Source: Propionibacteriaceae bacterium
GTDB taxonomy: Bacteria > Actinomycetota > Actinomycetes > Propionibacteriales > Propionibacteriaceae
Assembly: GCA_031261485.1 (NCBI GenBank)
Contig: JAISJO010000104.1
Location: forward strand, 1 to 39,745
DNA: 39,745 nucleotides
Direction: 5' to 3'
Shown here: piece after piece, positions 1-39,745 of the stretch
Layout of the letters: every line of letters begins with the position of its first letter
Numbering within the stretch: the stretch's first letter is position 1
Translations under genes and position numbers: made by a program
Notes under the pieces: generated by a model
What the model was told of the DNA's origin: nothing
Seen by the model: only the letters and a program-made list of their open reading frames with translations
Database searches by the model: none

Positions 1-178
1 GCCCCCCGGTTTGGGGGTGCCCATCGTGTAGCGCGGCGACCCGCGGGCCCCCCAAGCGCCTCGCGGAACCACCGCCCCCACCAATCCCCCCCACCACCGC
101 CCCCCGCCTGGAACTTCGACGTCCTGGCACTCACCGTGTAGCGCTGCACTCCCCGCAGAGAGACGCCAGATGGGGCGG
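1..178. other. Non-coding left edge with repeat remnant
   Basis: I see no convincing gene. The stretch is extremely C-rich. Around 55-90 it contains a string resembling the CGCCTCGCGGAAC and CACCxxCCCACCA pieces of the palindromic element at 1617-2019, so it is probably an eroded copy of that family. Two short similar strings (CGTGTAGCGC) lie near 25 and 139. It lies downstream of the dehydrogenase gene on the minus strand. Confidence 0.4.
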
Positions 179-1537
179 TCAGTCTTCGGGGGTGGGGCGG
201 GTGTGCCAGTACCCGCCGGGCGCGAACAGGGAATCGACCACGGTGTTGAGCAGTCCGAGTTCTTGAAGAGTGTCGAGGCTGGTGTACCGGGTGCGAATGG
301 TCTGGGCTTGGTAATACGTGTGGCGCAGGTCCTCCAAACTCAGGCCGACTTGCGCGGGATGGTGGACGGCTCCGACTTGACGCAACATATCTTCCACGAC
401 TGCTGCCAGGAGAACTTGGGAAGCCACCCGCGACTCCAGGGCACCCCAGCGGTCCAGGATGTGATGGAGCCAGGCTTCGGCGTGGGCCGATGTGACATAC
501 TTACCCGCTGACGCGATGACTGACGCTTCACAGATGACTGGGTTGGATTGTAGGGCTCGTACCCTCGCCTCGTCGGCTTGGGGACTCGGCCAATGCGCTA
601 GACGGGCCGCGATATCGTACCTTGTCATGTCCAGTTTCAGAAACTGCTCATACAACGCGCACATTGCTACTGTTCCCAGACCGACCTTGAAGCCATGGCT
701 CAACGGCGGTTCCCACTCACGGCCCAGCCCCTCCATTTCCCATTGGTGGGAGAAGTAATGCCCAGCCCCAGAAGCCGGGCGCGAGGACCCCATGACCTGC
801 ATAGCCAGGCCCGACATGATGAGCCCTTCGGACAACTTCGTGATGGCGGTCAGGTCACCCTTGCGCAATCCCACTGGGTCGGCGAGCGCGTCACGCAGAG
901 GGCCTTGGACGAGCCCCCACACATCGTCGTCGATGTGTTCGCGGCCCAGTTCGTCGGCGACGATCCAGTCGGCCCCCGCGGGTATCTTCTCGATGAGGTC
1001 GCCGTACCCCGTGGCCGTCAGGCGTGTGGGGGCTGCCGCCATGATGTCGAGGGGGACGATGACCGCGCGCGGTGCCGGGCATTCCTGGGTGCCCTTGACC
1101 CCATTCACCGTGATGGCGGCGCCGAACGAGGTGTACCCGTCGACGGACGCAGCCGTGCAGACGTTGAGGTACGAGCGGTTGTTGCGATGGGAAGACAGCT
1201 TGGTGACGTCGTTGAGCGAACCCGACGCGATGGAGACCGCCACTGCGTCTGTTGCGCCCAGGCGGGCGGTCAGGTCGTCGACCGTGTGGTCGTCCGCGAA
1301 GAGGGTGGGAGTCGCCGGGTACACAATGGGTTCGTCGGTCAGTATTCCGGCCTGCGCCAAGGATTGCGCGACGGCATCCCCCGCCACGGCCCACGTATTA
1401 CCATCCGCGACAATGACGGCCCGAGCACCCGGGAATTGAGCCGCGAAGGTCGGGCCCGTTTGGTCGAGGACGTTGGTTCCGATGACTGCGGCGCGGGTGT
1501 CGAGTCCCCGGGCTAACACGGATGCGATGGTGGTCAT
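179..1537 (-). CDS. sn-glycerol-1-phosphate dehydrogenase (AraM/EgsA-like)
   Basis: A 452-residue protein of the iron/zinc-dependent alcohol dehydrogenase superfamily, AraM/EgsA branch. These enzymes reduce dihydroxyacetone phosphate to sn-glycerol-1-phosphate with NAD(P)H in the cytoplasm. The nucleotide-binding motif GSLNDVTK is at residues 106-113. The three expected metal ligands are visible as D180 (GYGD), H260 (SGAGH) and H281 (LSHG). The segment CTAASVDGYTS (127-137) is typical of the G1P dehydrogenase subgroup. Length is slightly above the family norm (~390-430). The gene stands alone, with no arabinose or archaeal-type lipid genes beside it, so its pathway here is unknown. The start at 1537 has no Shine-Dalgarno but lies 6 bases after a TAGGCT box, so it is probably leaderless. 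Family assignment is firm; substrate is inferred. Confidence 0.88.
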   Translation of the reverse strand: MTTIASVLARGLDTRAAVIGTNVLDQTGPTFAAQFPGARAVIVADGNTWAVAGDAVAQSLAQAGILTDEPIVYPATPTLFADDHTVDDLTARLGATDAVAVSIASGSLNDVTKLSSHRNNRSYLNVCTAASVDGYTSFGAAITVNGVKGTQECPAPRAVIVPLDIMAAAPTRLTATGYGDLIEKIPAGADWIVADELGREHIDDDVWGLVQGPLRDALADPVGLRKGDLTAITKLSEGLIMSGLAMQVMGSSRPASGAGHYFSHQWEMEGLGREWEPPLSHGFKVGLGTVAMCALYEQFLKLDMTRYDIAARLAHWPSPQADEARVRALQSNPVICEASVIASAGKYVTSAHAEAWLHHILDRWGALESRVASQVLLAAVVEDMLRQVGAVHHPAQVGLSLEDLRHTYYQAQTIRTRYTSLDTLQELGLLNTVVDSLFAPGGYWHTRPTPED

Positions 1538-1543
1538 GAGACC

Positions 1544-1549
1544 AGCCTA
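1544..1549 (-). promoter_or_regulatory. Leaderless -10 box of the AraM-like gene
   Basis: TAGGCT on the minus strand, six bases before the ATG at 1537. Transcription would start at or next to the start codon. No good -35 is visible. Confidence 0.5.
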
Positions 1550-1616
1550 TCCGCACTACTCACTCGTGTGTTTCCAGGCGTTACGAGGACAGGTGAGGCA
1601 TGGAGCGTCTAAGTTT

Positions 1617-2019
1617 GGTGGTGGGGAGTATAGCGAGCGGAGCAGGGTGGTGGGCAGTACGGATGGTGAAGGCTTGGGCGCAAATCGTCCCGCCGATTTG
1701 GGGTGCCCTTGGGGAACCACTGATAAATCATGCACTGTCGTCGGAACCTCGGATCGGGCGGTCTTCGCGTCCCCTCTCTTGCGATGGACGTCCAGTCCAT
1801 GTACAAGAGCGGGACCACGAATCCCATCCCGCCCGACGCCCCGCCACCAGCACAGCATTTATCAGCACTTCCCAGTGGAGCGAGGCGGTAAAGTGGCGCA
1901 GCCACCGCCTCGCGGAACGACCTGCACCATCCGTACTGCCCACCACCCGAAGGGCACTACTACTGCTGACGGACATGTGCGCCGATCAGTATTTCGCCCC
2001 ACCAATACTCCCCACCACC
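1617..2019. repeat. ~400-base nested palindromic element
   Basis: This fills most of the 704-base gap between the dehydrogenase and DUF3039 genes; no gene is supported. A perfect 15-base inverted repeat (1617-1631 with 2005-2019) encloses a perfect 24-base one (1645-1668 with 1925-1948). Further pairs lie inside: 1720-1728/1857-1865, 1754-1761/1829-1836, 1776-1781/1804-1809 and 1784-1789/1795-1800. All inner pairs centre on about 1792-1797. The two arms also carry different, non-complementary cores: 1679-1704 on the left and 1877-1914 on the right. Both cores recur inverted in the element at 4050-4196. No transposase is encoded; it looks like a non-autonomous, MITE-like repeat. Confidence 0.75.
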
Positions 2020-2228
2020 TTAGGATGCAACGAGAGCCTAGGGACGGGTGCCTCAACGTTGTCCGGAGGCGCGTCCATACCTTCCCCCACCTAAAGGGAA
2101 ATCGCAGAGGGCACTGGCATCACTCCAGCATTTCGGTGGACTTCTGTATCAAACTCGTGCCTGATTTGGCAGGCGGACGACCGTTCTTGGTACAGAAGTC
2201 GACAGGGGAGAGGGCAGGACCATTGGCG

Positions 2229-2234
2229 TACACT
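2229..2234 (+). promoter_or_regulatory. Leaderless -10 box of the DUF3039 gene
   Basis: TACACT ending seven bases before the ATG at 2242. The short GGATGG between box and start is unlikely to act as a ribosome-binding site if transcription begins at the ATG. Confidence 0.45.
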
Positions 2235-2241
2235 GGATGGC

Positions 2242-2493
2242 ATGTCTGAATGGCCTGATGTGACGCCCGGTGGCACGACTGTCCTTGAGCGCGAAGTGGT
2301 CTTGCGTGATGAGAACGACCATGAACGCCTCTCCCATTACGTGACGCGCGAGAAGCTCACCGAGGCCATGATCAACGGTACGCCGGTGGTGGCGCTGTGC
2401 GGGAAGATCTGGGTTCCTTCGCGCGACCCCGAGAAGTACCCGGTATGTCCCGAATGCAAGGAGATTTGGGACTCCATGCCTCAAAACCGCTAG
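2242..2493 (+). CDS. DUF3039 family protein
   Basis: An 83-residue soluble protein matching the actinobacterial DUF3039 family, whose function is unknown. The family core is visible: LSHYVTREKLTEAM (30-43), then GTPVVALCGKIWVP (46-59), and a CxxC pair in YPVCPECKEIW (66-76). Together with the Cys of ALCGK this could bind a metal. Length is typical (about 80-110 residues). The gene stands alone behind a large repeat. No function should be assigned beyond the family name. Confidence 0.85.
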   Translation: MSEWPDVTPGGTTVLEREVVLRDENDHERLSHYVTREKLTEAMINGTPVVALCGKIWVPSRDPEKYPVCPECKEIWDSMPQNR

Positions 2494-2511
2494 TCAGAAG
2501 CAAACCCCTGC

Positions 2512-2542
2512 GAATGGATACTGCGAGATCGCGCAGCATGAC
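2512..2542 (+). repeat. Degenerate copy of the dispersed GCGACTTCGCGCAG repeat
   Basis: About 25 of 31 bases match the repeat seen nearly intact at 25107-25140 and 26002-26035. It lies in the 198-base gap before the lipoprotein gene, which otherwise shows no feature besides the ribosome-binding site of that gene. Confidence 0.5.
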
Positions 2543-2691
2543 GAGTTACCATGCCATAGAATCGTAAGCCAGAGGCAAACTGCAGTCGATGGTTGCTGTG
2601 ACATCGCTCGAAATGGCGGCAGCGGCAAGTTGCCGTATCCTCGGCGAAATATCAGCACTTCCTTGAGGCACTAGGATGGAGGGGCGAAAGG

Positions 2692-3270
2692 ATGAGCATG
2701 AGTTGGAAGAAGGCACTGGCGGGACTCGCCGCCGCAGTGGTGATGTGCACAGGGCTGGCGGGGTGCTCCCCATCTCCTGGGACAGTGGCCATCGTGAGCG
2801 GGGAGACAATCACCCAGGGGCATGTGAACAGCGCTGTTGACACCCTCCGCATCATCACAGCGCGCACGCAGGGCAGTGAATCCTTGGCGACGCCTCAGTT
2901 CGTTATTCGGTATGAGATATTCCATCTCCTCTTCGAACAGGCAAACGCCAAACTTGGGCTGTCCATCACAGACGATGACAGAGTGACCATGTTGGAGCAG
3001 CAGTACGGCACGACCGGGCTTGCCGCCGACTTGTGGAATGACCCGGAGACGGTGGAGGCCATGAAGGGTATCCTGGACTTCGACATTGCCAATTCACTCA
3101 TTTCCTATGGGGCAGTGAATACCCAAGAGTTCCTTGACGCGCTGGCCGCCCCATCAGTCAAGATCAACCCACGGTATGGGGGCTGGGACTTCAACGAGAT
3201 GAATCTGACATCCTCCACAGTCCTCGGGGGACCCATGGCGGATGCCACACCCTTTACTGTTCCTTTGTGA
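2692..3270 (+). CDS. SurA-N-like lipoprotein
   Basis: A 192-residue exported lipoprotein. A lysine-containing n-region and hydrophobic stretch lead to the lipobox LAGC with C25 as the predicted lipidated residue. After it come a short AIVSGETIT segment and helical sequence resembling the N-terminal domain of SurA-type chaperones, without a parvulin isomerase domain. Actinobacterial genomes often have such a lipoprotein beside mazG (LpqU/SurA_N-like genes), which fits its position here. GGAGGGG upstream is a good ribosome-binding site for the ATG at 2692; a second ATG three codons in is possible. The stop overlaps the mazG start by four bases, so the two are probably translationally coupled. 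A chaperone role is inferred. Confidence 0.75.
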   Translation: MSMSWKKALAGLAAAVVMCTGLAGCSPSPGTVAIVSGETITQGHVNSAVDTLRIITARTQGSESLATPQFVIRYEIFHLLFEQANAKLGLSITDDDRVTMLEQQYGTTGLAADLWNDPETVEAMKGILDFDIANSLISYGAVNTQEFLDALAAPSVKINPRYGGWDFNEMNLTSSTVLGGPMADATPFTVPL

Positions 3271-3992
3271 CGGCTGCGGTGGATGCTGAAGGGGACTCTC
3301 CCCTGGATGTGCAGGGCTCCCGCGACCGAGAAGGCAAGAAGGACCGTCCCCTTTTGTCCGGTTTGGCTGATTCCCGGGATTTGAGCGAGGTTGCTCGGCT
3401 TGTGGAGGTGGTCCATACTCTGCGCGAGCGCTGCCCTTGGGATGCCCGGCAGACCGCCCGTTCCCTGGTCCCGTATCTCATTGAGGAAACCGCTGAGGCC
3501 GTCGAGGCCATAGAGGAAGCCGACCGGGAGCACATGGTCGAGGAGTTGGGCGACCTGCTCTTTGAAGTATTGTTCCAAACCGAGATCGCGGGGGAGACTG
3601 GGCTGTACACCCTGGCCGACTTGGCGAGCGGGGTCGCGGACAAACTGATTTCCCGCCATCCCTGGGTCTTCGGCGGGCAGGACGCGCCCGAGGATGTGCT
3701 CGGAACCTGGGAGAAGAACAAGGTGGTGGAGAAGTCGCGGGCTTCGGCTCTGGACGACATTCCCTCTCCATTGTCTGCGCTGGCAAGGGCAAACAAGGTC
3801 GTCACGCGCATTCGGCGCAATGACATCGACGTACCGCTCGATGACGAGCCGGTCAGTGCCTTCGACGTGGGGCAGTCAATACTGGCGCTCGTGGCGCGGG
3901 CGCATGCAGCCGGTATCGACCCGGAACAGGCGTTGCGGGATGCTGTGCGAGACTTGGAAGTACAGGCGCGGGCCGTCGAGTCTGCGGCTTAG
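3267..3992 (+). CDS. mazG: Nucleoside triphosphate pyrophosphohydrolase MazG
   Basis: A 241-residue MazG-family enzyme, expected to hydrolyse (d)NTPs to monophosphates and pyrophosphate and so remove abnormal nucleotides. The hallmark LRERCPWD is at 52-59. The metal-binding acidic set is EETAE (73-77) with E92/E93 and D96 in VEELGDLLFE. The region ALARANKVVTRIRRND resembles the start of the C-terminal half of longer MazG proteins. The protein is shorter than two-domain E. coli MazG (263) and the second acidic set is not evident. GTG start at 3267 overlaps the lipoprotein stop (GTGA). It is followed by the repeat-rich gap and guaA. Confidence 0.9.
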   Translation: MTAAVDAEGDSPLDVQGSRDREGKKDRPLLSGLADSRDLSEVARLVEVVHTLRERCPWDARQTARSLVPYLIEETAEAVEAIEEADREHMVEELGDLLFEVLFQTEIAGETGLYTLADLASGVADKLISRHPWVFGGQDAPEDVLGTWEKNKVVEKSRASALDDIPSPLSALARANKVVTRIRRNDIDVPLDDEPVSAFDVGQSILALVARAHAAGIDPEQALRDAVRDLEVQARAVESAA

Positions 3993-4049
3993 TTCCATCG
4001 TTGTTGGTTGTTGCCCTGTGGCTTCTTAGAGAAGGTAATTGGTGGGGGC

Positions 4050-4196
4050 GCCGCATGTGTGGGCAGTGTGGTGCGCAGGGCGTTTCGCGAGGCGGTGGCT
4101 GCGCCACTTTACCGCCTCGCTCCACTCGGGGCTTTCCCCAAATCGGTGGGACGATTTGCGCCCCAGCCTGCGCACCACACTGCCCACACCTGCGGC
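4050..4196. repeat. 147-base palindromic element, second copy
   Basis: Arms 4050-4079 and 4167-4196 form a 30-base inverted repeat with one mismatch; 23 of these bases (4057-4079/4167-4189) are perfect. The interior holds a 38-base core (4086-4123) that is a perfect reverse complement of 1877-1914. A second core near 4136-4163 is a near-perfect reverse complement of 1679-1704. The element is therefore the same family as 1617-2019 in the opposite orientation with a much shorter loop. It sits in the 520-base mazG-guaA gap, which has no gene. Confidence 0.78.
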
Positions 4197-4264
4197 TGGG
4201 TTCATGCGGAGGGAATCATGTCATCCGTGGGGGAGGTGAGTTCTCTGCCGTCCCTGTCTAGGCG

Positions 4265-4392
4265 AACTTTGGCCTTGTCTGTGAGGATTCTTGGGTGTGG
4301 TTCGGAGTTGGTGCAGAGTTGGCCGATTTTCGGGCCGAGTTTGATCCCAGAACGGTATCGGCCATCGAAATCCGTCGGAATCGGCCAAAGTT
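4265..4392. repeat. AACTTTGGCC-bounded palindromic repeat, copy 1
   Basis: AACTTTGGCC at 4265-4274 is inverted as GGCCAAAGTT at 4383-4392. Internal strings (GGTTCGGAGTTGG, TTTCGGGCC, TTTGATCC) recur in the same order at 12424-12562. It lies between two members of the other palindromic family in the mazG-guaA gap. Confidence 0.65.
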
Positions 4393-4408
4393 GGATGCAG
4401 TGTGAAGA

Positions 4409-4470
4409 GGTGGGGGCGCCGCAGGTGCGGGCAGTGTGGTGCGCAGGGCGTTGCGCGAGGCGGTGGCTGT
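4409..4470 (+). repeat. Half copy of the palindromic element beside guaA
   Basis: About 59 of 62 bases match 4041-4102, the left arm and start of the core. The matching right arm is missing; the copy ends about 30 bases before the guaA -10 box. It may be truncated by deletion, or retained because the right part was replaced by the promoter. Confidence 0.65.
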
Positions 4471-4500
4471 GGCTGAGTCGGTCCGCTGGAACGGCACCAC

Positions 4501-4506
4501 TAGACT
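4501..4506 (+). promoter_or_regulatory. Leaderless -10 box of guaA
   Basis: TAGACT six bases before the ATG at 4513; no Shine-Dalgarno sequence is present. Confidence 0.55.
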
Positions 4507-4512
4507 GGACCT

Positions 4513-6066
4513 ATGGAGACACCTCGTGAACTTGTCCTTGTCGTCGACTACGGCGCGCAGTACGCCCAACTGATTGCGCGCAGGGTCCGCGAGGCTCACG
4601 TGTACTCCGAAATCATCCCGCACTCCGCTTCCGTCGAGCAGATCATGGCCAAGAAACCGTCTGCCATCATCTTGTCCGGTGGGCCCGCTTCGGTGTACGT
4701 GCCTGGCGCGCCTCAGGTCTCGGAGGCCCTGTTCGAGCAGGGTGTGCCGGTCTTCGGCATTTGTTACGGATTCCAGGCGATGGCGCTCACCTTGGGCGGG
4801 GAAGTCGACCGTACCGACTTGAGCGAGTTCGGGCGTACACCGCTGACCATCCGCGACCATGGCGGGTTGCTGACCGGATTGCCTGACGAGTTCTCCGTTT
4901 GGATGAGTCATGGGGTTTCCGTCCATCGCCCGCCCGAGGGTTTCGCGTGGCTGGCGTCGACCGCTGGCGCCGAGGTGGCCGCGATGGAGGACCCTGAGCG
5001 CCGCTTGGCGGGGGTCCAGTGGCATCCTGAGGTCTTGCATTCCGAACACGGTCAGGAAGTATTGTCTCACTTCCTCCACGACATCGCCGGGCTGGGATAC
5101 GACTGGAACTCATCGACCATTGTCGAGGATTCTGTGCGGGCCATACGCGAGCAAGTCGGCGACGCACGAGTGTTGTGCGGACTGTCGGGCGGGGTGGATT
5201 CCGCTGTGGCCGCCGCACTCGTCCAGCGGGCGGTGGGCGACCAACTGACGTGCGTCTTCGTGGACCACGGGCTGCTGCGCAAGGGTGAGCGCGAAGGAGT
5301 CGAACGCGATTTCGTCGCTGCCACTGGCGCACACCTCGTGACTGCCGACGCCGCACAAATCTTCCTTGACAAGCTGAAAGGCATCTCCGAACCGGAAGCC
5401 AAACGTAAGGCCATTGGCGAACAATTCATCCGTACCTTCGAAGCCGAGGCTCGCAAGTTGGCTGGCCCGGAAGGTATGGACTTCCTCGTCCAAGGCACTT
5501 TGTACCCCGATGTGGTCGAGTCTGGAGGTGGCGAAGGCGCCGCCAACATCAAGTCCCACCACAATGTCGGCGGACTTCCTGATGACATGACATTTACCCT
5601 AGTTGAGCCGCTGCGAACCCTGTTCAAGGACGAGGTACGCGCAGTCGGAATGGAACTGGGGTTGCCGGAAGCAATGGTGTGGCGTCACCCGTTTCCCGGC
5701 CCTGGCTTGGCCATTCGCATCATCGGCGAGGTCACCCAGGAGCGCTTGGCGATTCTGCGGGAAGCCGACGCCATAGCGCGCGAAGAACTGACAGCCGCCG
5801 GGCTGGACAGAGACATTTGGCAATTCCCCGTGGTCTTGCTCGCCGATGTGCGTTCCGTGGGTGTCCAAGGCGACGAGCGCACGTACGGCCATCCCATCGT
5901 CCTACGCCCGGTGACCAGCGAGGACGCCATGACCGCCGACTGGGGGCGCCTGCCCTACGAGGTCCTGGAGAAGATCTCCACCCGCATCACCAACGAAGTA
6001 CGCGAGGTCAATCGCGTGGTCGTCGACATCACCAGCAAACCCCCCGCCACCATCGAGTGGGAGTAG
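4513..6066 (+). CDS. guaA: GMP synthase (glutamine-hydrolysing)
   Basis: A complete 517-residue GMP synthase that converts XMP to GMP using ATP and glutamine-derived ammonia, the last step of guanine nucleotide synthesis. The N-terminal class I glutamine amidotransferase has its nucleophile C84 in GICYGFQAM, with H171 and E173 in WHPEV completing the triad. The ATP-pyrophosphatase P-loop SGGVDS is at 225-230. The C-terminal dimerisation domain ends in the conserved [12 protein letters not shown]. The start gives the canonical [20 protein letters not shown] opening. It is monocistronic, with converging pspC genes downstream. No guaB is in the window. Confidence 0.98.
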
Positions 6067-6085
6067 GCCTGCGGGCAAAGCAAGA

Positions 6086-6113
6086 CCCGCCTCACAAGGG
6101 GATATGGGGCGGG
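6086..6113. terminator. Possible weak terminator between guaA and pspC
   Basis: A CCCGCC/GGCGGG stem (6086-6091, 6108-6113) with a 16-base loop just after guaA. There is no U-run, so it is uncertain. Confidence 0.3.
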
Positions 6114-6147
6114 CCGTGCTGGTTGTTGTGCGCTTGCGCGCGGATCA

Positions 6148-6417
6148 TTACCTCAGGTCAGTGGGGTTCTGGGTGTCGGAGTTGCCGGTGTTCTTCAGAG
6201 AGGTCACAACGGAATCCAGACCAGACTTGTTGGTTGTGTCGAGGGGGAGCAGGAACCAGGCGGCGATGTACACCCAGAAGCCGATGCTGCCGAAGCAGGC
6301 AGCGACGACGGCGATCAGGCGAACGAGGCCGACGGAGATTCCGAAGGAGCGGGCGAAGCCAGCGCACACACCACCGAGGATGCGGTCAGAAGAGGAACGG
6401 GCGAGGGGAGCAGACAT
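6148..6417 (-). CDS. Small PspC-domain membrane protein
   Basis: An 89-residue protein made almost wholly of a PspC domain. A basic amphipathic N-terminus (SSSDRILGGVCAGFARSFGI) precedes the hydrophobic segments VGLVRLIAVVAACF and GFWVYIAAWFLLPLD, ending in a short polar tail. PspC domains sense or signal envelope stress; the exact role here is unknown. AAAGG upstream is a reasonable ribosome-binding site. It follows the larger PspC gene by 15 bases, so the two form an operon divergent from a PspC-fused histidine kinase. Confidence 0.82.
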   Translation of the reverse strand: MSAPLARSSSDRILGGVCAGFARSFGISVGLVRLIAVVAACFGSIGFWVYIAAWFLLPLDTTNKSGLDSVVTSLKNTGNSDTQNPTDLR

Positions 6418-6432
6418 GATCTGCCTTTCTAT

Positions 6433-6960
6433 TTAGGGGCGTTGGAAGCCCGAGGGGTTGTCGGAATCAGGTGGCATAGGGGGGTAGAAAGAGTCGACAT
6501 GGAACGTGGGGTCCCCGCCGAAATACATAGGGGGCGCTTCGGTGGCACTGGGCTCTTGGAAGCGAGGGTGGTTGGCGCGTGGTCCCAACTGGCGGTTGGG
6601 CTTGGGGGAACGGAACTTCCACCAGAGGAAAACCGCGAGGCCGATAAAGACCACAGCGGGAATCCAACCGAAATATCCATCCCCAGTAATGTTGAGCAGG
6701 ACCACAGCGACGACCAGGGCAATGAAAATACCGGTGGCGAGGCTGGACCGTCTCGGAGGGGTGGTCGTGGTCGAGTCCTTCGGCAAGAGGAACCACAAGA
6801 CGATATAGAGGACCACAGTCACTCCTCCGCCGAATAGGGCACCTAGGGCAAAGACGACGCGGATGAGCGTGACATCAATGCCGAAGAAGTCCGCGAGCCC
6901 AGCAGCGACGCCAGCCAACTTCTTGTTGGCCATGTTGCGGGTGAGGGCGTGTTTTCTCAT
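6433..6960 (-). CDS. PspC-domain membrane protein
   Basis: A 175-residue protein. The N-terminal PspC domain carries the motif KLAGVAAGLADFFGID (about 14-29), followed by transmembrane segments around 33-60. A third hydrophobic pair (about 74-109) is close in form to DUF-type phage-shock membrane helices, and a proline-rich cytoplasmic tail follows. The start is uncertain: the ATG at 6960 directly follows TATAC, and an in-frame ATG nine codons in is an alternative. It forms the first gene of a two-gene operon and shares an 88-base divergent promoter region with the kinase at 7049. A role in envelope-stress signalling is inferred from family and context. Confidence 0.8.
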   Translation of the reverse strand: MRKHALTRNMANKKLAGVAAGLADFFGIDVTLIRVVFALGALFGGGVTVVLYIVLWFLLPKDSTTTTPPRRSSLATGIFIALVVAVVLLNITGDGYFGWIPAVVFIGLAVFLWWKFRSPKPNRQLGPRANHPRFQEPSATEAPPMYFGGDPTFHVDSFYPPMPPDSDNPSGFQRP

Positions 6961-7048
6961 GTATACAAGCCTGCCTCATCGGCGGCCGCACCGCTATTGG
7001 GGGCCGCCCTGGTTTTCCCCTGAGCCGCGATTCTGTCATGCTGGAAGC

Positions 7049-8242
7049 GTGAGTGATTCTCGTGTGCCCAGAGCGTACCGACGGCTCGACTCTGCCTTCG
7101 TGGCGGGTGTCGCGTCGGGCGTCGCCGGGTACTTCCGCGTGTCCGTGTGGGTTGTGCGGGCGATCCTCCTCCTGTCGTGCGCCTGGAAGTTCTCGGGTGG
7201 CGTCGCCTACGGTTTGCTATGGCTCTTCCTCGCCGTCAGCCCCGATGAACGCTCTGGCAAGGGGAAACGAGGGGCAGCTGCCTGGGGTGCGGTTGGTCTA
7301 TGGGTATTGTCCGCAGCGGCGCTTGTGGGTGTTGCGTTCATTGTCAGATGGTATGACACGTCGGTCATCGGGACGTACGCCTTGGAGATCGCGGTGGCGA
7401 CCATCGGCGTTGGCCTCGTGTGGCGGATGCGCGATGTGCGCGGTGCGTGGTGGCTGCGGCTGATCGGGGTCATTTCTGGAGTGATGCTCGCCTGGGTCTC
7501 CATCGCCATGGTCACGGCCTCCGAAGTATCAAGCCGGGTCTGGTCCGCCGACCTGGCCGTGAATGCCATCGTGGTGTCTGCCCTACTCATGGGTGCCACT
7601 CTGGTCATGTGCGTGGTGTGTGGAGCAGCCTGGGTGGTGCATCCCGAACGGGCCGAGGAGCGGGAAGCTGCCCTGGTTGCTGCCACGAAGGCAGACATGG
7701 CGGCCCACCTCCACGACTCTGTGCTCCAGACCCTGGCGGTCATACAGAAACAGGCCGACGACACGGCCGTTGTGGCGCGCCTGGCTCGTGCCCAGGAAAA
7801 GGAACTGCGCACCTATCTCTATGGCGAGGCGCTGGACGAGGAATCCTTCAAGGCGGCCATGCGCGAGGTGGCCGATGAGTTGGAGGCGACGTACCCCATC
7901 CGGGTGGAGTTGGTCAGTGTGGGCGACCATGAACTGACCCCCGCCCTTGAGGCACTGGTCGCGGCGGCGCGCGAGGCGAGTGTCAACGCGGCGAAGCACT
8001 CAGGGGCTGAGCAGGTCGACGTATACACCGAAGTCAGCGGTTCTTCTGCGCAAGTCTTCGTGCGTGACCGAGGCAAGGGTTTCTCGCCGGAGGAAATTGG
8101 CGAGGATCGTATGGGCATCAGACGCTCCATCATCGGGCGGATGAACCGACACGGGGGACGTGCGTCGATTCGGTCCACGCCGGATGAGGGCACCGAAATT
8201 GAACTGACAATGCCGTATGGAAAGGATGCAGGAGATGAGTGA
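7049..8242 (+). CDS. PspC-fused NarL-type sensor histidine kinase
   Basis: A 397-residue membrane sensor kinase. An N-terminal PspC domain (about 5-66) is followed by several transmembrane helices (about 78-198). A HisKA_3 dimerisation domain carries the phosphoacceptor H222 in HLHDSVLQTL. The ATPase domain has N313 (REASVNAAKHS) and D340xGxG (DRGKGF). The PspC-kinase fusion, with two free PspC proteins encoded divergently, is a recurring actinobacterial envelope-stress arrangement. A GTG at 7049 is chosen as the start because the PspC domain begins right after it; longer in-frame sequence upstream overlaps the divergent gene. CATGCT lies six bases before the GTG and may be a degenerate leaderless -10. 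The stop overlaps the response regulator. Confidence 0.85.
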   Translation: MSDSRVPRAYRRLDSAFVAGVASGVAGYFRVSVWVVRAILLLSCAWKFSGGVAYGLLWLFLAVSPDERSGKGKRGAAAWGAVGLWVLSAAALVGVAFIVRWYDTSVIGTYALEIAVATIGVGLVWRMRDVRGAWWLRLIGVISGVMLAWVSIAMVTASEVSSRVWSADLAVNAIVVSALLMGATLVMCVVCGAAWVVHPERAEEREAALVAATKADMAAHLHDSVLQTLAVIQKQADDTAVVARLARAQEKELRTYLYGEALDEESFKAAMREVADELEATYPIRVELVSVGDHELTPALEALVAAAREASVNAAKHSGAEQVDVYTEVSGSSAQVFVRDRGKGFSPEEIGEDRMGIRRSIIGRMNRHGGRASIRSTPDEGTEIELTMPYGKDAGDE

Positions 8243-8903
8243 CCAGACGAGCGAAGAGGCACCAGGCGAAGTGACAACGTACAAGGTCGTGATCGTGGAC
8301 GACCACGCCATGTTGCGAACGGGGGTACGCTCCGAAATCACCCCGGCTGTGGATGTGGTGGGCGAAGGAGAGGATGTGGCCACCGGGGTGGCGGCGATCC
8401 TGGACAAGCATCCCGATGTGGTCCTCCTTGATGTCCACCTGCCTGGTGGCGGCGGTGCGGAAGTCATCCGGCAAGCCGGTACTGATACGCGCTATTTGGC
8501 CTTGTCAGTGTCAGATGCCGCCGAGGACGTCATCGGTATCATTCGGGCCGGAGCTCGGGGGTACGTCACGAAGTCCATCTCCGGGCCAGACCTCATCGAC
8601 GCCATCACTCGAGTCGCAGAAGGGGATGCGGTGTTCTCGCCGCGCCTGGCAGGATTCGTCCTCGACGCTTTCTCCGGTTCCATCGAAGTTGAAAAGGTGG
8701 ACGAGGATTTGGACCGACTCTCAGCGCGGGAGCAAGAGGTATTGAGGCTCATCGCGCGGGGGTACTCCTACCGTGAGGTCGCACGAGAGTTGTTCATCTC
8801 CATCAAGACAGTTGAGACCCATGTTTCGGCTGTCCTGCGCAAGTTACAATTGTCCAATCGGCACCAGTTGACTCGGTGGGCCACTGACCGGAAATTGGTG
8901 TAA
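8235..8903 (+). CDS. LuxR/NarL-family response regulator
   Basis: A 222-residue two-component regulator, partner of the kinase it overlaps. In the receiver domain D22/D23 (VIVDDHAML) and phosphoacceptor D66 (VVLLDVHLPGG) are intact. The LuxR-type DNA-binding domain covers roughly the last 65 residues (LSAREQEVLRLIARGYSYRE, then SIKTVETHVSAVLRKLQLSN). Two further in-frame ATGs at 8217 and 8226 are possible starts. I prefer 8235 because GAAAGG is suitably spaced and the ATGAG overlaps the kinase stop. Targets probably include the pspC promoters, by inference only. Confidence 0.9.
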   Translation: MSDQTSEEAPGEVTTYKVVIVDDHAMLRTGVRSEITPAVDVVGEGEDVATGVAAILDKHPDVVLLDVHLPGGGGAEVIRQAGTDTRYLALSVSDAAEDVIGIIRAGARGYVTKSISGPDLIDAITRVAEGDAVFSPRLAGFVLDAFSGSIEVEKVDEDLDRLSAREQEVLRLIARGYSYREVARELFISIKTVETHVSAVLRKLQLSNRHQLTRWATDRKLV

Positions 8904-8958
8904 GAATTCGGTCTGTTCACTGCTGAGGGGCGCTGATCCCGTTTCGTCGGGGCAGGTC

Positions 8959-9155
8959 GGCCTGCCTCGGCATCACCCCCAAAATCCTCCGACGCTGGCT
9001 TGTCCACCATGGTGGCACTTGCGTCGAGGGGCGCCGTGCTCGGCGGCCTTGCCGCCTTCAACGACCTTCAATCGCCTCGGAATCGAAGCAAGCTTCGTTC
9101 CTCGGCTCAATCGGTCGTCCGGTGTTTGGGGGTCCCCCGACGCCGGGCGCGGCCC
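8959..9155 (+). repeat. Dispersed GC-rich repeat, long copy
   Basis: It occupies most of the 310-base convergent gap between the response regulator and the YeaQ-like gene; no gene is seen. Blocks 8959-9000 and 9119-9155 match, as reverse complement and in matching order, blocks 20024-20065 and 19950-19986. This copy carries about 80 extra internal bases, including hairpins GGCGGCC-TTG-CCGCC and GAAGC-AA-GCTTC. The 15-mer GGTCGGCCTGCCTCG occurs at 8955-8969 and again at 9193-9207, bracketing the element in direct orientation. Confidence 0.65.
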
Positions 9156-9213
9156 ATGGAACTGACTTTGCTCCAGGGCTGATGTGCCGCCTGGTCGGCC
9201 TGCCTCGCCCTTC

Positions 9214-9474
9214 TTACTTCTTACGCCCGACCAGGAAACCCCAGACGACAAGCACAAGGGCGGACCCGGCGATGGAGATGACCCAGGTGCGGACATCCCA
9301 GAAGGAGCCCATGGAGATGCCGAACAGGCGCGTGGACAACCACCCGCCGACCACGGAACCGACGACGCCGCAGATGAGAGCGGGGATGATTCCGCCGCCG
9401 ATTTTTCCGGGGACGATGGCGCGGGCAACGCATCCGGCGACTAGGCCGATGATGAGAGAAGCAAGAAGTGTCAT
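9214..9474 (-). CDS. YeaQ/YmgE (GlsB) family membrane protein
   Basis: An 86-residue very hydrophobic protein of the transglycosylase-associated / GlsB-YeaQ-YmgE stress family. Three glycine-rich transmembrane segments are visible (about 2-20, 27-44, 60-81). They include the family pattern GxxAGxxARxIVPGK near residues 11-24 and GxxGSVVGGW (36-45), and the protein ends in RKK. Members are induced by stress but their molecular role is unclear. It is transcribed alone towards the repeat at 8959-9155. A TAGACT box six bases before the ATG suggests a leaderless mRNA. Confidence 0.85.
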   Translation of the reverse strand: MTLLASLIIGLVAGCVARAIVPGKIGGGIIPALICGVVGSVVGGWLSTRLFGISMGSFWDVRTWVISIAGSALVLVVWGFLVGRKK

Positions 9475-9480
9475 GACTTC

Positions 9481-9486
9481 AGTCTA
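9481..9486 (-). promoter_or_regulatory. Leaderless -10 box of the YeaQ-like gene
   Basis: TAGACT on the minus strand, six bases before the ATG at 9474. Confidence 0.5.
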
Positions 9487-9652
9487 GTTCAGAGGTGTGC
9501 CTTGCCTTCATGGGGGACTGCCCCCAATTGCCCCTGAATGGCATCGAACGGGGCTGGGGTAGGGGTCGAAGGAAGACTGTTCGGGGGCGGTTTCGGACTC
9601 GCCCAGTTCGTACCGCGACTCAGCGGGTCAGAGGTCGTACAGTGGTCCTCTC

Positions 9653-12307
9653 ATGGGAATGTACGACGACGATTTCGCCCTCTCGGATGTGGAGGGACTC
9701 TTCGGCGCGCCTCCTGCGCCGCCTGCCGATGACGTGGGCCCCGACTCTATGGCGGGCCCTTTCTCGCAGGCAAGTTCACCTGCGATTACCGCTTCTGGCA
9801 CAGGTTCTTACCTCTCGAATGACCACTTGCTCGATGGACTCAACCCGCCCCAACGCGAGGCGGTTGTTCATCTCGGGAGTCCACTCTTGGTCGTCGCGGG
9901 TGCTGGTTCGGGCAAGACGAGGGTTCTGACTAGGAGAATCGCGTACCTCATCTCGGAGCGCGGGGTACATCCTGGCGCCATTCTGGCCATTACCTTCACC
10001 AACAAGGCCGCTGCTGAGATGCGGGAGCGTGTGCGGGAACTTGTGGGGAATCGGTCGCGGTTCATGTGGGTGTCGACTTTTCACTCCGCGTGCGTGCGTA
10101 TTCTGAGGGCTGACATCGACAAACTCGACATCGCCAAGTCCTTCTCCATTTACGACGACACCGACTCTCGCCGCCTGGTCACGACCATCATGCGCGAGCA
10201 AGGTTTGGACTCCAAGAAGCACACCCCGCGCGCCGTTCGTGGATGGATATCCGACCAGAAGAATGCGTTGGTGTCCGTGAGCGAGGCCCGTGTGGCTGTG
10301 GAGGGGAAGTACCCCTATGAGATGTTCGCTGAGGTGTACGCCGAGTATCAAACCCGTCTGAAAAGGGCGAACGCTCTCGATTTCGATGATCTCTTGTCCA
10401 CCACGGTCCTCCTGCTCCAACGTTTTCCAGAGATACGTGAGAGGTATCGTCGGCGGTTCCGCCATGTCCTGGTGGACGAGTATCAGGACACAAACAGGGC
10501 GCAATACATCCTCATATCGCTGTTGTGTTCTCCCGAGACCGGACCGGGCAAGATTGACCCGCCTGAGTTGATGGTGGTGGGCGATTCGGACCAGTCGATT
10601 TACGCCTTCCGAGGGGCGACTATCGAAAACATCCTCCACTTCGAGCGTGACTTTCCTGGCGCGCGGACCATTGTCTTGGAGCAGAATTACCGCTCGACTC
10701 AGACCGTTCTGAGCGCCGCCAACGCCGTCATTTCGCACAACAAAGGTCGTCCGCCGAAGCGTCTGTGGACTGCGAGTGGGGACGGTGCCAAGATCGTCGG
10801 GTTCGTCGCCGACACGGAGCACGACGAGGCGCAGTTCATCGCCACGGAGATCAAATCGCTGGCTGACAAGGGAGAATCCAGGTACAAGGACGCTGCGGTG
10901 TTCTATCGCACGAACGCCCAGTCCCGTGCCCTTGAAGAGGTCTTCATCCGGGTCGGCCTGCCCTATCGTGTCGTGGGTGGGGTGAAGTTCTACGAGCGCA
11001 AGGAGATACGTGATGCCATTGCGTATTTGCGAGCAATCGCCAACCCGACTGACGACGTGTCTTTGCGGCGCATCCTGAACGTGCCCAAGCGGGGCATCGG
11101 GGACACGACCGAGGAGTTGGTGGCGTCATGGGCGCGTTCGGCTGAGATTTCGATGACCGAGGCGCTGGAGGATGTGCAGTCGATACCTGGTCTGAGTTCT
11201 CGGGCGTCCAAGCCGCTGGCGCAGTTCGCGGAACTGATGGCTCGACATCGTGCGATGGTCGAAGAGGGTGTGCCTGCTGACGAGATCTTGCGCTCGATTC
11301 TGGTGGAGTCGGGGTATTTCGAGTCGCTGACGGGCACGGGCGATGCCCAAGACGAGACCCGGGTGGAGAACCTGGCCGAGTTGATCGCCGTGGCTACTGA
11401 GTTCGTGGCGAGTGCCCATGAGGCTGACGCTGTGGACGATGACCCGCTGGCCGGGGATGACGAGGACTGGTTGGGAGGTGACGACGAGACCGAGGTCGGG
11501 CTGGGCGCAGTGGCGACCTTACCAAGAGAAACTGACAATGAAATGGCCGACAAACCTGGTCGCAGTTCCCGTTCCCTTCCGAATCTGCCTCCAAGCGCAA
11601 CTCAGGTCACGGACTCGGACCATGTTCCCGATGAGGCCCTTCTCGGCGCCCCCGAACCGGACGACTCCCTGCCCGCCTTCCTGGAACGTATCGCCTTGGT
11701 GGCCGATTCGGACCAGATTCCTGACGCGGTCGCGGGGGAGGGCGTGGTCACCATGATGACCCTGCACACTGCCAAGGGTTTGGAGTTCGACACTGTCTTC
11801 CTGACCGGATTCGAGGACGGGTTGTTCCCCCACGAGCGGGCGGTCACCGACCCGACTGAGTTGGAAGAGGAGCGGCGTTTGGCGTACGTCGGCATCACGC
11901 GGGCTCGCAAACGGTTGTACATCACTCGGGCCCAGTCGCGGACAATGTGGGGCCAACCCACGTACAACCCGCCCTCGCGTTTTACCGAAGAAATACCGGC
12001 TGACTTGGTGGAATGGAAACGTTCCGCACGTGTGGGCACATGGTCGCAGGTGTCGAAACCCTCGTTGACCGACAAGCGCAGTTCGTCCCAGCCTGATGTC
12101 GAATCATTCATCACACGCGCCACGACCGCCAGGCCCAAGGTCGTCCCTGTCCTTGAGGTGGGGGACAAGGTTCTCCACTCCTCGTTCGGCCTGGGCAAAG
12201 TTCGGGCTGTGTCGGGTGAGGGGGACAAGAAGCGCGCCGAGATCGACTTCGGGTCGTATGGCGTGAAACTGCTCAGCGTGCAACACGCGCCCCTGGAGAA
12301 GTTGTGA
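9653..12307 (+). CDS. pcrA: ATP-dependent DNA helicase PcrA/UvrD
   Basis: An 884-residue superfamily 1A 3'-5' helicase for repair and replication restart. Motifs in order are the Q-motif LNPPQREAV and Walker A GAGSGKT (residues 61-89), Walker B DEYQDTN, GDSDQSIYAFRGA, LEQNYRST, TLHTAKGLEF and VGITRARKRLYIT. The C-terminal Tudor-like domain (VGDKVLHSSFGLGKV) is present. Two features make it longer than the usual ~750-800 residues. One is a 60-residue disordered N-terminal extension. The other is an acidic insertion at about 588-671, just before SLPAFLERIALVADSDQIPD. In mycobacteria uvrD1 lies near perM-purN-purH, as here. No clear Shine-Dalgarno sequence; TACAGT lies nine bases upstream. Confidence 0.96.
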   Translation: MGMYDDDFALSDVEGLFGAPPAPPADDVGPDSMAGPFSQASSPAITASGTGSYLSNDHLLDGLNPPQREAVVHLGSPLLVVAGAGSGKTRVLTRRIAYLISERGVHPGAILAITFTNKAAAEMRERVRELVGNRSRFMWVSTFHSACVRILRADIDKLDIAKSFSIYDDTDSRRLVTTIMREQGLDSKKHTPRAVRGWISDQKNALVSVSEARVAVEGKYPYEMFAEVYAEYQTRLKRANALDFDDLLSTTVLLLQRFPEIRERYRRRFRHVLVDEYQDTNRAQYILISLLCSPETGPGKIDPPELMVVGDSDQSIYAFRGATIENILHFERDFPGARTIVLEQNYRSTQTVLSAANAVISHNKGRPPKRLWTASGDGAKIVGFVADTEHDEAQFIATEIKSLADKGESRYKDAAVFYRTNAQSRALEEVFIRVGLPYRVVGGVKFYERKEIRDAIAYLRAIANPTDDVSLRRILNVPKRGIGDTTEELVASWARSAEISMTEALEDVQSIPGLSSRASKPLAQFAELMARHRAMVEEGVPADEILRSILVESGYFESLTGTGDAQDETRVENLAELIAVATEFVASAHEADAVDDDPLAGDDEDWLGGDDETEVGLGAVATLPRETDNEMADKPGRSSRSLPNLPPSATQVTDSDHVPDEALLGAPEPDDSLPAFLERIALVADSDQIPDAVAGEGVVTMMTLHTAKGLEFDTVFLTGFEDGLFPHERAVTDPTELEEERRLAYVGITRARKRLYITRAQSRTMWGQPTYNPPSRFTEEIPADLVEWKRSARVGTWSQVSKPSLTDKRSSSQPDVESFITRATTARPKVVPVLEVGDKVLHSSFGLGKVRAVSGEGDKKRAEIDFGSYGVKLLSVQHAPLEKL

Positions 12308-12423
12308 GGGAGCGCCACGTACTCCGCCATCACCATTGAGGAACGTCCGTTCCCCGCCTGGAAAAGTCTTGAGGGAGCGTTACGGACCTTCACCCAAGCG
12401 ACTCCTCGATGCGACTTGCGGCG

Positions 12424-12562
12424 AACTTTGGCCTACTCCGGCATGATTCTGTCTTCGTGTTCGGAGTTGGCTCAAAGTACGCCCGTTTCGGGCCTGGATT
12501 TCGGCCAACTTTGATCCTCGTCCGTGTGGGACGCCGAAATATCGGCGAAGTAGGCCAAAGTT
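12424..12562. repeat. AACTTTGGCC-bounded palindromic repeat, copy 2
   Basis: AACTTTGGCCTACT (12424-12437) is perfectly inverted at 12549-12562. The interior shares GTTCGGAGTTGG, TTTCGGGCC and TTTGATCC with the copy at 4265-4392. It lies in the 386-base pcrA-perM gap, where I see no gene. In related genomes sucCD often lie here. The gap also holds a small hairpin GGAACG-TC-CGTTCC at 12340-12353 and the string TGAGGGAGCG twice (at the pcrA stop and near 12370). Confidence 0.65.
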
Positions 12563-12693
12563 GGACATGGTGGTGGGGCAGACATGTCAACTGGGTTTCA
12601 AGGCATTACTGGTCATGTATACGGAAGAGACATACTGGCTGGGCAGGCGTACTTCGTAGTTTGACGGGGTTTCGTCTCCGTGGAGAACGGCTG

Positions 12694-14421
12694 ATGCGAC
12701 ACAATGGGGGGGTGGCCCATGAAGATTCCATCACACGCACGCTGACGGTTGAGGTGTACAAACCCCAGCCCGAGCGTGTGCGCGCGCCTGCTATGCCGTG
12801 GTGGGCCGCAGGAATCGGTGGCGCGGTCGTGTGCGCGGTGGGGGTGTGGGCCATCATCGCGGCCGTCGCCCTCCTGTCCCAGTTGGCCCAGACGGGCGGG
12901 GTCACCGGTGTGCCCATGGATTTCGCCACACGTTTCTGGCTTCTCGCGCATTCGGGGATTCTCACGATGGCAGGTTCTCAGATTTCTCTGATACCTCTAG
13001 GAGTAACCGCCATTGTCGCCTTGACTCTGCACGGAGTGGGCGGGTACGCAGCCAAGCAGGCGCTCTCGAGTGTCGATGACCTTCCCGAGGTGGGAGCCAC
13101 GGTCGCCAAAGTCGCCGGGGTGGTCGCCGGGGTGTACACCGTTGTTGTCACTGCTGTCGCCATGGTCTTTGACATGGGTGGTCCTGCTCTGCGTGCGGGC
13201 GGTGGTGCTGCGGTATTAGGGCTTGTCATGGCATTCTTGGGAGCCCGGAGGGCGCTGGACTGGACGCCGACAAAATCCTGGCCGATGTGGACTCGCGCGA
13301 TTCCGAAAGCCGCCATGGCCGCAGTGCTGGTGTGCCTCTTGGGCGGTGTCGTCTCCCTCATCGCGTCGCTTGTCGCCCACAGAGACCAGTTCATTACTAT
13401 GACCGACCAGCTCCATCCAGGCGGGGTTGGCGGAACTGCTTTGGTGCTGCTCCAGCTGGCGTACGTCGTGAACATTGTCATATGGTGCGCCTCGTGGACA
13501 ACAGGGGCGGGCTTCACTCTCGGCGACGGCTCATTGATCACCCTGCTCGGCTCGCACGTGGGCCTGCTGCCTCCCATCCCTGTCACGGCCATCATCCCAG
13601 CGCCCGTCGGGTCGTGGTGGAATCTGGCCTGGCTCGGCTTCCCCGTGGCTGCCGGGATGGTGGCTGCGGTGGTCGTGTTGCGCGCTCGTCCTCGTGCCCG
13701 TTTTGATGAGACCGCTCTGGTGGGCGGGCTGTCCGGGGTTGTCGCCGGAGGGTGCTTCGCACTCGTCGCCGCCCTGAGTCGAGGAGGTCTTGGGGTCGGG
13801 CGGCTGTCTTTCGTCGGTCCACATCTAGGAACAGTGGCCGTTCTGTCAGGTTGTCTCATGGGTATCTCCGGAGTCATCGCCGGATTGGTCATGGGGTTGA
13901 TACGTGGTGCTTCGGGCGAGCCCAACCCCAAGTGGTGGGCACATTGGCGCTCCGACGAACCTGACGTCCCCACGTTGTACAAGCCGCAACCGGCAACACC
14001 TGTGTGGGTCGTTCCAGAGGAACCCACTGAGCGCATTGGTGACAAGAGTGGTGGTGCGGCTGCTTCCAACGTTGGAGAAGACCTCACGGTCGACCTGACT
14101 GATGATGCTGTGCTGGAATCTGTGCCTGCCGTGCCTGTCAACAAAGGTAAGGCTGCGGCCACTGCGCGACCAGGCTTACTTGCTCGTTTCCTCCACAGGG
14201 GCACAAAAGTGTTTTCGCAGCCAGAACCCGAGGCCGAACCAGTACCGGCGGCCGACGCGAGCCCTACTGAAGAGGGGCGACCTGAGGCGGAGGAGTCTTT
14301 GACCCAAGTAGCGTCCGAGCAATCTGATGAGAAAGCGACCGAAGAACCGACCAAGGAACCGGACCCCGCACAACCGCCCGACGAGCAACCCCCCCTGGAC
14401 TTCTTCGCTGACGAGCGCTGA
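12694..14421 (+). CDS. perM: PerM/DUF6350 multi-spanning membrane protein
   Basis: A 575-residue integral membrane protein matching the DUF6350 family that includes mycobacterial PerM, implicated in cell division and stress survival. About eight or nine hydrophobic segments fill residues 25-420 (first: WWAAGIGGAVVCAVGVWAII). A long acidic, Pro/Glu-rich cytoplasmic tail of roughly 150 residues then ends in PPLDFFADER. The ATG at 12694 is chosen because TGGAGA precedes it at good spacing; in-frame sequence further upstream runs through the repeat at 12424-12562 and is not coding-like. The pcrA-perM-purN-purH order supports the assignment. The gene symbol is by family and synteny only. Confidence 0.78.
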   Translation: MRHNGGVAHEDSITRTLTVEVYKPQPERVRAPAMPWWAAGIGGAVVCAVGVWAIIAAVALLSQLAQTGGVTGVPMDFATRFWLLAHSGILTMAGSQISLIPLGVTAIVALTLHGVGGYAAKQALSSVDDLPEVGATVAKVAGVVAGVYTVVVTAVAMVFDMGGPALRAGGGAAVLGLVMAFLGARRALDWTPTKSWPMWTRAIPKAAMAAVLVCLLGGVVSLIASLVAHRDQFITMTDQLHPGGVGGTALVLLQLAYVVNIVIWCASWTTGAGFTLGDGSLITLLGSHVGLLPPIPVTAIIPAPVGSWWNLAWLGFPVAAGMVAAVVVLRARPRARFDETALVGGLSGVVAGGCFALVAALSRGGLGVGRLSFVGPHLGTVAVLSGCLMGISGVIAGLVMGLIRGASGEPNPKWWAHWRSDEPDVPTLYKPQPATPVWVVPEEPTERIGDKSGGAAASNVGEDLTVDLTDDAVLESVPAVPVNKGKAAATARPGLLARFLHRGTKVFSQPEPEAEPVPAADASPTEEGRPEAEESLTQVASEQSDEKATEEPTKEPDPAQPPDEQPPLDFFADER

Positions 14422-14496
14422 CGAGTTCCCTGCTCAGACGCTAGCTACTGACAATGGCATCACATGATTCGCCGTGGGTAGGGACGCCACACGCGG

Positions 14497-15375
14497 CTAG
14501 ATTTCGATGCCACACTTGGCGACGACGGCTTCCAGGACGGGCAAGGAGACGCCTTCGATGAGGCTGTTTGCGCCGTCATAGTAGGTCCAGCCAGGTATCT
14601 CAGACAGGAAATCTGCGTAGGACACCACTCCCAGGATCCGGTCTTGGCTCACGGAGTAGAAAGTGACGACCCACGACTGCACTTCAAAGTCTTGCCCATC
14701 TTCCTGCTCCATCCATAAAGGCACGCTCGGGGCATTGGGGAAGATGCTGCGCACGTCCTCTGTCAGCGTGTAGCTCCCCATGACCTCGTCGTCATGGGAG
14801 TAAAACCGGGGCTTCGCATAGTAGGCGTCCACCGATTGTTTCTCGTGGAGGTAATCGCGGAAACCGGACAAGTCGGTCGCGTCGGCAAGGAGTGCTCTCT
14901 CCTCGGCTCCGAGAGTGAGCGGCCACATCGCGCAGAAAAGCGTCAGAAATGAGTCTTTGTCTCGTGACAAGAAATCCGCCAGAGTCGACAGACTGAAATC
15001 CTTCATGGAAGTTCGCCACTCGGGAAGCTGATCGACAGTGATCGGCAATCCGTCCTGTTCGATGGTGGACTGTTTCCAGAAGCCCACGACGCGCTCAACA
15101 GTGTCGTAGAAGTCGTCTGTTTCCTCGGCTGTGCTTGGGGTGAGGAGGCGCAGGCTCACCTGGTTCTTCTCTCCCTTTCTCCAGGTGACGGAGAATCCAC
15201 GTCCGATATGGTCGGGATGGAACAGGATGAAGTCTTCGGCGCCGACTTCACCGACGTCGAGCCGCAATCCGTCAAAACTACCGAAGGACAAGCCCTGGGC
15301 GCAGAGGACGTCGAATGGGAGAGCTTTCCTGAAGAAGCCCTTGTCTGTGTGTGTGATGGTGATATCAATGGACAT
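14497..15375 (-). CDS. DUF4299 family protein
   Basis: A 292-residue soluble protein resembling the DUF4299 family of unknown function. Family-like blocks are LSFGSFDGLRLDVG (29-42), then HPDHIGRGFSVTW (53-65), VSLRLLTPSTAEETDDFYD (73-91) and VVGFWKQSTIEQDG (95-108). There is no signal peptide or transmembrane segment. GGAGGGG precedes the ATG. It lies between perM and a toxin-antitoxin pair, oriented against its neighbours, inside what is otherwise a conserved perM-purN junction, which suggests an accessory insertion. The family name is moderately certain; function is unknown. Confidence 0.65.
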   Translation of the reverse strand: MSIDITITHTDKGFFRKALPFDVLCAQGLSFGSFDGLRLDVGEVGAEDFILFHPDHIGRGFSVTWRKGEKNQVSLRLLTPSTAEETDDFYDTVERVVGFWKQSTIEQDGLPITVDQLPEWRTSMKDFSLSTLADFLSRDKDSFLTLFCAMWPLTLGAEERALLADATDLSGFRDYLHEKQSVDAYYAKPRFYSHDDEVMGSYTLTEDVRSIFPNAPSVPLWMEQEDGQDFEVQSWVVTFYSVSQDRILGVVSYADFLSEIPGWTYYDGANSLIEGVSLPVLEAVVAKCGIEI

Positions 15376-15502
15376 CTTCTGTTCCCCTCCGATGTGTCCC
15401 GCACGTCACTGTGACCTGCCACTGCGAGTCTAGCCCCGCGAGGACAACGCGGCGGCACAGAAGAATGCAGAAGAATAGAGTGTAAATCGAACACAGGGTG
15501 CT

Positions 15503-15529
15503 AGTTGAACCTTGTGTTGACGTTCAACT
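15503..15529. promoter_or_regulatory. Operator of the AbrB/PIN toxin-antitoxin operon
   Basis: AGTTGAAC (15503-15510) and GTTCAACT (15522-15529) form a perfect inverted repeat with an 11-base spacer, centres 19 bases apart. It overlaps the -35 and spacer of the promoter. AbrB-type antitoxins usually repress their own promoters, so this is the likely binding site. Confidence 0.6.
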
Positions 15530-15540
15530 GCGGTTAAGAT
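15512..15540 (+). promoter_or_regulatory. Promoter of the AbrB/PIN operon
   Basis: TTGTGT (15512-15517), a 17-base spacer, and TAAGAT (15535-15540). The ATG at 15547 begins six bases later, so the mRNA is probably leaderless. Confidence 0.5.
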
Positions 15541-15546
15541 GGGTAC

Positions 15547-15810
15547 ATGGCACTGATGTACTCCACGGTAACCGCGAAGGGGCAGATAACTCTTCCCGCT
15601 GAGTTGCGGCAGCAGTTCGGCTTTCGACCGGGCCAGCGAGTCGCTATAACGGCTGATGAGAACGGCGTGAGGGTCGACGCGCCGCCGAGTCTGGAGGGCC
15701 TGCGCCAGCGCCTCCAGACTGAGATGCGCCAGCAAGGCACCTGGGGTGCGGTCCTTGACCCTGACGAGGCTCGGATGATCGATATCGTGGAACGCCATGC
15801 CCAGTCTTGA
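15547..15810 (+). CDS. AbrB/MazE-like antitoxin
   Basis: An 87-residue protein with an N-terminal SpoVT/AbrB swapped-hairpin DNA-binding domain: YSTVTAKGQITLPAELRQQF (6-25), then GFRPGQRVAI. A flexible acidic C-terminal half is suited to wrapping the toxin. Such proteins neutralise a partner toxin and repress their operon. It overlaps the PIN toxin by 14 bases. No Shine-Dalgarno sequence precedes the ATG, consistent with the leaderless promoter. Toxin-antitoxin pairing is inferred from family and gene arrangement. Confidence 0.85.
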   Translation: MALMYSTVTAKGQITLPAELRQQFGFRPGQRVAITADENGVRVDAPPSLEGLRQRLQTEMRQQGTWGAVLDPDEARMIDIVERHAQS

Positions 15811-16201
15811 TACCAACTGTCTGCTGCGCTGGCTCCTTGCTGATATCCCAGACCAGGCCGAGCAAGTCGAACAGCTCTTGCACGACGGTCGCTCGTTTGA
15901 CGTGGCTGATGAGGTGGTGCTGGAGACAGTGTTCGTACTGGAACGCCAAGCTCGGTTAGCCAGAACCACAGTCAAGGATGCCATCAATGTCGTCATGTCC
16001 GAGGCGGCCATCAACCTAGAGCGATCTCTATGGGAGGAAGTGATGGCCATCTACGTGGAAAGACCCAAGCTGTCCGTCGCAGACATTTACGTGGCGGTCA
16101 AAGCTGCGCGTCGAAACCAGACCCCGCTTTACACCTTCGACCAGAAAATGATCAACCAACTTCCTGGCTGCGCGCCGCCACCCCAATCAAGGACTCTCTA
16201 G
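15797..16201 (+). CDS. PIN-domain toxin (VapC-like ribonuclease)
   Basis: A 134-residue PIN-domain protein, expected to be a Mg2+-dependent endoribonuclease toxin. The acidic catalytic set is D5 (SLDTN), E43 (VVLETVFVL), D96 (LSVADIYVA) and D115 (YTFDQKM), all present, so the toxin looks active. The last ~15 residues (GCAPPPQSRTL) are unlike the family and may be an extension. It is translated from an ATG overlapping the antitoxin gene. The pair separates perM from purN. Confidence 0.88.
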   Translation: MPSLDTNCLLRWLLADIPDQAEQVEQLLHDGRSFDVADEVVLETVFVLERQARLARTTVKDAINVVMSEAAINLERSLWEEVMAIYVERPKLSVADIYVAVKAARRNQTPLYTFDQKMINQLPGCAPPPQSRTL

Positions 16202-16267
16202 GCCAAGCACAGGACCCAACCGGGACCGGCGAGTGGAGACCGAGCGCGGCGCAACGGCTTGTTTGGA

Positions 16268-16273
16268 TAGACT
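16268..16273 (+). promoter_or_regulatory. Leaderless -10 box of purN
   Basis: TAGACT six bases before the GTG at 16280. The spacer GGTCTC is the same as that of the AraM-like gene at 1537. Confidence 0.55.
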
Positions 16274-16279
16274 GGTCTC

Positions 16280-16849
16280 GTGCCGCTTCGCCTCGTTGTC
16301 CTCATCTCGGGAACGGGTACACTCCTTCAAGCCCTTCTCGACGCCATCCAAGCTGGCACTCTGGATGCGGCTGTTGTGGCGGTTGGTGCGGATGGGGCTG
16401 CGGAAGGCCTTGTCAGAGCGGAGAAACTCGGTATTGACACCTTTGTGCTGCCTTTGCGCAAGGGTATGGACAGGTCGGCGTGGGATGAAGAACTGGCTCG
16501 GCGTGTGGGGGCATACGACCCGGACCTGGTCATCTCGGCGGGGTTCATGAAGATTGTGGGACCCGCATTCTTGGCAGTCTTCTCGGGTCGATTCATCAAT
16601 ACTCATCCGGCACTCTTGCCGAGTTTTCCTGGCGCTCACGGGGTACGGGACGCACTCGCGGCGGGGGTCAAGGTCACGGGATGCACAGTTTTCGCCGTCG
16701 ACGCCGGGGTCGACACCGGTCCCATCATCGCTCAGGAATCCGTCGCCGTCTTGCCTGACGATGATGAAGAAACATTACATGAACGTATCAAGACAGTCGA
16801 GCGACGACTATTGGTCGAGGTTGTGAGAAAGTGGAGAAAGAATGGCTGA
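16280..16849 (+). CDS. purN: Phosphoribosylglycinamide formyltransferase
   Basis: A 189-residue GAR transformylase that transfers a formyl group from 10-formyl-tetrahydrofolate to glycinamide ribonucleotide in purine synthesis. [13 protein letters not shown] (10-22) forms the phosphate-binding loop. The catalytic residues N107, H109 ([14 protein letters not shown]) and D145 ([10 protein letters not shown]) line up with those of the E. coli enzyme. GTG start with a leaderless promoter. It overlaps purH by eight bases, so the two form an operon. In related genomes perM is directly upstream; here a toxin-antitoxin pair and a DUF4299 gene intervene. Confidence 0.96.
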
Positions 16850-18386
16850 CCGTATCGGTATTCGCAGGGCGCTCGTGAGCGTGTACGACAAGACTGGGCT
16901 GGTGGAACTGGGGCAAGCGCTGGCCCAGGCCGGTGTCGAGATTGTGTCCACGGGTTCGACTGCCAAGACTCTGGCCGCTGCGGGCGTTCCGGTCACCCCT
17001 GTGGAATCGGTCACTGGCTTCCCCGAATGCCTGGACGGCCGCGTCAAGACTCTTCATCCGAAGATTCACGCCGGTATTCTTGCGGATCGCCGCTTGGATT
17101 CGCATGTGGCCCAATTGGCAGAACTCGGCGTGGAGCCCTTCGACCTTGTGGTGTCCAATCTTTACCCCTTCACCCAGACTGTCGCGTCGGGGGCGAGCGT
17201 GGACGAGTGCGTGGAGCAAATCGACATCGGTGGGCCGTCCATGGTGCGTGCGGCGGCCAAGAATCATCCGAGTGTCGCCATTGTCACTTCCCCTTCGCAG
17301 TATCCGCAAGTGGTGCAGGCCCTTGCCGAGGGCGGGTACACACTTGCCCAGCGTCAAGGTTTGGCTCGCGAGGCGTTCATCCATACCGCTGAATACGATG
17401 TGGCTGTGGCGACCTGGATGACCTCTGTGTTCTCCGCTGAGGAGGGTTTGCCGGGTTGGGTTGGAGCGACCCATCGGCAGGCGCACACCTTGCGATACGG
17501 CGAAAACGCGCATCAGGCGGCGGCCCTCTACGTGGGCGGCGACTCTGGACTGGCTCAGGCTGAACAACTCGGCGGTAAAGAGATGAGCTACAACAACTAC
17601 ACGGACACCGACGCGGCCTACCGTGCGGCGTACGACTTCGACGCTCCTGCGGTTGCCATCATCAAGCACGCCAACCCCTGTGGCATCGCCGTGGGCACAG
17701 ATATCGCCGACGCCCACCGCAAGGCCCACGCCTGCGACCCGCTGTCTGCCTTTGGCGGGGTCATCGCAGCGAATAGGGAAGTCAGCGCGGAGATGGCTGC
17801 AACCGTCAAGGACATTTTCACCGAGGTCATCGTCGCGCCCTCCTACGAGCCCCAGGCGCTGGAGATCTTGACCAAGAAGAAGAACCTGCGCATCCTGGTG
17901 GCGCCCGCCTACCCGGCACCTGCGCTGGAGACCAAGGCGATCACGGGGGGCCTGCTTGTCCAAGAACCCGACCGCATCGACGCACCTGGCGATGACCCCC
18001 AGACGTGGGAACTCAAGGCGGGGGTGGGGGTCGATGAGGCGACCCTGGCGGATTTGGCTTTCGCCTGGCGGGCCGTGCGCTCAGTGAAATCCAACGCCAT
18101 CTTGTTGGCCCACGAAGGGGCGAGTGTGGGCGTGGGCATGGGCCAGGTCAATCGCGTGGACTCCTGCCGCTTGGCTGTCGAACGGGCAGGGGAGCGGGCG
18201 GCGGGTTCCGTGGCCGCGTCGGACGCTTTCTTCCCCTTCGCCGACGGTCCCCAGATCCTGCTGGACGCGGGCGTGAAAGCCATCGTGGAACCCGGTGGGT
18301 CGATCCGTGATGATGAGACCATTGCCGCTTGTGAGGCGGCAGGTGTGGCCCTGTACTTCACCGGGACCAGGCACTTCTTCCACTAG
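16842..18386 (+). CDS. purH: AICAR transformylase / IMP cyclohydrolase
   Basis: A 514-residue bifunctional enzyme for the last two steps of IMP synthesis. The N-terminal MGS-like cyclohydrolase domain shows [15 protein letters not shown] and [20 protein letters not shown] (58-77). The AICAR formyltransferase domain shows the catalytic KHANPCG at about 275-281. The C-terminus ends in the conserved [19 protein letters not shown] and [16 protein letters not shown] gives a ribosome-binding site inside purN. It is the last gene of the purNH operon and converges on the hydrolase gene. Confidence 0.97.
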
Positions 18387-18448
18387 CCAGGCGCGAACTG
18401 TCGGGTGGAGGCATTTATCATCCTGCGCGAAGAACAACCAGTGTGTCC

Positions 18449-19576
18449 TTAGCCCAACCAGGTGAGAGCGGCGGCCATCCCTTCGGGGGTCAGGTCGTGG
18501 TCGCAGTCGAGGAATTGGGCTGTGTAGTGGCCCGGTTGGTCGGTGAAAAGCCTTGTCAGGCGGTTGTGCGCGTCGGACATGCCTTGGGCTGGGAAGAGAG
18601 CGTCCCGCAGTCCGTAGAGGACGAAGAGGTCCGCCTTGCGACGGTTGGCCGCCAGGTCGGGGAGGTCCGAGACGCGGGCCAAGCCTGGGATGTGCACACC
18701 CCAGGAGTGCGTGGCGACATGGTCGGGCAGCAAACCGGCCAGCGTGGTCATCATGTTGAGGACGCCCACGCGACTGATGTCGGGGCACAGCGCGGACAAG
18801 TTGGTTGCGCGGCCTCCACCGCCCGAGTGGCCCATGACTGCTGGGGTGCTTCCCAGGAGCGCGCGGGCGATGTCGAGGCTGATCAGGTCGTCGTACGCGA
18901 TCATGCCGGGGTACGTGGTCCCGAGGTCGATGGATGCTTTGGCTGCGATGTGCTCGTGGAACATGGCGAGGTCGTCGTACCTGCGCCACAACGGTGAATC
19001 GGCCGCGCTTAGCAGGTCGACGTACGGCAGCAGGCGTGGCGAGTCGAGGGTGAAACGTCTGGCGCCCCAGGAGAAGGTGTCGGGGCAGAAGACGGCGTGT
19101 CCCTTCAGCGCAGCCAACGTCGCCAAGGTGGCCGACTGTCCTTGTCGATAGTGTCGCGCGATTTCGGCCTGCTCACAATGGTCGTCCGCACTCAGAGGTA
19201 AGTCCCGGTACGCGCCGATTGACTTGATGAGGTTGTGCGAATGGAGGTGCATCAAGGTCGGCAGAGTCGTCGGGTTGGTGCCGGTGAGGTGCATGAGGTA
19301 GCCGTGATTGCGCGGCCCGAAGCCACAGTCCCAGGCGTACTCCGTGATGGTCAGCGTGTCCTTACCTTCGGACAGGCCAGGTATCTCGACCGTTTCGGGT
19401 ACGGGTCCGAGGTCGCTGCCCGATACTTCCCATGTACGGACAATGTACGGATTCGGCTTGTCAAACGTCGGTATTCCCATGAGTCGCGCGGCCAGCGATG
19501 TCCATTCGTCGCCGTCCAAGAGCGGATGCGTGGCCATGTACGCAGGCCAGTCCTCATACCCAGTGATGTCTGACAT
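18449..19576 (-). CDS. Alpha/beta-hydrolase fold esterase-like protein
   Basis: A 375-residue cytoplasmic alpha/beta hydrolase. The nucleophile elbow is GHSGG with S251. D325 (YGLRDALFP) and H360 (DCDHDLTPEG) are suitably placed to complete the triad. The segment LKGHAVFCPDTFSWGARRF (158-176) resembles the strand-loop of acetylxylan-esterase and dienelactone-hydrolase-like enzymes, but I cannot name the substrate. The ATG at 19576 is preferred over an in-frame upstream ATG at 19699 because GGAAAGGA lies just ahead of it. It lies near a sugar uptake locus, which hints at carbohydrate ester cleavage, but there is no operon link. Confidence 0.75.
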   Translation of the reverse strand: MSDITGYEDWPAYMATHPLLDGDEWTSLAARLMGIPTFDKPNPYIVRTWEVSGSDLGPVPETVEIPGLSEGKDTLTITEYAWDCGFGPRNHGYLMHLTGTNPTTLPTLMHLHSHNLIKSIGAYRDLPLSADDHCEQAEIARHYRQGQSATLATLAALKGHAVFCPDTFSWGARRFTLDSPRLLPYVDLLSAADSPLWRRYDDLAMFHEHIAAKASIDLGTTYPGMIAYDDLISLDIARALLGSTPAVMGHSGGGGRATNLSALCPDISRVGVLNMMTTLAGLLPDHVATHSWGVHIPGLARVSDLPDLAANRRKADLFVLYGLRDALFPAQGMSDAHNRLTRLFTDQPGHYTAQFLDCDHDLTPEGMAAALTWLG

Positions 19577-19631
19577 GCGTTTCCTTTCCGTCAGTAGCTC
19601 GTGCCGCGAAGAAGTCTGTCGACGGGCAAAC

Positions 19632-19901
19632 TCAGCCCGCGTACACGACAGGCTGTCCAGAAGCAATCGATGCGCCCATGATGCCGTACCCCCTGACATC
19701 GGTAAACCCGTGCGCCTTCATGAAGGATGCCGCCCGCCCGCCTCGCCCGCCGGCATTACAATACACAATGTATTCTGCGTCTTTGGGGAACTCGGCGATC
19801 TCCCGACCAAAGGAAGGGTCGCGGTAGTCCACGTTGATGGCGCCCTCGACGTGCCGGGCATTGAACTCGGCGCGTGTACGTACATCGATGATCAAGCGCA
19901 T
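19632..19901 (-). CDS. Single-domain rhodanese-like protein
   Basis: An 89-residue rhodanese-homology protein, close to the smallest functional size (GlpE/PspE class). Family features are LIIDVRTRAEFNARHVEGAI (3-22), the active-site loop VYCNAGGRGGRA with the persulfide Cys C48, and a final GGxxxW-like region modified to ASIASG. It probably transfers sulfur, with an unknown acceptor. The start is leaderless-type (TAAACT box). Confidence 0.85.
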   Translation of the reverse strand: MRLIIDVRTRAEFNARHVEGAINVDYRDPSFGREIAEFPKDAEYIVYCNAGGRGGRAASFMKAHGFTDVRGYGIMGASIASGQPVVYAG

Positions 19902-19907
19902 AAGAGC

Positions 19908-19913
19908 AGTTTA
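19908..19913 (-). promoter_or_regulatory. Leaderless -10 box of the rhodanese gene
   Basis: TAAACT on the minus strand, six bases before the ATG at 19901. Confidence 0.5.
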
Positions 19914-19949
19914 GCTCCACGGAAACCCCGATGAACATGCCACTAACAA

Positions 19950-20065
19950 GGGCCGCGCCCGGTGTCGGGGGACCCCCAAACACCGGACGGCGCCCCTCGA
20001 TGAAAGTGTCACCATGGCAGCGAAGCCAGCGTCGGAGGATTTTGGGGGTGACACCGAGGCAGGCC
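19950..20065 (-). repeat. Dispersed GC-rich repeat, short copy
   Basis: Reverse-complement match to 8959-9155. Block 19950-19986 matches 9119-9155 at 36 of 37 positions, and block 20024-20065 matches 8959-9000 with few changes. The 37-base middle matches the start of the longer copy's middle and lacks its last ~80 bases. It lies between the rhodanese and oxidoreductase genes. Confidence 0.65.
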
Positions 20066-20078
20066 GAGTGCGTCGATC

Positions 20079-21407
20079 CTATCGATCGAGAGGCAACCCC
20101 AGTTCCTCGGGGGTGACCGGACGACCTTCGACGAGGGACACGTTGCCGCAGATGCCGACTGCGATCGCACGTACACCGTCGATCCAGTCAGACGGGCGAC
20201 CCAGGGGATCATCCGACGGGCCGACGAAGACGTCTTTGAGCAAGAGGGCGTCGCCGCCGCCATGTCCGCCGGGCCCAACTTCGGGGATGGGCCGCTCTTC
20301 TGCGAGTGCGAAGTGCTTCTGGACGATGAGGTGCTCGCCGACAGGGCGCACGGTGTCATCGACGTCGGAGCCGGAATAGCTGGGGTCCAGGACCTCGACC
20401 TTGTCGTCCTTGAACAGCACGCCCGAGCGCTCGACCACCATCAGTTCGGCCCGTCCCAGAGTCCCGTTGACGCACATGCGATATCCCTCCCAGGGGCTGT
20501 GCGCGTTGAGCGAATAGGACATGGACGCCCCGCTGCGGTAGTCCACCACGAGCGAGAGATTGTCTTCCGTGGTCACCCCCTCGGCGAAGACGTCCTGGTC
20601 GCGTAGGTACCCGTCGTAGTGCTCCTGGTCCAAGTACAACTCCTTGAGGCGAGGGTCGTTGCGCAGGTCCAACTCGAAGGGGGAGTGCGCGCCGTCGTGG
20701 GTGCCGCGCGGGGAGTGGGGCGGCAATGCCTTGGCGGTCGAAGAGCGAGAGCCGTAGAACTTGACCCCGCCCGAGGCGTACACGCGGGCTGGCACATCAT
20801 TGATCCACCAGTTGACAAGGTCGAAGTGGTGGGACGCCTTGTGGATGAGCAGGCCGCCGCAGTTCGCCTTGGAGCGATGCCAGCGGCGGAAGTAATCCGC
20901 GCCATGGGCGGTGTCGAGGACCCACTCGAAGGTGACCGAGGTGACCTCGCCAATCTCGCCGGAAGCGATGACCTCTTTCAAGGCGGAGTTGCGCGGTGAG
21001 TAGCGGTAATTGAAGGTCACGACGACCTTGTGCCCTGTCTCCTCGACCGCGTCGGCGATGCGTTTGGCAGCGCCTGAGTTGATGGTCAGTGGCTTCTCAG
21101 TGACGATGTCGCATCCCGCCTCTAGGGAGCGGCAAATCATATCGGCGTGGGTGTAATCCGGGGAGGTCACAATGACCCTCTCAGCGCCCGATTCGGCGAG
21201 AATCGCCTCCAAGTCGTCGGGGCCCCCGGTCAGAATCGAGGATACATCGAGGCCCTTCGCAGCCAAAGTGGCTCTGTGTACTTCGATACGTCCGGGGTTC
21301 GTGTCGATCATGGCAACTAGCGTCGCGACATCCTTGTGGTCGCCAGCGATGGCGTCGAGGTACATTTGGGCGCGATGGCCGCAGCCAATTTGAGCATACT
21401 TGGTCAT
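20079..21407 (-). CDS. Gfo/Idh/MocA family oxidoreductase
   Basis: A 442-residue NAD(P)-dependent sugar or sugar-derivative dehydrogenase. The Rossmann motif QIGCGHRA is at 6-13. E104-K105-P106 is the family EKP with the catalytic Lys. GGLLIHKASHHFDLVNWW (184-201) supplies the conserved active-site His and Asp. A C-terminal GPGGHGGGD segment, seen in one Gfo/Idh subgroup, follows. AAAGGAG precedes the ATG. It lies 98 bases after the second sugar permease on the same strand, so it is probably co-transcribed and acts on the imported sugar; the substrate cannot be read from the sequence. Confidence 0.9.
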   Translation of the reverse strand: MTKYAQIGCGHRAQMYLDAIAGDHKDVATLVAMIDTNPGRIEVHRATLAAKGLDVSSILTGGPDDLEAILAESGAERVIVTSPDYTHADMICRSLEAGCDIVTEKPLTINSGAAKRIADAVEETGHKVVVTFNYRYSPRNSALKEVIASGEIGEVTSVTFEWVLDTAHGADYFRRWHRSKANCGGLLIHKASHHFDLVNWWINDVPARVYASGGVKFYGSRSSTAKALPPHSPRGTHDGAHSPFELDLRNDPRLKELYLDQEHYDGYLRDQDVFAEGVTTEDNLSLVVDYRSGASMSYSLNAHSPWEGYRMCVNGTLGRAELMVVERSGVLFKDDKVEVLDPSYSGSDVDDTVRPVGEHLIVQKHFALAEERPIPEVGPGGHGGGDALLLKDVFVGPSDDPLGRPSDWIDGVRAIAVGICGNVSLVEGRPVTPEELGLPLDR

Positions 21408-21505
21408 ATTTACTCCTTTGTGTCAATCGTATGAGTATGAGGGCCGACCAAGGCTAAGTAGTCCAGGAATTGCCTCACATGAGTTTGCAGGTGCCGCCGC
21501 GCGGC

Positions 21506-22459
21506 TCACTTGATACCAGTCGTGGCGATGCCCTTGATGAGGAAGCGCTGACCGAACAGGAAGGCCAGGAAGATAGGTACAAGCGACAATACACTCATAG
21601 CGAATATCGAGCCCCAGTTCGTCGAGCCAGCCGAATCCTGGAAAGCGCGCAACCCCAACTGAACGGTGTACATCCTCGGATTGCCTTGCAGGTAAATCAT
21701 CGATCCGAAGAAGTCGTTCCATGTCCAGATGAAGGTGAAGATAGCCGTGGTGGCGATGGCCGGGACCATGAGCGGCATGATGATATTAAAGAAGATGCGG
21801 AAGTGCCCGCACCCATCGATGAGCGCTGCCTCATCCAGTTCTTTCGGCAACCCGCGGATGAATTGCACCATGAGGAAGATGAAGAAAGAGTCAGTGGCAA
21901 GCAGTTTTGGCAAGATGAGTGGCCAGAACGTTCCGACCAGGCCCAACTTGGAGAAGATGATGTACTGCGGGACGAGCACGACGTGGCTGGGCAACATGAT
22001 GGTCAGCAGCATGGCTGCGAACAAGATGGTGCGTGCGGTGAACTTCAGGCGTGCGAAGGCGTAGGCGGCCAGCGAGCAGGAGAAGACGTTGCCGATGATG
22101 CACCCAATCACGACGATCATCGAGTTCGTCATGAACAGCCCGAAGGGTAAGTCCAGCGCACCATAAGAGAGCGCGTCCCAGCCATATACGTAATTGTCAG
22201 TTGTGAAGTCACTGGCAATGAGGCCAGGTTCGCGGAAGATGCGGTCGGCAGGTCGGAAAGAGGATACGACCATCCATACCACAGGATAAATCATGGTCAC
22301 AGCAGCAGCCAAGAGTCCGACGTGCTTGAGGACGGATTTGATCCTCGACATGATGTGGGCGAAAGTGGCATTGCGCTTCGGCAGGGCCTTTTCTTCCGGC
22401 CATTCCAGACGGCCGGGCGTGGCCACAATGGTGGTTGCAGGTGCGGAATCAGTCTTCAT
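21506..22459 (-). CDS. Carbohydrate ABC transporter permease (MalG type)
   Basis: A 317-residue inner permease of a CUT1 sugar importer. There are six transmembrane helices, the first about 48-68 (VGLLAAAVTMIYPVVWMVVSS, interrupted). The EAA loop that docks the ATPase reads ELDEAALIDGCG followed by IIMPLMVPA. The start at 22459 (MKTDSAP) overlaps the upstream permease by 11 bases; an in-frame ATG 17 codons upstream lies deeper in that gene and is less likely. No ATPase gene is nearby, as is common in actinobacteria that use a shared MsiK-type ATPase. Confidence 0.92.
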   Translation of the reverse strand: MKTDSAPATTIVATPGRLEWPEEKALPKRNATFAHIMSRIKSVLKHVGLLAAAVTMIYPVVWMVVSSFRPADRIFREPGLIASDFTTDNYVYGWDALSYGALDLPFGLFMTNSMIVVIGCIIGNVFSCSLAAYAFARLKFTARTILFAAMLLTIMLPSHVVLVPQYIIFSKLGLVGTFWPLILPKLLATDSFFIFLMVQFIRGLPKELDEAALIDGCGHFRIFFNIIMPLMVPAIATTAIFTFIWTWNDFFGSMIYLQGNPRMYTVQLGLRAFQDSAGSTNWGSIFAMSVLSLVPIFLAFLFGQRFLIKGIATTGIK

Positions 22460-23381
22460 AGAACACCCAATACTTACTCGTCCAGAATGTGAGACCGGTG
22501 AATACGGCAATGATGAGAACGAGGAACCAGGCCATCGCTGAGGCGTAACCCATCTCGAACTTGTTGGTGAACCCCATGTTGTAGAGGTACAGCGAATAGA
22601 ACAAGGTGGAGTTGACTGGCCCGCCCCTGCCGTTCGACACGATGTACGCCTGTGTGAACGATTGGAAGGCCCCGATGACTTGGAGGACCAGGTTGAAGAA
22701 GATGATGGGGCTGAGCAGAGGCATCGTGATCCTCCAGAACTGGGTCCACTTGCTGGCCCCGTCCACGCTCGCCGCCTCGTAATACATCGTGGGGATTTGG
22801 CGAAGCCCGGCGAGGAAGATGATCATGGGCGAACCGAAGGTCCAGATATGCAGGATCATGATGGTGATCAAGGAGTACTTCGGGTCCCCAATGAAGGAGT
22901 AGTCGAAGGTCTCGATGAGTCCCAACTTGGCAAGGATTGTCGGCACGAGGCCTTGCGACCCGAAGATTTGTGACCACAGCAGAGAGATGGCAACCGAGGA
23001 GCCCATGAGAGAAGGTAGGTAGAACACTGAGCGATAGAAGGCGAGCCCCTTCATCCCCTGGTTGAGGACAACCGCTATGAGCAGAGCGAGCGACAGTTGT
23101 AGGGGTGTGGACACGAGTACGTAGGTCAGTGTGACTCGGAAGGAGTCAAGTAGGTTGGGATCAGAGAACATCCTGATGTAGTTCCCCAGTCCGAGGAATT
23201 CGGATGTCTTGCGGGTCAAACGATAGTTCGTGAAGGACAGGACAAGGCTGGTGACTAAGGGGATTGCAGTGATCAGGAGAAAACCCACGAGCCATGGCGC
23301 CAGAAAGATGAAGGCGACACTGTTGTGCGTGGACTCAGACTTGCCACCTTTGAGCTTCCTCAGCTCCATCAGGGCACTCAT
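22449..23381 (-). CDS. Carbohydrate ABC transporter permease (MalF type)
   Basis: A 310-residue CUT1 sugar permease. After a short polar N-terminus it has six transmembrane helices starting with AFIFLAPWLVGFLLITAIPL. The EAA loop reads YYEAASVDGASK followed by ITMPLLSP. GGAGAG is the ribosome-binding site. It is the first gene of the minus-strand operon permease-permease-oxidoreductase, transcribed divergently from the binding-protein gene at 23655. Confidence 0.93.
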   Translation of the reverse strand: MSALMELRKLKGGKSESTHNSVAFIFLAPWLVGFLLITAIPLVTSLVLSFTNYRLTRKTSEFLGLGNYIRMFSDPNLLDSFRVTLTYVLVSTPLQLSLALLIAVVLNQGMKGLAFYRSVFYLPSLMGSSVAISLLWSQIFGSQGLVPTILAKLGLIETFDYSFIGDPKYSLITIMILHIWTFGSPMIIFLAGLRQIPTMYYEAASVDGASKWTQFWRITMPLLSPIIFFNLVLQVIGAFQSFTQAYIVSNGRGGPVNSTLFYSLYLYNMGFTNKFEMGYASAMAWFLVLIIAVFTGLTFWTSKYWVFYED

Positions 23382-23404
23382 TGTTACTCTCCACTCCGTC
23401 GTTG

Positions 23405-23418
23405 GGTAAGCGCTTTCC
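23405..23418. promoter_or_regulatory. LacI-type operator of the permease operon
   Basis: GGTAAGCGCTTTCC contains the perfect palindrome AAGCGCTT (23408-23415), the classic core of LacI/GalR-family operators. It lies just downstream of the predicted transcription start of the permease operon, where a bound repressor would block elongation. It shares 11 of 14 positions with the site at 23562-23575. Confidence 0.65.
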
Positions 23419-23422
23419 GCTC

Positions 23423-23451
23423 ATTATTGCAGTACTGCCGAACTTTGTAAA
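23423..23451 (-). promoter_or_regulatory. Promoter of the permease-oxidoreductase operon
   Basis: TTTACA (23446-23451), a 17-base spacer, and AATAAT (23423-23428) on the minus strand. Transcription would begin near 23416, giving a ~35-base leader with a Shine-Dalgarno sequence. Confidence 0.5.
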
Positions 23452-23561
23452 CCTTTCCACTGGTCCAGGCGGGTCATCGGGGGCTCACATGGACGATTTC
23501 CTGGGGAAATACGCCGTCACCACGGTCCTTGTGGCTAGTGAAGGGTTATCAAATTGTTATC

Positions 23562-23575
23562 GGAATACGCTTTCC
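23562..23575. promoter_or_regulatory. LacI-type operator of the binding-protein gene
   Basis: GGAATACGCTTTCC is a pseudo-palindrome with GGAA/TTCC ends. It resembles the operator at 23405-23418 read on the opposite strand (GGAAAGCG shared) and overlaps the predicted -35 of the binding-protein gene. Confidence 0.5.
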
Positions 23576-23599
23576 AAAAGCTCTGCGCTCATGTATGGT
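23571..23599 (+). promoter_or_regulatory. Promoter of the binding-protein gene
   Basis: TTTCCA (23571-23576), a 17-base spacer and TATGGT (23594-23599). The predicted start is near 23606, giving a ~50-base leader. Confidence 0.4.
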
Positions 23600-23654
23600 G
23601 AATCTCAGTATACGTGGGCACTCCCGGTGCCCCTGACAGAATCGGAGTTCAAAG

Positions 23655-24983
23655 ATGACTCATCTTCTCAAGAAGGCAAGCGTTCTCGCCGTGACGGCTT
23701 TGGCCGCATCCATGGCGTTGGCGGGCTGCACTGGTGGTGGCAATACTGGTGGAACGTCTAACGACGGAACTCGTCCGGTGGAAGAGACCGGCCAGGTTAC
23801 CCTCAAGTTCATGTGGTGGGGCAATGAGACCCGCAACAAGCTCACCCAAGAAGTCCTGGACAAGTTCCAGGCTCAGTATCCCAATATCAAGGTGGAGACG
23901 GAAACATCTGACTTCGCCTCGTATTTCGCCAAGGTCTCGACATCGATTGCTGCCGGCCAGGCCCCGGACGTCCTCCAGATGGATGAGAAGTTCATCGCCA
24001 CCTATGGTCTCGATGACAACCTGATGGACCTTGAGTCCATTGGCATCGACCTGTCGAAGTTCGATCAGGGCTCTATCGACGCTGGCCGTGTGGACGGCAA
24101 GTTGTACGGCGCGACCTTCGGTATCAACGTTCCCGTGATTCTCGCCAACCCGGCAGTGTTCGCCAAGGCCGGCGTGGACATGCCCGATGACACCAAGTGG
24201 ACATGGGATGACTACGCCACAATCGCTTCAGAAATCGGCGCCAAGGGTGGCTCGGACTACTACGGCTCGACGTCCCTGATTGGTGTGGACGGCCCCCTGA
24301 AGGTGTGGTTGCGCGAGCATGGCAAGCAACAGTTCACCACTGAAGGCATTGGCTTCGAAGGCGCGGACGTGGCACCTTACTATCAGTACTGGCTGGATCT
24401 GCAGACTGCGACTGGAACCCCTCCGGCTACCGTCTCCGTTGAAGAAGGCACGAAGGCTCTCAATGAGGGACTGTTCGCCACGAACCGCGTTGCTCTGACC
24501 TTCCAGTGGTCGAACCAGGTCAAGGCGCTCGACGCGGCCTCTGGCCAAGACATCGCTCTGCTTCGTCCTCCGACCACGACGGGCAAAGCCGCTGACGCGA
24601 ACCTGTGGCTGAAGTCCTCGATGTACCTGTCGATCGGCAAAGACACCAAGCATGCTGACGCCGCTCTGAAGCTCGTCGAGTTCTTCATCAACAACACCGA
24701 AGCTGGGGCAATCCTGGGCACCGAACGTGGCATCTCCCCCAACTCCGAGGTCCGCGACGCTGTCAAGGCCTCCTTGGACGCTTCTGACAAGAAGGTTGTG
24801 GACTTCATTGACAAGGTCACCCCTGAACTCGGTGGCGCTTCGCTGGTTCCGCTGCCCGGTGGCGGCCAGTCTGAGGCCATTCAGAAGAAGTATGGTGAGG
24901 CAGTCCTTTTGGGGACAGATACCCCAGCAACTGCAGCAGACAACTTCGTCAAGGAGTTGAAGGTCGAGATGGAACTCAAGTAG
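23655..24983 (+). CDS. Sugar ABC transporter substrate-binding lipoprotein
   Basis: A 442-residue extracytoplasmic solute-binding protein of the CUT1 family. A lipoprotein signal ends in LAGC (C25), followed by a Gly/Ser/Thr linker and a two-lobed binding fold. The opening VTLKFMWWGNE and ALKLVEFFINN near the C-terminal third are typical. Aromatic residues such as W54, W55 and WTWDDY could line the sugar site. It faces away from its permeases across a ~270-base divergent region with one operator per promoter. A strong hairpin follows, isolating the highly expressed binding-protein mRNA. The substrate is unknown. Confidence 0.93.
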   Translation: MTHLLKKASVLAVTALAASMALAGCTGGGNTGGTSNDGTRPVEETGQVTLKFMWWGNETRNKLTQEVLDKFQAQYPNIKVETETSDFASYFAKVSTSIAAGQAPDVLQMDEKFIATYGLDDNLMDLESIGIDLSKFDQGSIDAGRVDGKLYGATFGINVPVILANPAVFAKAGVDMPDDTKWTWDDYATIASEIGAKGGSDYYGSTSLIGVDGPLKVWLREHGKQQFTTEGIGFEGADVAPYYQYWLDLQTATGTPPATVSVEEGTKALNEGLFATNRVALTFQWSNQVKALDAASGQDIALLRPPTTTGKAADANLWLKSSMYLSIGKDTKHADAALKLVEFFINNTEAGAILGTERGISPNSEVRDAVKASLDASDKKVVDFIDKVTPELGGASLVPLPGGGQSEAIQKKYGEAVLLGTDTPATAADNFVKELKVEMELK

Positions 24984-25003
24984 TCCCATTCTTAGTCTGA
25001 TGG

Positions 25004-25029
25004 AAGGGCGGCCCTGCGGGGTCGCCCTT
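25004..25029 (+). terminator. Terminator of the binding-protein gene
   Basis: AAGGGCG (25004-25010) pairs with CGCCCTT (25023-25029), with further CCC/GGG pairing inside, about 20 bases after the stop. The U-run is short (TTCT). Confidence 0.7.
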
Positions 25030-25075
25030 CTGCATGTGCCGGGTGGCTGGAGAACCGCCGACCTCGTCACCCTGC

Positions 25076-25104
25076 GCGTAAGTCGCAGGGTCCAGAATCT
25101 ACGC
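25076..25104 (-). repeat. Inverted copy of the GCGACTTCGCGCAG repeat
   Basis: GTCACCCTGCGCG followed by AAGTCGCAGGGTCC matches the reverse complement of the repeat at 25107-25140 with a few changes, so the two form a head-to-head pair just downstream of uppS. Confidence 0.55.
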
Positions 25105-25106
25105 TT

Positions 25107-25140
25107 GTCAGATGGATTCCGCGACTTCGCGCAGAATGAC
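25107..25140 (+). repeat. Dispersed GCGACTTCGCGCAG repeat
   Basis: A 34-base unit, GTCAGATGGATTC through GCAGAATGAC, differing by one base from 26002-26035. The centre GCGACTTCGCGC can form a small hairpin. Confidence 0.7.
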
Positions 25141-25169
25141 AGAGAGCTTGGTCGGCTACAAGCGCTCCG

Positions 25170-25943
25170 CTAGGCTGTGCCGAACCTGCGCTCGCGGTCG
25201 GCGTACATCTCGACGGCCCGCCACAGGTCGCGCCTATCAAAATCAGGCCACAGTCGGTCGAGGAAGACCATCTCCGAATAGGCCAACTGCCACAGGAGGA
25301 AGTTCGATGTGCGTTGCTCGCCAGACGAGCGGATGAACAGATCCACATCGGGGACGTCGGGGCAGTAGAGGAAGCGGCGGAAACTGGCTTCGCTGATGTG
25401 GTCGGGGTTGAGTTTCCCGTCAGCCGCCTCCCTGGCGATGCCTCGTACAGCGTCGACGATCTCCGCGCGGCCGCCGTAATTGACGCAGAACTGCAAGGTT
25501 AGTGTCGTATTGTCTTTGGTGATGGCCTCGGCTTGCTGGAGTTCCTTGATGACCGATGCCCATAATCGAGGGGTGCGCCCAGCCCAGCGAATCCTCACGC
25601 CCAAGGCGTCCAAGTCCTCGCGGCGGCGGTGGATGACGTCGCGGTTGAAGCCCATGAGCCAATGGACCTCGGCGGGGGAGCGCTTCCAGTTCTCGGTGGA
25701 GAAGGCGTATACACTCAGGTACGGGATCCCGATTTCGATGGCGCCCTCAATGACGTCGAAGAGGGCCCCTTCGCCTTTCTCGTGCCCGTCGGTGCGAGGC
25801 AGTCCCCGCTTCTTGGCCCAGCGCCCGTTACCATCCATGACGATGGCGACGTGGCGGGGAATGTCGGCGACCTCGGGTGGGGTCGCGCCCGACGGATGCG
25901 GAGTCGGTGGGCGTTTCTCAGGGCGGATGAAAGGACGGGCCAT
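25170..25943 (-). CDS. uppS: Isoprenyl transferase (undecaprenyl diphosphate synthase)
   Basis: A 257-residue cis-prenyltransferase that extends allylic diphosphate with isopentenyl diphosphate to make the lipid carrier for cell-wall synthesis. The motif [10 protein letters not shown] (34-43) contains catalytic D37. Then come [19 protein letters not shown] and a C-terminal block [16 protein letters not shown], where many homologues have RTSGEQRLSNFLLWQ. The ATG at 25943 is chosen because it lies seven bases after a TAGTAT box and reaches the conserved domain after a usual 30-residue leader; longer in-frame sequence runs into the repeat at 26002-26035. recO is divergent, whereas these two genes are usually co-directional. 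Confidence 0.95.
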
Positions 25944-25950
25944 AGGATTG

Positions 25951-25956
25951 ATACTA
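25951..25956 (-). promoter_or_regulatory. Leaderless -10 box of uppS
   Basis: TAGTAT on the minus strand, seven bases before the ATG at 25943. Confidence 0.45.
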
Positions 25957-26001
25957 GTGGTGTTGCGGTTCCCGTTGCTCATTGGCTGGATGCGACTGGG
26001 T

Positions 26002-26035
26002 GTCAGATGGATTCTGCGACTTCGCGCAGAATGAC
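26002..26035 (+). repeat. Dispersed GCGACTTCGCGCAG repeat between uppS and recO
   Basis: A 34-base unit differing at one position from 25107-25140 and in the same orientation. Relative to 25076-25104 it is inverted, so opposed copies bracket uppS. Confidence 0.7.
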
Positions 26036-26154
26036 GATGACAAGAGGGAAGACAAGATGGGAAGGTCTTCGTTTGTCTCGACCTCTCGGTTCGGTCGCGG
26101 TGCTGTATGCGCATGCAGGAGGTATGCTCCATCAGGGCTCATGAAGGAGGTGGC

Positions 26155-26898
26155 ATGGCGACGTACAACGACGAGGCTGTCGTCCTGCGCACCTATCGCC
26201 TCGGGGAGGCCGACCGTATCATTACCCTGCTGACCCGCCGTCACGGGAAGGTGCGCGGGGTCGCCAAGGGGGTTCGGCGCACATCCTCGAAGTTCGGCGC
26301 CCGACTGGAACCCTTCGCCCATGTGGACCTTCAAATCACCGAGGGGCGCACGCTGGACATCTTCACCTCCGTGGTGACCAAGACTTTGTTCAGCAAAGAT
26401 GTGGTCGATGACTACGGGAGATACACCGCCGCCGAGGCCATGGTCGAGGTCGCGGACAAAGTCGTCTCGGAGGAGGGCATCCCCGCATTGCAACAGTATT
26501 TGCTACTTGTTGGGGCGTTGCGGGCCTTGTGCGAGGGGACCACGGATGGGCCGCGTCCCGCGGTGGTCATCCTGGACTCGTACATGCTTCGCGCGACTGC
26601 GATTGCCGGGTACACCCCTGCGCTCGACGTGTGCGCGGTGTGCGGTGCTGTCGGGCCTCATTCTTTCTTCCACCCCGCCTCGGGCGGCATGGTGTGCGTG
26701 CATGACCGCCCACCTGGTGCGGTCTCAGTGGCGCCTGCGACTTTGGCGTACCTCGGCGCACTCCTGGCCGGGGACTGGGTCGCCACTCGGGATGTGCCGC
26801 GTTCGCGCATGGATGAGACCTCGGGTATGGTCGCCGCGTTCGTCAACTGGCATCTAGAGCGTGGGGTACGTTCGCTGGGGCATGTGGACCGTTCCTGA
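26155..26898 (+). CDS. recO: DNA repair protein RecO
   Basis: A 247-residue RecO, which loads RecA onto gaps with RecR in RecF-pathway recombination repair. The N-terminal OB-fold shows YNDEAVVLRTYRLGEADRII (4-23) and KVRGVAKGVRR. A zinc site is formed by C160, C163 (VCAVCG) and C181 with H183 (MVCVHD). AAGGAGGT six bases before the ATG at 26155 is an excellent ribosome-binding site, overriding an in-frame ATG 16 codons upstream. It is divergent from uppS and followed by folC after about 100 bases. Confidence 0.93.
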   Translation: MATYNDEAVVLRTYRLGEADRIITLLTRRHGKVRGVAKGVRRTSSKFGARLEPFAHVDLQITEGRTLDIFTSVVTKTLFSKDVVDDYGRYTAAEAMVEVADKVVSEEGIPALQQYLLLVGALRALCEGTTDGPRPAVVILDSYMLRATAIAGYTPALDVCAVCGAVGPHSFFHPASGGMVCVHDRPPGAVSVAPATLAYLGALLAGDWVATRDVPRSRMDETSGMVAAFVNWHLERGVRSLGHVDRS

Positions 26899-26988
26899 TC
26901 GTCTCCATTTGCCTGGCCCCAAACTCGGCTCCCGGACGAAATCGACGAAAACCCGCGCTGACCTAGTGACGAAGTCGGCATCCTCCCG

Positions 26989-26994
26989 TAAGCT
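26989..26994 (+). promoter_or_regulatory. Leaderless -10 box of folC
   Basis: TAAGCT six bases before the ATG at 27001. No Shine-Dalgarno sequence is present. Confidence 0.5.
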
Positions 26995-27000
26995 CGTGGT

Positions 27001-28320
27001 ATGGCACACACCGACGTGATTTCCGATCTATCCTCCCGCTGGCCGGAGAACAAGATAGCGCCCTCTTTGGGTCGCATCAAGGCTCTCATGGAGTTGCTGG
27101 GAGAACCCCAAAAGTCAGCCTCGATGATCCACATCACGGGCACGAATGGCAAAGGCTCCACGGCCATCATCGCCGACGCCCTGCTGCGCGCCCAAGGATT
27201 GAGGACTGGTAGGTACACCTCCCCGCACTTGGCCGACCCGCGCGAGCGTATCTGCCTGGACGGCCAGCCCATCTCTGAGGCCCTGTTCGACAAGACGTGG
27301 GCCGAGATTGCTCCCTACGTCGAGATGGTGGACGACCAGCTCATCGACGGGGTGCCTATGACGTACTTCGAGGTGCTGACCGGGATGGCCTATGCCTGCT
27401 TCGCCGACGCGCCTGTGGACGTCATGGTGGTCGAGGTCGGCATGGGCGGGCGCTGGGACGCGACCAACGTCGCCGATGCTGCCGTGGCCGTCTTCACCCC
27501 CATCTCGCTGGACCATCTGGAGTTCTTAGGCGACACCATCGAGAAAATCGCCACGGAGAAGGCTGGCATCATCAAGCACGAGACCCGCGTCATTTTGGCC
27601 GGTCAGACATCTGAAGCCGCCTCCGTTCTCTTGGGGACAGCGGTCAAAATGGGTGCGTCCGTCGTGCGCGAAGGTGTGGAGTTCGGCGTCTTGGATCGCA
27701 CCCCTGCCGTCGGTGGGCAGGTCATTCGGCTGGAGACTGCGGCCGGGCCGGTGCCTGACCTCTTCCTTCCCTTGTACGGGGCTGATATGGCCCGTAATGC
27801 CTCTCGTGCGGTCGCAGCGGTCGAAGAGTTGTACGGAGGGCGTGGGCTGAACCCCAAGGTCATTGCGGACGGTTTTGCCCTGGTTGAAGCCCCCGCACGC
27901 ACCGAGCTGGTCCATTCGGCTCCGCCCATTGTCATCGACACCTGCCACAACCCTGCCGCCGTGACGTCCACCTTGGCGACCATGGATGAGGCCTTCGCTT
28001 TCGCTCCTCAGATCGCCATCTGGGGGATGATGGCTGACAAGGATATTCCTGCGACTTTGGCCCTGCTGGAGCCGGAGGTACAAACTATCGTCGTGACACA
28101 TGCGGACACTCCTCGGGCCATGAAAGCCGAGGCATTGGGGGCGCTAGCGCGAGGCATTTTCGGTGACGACAGAGTCATCGTGCAGCCGTCCTTGCCGGAT
28201 GCCATCGAACACGCCGTCGGATTGGCAGATGAAGCCGGACCCGGAGCAGGCATTCTCCTGGCAGGGTCGAGTTTCCTCGCTGGAGAGGCCCGGACCTTCT
28301 TGGTGTCTCAGAAGGGGTAG
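27001..28320 (+). CDS. folC: Folylpolyglutamate / dihydrofolate synthase
   Basis: A 439-residue Mur-ligase-family enzyme that adds glutamate to (dihydro)folates. The ATP P-loop GTNGKGST is at 47-54. YTSPHLADPRERI and VEVGMGGRWDATN supply the substrate and metal residues. TPISLDHLEFLGDTIEKIA and a DTCHNPAA motif follow. Most homologues read DGAHNPxA at the last site, so the T-C substitution is unusual but keeps D, H, N and P. It may also act as dihydrofolate synthase, since no separate folC is seen. It converges on the anchor-L protein gene with a strong hairpin between them. Confidence 0.94.
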   Translation: MAHTDVISDLSSRWPENKIAPSLGRIKALMELLGEPQKSASMIHITGTNGKGSTAIIADALLRAQGLRTGRYTSPHLADPRERICLDGQPISEALFDKTWAEIAPYVEMVDDQLIDGVPMTYFEVLTGMAYACFADAPVDVMVVEVGMGGRWDATNVADAAVAVFTPISLDHLEFLGDTIEKIATEKAGIIKHETRVILAGQTSEAASVLLGTAVKMGASVVREGVEFGVLDRTPAVGGQVIRLETAAGPVPDLFLPLYGADMARNASRAVAAVEELYGGRGLNPKVIADGFALVEAPARTELVHSAPPIVIDTCHNPAAVTSTLATMDEAFAFAPQIAIWGMMADKDIPATLALLEPEVQTIVVTHADTPRAMKAEALGALARGIFGDDRVIVQPSLPDAIEHAVGLADEAGPGAGILLAGSSFLAGEARTFLVSQKG

Positions 28321-28383
28321 ACACCAAGAAGGCCAGAATTGGGGACCGAGCCGATATCAAGGGCGGGCTTCACAATGCCTAAC

Positions 28384-28423
28384 AGTTGGGTGGAACACCA
28401 TCATGGTGACGCCCCACCCAACT
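28384..28423. terminator. Bidirectional terminator between folC and the anchor-L gene
   Basis: A perfect 10-base stem, AGTTGGGTGG (28384-28393) with CCACCCAACT (28414-28423). Its loop contains a second hairpin CACCAT-C-ATGGTG. It is symmetric and sits between convergent genes; U-runs are poor. Confidence 0.65.
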
Positions 28424-28446
28424 GCGGCTGTGGTATGTTGCGACGC

Positions 28447-29877
28447 TCAGGCGCGGCTAGAGGCACGGCGGGCGACGAAGACGCCTGCTGCAAGGAACAG
28501 GCCTGCGAGCCCAGCCAGTGGCGAAACGCCAGATTCGACCCTACCGCCAGTCTGGACCTCGATTGCTGAGGCGACTTTCACCGCCACGGTGGCAGTGACG
28601 CTCTGACCGGCTGCGTCAGTTGTGACATAGGTGAAGGTGTCGGTGCCGGAGAATCCGTCATCGGGAGTGTAGGTGATCTTGCCACCGTCAATGACGGCAG
28701 TGCCATGGCCCGGGGTGCCGACTGATGTGAGGGTCAGCGTGCTTCCCTTGTCATTCGCAAGGACGTCTATCACCGTGGCGCCTGAACCGTGAGGGAGGTC
28801 GAAGGAGTCATTCGTCGCTGTCGGAGTGACAGTGACCGTCACATTGGCGGTCGCGGGAGCGAGCCCCGGCGACTCAACGGTGTACGTGAATGCATCCGGG
28901 CCAGAGTAGCCCGCCTCGGGGGTGTAAACGACATTGACACCGTTCACCACAGCGGTCCCGTGGGCCGGTGGGGTCACCGAGGTCACGACAAGATCTGCTC
29001 CTGTGTCGTTGGCCGTCACTGGAATCGACACTGCAGTCTCGGCAGGCGTTGTGGCCGTGTCGTCGTCCGCAGTGGCGAAGTTCGTGATGAAGCTGCCACC
29101 CTTGATCAAGACGATTGAGTCGTAGCTATGATCATAGACGTCGGCGATAGCGAACTTGATGTGATTGACCACTCCCGGGTTGACGGGCGCCTGGCAGGTG
29201 AGGACGGTGGTGAGTCCATCGAGACCCGTGTCGAAATTGCCTGAGTTTGGTGGGTTGTCACGATAGAATGCAGCATTGGCAACGTTGTTGACTGTGTTGA
29301 TGGAAATGATGTCGTTGGCTGGGCCTATGACAGCGCAGTTCACGCCATTGACGAACAAGCCGAAAACATCGGTATATGAACTGTTGACGTATTCTGTGTA
29401 TTCATCTGAGCCGAAAACGTACTGGAACTGCAGTAGATCGGATTCGGCGACGAAATCAAACTCCAGTGAGATGGCGTCATAAGTGATTGAACCCGGGGGG
29501 AGCAATGCGGCCAAGTCGGCGTCCCCTGGCCTGGACATGTTCCACGATGTGCCGCCGGAAGTATTCGGGCCGGGAAGAGCCGAGTCTGAAGGGTCATCGG
29601 TAATCTGCCCCGTCGAGAGGGCCACACCAGAGTCGACGCCAATGTCGGCGAAGCCAGAGAAGGTGCCGATAGACCAAGAGCTTCCTGTCACAGTCGCATT
29701 GCTGATAACAGTGGTATCTCCAACCAGAGAATGAGCGAGGTCCTCAGCAGTGATGGTGCCACCGTTCAGGTTGGTGACCACTTGGCCAGGCGACGCCTGC
29801 GCGATGCCTGTAGTGAACACTGCGGCCGACAGCACGACAGTGACAGCTAACGCTGATGTTAAACGATGAATCTTCAT
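28447..29877 (-). CDS. Secreted choice-of-anchor-L protein with Ig-like repeats
   Basis: A 476-residue exported protein. A signal peptide (about 1-28, ending in AQAS) is followed by a choice-of-anchor-L domain (about 32-265) with the hallmark FQYVFGSDEYTEYVNSSYTD near 151-170. Two tandem cadherin/Ig-like modules follow (about 268-353 and 354-436), each with a VTxNDTGADLVVTS- or VLANDKGSTLTLTS-type motif and a GYSGPDAFTY or GFSGTDTFTY ending. The C-terminus has VQTGG (441-445), a hydrophobic helix (453-469) and RRASSRA. That is the layout of a sortase substrate, but the motif is not LPxTG. It is probably surface-displayed; function in adhesion or glycan contact is inferred. Ribosome-binding site AGAAGGGA. 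Confidence 0.85.
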   Translation of the reverse strand: MKIHRLTSALAVTVVLSAAVFTTGIAQASPGQVVTNLNGGTITAEDLAHSLVGDTTVISNATVTGSSWSIGTFSGFADIGVDSGVALSTGQITDDPSDSALPGPNTSGGTSWNMSRPGDADLAALLPPGSITYDAISLEFDFVAESDLLQFQYVFGSDEYTEYVNSSYTDVFGLFVNGVNCAVIGPANDIISINTVNNVANAAFYRDNPPNSGNFDTGLDGLTTVLTCQAPVNPGVVNHIKFAIADVYDHSYDSIVLIKGGSFITNFATADDDTATTPAETAVSIPVTANDTGADLVVTSVTPPAHGTAVVNGVNVVYTPEAGYSGPDAFTYTVESPGLAPATANVTVTVTPTATNDSFDLPHGSGATVIDVLANDKGSTLTLTSVGTPGHGTAVIDGGKITYTPDDGFSGTDTFTYVTTDAAGQSVTATVAVKVASAIEVQTGGRVESGVSPLAGLAGLFLAAGVFVARRASSRA

Positions 29878-29938
29878 TTGCAGTCCCTTCTCTGCTCATG
29901 AGAGGGCATAACCACACTGACCACCCTCATGATAAGGG

Positions 29939-29967
29939 AATATAGCACCTCTTCGGACCTTTCTCAA
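29939..29967 (-). promoter_or_regulatory. Promoter of the anchor-L protein gene
   Basis: TTGAGA (29962-29967), a 17-base spacer, and TATATT (29939-29944) on the minus strand. This gives a ~55-base leader that contains the Shine-Dalgarno sequence. Confidence 0.6.
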
Positions 29968-30051
29968 TTGAGTCCAAATCGGGCGTTTCTTGACGTTGGC
30001 GGGGACGATCTTGCCCCTAAGAAGTGTCAGCCTGAGTGTCCGTCGTGAGCG

Positions 30052-30681
30052 TCAAAGCCCGCCCTCAGGCCCTGGGGAAGCACTGATCGTCAGCACTTCA
30101 CTAGCGGTGCCGTCCCTTGCCAGAGCACGGTAGTCGTCAGCCAGAATGCTGTAAATCGCCGCGTCGCCGATGCCAGCGTTGGGCGTCATGCGCTGTCGTA
30201 GGGTGCCTTCGTGGCGCATACCGCAGGCCGCCATGACCTTTCCTGAGTTGGGGTTACGGGTGTCGTGCTCGGCCTCAATGCGGTTGACGCCGACCTCCTC
30301 GAAGAAGAACCGGATCACTTCAGCCAGCGCCTCGGATGTGTACCCCTGATGCCACCAGGGTTGGCCGATGCAATAGCCGATGTCCACCATGGAGATGTTG
30401 TCGTCAGCGCCGACAACTCCTATGGCACCGATTGGTTGGCCGCTTTCCTTTGGCTCAATGGCCCATTGGTAGTAGTCCACGTCGGCGTACGACTGGCACC
30501 ACTGGCTCAGCAGCGAGCGGGAGACATCCAGATCTGGATGGGCTGGCCAGCGAAGAAACGTGGTCACCTCTGGATCGGAAGCCCAGTTATGAAACATTGC
30601 CTCAGCGTCAGTCAACGCGAATTGCCGCAGTGTTAGCCGACTTGTTTCCAGTCGGAGGGTTCCGAGATGCGAGGGTTTCAT
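30052..30681 (-). CDS. GNAT family N-acetyltransferase (RimJ/RimL-like)
   Basis: A 209-residue GNAT protein of the RimJ/RimL subgroup, expected to transfer acetyl from acetyl-CoA to an amine. The N-terminal ETSRLTLRQFALTDAEAMF (12-30) and the acetyl-CoA loop region IGYCIGQPWWHQGYTSEAL, then VNRIEAEHDTRNPNSGKVM, are typical. The substrate is unknown. The ATG at 30681 is chosen because the family domain begins there and a TAGACT box lies seven bases upstream; in-frame sequence further upstream is less plausible. Its promoter and first 22 codons are duplicated at 32245-32336 on the other side of the ATPase gene. Confidence 0.88.
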   Translation of the reverse strand: MKPSHLGTLRLETSRLTLRQFALTDAEAMFHNWASDPEVTTFLRWPAHPDLDVSRSLLSQWCQSYADVDYYQWAIEPKESGQPIGAIGVVGADDNISMVDIGYCIGQPWWHQGYTSEALAEVIRFFFEEVGVNRIEAEHDTRNPNSGKVMAACGMRHEGTLRQRMTPNAGIGDAAIYSILADDYRALARDGTASEVLTISASPGPEGGL

Positions 30682-30707
30682 AAGTGCGAGTCTATTGGGA
30701 GTGTGAC
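30616..30707. repeat. 92-base direct repeat, copy A (5' end of the GNAT gene)
   Basis: It matches 32245-32336 at 85 of 92 positions; within the first 66 bases, which code for GNAT residues 1-22, only two differ. The copy spans the GNAT start region and its leaderless promoter. Confidence 0.85.
30689..30694 (-). promoter_or_regulatory. Leaderless -10 box of the GNAT gene
   Basis: TAGACT on the minus strand, seven bases before the ATG at 30681. In the duplicate copy it has become TAGGCT. Confidence 0.45.
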
Positions 30708-30823
30708 CCAGTGTCATCTGCATCAGTCTCGACCGCAATAATGATGCGTCGACCTATGGCATCGGCCTTGAGACACAAGGACCCTCGCCCCTCTTTGCAG
30801 GGTTGCCGACACTATTGTCTATC

Positions 30824-30865
30824 AAAAAGTGTCAGTGGGATACACTTTTTCCCACTAAAAAGTGT
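30824..30865. promoter_or_regulatory. AAAAAGTGT repeat cluster upstream of the ATPase
   Basis: AAAAAGTGT occurs at 30824-30832, inverted as ACACTTTTT at 30842-30850, and again at 30857-30865. AGTGGG (30834-30839) and CCCACT (30851-30856) form an interleaved second inverted repeat. It is a likely operator or regulatory hairpin about 40-80 bases before the start codon at 30904. It is AT-rich against a GC-rich background. Confidence 0.5.
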
Positions 30866-30903
30866 TAGTCTAGGCGGGAGAGTTCCAGCATCGGAGGTAG
30901 GTC

Positions 30904-32229
30904 ATGCGTCGCAGAATCGAAGAGCGCTTGGCTCACTGGCAGGCGAAGCAACAACCTCTGCCGCTTCTGCTGCTGGGCGCACGTCAGGTGGGCAAGACTT
31001 ACACAGTGAGACAGTTTGCTCAGACTCACTTTCGGCAGGTGGCCTACGTCAACTTCCAGATGGATATTGCTCGTTTGACACGTCTGTTTGAGGCTGATCT
31101 TGACCCGAGGCGCATCGTCACCGATCTTGGCCTACTGCTGGGGATGAAAATCACTGCGGAAGACACCGTGCTCATCTTTGACGAGGTGCAACTGTGTCAG
31201 CCCGCTCTGACATCGTTGAAATACTTTGCTGAGCAATGTCCCCAGTTTCGCGTCATTGCGACGGGCAGCCTGTTCGGAGTGACCGTCTCGCGGGCCGCCC
31301 AGTATTCCTTCCCGGTTGGGAAAGTTGAGGTATTGCATCTTTACCCAATGGATTTTGAAGAGTTCTTGTGGGCGTTGGGTCATGATGACTGGGCACTAGG
31401 AATTCGTGACTGTTTTGAGCAGAATCGCGACTTCATCGGTCATGACCAGACTCTGTCGTATTACCGCCAGTATCTGATGGTGGGAGGTATGCCCGCCGCC
31501 GTCAAAGAGTTCATTGCTACTGAGGACTATCCTCAAGTGCGGGCGATTCAACAAGACATTTCTCTGCTGTACGCCGCCGACATGAATCTGTATCTTGACG
31601 ATGCTGATTCTGCTCGTACCCAGGCCATCTGGCACAGCGCCCCACAGCAATTGGCGCGAGAAACAAGCAAGAAGTTCAAGCTGTCTGACATGAAGCAGGG
31701 TGCCCGAGCAGGGCAGTACGAAGCAGGATTTGCTTGGTTGGAGAATGCTGGGCTGATCTACCGGAATTACCAGGCGGAACAACCCGTGGCACCGCTGAGG
31801 CCCCGTGGCGACGGTAGTTTCTTCAAGGTCTACCTGGCTGATGTGGGACTAGTGTCACAAGCCATGAGTATTCGTCCAGAAGTGTTCCTCAACGAGGATG
31901 AACGGCGTCTGATTTCCGGTGGATTCCACGGAGGATTGGCAGAGAACTACGTCCAGCAAGCTCTGAAGGCCAACAACGTGGATAGCTGCTACTGGGCTTC
32001 AGGGAACACAGCCGAAGTAGACTTTCTCGTTGTGAATTCGCACATGCAGGTGATTCCCGTGGAGGTGAAAGCGGGAGACAATGTGCGTTCTCGCAGTCTG
32101 AATGTCTACCGCGAACGCTATGATCCGCCCTACACGATTCGCCTCTCAACTCGCCGATTCGGACTAGACCAGGGCATTCGCGCCGTCCCCCTTTACGCTG
32201 CCTATTGTTTGGATGCGGACCTAGCCTGA
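30904..32229 (+). CDS. AAA ATPase with DUF4143 domain
   Basis: A 441-residue protein of the widespread AAA_14/DUF4143 ATPase family. Walker A is GARQVGKT (25-32). Walker B is VLIFDEVQ with D93-E94. A sensor-like ATGSLFG follows around 119-126. The DUF4143 C-terminal part ends in a PD-(D/E)xK-like core, EVDFLVV followed by IPVEVKAGD. Biological function is not established for the family; DNA-associated or defence-type roles have been guessed. GGAGGT precedes the ATG. Base composition is visibly more AT-rich than neighbours, and the gene is framed by 92-base direct repeats, so it was probably acquired. Confidence 0.9.
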   Translation: MRRRIEERLAHWQAKQQPLPLLLLGARQVGKTYTVRQFAQTHFRQVAYVNFQMDIARLTRLFEADLDPRRIVTDLGLLLGMKITAEDTVLIFDEVQLCQPALTSLKYFAEQCPQFRVIATGSLFGVTVSRAAQYSFPVGKVEVLHLYPMDFEEFLWALGHDDWALGIRDCFEQNRDFIGHDQTLSYYRQYLMVGGMPAAVKEFIATEDYPQVRAIQQDISLLYAADMNLYLDDADSARTQAIWHSAPQQLARETSKKFKLSDMKQGARAGQYEAGFAWLENAGLIYRNYQAEQPVAPLRPRGDGSFFKVYLADVGLVSQAMSIRPEVFLNEDERRLISGGFHGGLAENYVQQALKANNVDSCYWASGNTAEVDFLVVNSHMQVIPVEVKAGDNVRSRSLNVYRERYDPPYTIRLSTRRFGLDQGIRAVPLYAAYCLDADLA

Positions 32230-32244
32230 GGGTGTCGGAGTCGC

Positions 32245-32336
32245 CGCGAATTGCCGCAGTATTAGCCGACTTGTTTCCAGTCGGAGGGTTCCGAGATGCG
32301 AAGGTTTCATAAGTGCGAGCCTAATAGGAGTATGGC
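32245..32336. repeat. 92-base direct repeat, copy B (GNAT 5' remnant)
   Basis: Read on the minus strand it encodes MKPSHLGTLRLETSRLILRQ and a few more residues, i.e. the start of the GNAT protein, then diverges to a stop after about 29 codons. It also overlaps the last codons of the DivIVA-domain gene. It is a truncated duplicate, not a functional gene. Confidence 0.85.
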
Positions 32337-32518
32337 CGTGGTGGCACGTTGACTGTGGCACGTGCCGCTTCCCTCTTCAGGGCCTCGATTTCTGCGGTCA
32401 GAGCCTGAATTGTCTCCTCGACTTTGTCTAGGAAGTTGTCGACGCTCGCAACCTCGTACCCGCTTTGCCGCGACATCGGAAATCTCACCTTGCGTACCTC
32501 GTCAAGTGTCATAGTCAT
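32321..32518 (-). CDS. Short DivIVA-domain protein
   Basis: A 65-residue protein consisting of the N-terminal DivIVA membrane-binding and first coiled-coil segment: TLDEVRKVRFPMSRQSGYEV (4-23), then ASVDNFLDKVEETIQALTAEIEALKRE and a Pro-rich end. Full-length DivIVA/Wag31 proteins are much longer, so this is either a mini-DivIVA, common in actinobacteria, or a truncated relative. It may bind curved membrane at poles or septa. GAAAGG lies 11 bases before the first ATG; a second ATG two codons in is possible. Its stop lies inside repeat copy B. Confidence 0.78.
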   Translation of the reverse strand: MTMTLDEVRKVRFPMSRQSGYEVASVDNFLDKVEETIQALTAEIEALKREAARATVNVPPRPYSY

Positions 32519-32695
32519 CGGTGCCGCCTTTCACCTGTTCAGGACACCAATCCTGGGAAAACGCTAACTAGACCCAGGATATCGCAGGTAAGGACAGAAG
32601 GGGAGGGTCCTTTTTGTCTTGCTGGTGACAAGGGATGATGCCCTGGCGGCGACATCGGCCACACCTGCTACCTGGTACTTTCGTGTGCGACCTAC

Positions 32696-32701
32696 TAGTG
32701 T
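32696..32701 (+). promoter_or_regulatory. Leaderless -10 box of the ABC exporter operon
   Basis: TAGTGT six bases before the GTG at 32708. Confidence 0.45.
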
Positions 32702-32707
32702 GACAGG

Positions 32708-34444
32708 GTGAAAGACGCCGGGGTGATCGTCGCCAATTGGGTGCAGGCCATTGCCACGGCACTCATCTTTGTCATTGTTGGACGCGAGATTGACCTGGTC
32801 CATGGGGGCTCTCAATTGGGCGTGACCGAACTCATCGCAGGGGCGGGGTTGGCGGTTGTTGTGGGGGTGGCCGCTTGGGCTAGTCCGGCACTGTCCTATC
32901 GTCACCAGGCCCGCGACGAACGTACTGGGCGGCGGCGGGTGGCGGCGCACATCATTGGCCTGGGGCCGGTGCCGCGCAGCCGAGAAGAGGCCGGGGCGGT
33001 GGTCTCGACGGCGACGGACGCGACTGAGCGGGCAGCCACCTATCGGTCGGTCTTCCTGATTCCGATGATTGGGTCTGTCACAGCTCTTCTGGGCGTCATT
33101 GTGGTCATAGCCGTTGCGATCACGCCCGCGTCAGCGCTGTGGCTATGCCTCGGCATTCCGCTGATTCCACTGGCCGTCGGGTCTTTTCAGATGGCTTTTC
33201 GAGGGGTGTCCCGTCGTTACCGCCAGGCCAGTCAGCGGCTGTCGTCCCAGTTCTTGGAGGCGATTCAGGGTCTGCCGACGCTGCGCTTGATGAACGCTGA
33301 CGCCAACCATCGGCGAGGTTTGGCGGCGGCTGCCCAGCGGGTACGACGGCAGGTCATGGCACTGTTGGCCGGTAATCAGTTGATGCTCATTGTTGTGGAC
33401 TCACTGTTCTCTGTGGCATTCCTGGTCATGGCCGTCTGGCTCGCGCTGACGCAACTGTCGGACACCGTTGTTACGGTCGGCCAGGCGATCAGTCTCGTCC
33501 TGATTTCGACCTTGCTTCTGGAGCCGCTGGATCAGATCGGGCAGTTCTTCTATCTCGGTATGAGCGGCATGGCGGCCAAGAAGGAGATAGCGGCTTTCCT
33601 GGCGCGGCCGAGTCTGGTACCGAGCGTTGAGGTAATGAGCAATGCTGGCGACCAAACGGAGCATGACGAAAACCGGCTGAGTAACATTGCTGCTTTTTCC
33701 ACTGGGGAACCAGCGGTCAGTCTGGAGGGTGTTGATTTCGCATATGACCCGAACCAGCCCGTGCTACAGAACCTGGATTTGCGGATTGACCAGGGTGAAC
33801 ACCTCGGATTGGCGGGGCCGAGCGGGGTCGGCAAGTCGACGGTGGCGGCCCTGATTCAGGGGTATCGCCACGCTGACAAGGGAACGGTTCGCCTCCTTGG
33901 GATCGATGTCAGCACAGCCGATCAGTCGTGGTTGCTGAAGCAGACTGCTGTGGTGGCCCAGCGGTCGTACCTCTTCACCGGCACAATTCGAAGCAATCTG
34001 GCCATGGCTGCCCCCGACGCCTCTGACGAGCGCCTGTTGGCTGCTTTGGCGCAGGCTGGGTTCGGCCATCTCACGGATGAACTGCCCGACGGATTGGATA
34101 CCCGCGTCGGCGAACGAGGTATGACGCTCTCCGGCGGCCAGGCGCAGCGCATCGCCTTGGCCCAGGCGCTGCTCAAGGATGCTCCCGTGATGATTCTGGA
34201 TGAGCCGACCGCGCACGTCGACCTCGCCTCGGAGCGGGCAATGATGGAGGCATTGGAGCGCATCGGGCGCGACAAGACGATTCTCATGATCACCCACCGT
34301 CGTTCAGCGATTGCGGCGATGGATCGTACGGTCCTGATGGAGGGCGCTTCGACGGGAGATCGTAGCGCGGAAGGTCTGCCGCAGCAGGCAATACTCCTGA
34401 ACTCATCTTCTCTTCTGGGCAGCACGGAGGTGAGTCATGCCTGA
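32708..34444 (+). CDS. ABC exporter half-transporter, CydD-like
   Basis: A 578-residue fused membrane and ATPase half-transporter. The transmembrane domain occupies about 1-300 and the nucleotide-binding domain about 345-555. It has Walker A GPSGVGKST, Q-loop VVAQRSYLF, signature LSGGQ, Walker B VMILDEPT and the switch His of ITHRRS. It resembles CydD, half of the CydDC thiol (cysteine/glutathione) exporter needed for cytochrome bd assembly, but no cydAB is in the window, so the substrate is open. GTG start with no Shine-Dalgarno sequence, following a leaderless box. It overlaps its partner by eight bases; the two probably form a heterodimer. Confidence 0.85.
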   Translation: MKDAGVIVANWVQAIATALIFVIVGREIDLVHGGSQLGVTELIAGAGLAVVVGVAAWASPALSYRHQARDERTGRRRVAAHIIGLGPVPRSREEAGAVVSTATDATERAATYRSVFLIPMIGSVTALLGVIVVIAVAITPASALWLCLGIPLIPLAVGSFQMAFRGVSRRYRQASQRLSSQFLEAIQGLPTLRLMNADANHRRGLAAAAQRVRRQVMALLAGNQLMLIVVDSLFSVAFLVMAVWLALTQLSDTVVTVGQAISLVLISTLLLEPLDQIGQFFYLGMSGMAAKKEIAAFLARPSLVPSVEVMSNAGDQTEHDENRLSNIAAFSTGEPAVSLEGVDFAYDPNQPVLQNLDLRIDQGEHLGLAGPSGVGKSTVAALIQGYRHADKGTVRLLGIDVSTADQSWLLKQTAVVAQRSYLFTGTIRSNLAMAAPDASDERLLAALAQAGFGHLTDELPDGLDTRVGERGMTLSGGQAQRIALAQALLKDAPVMILDEPTAHVDLASERAMMEALERIGRDKTILMITHRRSAIAAMDRTVLMEGASTGDRSAEGLPQQAILLNSSSLLGSTEVSHA

Positions 34445-36197
34445 CCGTGCCGCCACTGTCCAGACTCGGCCCAGCCTGCCGCGCCGTCTCCTGGGACTGG
34501 CTCGCCCTTTCTGGCGCCCCCTGCTCTTCTCCACCGTCTTCCGGCTCGTCGGGCTAGTTCTGGGTATCGCGCTGCTGGGAATCGGCGGCTGGGCTGTTGG
34601 CTCTCTGGCGGTCGGCACCCTGATCTCTATCAAGCCCGTTGTCCGCACAATGGTCGTCTTGGCCCTTGTCAAGGGGCTGATGCGTTACCTCGAACAGTAC
34701 TGCGGGCATTGGGCGGCATTCCGTGCCCTGGCCGAGATGCGGCTCGACTTCTACGACCACTTGGCGCCCCAGGCTCCAGCGGCGATCACCGGCTCAGCCA
34801 CTGGTGATCTCCTGAATCGCATGACACGCGACATTGACCGTGTCGAGGTGTTTTTCGCCCACACACTCGCTCCCGCCATCACTGCGGTCATCGTCCCGGT
34901 GGCGACTGTGGCGTGGTTTGGTGTCACGATTTCATGGCCCGGTGCCGCTGTTCTGGCGGTGTTCTTGCTTGTCACGGGAATACTAGTGCCGTCGTTGGGC
35001 AACAAAGCCTGTCAACGGGCCGCACGAGAGGTACGTGCGGCGCGGGGTCAGGCGGCGGCACACATCACCGACACCGTACAGGGCGTGGCCGAGATTCTGG
35101 GGTTCTCCTTCAGTGCCCGCCGACTAGCCGAATTGGATGAACTCGGCGCACCCATCGAGTCATCGAGCATCGCCCTCGGCCGCTGGATCGCGCGCCGACG
35201 GGGCATGAGCGCGGCCCTCGTGGCAGGGGCCGTATTGACGGAACTCGCTATCTTGGCGGCTGCCGGGCTGGACATGCCGCATGTGCTGATGGGCGTAGGA
35301 GTCACAGCGGGAGCGTTCACGCCTGTACGTGCGGTCGAAGACTTTACCGCAGACCTCCAGCAAGCCTTCGCATCGGCCGCTCGAATCTTCGAGGTTGCCG
35401 ACGCGCCCAGCCTCACCCCCGACGCCCCCGATGCCGAAACGACCGCTGCATCCATCCCAGAAGGCGTGCCAAGGCTCGAACTCAATCGCGTCAGCTTTGT
35501 GTATCCCGGTCAGGGTTCGGTCGCCGCGCTGACGGACATTACCGCTGTTGTCGAGCCGGGCGATTTCGTGGGGATCGTCGGTGCGTCCGGATCAGGTAAG
35601 TCCACACTGGCGGCACTGCTGACGCGCTCCTGGGATGTTACTCAAGGGGCAATTACCCTAGACGGACACGACATTCGCACTCTCCCGGTCGCATGGCTGC
35701 GCGATCAGGTCACATTCGCCGCACAGCGGCCCTTCCTCTTTACCGCTTCAATCCGAGACAATGTCACATTAGATGACCCTGCGATAAGCCAAGACGTACT
35801 CAACGAAGCCGCCCAGACTGCCCACCTGACACCTGTGTTGTCGGCCCGAGAAGAGGGCTGGGACGCACCCAGTGGCGAGCGAGGCGACATGCTCTCCGGC
35901 GGCGAACAGCAGCGACTAGCCCTGACGCGAGCCTTCGTCCGTCCGGCCAGCATAGTCATCCTGGACGAAGTCACATCTCAGCTGGACCCTGCCACTGAAG
36001 AGATCGTCCTGCGCCAGTTGCGCGAAGCCACGCGCGGCAAGACAGTACTCATGATTGCCCACAAGATCGCCACCCTGAAAGACGCCGACCGCATCCTCGT
36101 CCTTGACGCCGGACGCCTCGTCCAGCAGGGCACGTACGCCGACCTGGCAAGCCGTCCCGGCCCCTTCGCCGCCCTCCTAGCCCGCGAAACCGAGTGA
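34437..36197 (+). CDS. ABC exporter half-transporter, CydC-like
   Basis: A 586-residue partner of the preceding half-transporter. Six transmembrane helices (about 27-300) are followed by an ATPase domain with Walker A GASGSGKST, FAAQRPFLF, signature LSGGE and Walker B IVILDEVTSQLD, where the usual Pro is Val. The switch His lies in IAHKIATL. CydC-like by size and sequence style. GGAGGT before the ATG at 34437 lies inside the upstream gene, indicating coupling. It ends five bases from the convergent PIN gene, with no obvious terminator. Confidence 0.86.
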   Translation: MPDRAATVQTRPSLPRRLLGLARPFWRPLLFSTVFRLVGLVLGIALLGIGGWAVGSLAVGTLISIKPVVRTMVVLALVKGLMRYLEQYCGHWAAFRALAEMRLDFYDHLAPQAPAAITGSATGDLLNRMTRDIDRVEVFFAHTLAPAITAVIVPVATVAWFGVTISWPGAAVLAVFLLVTGILVPSLGNKACQRAAREVRAARGQAAAHITDTVQGVAEILGFSFSARRLAELDELGAPIESSSIALGRWIARRRGMSAALVAGAVLTELAILAAAGLDMPHVLMGVGVTAGAFTPVRAVEDFTADLQQAFASAARIFEVADAPSLTPDAPDAETTAASIPEGVPRLELNRVSFVYPGQGSVAALTDITAVVEPGDFVGIVGASGSGKSTLAALLTRSWDVTQGAITLDGHDIRTLPVAWLRDQVTFAAQRPFLFTASIRDNVTLDDPAISQDVLNEAAQTAHLTPVLSAREEGWDAPSGERGDMLSGGEQQRLALTRAFVRPASIVILDEVTSQLDPATEEIVLRQLREATRGKTVLMIAHKIATLKDADRILVLDAGRLVQQGTYADLASRPGPFAALLARETE

Positions 36198-36202
36198 GAC
36201 GG

Positions 36203-36895
36203 TTAGCCGCTTTTCTTGCCACATTCCGGGCAAACACCCGAAGCCAGCGACTCCGGGCCAGTCAGCTCTTGCCCACAGACCACACACCTATTTCCACGGA
36301 AGACTTCAGCAGGTGGACTGTCATGGCTGGCCCTGGTCTCGACATCAGGGAAGACGCTCCTCATCGCTTCGAACAAGCGGGGATGCTCTACGCCCAAAGC
36401 AGCGTGTAGCGATTCGGGAGTATTTGGTGGACGCAACCGGCCCGCCGACATTGCATCCAATGTTGTCCGATATGTCGAACTAGTGAGGATCGCCGCCGCG
36501 AATGCGTCGGGATGCACAGCGGCCATTCCTAGTCGATCCAGGTCAGCCCGCCCAAAGTCGTGAACGTTGCGGGTGACCACGACCGTGATTCCAGCCTGCC
36601 AGGCAGCAGCGATGATGTGACGATCTGTCTCAGATGTGTCAGTCATCATCTCCAGGATCCGACTTGGCGCAGCATCAATCAGAACAGTGGTGCCCCAGGC
36701 GAACCGCTGCCGCAAGTCGCTGACCTTCGTCTGGCCAGGCCGCAGCGCCCGATCCGCCTCAGCTTCCGCGAGGGGACTCCACCGGGGCACGAACCCGGCA
36801 CCAGCCAAAGACGCAAGAATCAGCACAGTCCGAGACATCGGGGCGGCAAGCACATCGGCATCCAGAAAGACTGGCCGACGAACCTCACCAGTCAT
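36203..36895 (-). CDS. PIN-domain toxin with C-terminal zinc ribbon
   Basis: A 230-residue protein. The N-terminal PIN domain (about 8-145) has acidic residues D12/D14, E44/E46, D91 and a TRNVHDF loop (108-114), fitting a VapC-like ribonuclease. A linker leads to a C-terminal zinc ribbon with C204, C207 (CVVCG), C222 and C225 (CPECG). Typical toxins of this class end near residue 180, so the ribbon is an add-on that could bind RNA, the ribosome or a partner. The gene overlaps the excisionase-like gene by 11 bases and is probably its toxin partner. Nuclease activity is inferred. Confidence 0.82.
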   Translation of the reverse strand: MTGEVRRPVFLDADVLAAPMSRTVLILASLAGAGFVPRWSPLAEAEADRALRPGQTKVSDLRQRFAWGTTVLIDAAPSRILEMMTDTSETDRHIIAAAWQAGITVVVTRNVHDFGRADLDRLGMAAVHPDAFAAAILTSSTYRTTLDAMSAGRLRPPNTPESLHAALGVEHPRLFEAMRSVFPDVETRASHDSPPAEVFRGNRCVVCGQELTGPESLASGVCPECGKKSG

Positions 36896-37229
36896 TGGCC
36901 ATGACCGCCGCTGTCTCCATCAGCATTGTCTGCTGATATCGCGCCAGCTCCGACTCACTGATGCGCCAATGTGTGCCACGCTTTGACGCGGTGATTGTGC
37001 CGTCCTCGATTCGCCTGAGAATCGTCGCCCGAGACACGTCGGCGGCCTGGGCAGCCTCCTGAGGAGTAAACATTCGTTCAACGGCCTGTGCGGTCACGGT
37101 TTTCCCTTGCCGTGACATGTTCTCCACAAAACTCAACAGCGCCTCGGCCCAGTCAGAGTCTCGGGATGGGTTCAGATCCACTGACTCCGGTGGTATTACC
37201 ACCCGATCCGTTCTTTCCAGAGTTTTCAT
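36885..37229 (-). CDS. Excisionase-like HTH antitoxin
   Basis: A 114-residue protein with a MerR/Xis-type winged helix: FTPQEAAQAADVSRATILRR (54-73), then IEDGTITASKRGTHWRISESEL. A flexible N-terminal half precedes it. Proteins of this type encoded directly before PIN toxins act as antitoxin and autorepressor. An excisionase role is rejected because no integrase or phage gene is nearby. Leaderless-type start (TACAGT box), with an inverted repeat upstream that is probably its operator. Confidence 0.8.
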   Translation of the reverse strand: MKTLERTDRVVIPPESVDLNPSRDSDWAEALLSFVENMSRQGKTVTAQAVERMFTPQEAAQAADVSRATILRRIEDGTITASKRGTHWRISESELARYQQTMLMETAAVMANDW

Positions 37230-37235
37230 GACTCC

Positions 37236-37241
37236 ACTGTA
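37236..37241 (-). promoter_or_regulatory. Leaderless -10 box of the PIN toxin-antitoxin operon
   Basis: TACAGT on the minus strand, six bases before the ATG at 37229. Confidence 0.5.
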
Positions 37242-37249
37242 CCACGGCT

Positions 37250-37275
37250 GGACAGATAGGCTCGTTCATCTGTCC
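37250..37275. promoter_or_regulatory. Probable operator of the PIN toxin-antitoxin operon
   Basis: GGACAGAT (37250-37257) and ATCTGTCC (37268-37275) form a perfect inverted repeat, centres 18 bases apart. It lies between -10 and -35 positions upstream of the antitoxin gene. Confidence 0.6.
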
Positions 37276-37379
37276 TAACGGTTCACGCCGCCTAGTCGAG
37301 ACGAAAGGGGTGTTGAAGGGGACACTACCTGTTTCGCTGACTCCCGTGGGAGACCGTCGTCGAGGTGTCTTGAGGCTGA

Positions 37380-37526
37380 AGTATCGAGGACAGGGAGTTT
37401 GTCCTACGCCATCTGCGGTATGTGAAAAGCCTGCGCTGGGACGATGTGCGAATGCTCAATGAGCGCCAGGATGGATTCATCGACCCCAAACAGGGCCGGG
37501 AAACCAGAGAAAGGGCAAAGACATGA
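37380..37526 (+). pseudogene. Possible gene remnant or upstream peptide
   Basis: This is the only coding-like signal in the gap 37230-37522. An open frame ends in RMLNERQDGFIDPKQGRET and a few more residues, with a TGA at 37524-37526 overlapping the ATG of the next gene (ATGA). It has no good start; the only ATG (37452) would give 24 residues. It could be the tail of a lost gene translationally coupled to its neighbour. I do not recognise it. Confidence 0.2.
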
Positions 37527-37750
37527 CGAGCAAGCTCATGGATGTACAGAAGAGGATCGAAAAAGGCGTTGTCGGCGGCTATATGGCAATCGAGAACGGT
37601 GTCGTATCCGGCTACAAGGCCATGGAGAGTGGGGTTGTTTCTGGGTACAAGAAGACTGAGGGCAGATTCGTCGAAGCATTTCTCTCCGGAGACGAGAACC
37701 CGGAGTCGCAGGTGGAAGCGGCGGAGAGCCCCACCGACGCACGCGACTGA
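37523..37750 (+). CDS. Small protein of 11-residue GVVxGY repeats
   Basis: A 75-residue protein with four tandem 11-residue units at 12-22, 23-33, 34-44 and 45-55, built on the pattern (I/M/T)E(K/N/S)GVVxGYxx. The last unit is degenerate (TEGRFVEAFL). A polar acidic tail follows. Short proteins with this IExGVVGGYKxIE pattern occur widely in anaerobic Firmicutes and some Actinobacteria as hypotheticals of unknown function. An 11-residue period suits an extended amphipathic helix lying on a membrane, as in synuclein- or LEA-type repeats. GAAAGGG precedes the ATG. No signal peptide. The 213-base stretch after it shows nothing clear. Confidence 0.75.
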   Translation: MTSKLMDVQKRIEKGVVGGYMAIENGVVSGYKAMESGVVSGYKKTEGRFVEAFLSGDENPESQVEAAESPTDARD

Positions 37751-37963
37751 GGCAAACAACGTGTTGGAGGTATTTGGCAGAGGAGGCAAAAGTGTTCCCC
37801 TCTGTCCCTCTGTCTCCACGTAGCTGAGCCGAGAAAGTGAGCCGAGAAGCAATAGAGTACTTGCTGGATGCCCTGACAATGCAATGTTGTCGTCTGGGCC
37901 ATGTGAGGGAAGGGAAGTCAGCCCTGTGGCCACCTATGACTTCAAGAGGGCAGACAAGACGCT

Positions 37964-38497
37964 CTATGCTCCATCGGCGCCTTGAGTTGTCACGATGTGG
38001 CGGATGTCGTCATGGGGATGAGTCAGTTCGTCTCGCAGCCAGGATGGGTGGGCCGTCACGTGGTCTAGGGCGTCAATCGGCACCCACTCCATGTGCTCGG
38101 CGATACCGTCCATGGTGACGGAGTCGCCGCGCGGCTCGAACTCGTCAGGCACGTCGACGCGGAAATAGAGCGCCACTTCATGCCACGGTGTGCCATCGGT
38201 GGTGTCGACGAAGAAGTTCTCGTGTAGGACACACAGCGGGCCGGGTTCTAGGGCAAAGCCAGTTTCTTCGAGCAGTTCCCGGCGCAGTGCTTCTTCGGCT
38301 GTTTCGCCAACGTGTACACCGCCACCGACCGAGTAGTAGTAGTCGTCACGATCATTCTTGGCCAGCAGAACAGCTCCACTGCGCACAATCAAGGCTGCCG
38401 CCCGATACCGAAAGAGCCCTTGTGGGCACAGGAAGCTGGCATCTGTCGATTCAGGGCTTGCCTTGACGAGAGACGGGTCGGGTCCGGCGGAGTTCAT
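37964..38497 (-). CDS. Nudix hydrolase
   Basis: A 177-residue Nudix-family pyrophosphohydrolase. The Nudix box runs through residues 59-81 with GGVHVGETAEEALRRE, followed by LLEETG. It has all the conserved Gly, Glu and Arg residues for Mg2+ binding, so it is probably active. It likely acts on a nucleoside diphosphate derivative; substrate not determinable. A TAGTAT box six bases before the ATG suggests a leaderless mRNA; no Shine-Dalgarno sequence. Confidence 0.9.
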   Translation of the reverse strand: MNSAGPDPSLVKASPESTDASFLCPQGLFRYRAAALIVRSGAVLLAKNDRDDYYYSVGGGVHVGETAEEALRRELLEETGFALEPGPLCVLHENFFVDTTDGTPWHEVALYFRVDVPDEFEPRGDSVTMDGIAEHMEWVPIDALDHVTAHPSWLRDELTHPHDDIRHIVTTQGADGA

Positions 38498-38503
38498 GCT
38501 GAA

Positions 38504-38509
38504 ATACTA
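38504..38509 (-). promoter_or_regulatory. Leaderless -10 box of the Nudix gene
   Basis: TAGTAT on the minus strand, six bases before the ATG at 38497. Confidence 0.5.
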
Positions 38510-38602
38510 GTGTCCACGCCCGCGAGTTCGCTGGTTTGGTGAGGCGGTGGTGGGGACCGTCAGCAACATGGGTGAGCGCAGGGGGATGGACCTGTCGTGG
38601 CC

Positions 38603-39112
38603 CTATGCGTGCTTCTTGCGGATCGAGAGGGTGAACCCGATGAAGGGCAGGAGGGTGAAGACGAAGCAGAGCCACGAGACACACAGCAGGGCTATTTCGA
38701 GGAACACGTTCAGGGGAACCAACAGGACGAGAGCAATCACTGCCGCCACGAGGCATCCGAAGACGAGCGCCCACTTCCCGGTCCATCGTCTGTTGGATTC
38801 CAGGACCTCGATTTCTGACTCCGCATCGCTGAAAATGGGCGATGTGCCCGCTTCGGCCCTGTAGATCTGATACCCATCCCGGCTGATGACAGGCGTCCAA
38901 CCGCTGGCTTTGAAGAGCGACTTCATGTCGTCGGTGGTGTGCCGCTCAAGGTTGAGCGCGAAGTCATAGTCGTGAGGGGTTCCTGCCTCGAAGCGGTAGA
39001 ACATCCCTTTGAGGTGGGTCACATGCCAGCCTTTGAGCCCCATGTCTTTCAGTAGTGCCATGTCACGGCGGGGCATCATCGCCAACCCGCCGCACAAACG
39101 ATACTTTGCCAT
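38603..39112 (-). CDS. DUF2812 membrane protein
   Basis: A 169-residue protein of the DUF2812 family, typically found directly downstream of PadR-type repressors. The soluble N-terminal part shows MKxxxx-like MAKYRLCGG, then EKGWHV-type GLKGWHVTHLKGMFYRFEAG and a YDFALNLE segment. Two transmembrane helices follow (about 119-140 and 144-165), with a basic end RKKHA. The ATG at 39112 starts one base after the PadR stop and has GAAGG upstream; an in-frame ATG seven codons earlier lies within padR. Function is unknown, possibly PadR-controlled envelope stress or export. Confidence 0.82.
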   Translation of the reverse strand: MAKYRLCGGLAMMPRRDMALLKDMGLKGWHVTHLKGMFYRFEAGTPHDYDFALNLERHTTDDMKSLFKASGWTPVISRDGYQIYRAEAGTSPIFSDAESEIEVLESNRRWTGKWALVFGCLVAAVIALVLLVPLNVFLEIALLCVSWLCFVFTLLPFIGFTLSIRKKHA

Positions 39113-39113
39113 C

Positions 39114-39473
39114 TCAGTCTTCCTTCTCCCCAAGGGTTGTTTCCACGATTGTCATGATCATGCGGCGACGCGCCACATCGGCGCGCAGGATGTTATCGCC
39201 AGAAGTAGTGATGCGGTAGAGGATCTTCGAGTCGTCCTCACGAACTTCCTCAATCCACCCTGCATCACTCAACTTCCGCAGGGTTGTGTACATGGTCGCC
39301 GGTCCTATCTGGACACTGCCAGATGTCATGTCGGCGATGACCTGCATGATGCGGTACCCGTGAATCGGCTCCAAGGTCGCCAGCAGGATCAGGAAGATAC
39401 TGTCGGTCAGCTCGCCTGATTCGTAGGGACTCATCCTTGCCACTGCGTCATCCTCTCGTGGGGTATCCATCAT
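39114..39473 (-). CDS. PadR family transcriptional repressor
   Basis: A 119-residue PadR regulator. The winged helix shows LTDSIFLILLATLEPIHGYR, then SVQIGPATMYTTLRKLSDAG and WIEEVREDDSKILYRIT; a short C-terminal dimerisation helix follows. It represses its own operon with the DUF2812 gene in most known cases. The ATG at 39473 lies about five bases after the predicted transcription start; an ATG 13 codons in (39434), with GGCAAGG ahead of it, is the alternative. Two direct copies of a putative operator cover the promoter. Confidence 0.88.
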   Translation of the reverse strand: MMDTPREDDAVARMSPYESGELTDSIFLILLATLEPIHGYRIMQVIADMTSGSVQIGPATMYTTLRKLSDAGWIEEVREDDSKILYRITTSGDNILRADVARRRMIMTIVETTLGEKED

Positions 39474-39506
39474 GGATATACATAACTATATCTATCATGG
39501 ATATAC
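39464..39506. promoter_or_regulatory. Tandem PadR operator
   Basis: TATCYATCATGGATATAC occurs at 39464-39481 and 39489-39506, centres 25 bases apart. Each unit is itself nearly palindromic (ATCCATCATGGAT). They overlap the -10 region and the start codon of padR. Confidence 0.6.
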
Positions 39507-39513
39507 CTGTCAA
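39485..39513 (-). promoter_or_regulatory. Strong promoter of the PadR-DUF2812 operon
   Basis: TTGACA (39508-39513), a 17-base spacer, and TATAGT (39485-39490) on the minus strand. This is nearly consensus and the strongest-looking promoter in the window. Confidence 0.7.
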
Positions 39514-39625
39514 GCGTTGCGGTCTGCCAGTGCCATCAGCCTCTTCGGCATCGACTGCATCCCCAAACGGTTCGGAGTCCACGTCCCAACTTGTGAACGT
39601 TTTCACGCGCTGCGGTGGTTTGGTT

Positions 39626-39745
39626 CTATTGGTTGACGATGCGGATTTGTCCGATGTGGAGGGTGGTGGTGGTTCCTGTGGTGGTGAGGGTGAAGGTGCC
39701 GGTTTGTCCGTTGGTGGCTGTCCAGTCGGTTCGCCAGGTGACGGT
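39626..39745 (-). CDS. C-terminal end of a Thr-rich, probably exported protein
   Basis: A partial gene running off the right edge; only the last 39 codons and the TAG stop are present. The visible residues (DWTATNGQTGTFTLTTTGTT, then LHIGQIRIVNQ) are Thr/Gly-rich and beta-strand-like, as in C-terminal carbohydrate-binding or adhesion modules of secreted proteins. There is no sortase signal. The start, full domains and function lie outside the window. The 152 bases between it and padR hold the padR promoter and a GTGAA-N4-TTCAC inverted repeat at 39593-39606. Confidence 0.5.
   Translation of the reverse strand, partial: TVTWRTDWTATNGQTGTFTLTTTGTTTTLHIGQIRIVNQ

Follow-up and report, generated by a model that had tools for sequence, protein, structure and literature searches.

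The window analyzed here is the whole 39,745-nt stretch of contig JAISJO010000104.1 (GenBank assembly GCA_031261485.1) from a Propionibacteriaceae bacterium. Within it, one ATPase-nuclease gene and the short repeat array upstream of it lie between two direct copies of the 5' end of a GNAT acetyltransferase gene, next to a fragment of divIVA (Table 1).

Table 1. Coordinates of the repeat-framed ATPase segment and its neighbors, as positions of the window.
Feature	Position	Strand	Basis or remark
GNAT acetyltransferase, complete, 209 aa	30052..30681	-	Acetyltransf_3 E 3.5e-36
Repeat copy A (upstream copy)	30610..30708	.	GNAT codons 1-24 + 27 nt upstream
Leader, copy A to repeat array; absent beside copy B	30709..30808	.	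Sequence
Iteron-like array	30809..30869	+	33-nt pitch; lag-33 score 10.5
Array degenerate element ACACTATTG	30809-30817
Array repeat AAAAAGTGTCAGT	30824-30836
Array inverted element ACACTTTTT	30842-30850
Array repeat AAAAAGTGTTAGT	30857-30869
PDC-S01 ATPase-nuclease, AAA_14 + DUF4143, 441 aa	30904..32229	+	Pfam, PADLOC, motif alignment
Truncated GNAT frame of copy B, 29 codons + stop; overlaps ATPase 3' end	32221..32310	-
Repeat copy B (downstream copy)	32239..32337	.	Direct-repeat match to copy A
divIVA 5' end + upstream region copy; ORF 32321-32518, 65 aa	32348..32594	-	81.7% over 241 nt, G000:C21

The direct copies span 99 nt, are identical at 90/99 positions (91%), and lie 1530 nt apart (30709-32238). 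Chance similarity was ruled out by the alignment, by self-BLAST of copy A against copy B (E 3.6e-33), and by a DNA search, in which copies A and B were the only two places matched in the genome that the window comes from; with two copies only, a dispersed repeat family was ruled out as well. An earlier note on this DNA had described a 92-base duplication, 85/92 identical and covering 22 codons; the direct repeat is real, but its size is that given here, with 24 codons. The note had also taken copy A for the functional GNAT promoter, which is more than the 27 nt of GNAT upstream sequence in the repeat can show. Mismatches between the copies fall at 4/72 coding and 5/27 upstream positions. Copy B starts 10 nt past the ATPase stop codon and, as had been noted, encodes the same GNAT N-terminus as copy A and then a stop (MKPSHLGTLRLETSRLILRQFAATPTPSG, followed by a stop codon); the stop codon of the 65-aa DivIVA ORF falls inside it. 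No GNAT sequence was found beyond copy B. Other repeats occur in the window (35-81 nt, 88-97% identical), largely outside the larger ORFs; some are inverted (8957-9037 / 19987-20067, 9116-9158 / 19947-19989, 1871-1943 / 4059-4129), and further ones lie at 4041-4101 / 4409-4469 and 25106-25140 / 26001-26035.

The GNAT gene is patchily distributed, with a close match in 1/18 other genomes of the genus (G001, 54%), and its nearest relatives outside the genus among the sampled sequences were from Bacillota (34-60% over 19 loci). An empty DivIVA-GNAT site was sought in those 18 genomes, and only the G001 gene, with no adjoining ATPase, was recovered; no ATPase was found beside the neighbor GNATs of G001, G088 and G208 in the stretches read.

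The DivIVA neighbor proved to be a 5' fragment that duplicates the start of the resident divIVA (window 32348-32588, 241 nt), which is an intact 425-aa open frame on another contig. The Pfam DivIVA match of the 65-aa ORF is limited to residues 4-55, and dN/dS between the fragment and the intact gene was 0.26. As copy B and the DivIVA piece are both gene 5' fragments, two 5'-end fragments abut here, 10 nt apart. The order DivIVA-GNAT, previously held to be original, is contradicted because the DivIVA piece is itself the 5' fragment of a gene located elsewhere. The fragment keeps its upstream region (62/70 nt identical) and lies where it might once have driven the old GNAT; promoter capture by an acquired gene is possible.

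The ATPase protein contains AAA_14 and DUF4143 only, and no other notable long ORF lies between the repeats, which confirms that no transposase or integrase is encoded there. The motifs of an ATPase (Walker A G25-K31, Walker B D93 E94) and of a PD-(D/E)XK-type nuclease (E347, D373, E387, K389) appear intact in the window protein, and across 166 aligned proteins conservation was 99% for K31, 99% for D93, 100% for E94, 98% for E347, 99% for D373, 89% for E387 and 92% for K389. The protein matched the PADLOC PDC-S01 model PDLC04786 (E 1.6e-146), and four other family proteins matched PDC-S01 models at E 3.9e-74 or better; the window ATPase therefore belongs to the same sequence family as PDC-S01, catalogued by PADLOC as a candidate single-gene anti-phage defense. 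A PDB sequence search with the window ATPase gave one weak match (E 0.088), NCBIfam comparison gave no useful name, and no relatives were found in viral contigs. DUF4143 genes number 25 in this genome, 16 in G001 and 24 in G017, and at least 124/198 genomes of the taxonomic family carry one (at most 17 candidates scored per genome); among plasmid records, 59/72,556 hold a family member.

PDC-S01 has been described as the fourth commonest defense in prokaryotes, with an ATPase fused to a PD-(D/E)XK domain and multiple transfers between domains of life; it is unvalidated, and validation is pending for most such candidates (PMC12988326). In rumen genomes it was the most frequent individual locus (PMC13356809). 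The passages of PMC12988326 that describe the family do not mention upstream arrays or a one-gene mobile unit with duplicated ends, and a search of the literature outside preprints found nothing on mobility or upstream arrays of the DUF4143/PDC-S01 family. In arCOG03166, an archaeal family from 'dark matter' islands described as "likely involved in defense (or some plasmid gene)", HTH and RecB nuclease domains are fused to an AAA+ ATPase (PMC4158269); this family and the window ATPase are probably of one superfamily. Unlike the unit reading given below, the description of arCOG03166 in that source proposes no mobility mechanism.

For comparison with relatives, 160 stretches surrounding family members were used besides the window; they were hand-chosen from listings and thus non-random. 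Together with the window they contained 169 ATPase ORFs of at least 300 aa, of which 166 had enough flank for the repeat test. Control ORFs of 250-650 aa were taken from the same stretches (n = 420), some of them probably not genes. In the tight test, 450 nt upstream was compared with 300 nt downstream at a score of at least 38.

The earlier note's reading anticipated duplicated neighbor gene ends at the flanks of other DUF4143 ATPases, and such ends were found: direct repeats framed 15/166 ATPases, the window included, and inverted repeats 0/166. The corresponding figures were 9/420 direct and 2/420 inverted for control ORFs, and 2/4116 for permuted flank pairs; the direct-repeat excess over control ORFs was about fourfold (Fisher p 0.0004). 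Three of the 15 were array-type cases, with an array on both sides (L207, L302, L218), and without them 12/166 remained (p 0.005), with repeats of 29-99 nt. These P values are optimistic because flank sizes and threshold were chosen once earlier cases had been seen, and because the 15 include the window. A looser first test with 2-kb flanks gave 9/58 ATPases and 9/110 controls, without a clear excess, and the first tight test gave 4/60 and 6/235. The nine repeat-framed control ORFs were inspected and found to be mixed and partly spurious frames. Non-ATPase ORFs framed by direct repeats of 41-157 nt were also seen (L220 3216-4493, L218 1929-3221, L186 796-2268, L303 9601-11184); insertion of single genes with duplication may thus extend beyond the ATPases in these genomes.

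A neighboring gene could be named in nine of the repeat-framed cases; the others were the three array-type cases and four without an assignable gene (L313, L317, L245, L275). The duplicated parts are the GNAT 5' end in the window, the 3' ends of RecR (L222, 75/83 identical), peptidase M13 (L171, this genome, 45/53 identical), YchF (L296, 38/46 identical), a P-type ATPase (L292) and a DUF1707 protein (L247), and the 5' sides of an FtsX permease (L297), a CAAX protease (L298) and a 207-aa ORF without Pfam match (L175); in the last three the copy may precede the true start codon. In 9/9 named cases the complete gene stood upstream of the ATPase and the fragment downstream (sign test p 0.004). This is the geometry of one-sided integration, in which the gene is whole at one border and an allelic fragment that keeps an end of its own stands at the other. 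By a longest-open-frame measure, the upstream side won in 13/16 cases. Non-shared sequence of 45-100 nt often separates the upstream copy from the repeat array.

The two recR ends in G011 differ (VAGGGN and VAGD), each with its own stop codon, and so appear to behave as alleles would. At the differing sites, 10/13 relatives were nearer the upstream copy, 2 tied and 1 was nearer the downstream copy (4/17 relatives were dropped because the motif was not found); as relatives favor the upstream copy, age and constraint part the two copies besides any donor-recipient difference. Two places in this genome (G000:C78:92196-92411 and G000:C24:7828-8421) hold a recR gene and a second recR start of 72 aa (71% to the G011 query), which runs off the contig end and is possibly a second recR or a fragment. 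The ychF 3' end (VEFRFNV-stop) occurs 17-35 nt downstream of the ATPase at 5/174 loci in four genera (L245, L155, L156, L250, L296), with scores of 14-19 compared to at most 12 for 694 shuffled queries. Three of the five loci had no ychF in the stretch and no upstream copy above background; these ends look as if carried along.

Near-identical ATPases were also compared across contexts. Of 24 family pairs, 8 also have longer flanks in common; in the other 16, similarity is confined to the ATPase unit, apart from a short match elsewhere at most. In this genome, two members (contigs C43 and C20) are 93.6% identical over 1308 nt; the match begins 52/79 nt upstream of the start codon and runs to 2 nt past the stop. 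Three pairs drawn from four genera (L200/L239, L200/L234, L239/L240) are 91-93% identical over a stretch that begins 91-105 nt upstream of the start and closes 18-50 nt past the stop, and a pair within one genus (L246/L250) shares 92.9% from 142 nt before to 27 nt after. L200 and L240 (two genera) have the unit in common to 11 nt after the stop, plus 494 nt on the left (80.6%), and L234 and L240 have 133 nt in common on the left (73.7%). The right border of the unit is thus tight and the left one looser. Contamination is argued against, as genomes G164 and G073 are in 1 and ~20 contigs, respectively, and are 100% complete. The suggestion of an unrecognized mobile unit is strengthened by these near-identical ATPases in different contexts, as well as by the other members framed by duplicated gene ends.

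On Bacteroidales plasmids, L414 (Parabacteroides) and L413 (Bacteroides) have common flanks (left 90.3%, right 95.3%), with the ATPase in L414 and hipBA in L413 at one plasmid site. Homology with L413 breaks off 135 nt upstream of the ATPase start, at a point within the L413 HTH gene, and is picked up again 5 nt past the stop; in the comparison with L412 it is picked up 41 nt past the stop. The hipBA genes and the PDC-S01 unit swap exactly at this site (L412, L413 vs. L414). No clean empty site was found beside ychF and recR, where synteny with relatives resumes only ~8-10 kb away; G005 has no ATPase next to ychF, and synteny there resumes only ~10 kb away. DUF2344 and ychF are adjacent in G002, G010, G011 and G014 (4/17 relatives' loci, the others covering too little downstream), and in this genome they are parted, a family member following DUF2344. 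This arrangement was rejected as an empty site, being too complex.

The array of the window sits in the AT-rich stretch between copy A and the ATPase, and its repeat (30824-30836 / 30857-30869) has 2 exact matches in the window against 0.05 expected. When 170 nt upstream was scanned for direct repeats at a lag of 18-45 nt and a score of at least 10, arrays preceded 92/168 ATPases, 20/440 control ORFs and 1/168 shuffled sequences. The lag among the 92 was 22-23 nt in 71, 32-33 nt in 9 and 44 nt in 6. Within the subfamily of the window, 6/20 passed the test, 5 of them at 32-33 nt. From the 59 plasmid records, 11 loci of this subfamily were picked (L381-L389, L410, L411), and the best repeat lay at 32-33 nt in 8/11; of those tested by shuffling, 5/9 exceeded all 200 shuffles. 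The pitch of the window array also occurs upstream of relatives in other phyla. Pitches of about two or three helical turns suggest binding by an oligomer on one face of the DNA, and the protein bound would be the family member encoded behind the array.

The comparison of relatives suggests that the ATPase-nuclease gene travels as a one-gene unit with its own upstream repeat array. Such a unit would begin with an array of short direct repeats, continue directly with the PDC-S01 gene and close a few to tens of nucleotides beyond the stop; it would carry no transposase or integrase. The borders in the window itself are drawn by analogy, since no other ATPase among the 169 sampled exceeds 55% identity to the one in the window. 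Considering the framing repeat, its geometry in other members, the units common to different contexts and the arrays together, we judge the chances to be about even that the framed segment is a member of a family of one-gene mobile units and entered by one-sided recombination. The incoming DNA would have comprised the GNAT 5' end, the leader, the array and the ATPase gene, and would have joined the resident GNAT by homology on one side, with an illegitimate joint closing the opposite side a little beyond the ATPase stop. Alternatively, a linear piece may have closed into a circle and then entered by a single crossover in GNAT, with the same product. Either route would leave a complete GNAT on the upstream side of the ATPase, with copy B as the leftover 5' end of the old GNAT, beside which the divIVA fragment formerly ahead of the old GNAT would remain. 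We infer both this one-sided entry and which copy is the older.

One-sided entry would account for the complete gene upstream and the fragment downstream, the variable repeat length, the differing recR ends and the non-shared leader before the array. The earlier proposal that ~1.54 kb entered with duplication of the boundary is retained in that the 1530 nt behaves as an incoming unit, but one-sided recombination is a better fit than simple target-site duplication, because the repeats of the 12 non-array cases range over 29-99 nt, because the G011 recR ends each have their own stop codon, and because 45-100 nt of non-shared sequence often parts the upstream copy from the array. The junctions are those of homology-facilitated illegitimate recombination or single crossover, in which one end joins by homology and the other by an illegitimate joint; this, or circularization of linear DNA followed by a single crossover, is documented in E. 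coli (PMC3240628). That is, however, a host process without preferred cargo, which predicts neither an excess in one family nor a fixed orientation. One-sided entry alone would likewise leave the constant direction and the tight right border unexplained, and a candidate agent is the family's own nuclease. Free-standing homing endonuclease genes are one-gene units spread by a nuclease and host recombination, without a transposase. The unit described here resembles them in being a single gene without transposase. It differs in that its nuclease-like domain is joined to an AAA+ ATPase, that it includes a repeat array specific to the gene, and that the gene ends beside it are found duplicated where a homing gene would interrupt them cleanly.

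The alternative that survives best is the ordinary spread of a useful (defense) gene by transformation or conjugation with host recombination, the ATPase being passive and the array kept as an operator. Non-ATPase control ORFs too are framed by direct repeats (9/420), the family is catalogued as a defense candidate (PADLOC; PMC12988326) and is carried by plasmids, and the ychF and recR ends border islands of variable genes. The fourfold repeat excess over control ORFs, the consistent direction with its tight right border, and the 25, 16 and 24 copies in three genomes speak against it, and we regard it as a serious possibility that falls short of probable.

Transposition, either cut-and-paste or replicative, with a recombinase acting in trans and a long target-site duplication, would explain a defined unit with direct repeats on both sides, and is very unlikely given the repeat lengths of the 12 non-array cases, the non-shared leader between upstream copy and array, and the plasmid case, in which ~1.4 kb is replaced rather than an insertion made. 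The framed segment also lacks terminal inverted repeats: among 24 inverted pairs (at least 14 nt) checked, none joins both ends of 30709-32238. With no transposase either, the segment does not present an insertion sequence or transposon, and repeats of 29-99 nt are not a fixed short target-site duplication. Nor does it present a site-specific integrative element, there being no integrase between the repeats and the copies, at 90/99, not being an identical att core. A tandem GNAT duplication, one copy of which the ATPase later largely replaced, could predate the insertion as the copies are 9% apart, yet it is highly improbable since the same geometry stands beside unrelated genes (recR, ychF, M13 peptidase, others), which chance tandems do not explain, and no more GNAT sequence follows copy B.

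A broader form of the one-gene unit reading is that PDC-S01 is a large unrecognized class of recombinase-free mobile elements, in which the protein would recognize its own iteron array and mobilize its gene from a fixed 3' end, taking along a variable stretch of the upstream neighbor as a homology hook into the next genome. We put this forward tentatively and consider it rather unlikely as a whole. If true, the rank of PDC-S01 among the commonest 'defense systems', and its location inside other systems, would reflect mobility at least as much as immunity; PDC-S01 was proposed by 'guilt by embedding', and a mobile one-gene unit would yield the same pattern. The arrays would point directly to the DNA that the protein binds, and the moving piece could be defined in testable terms by the unit borders, which run from the start of the array to just beyond the stop codon.
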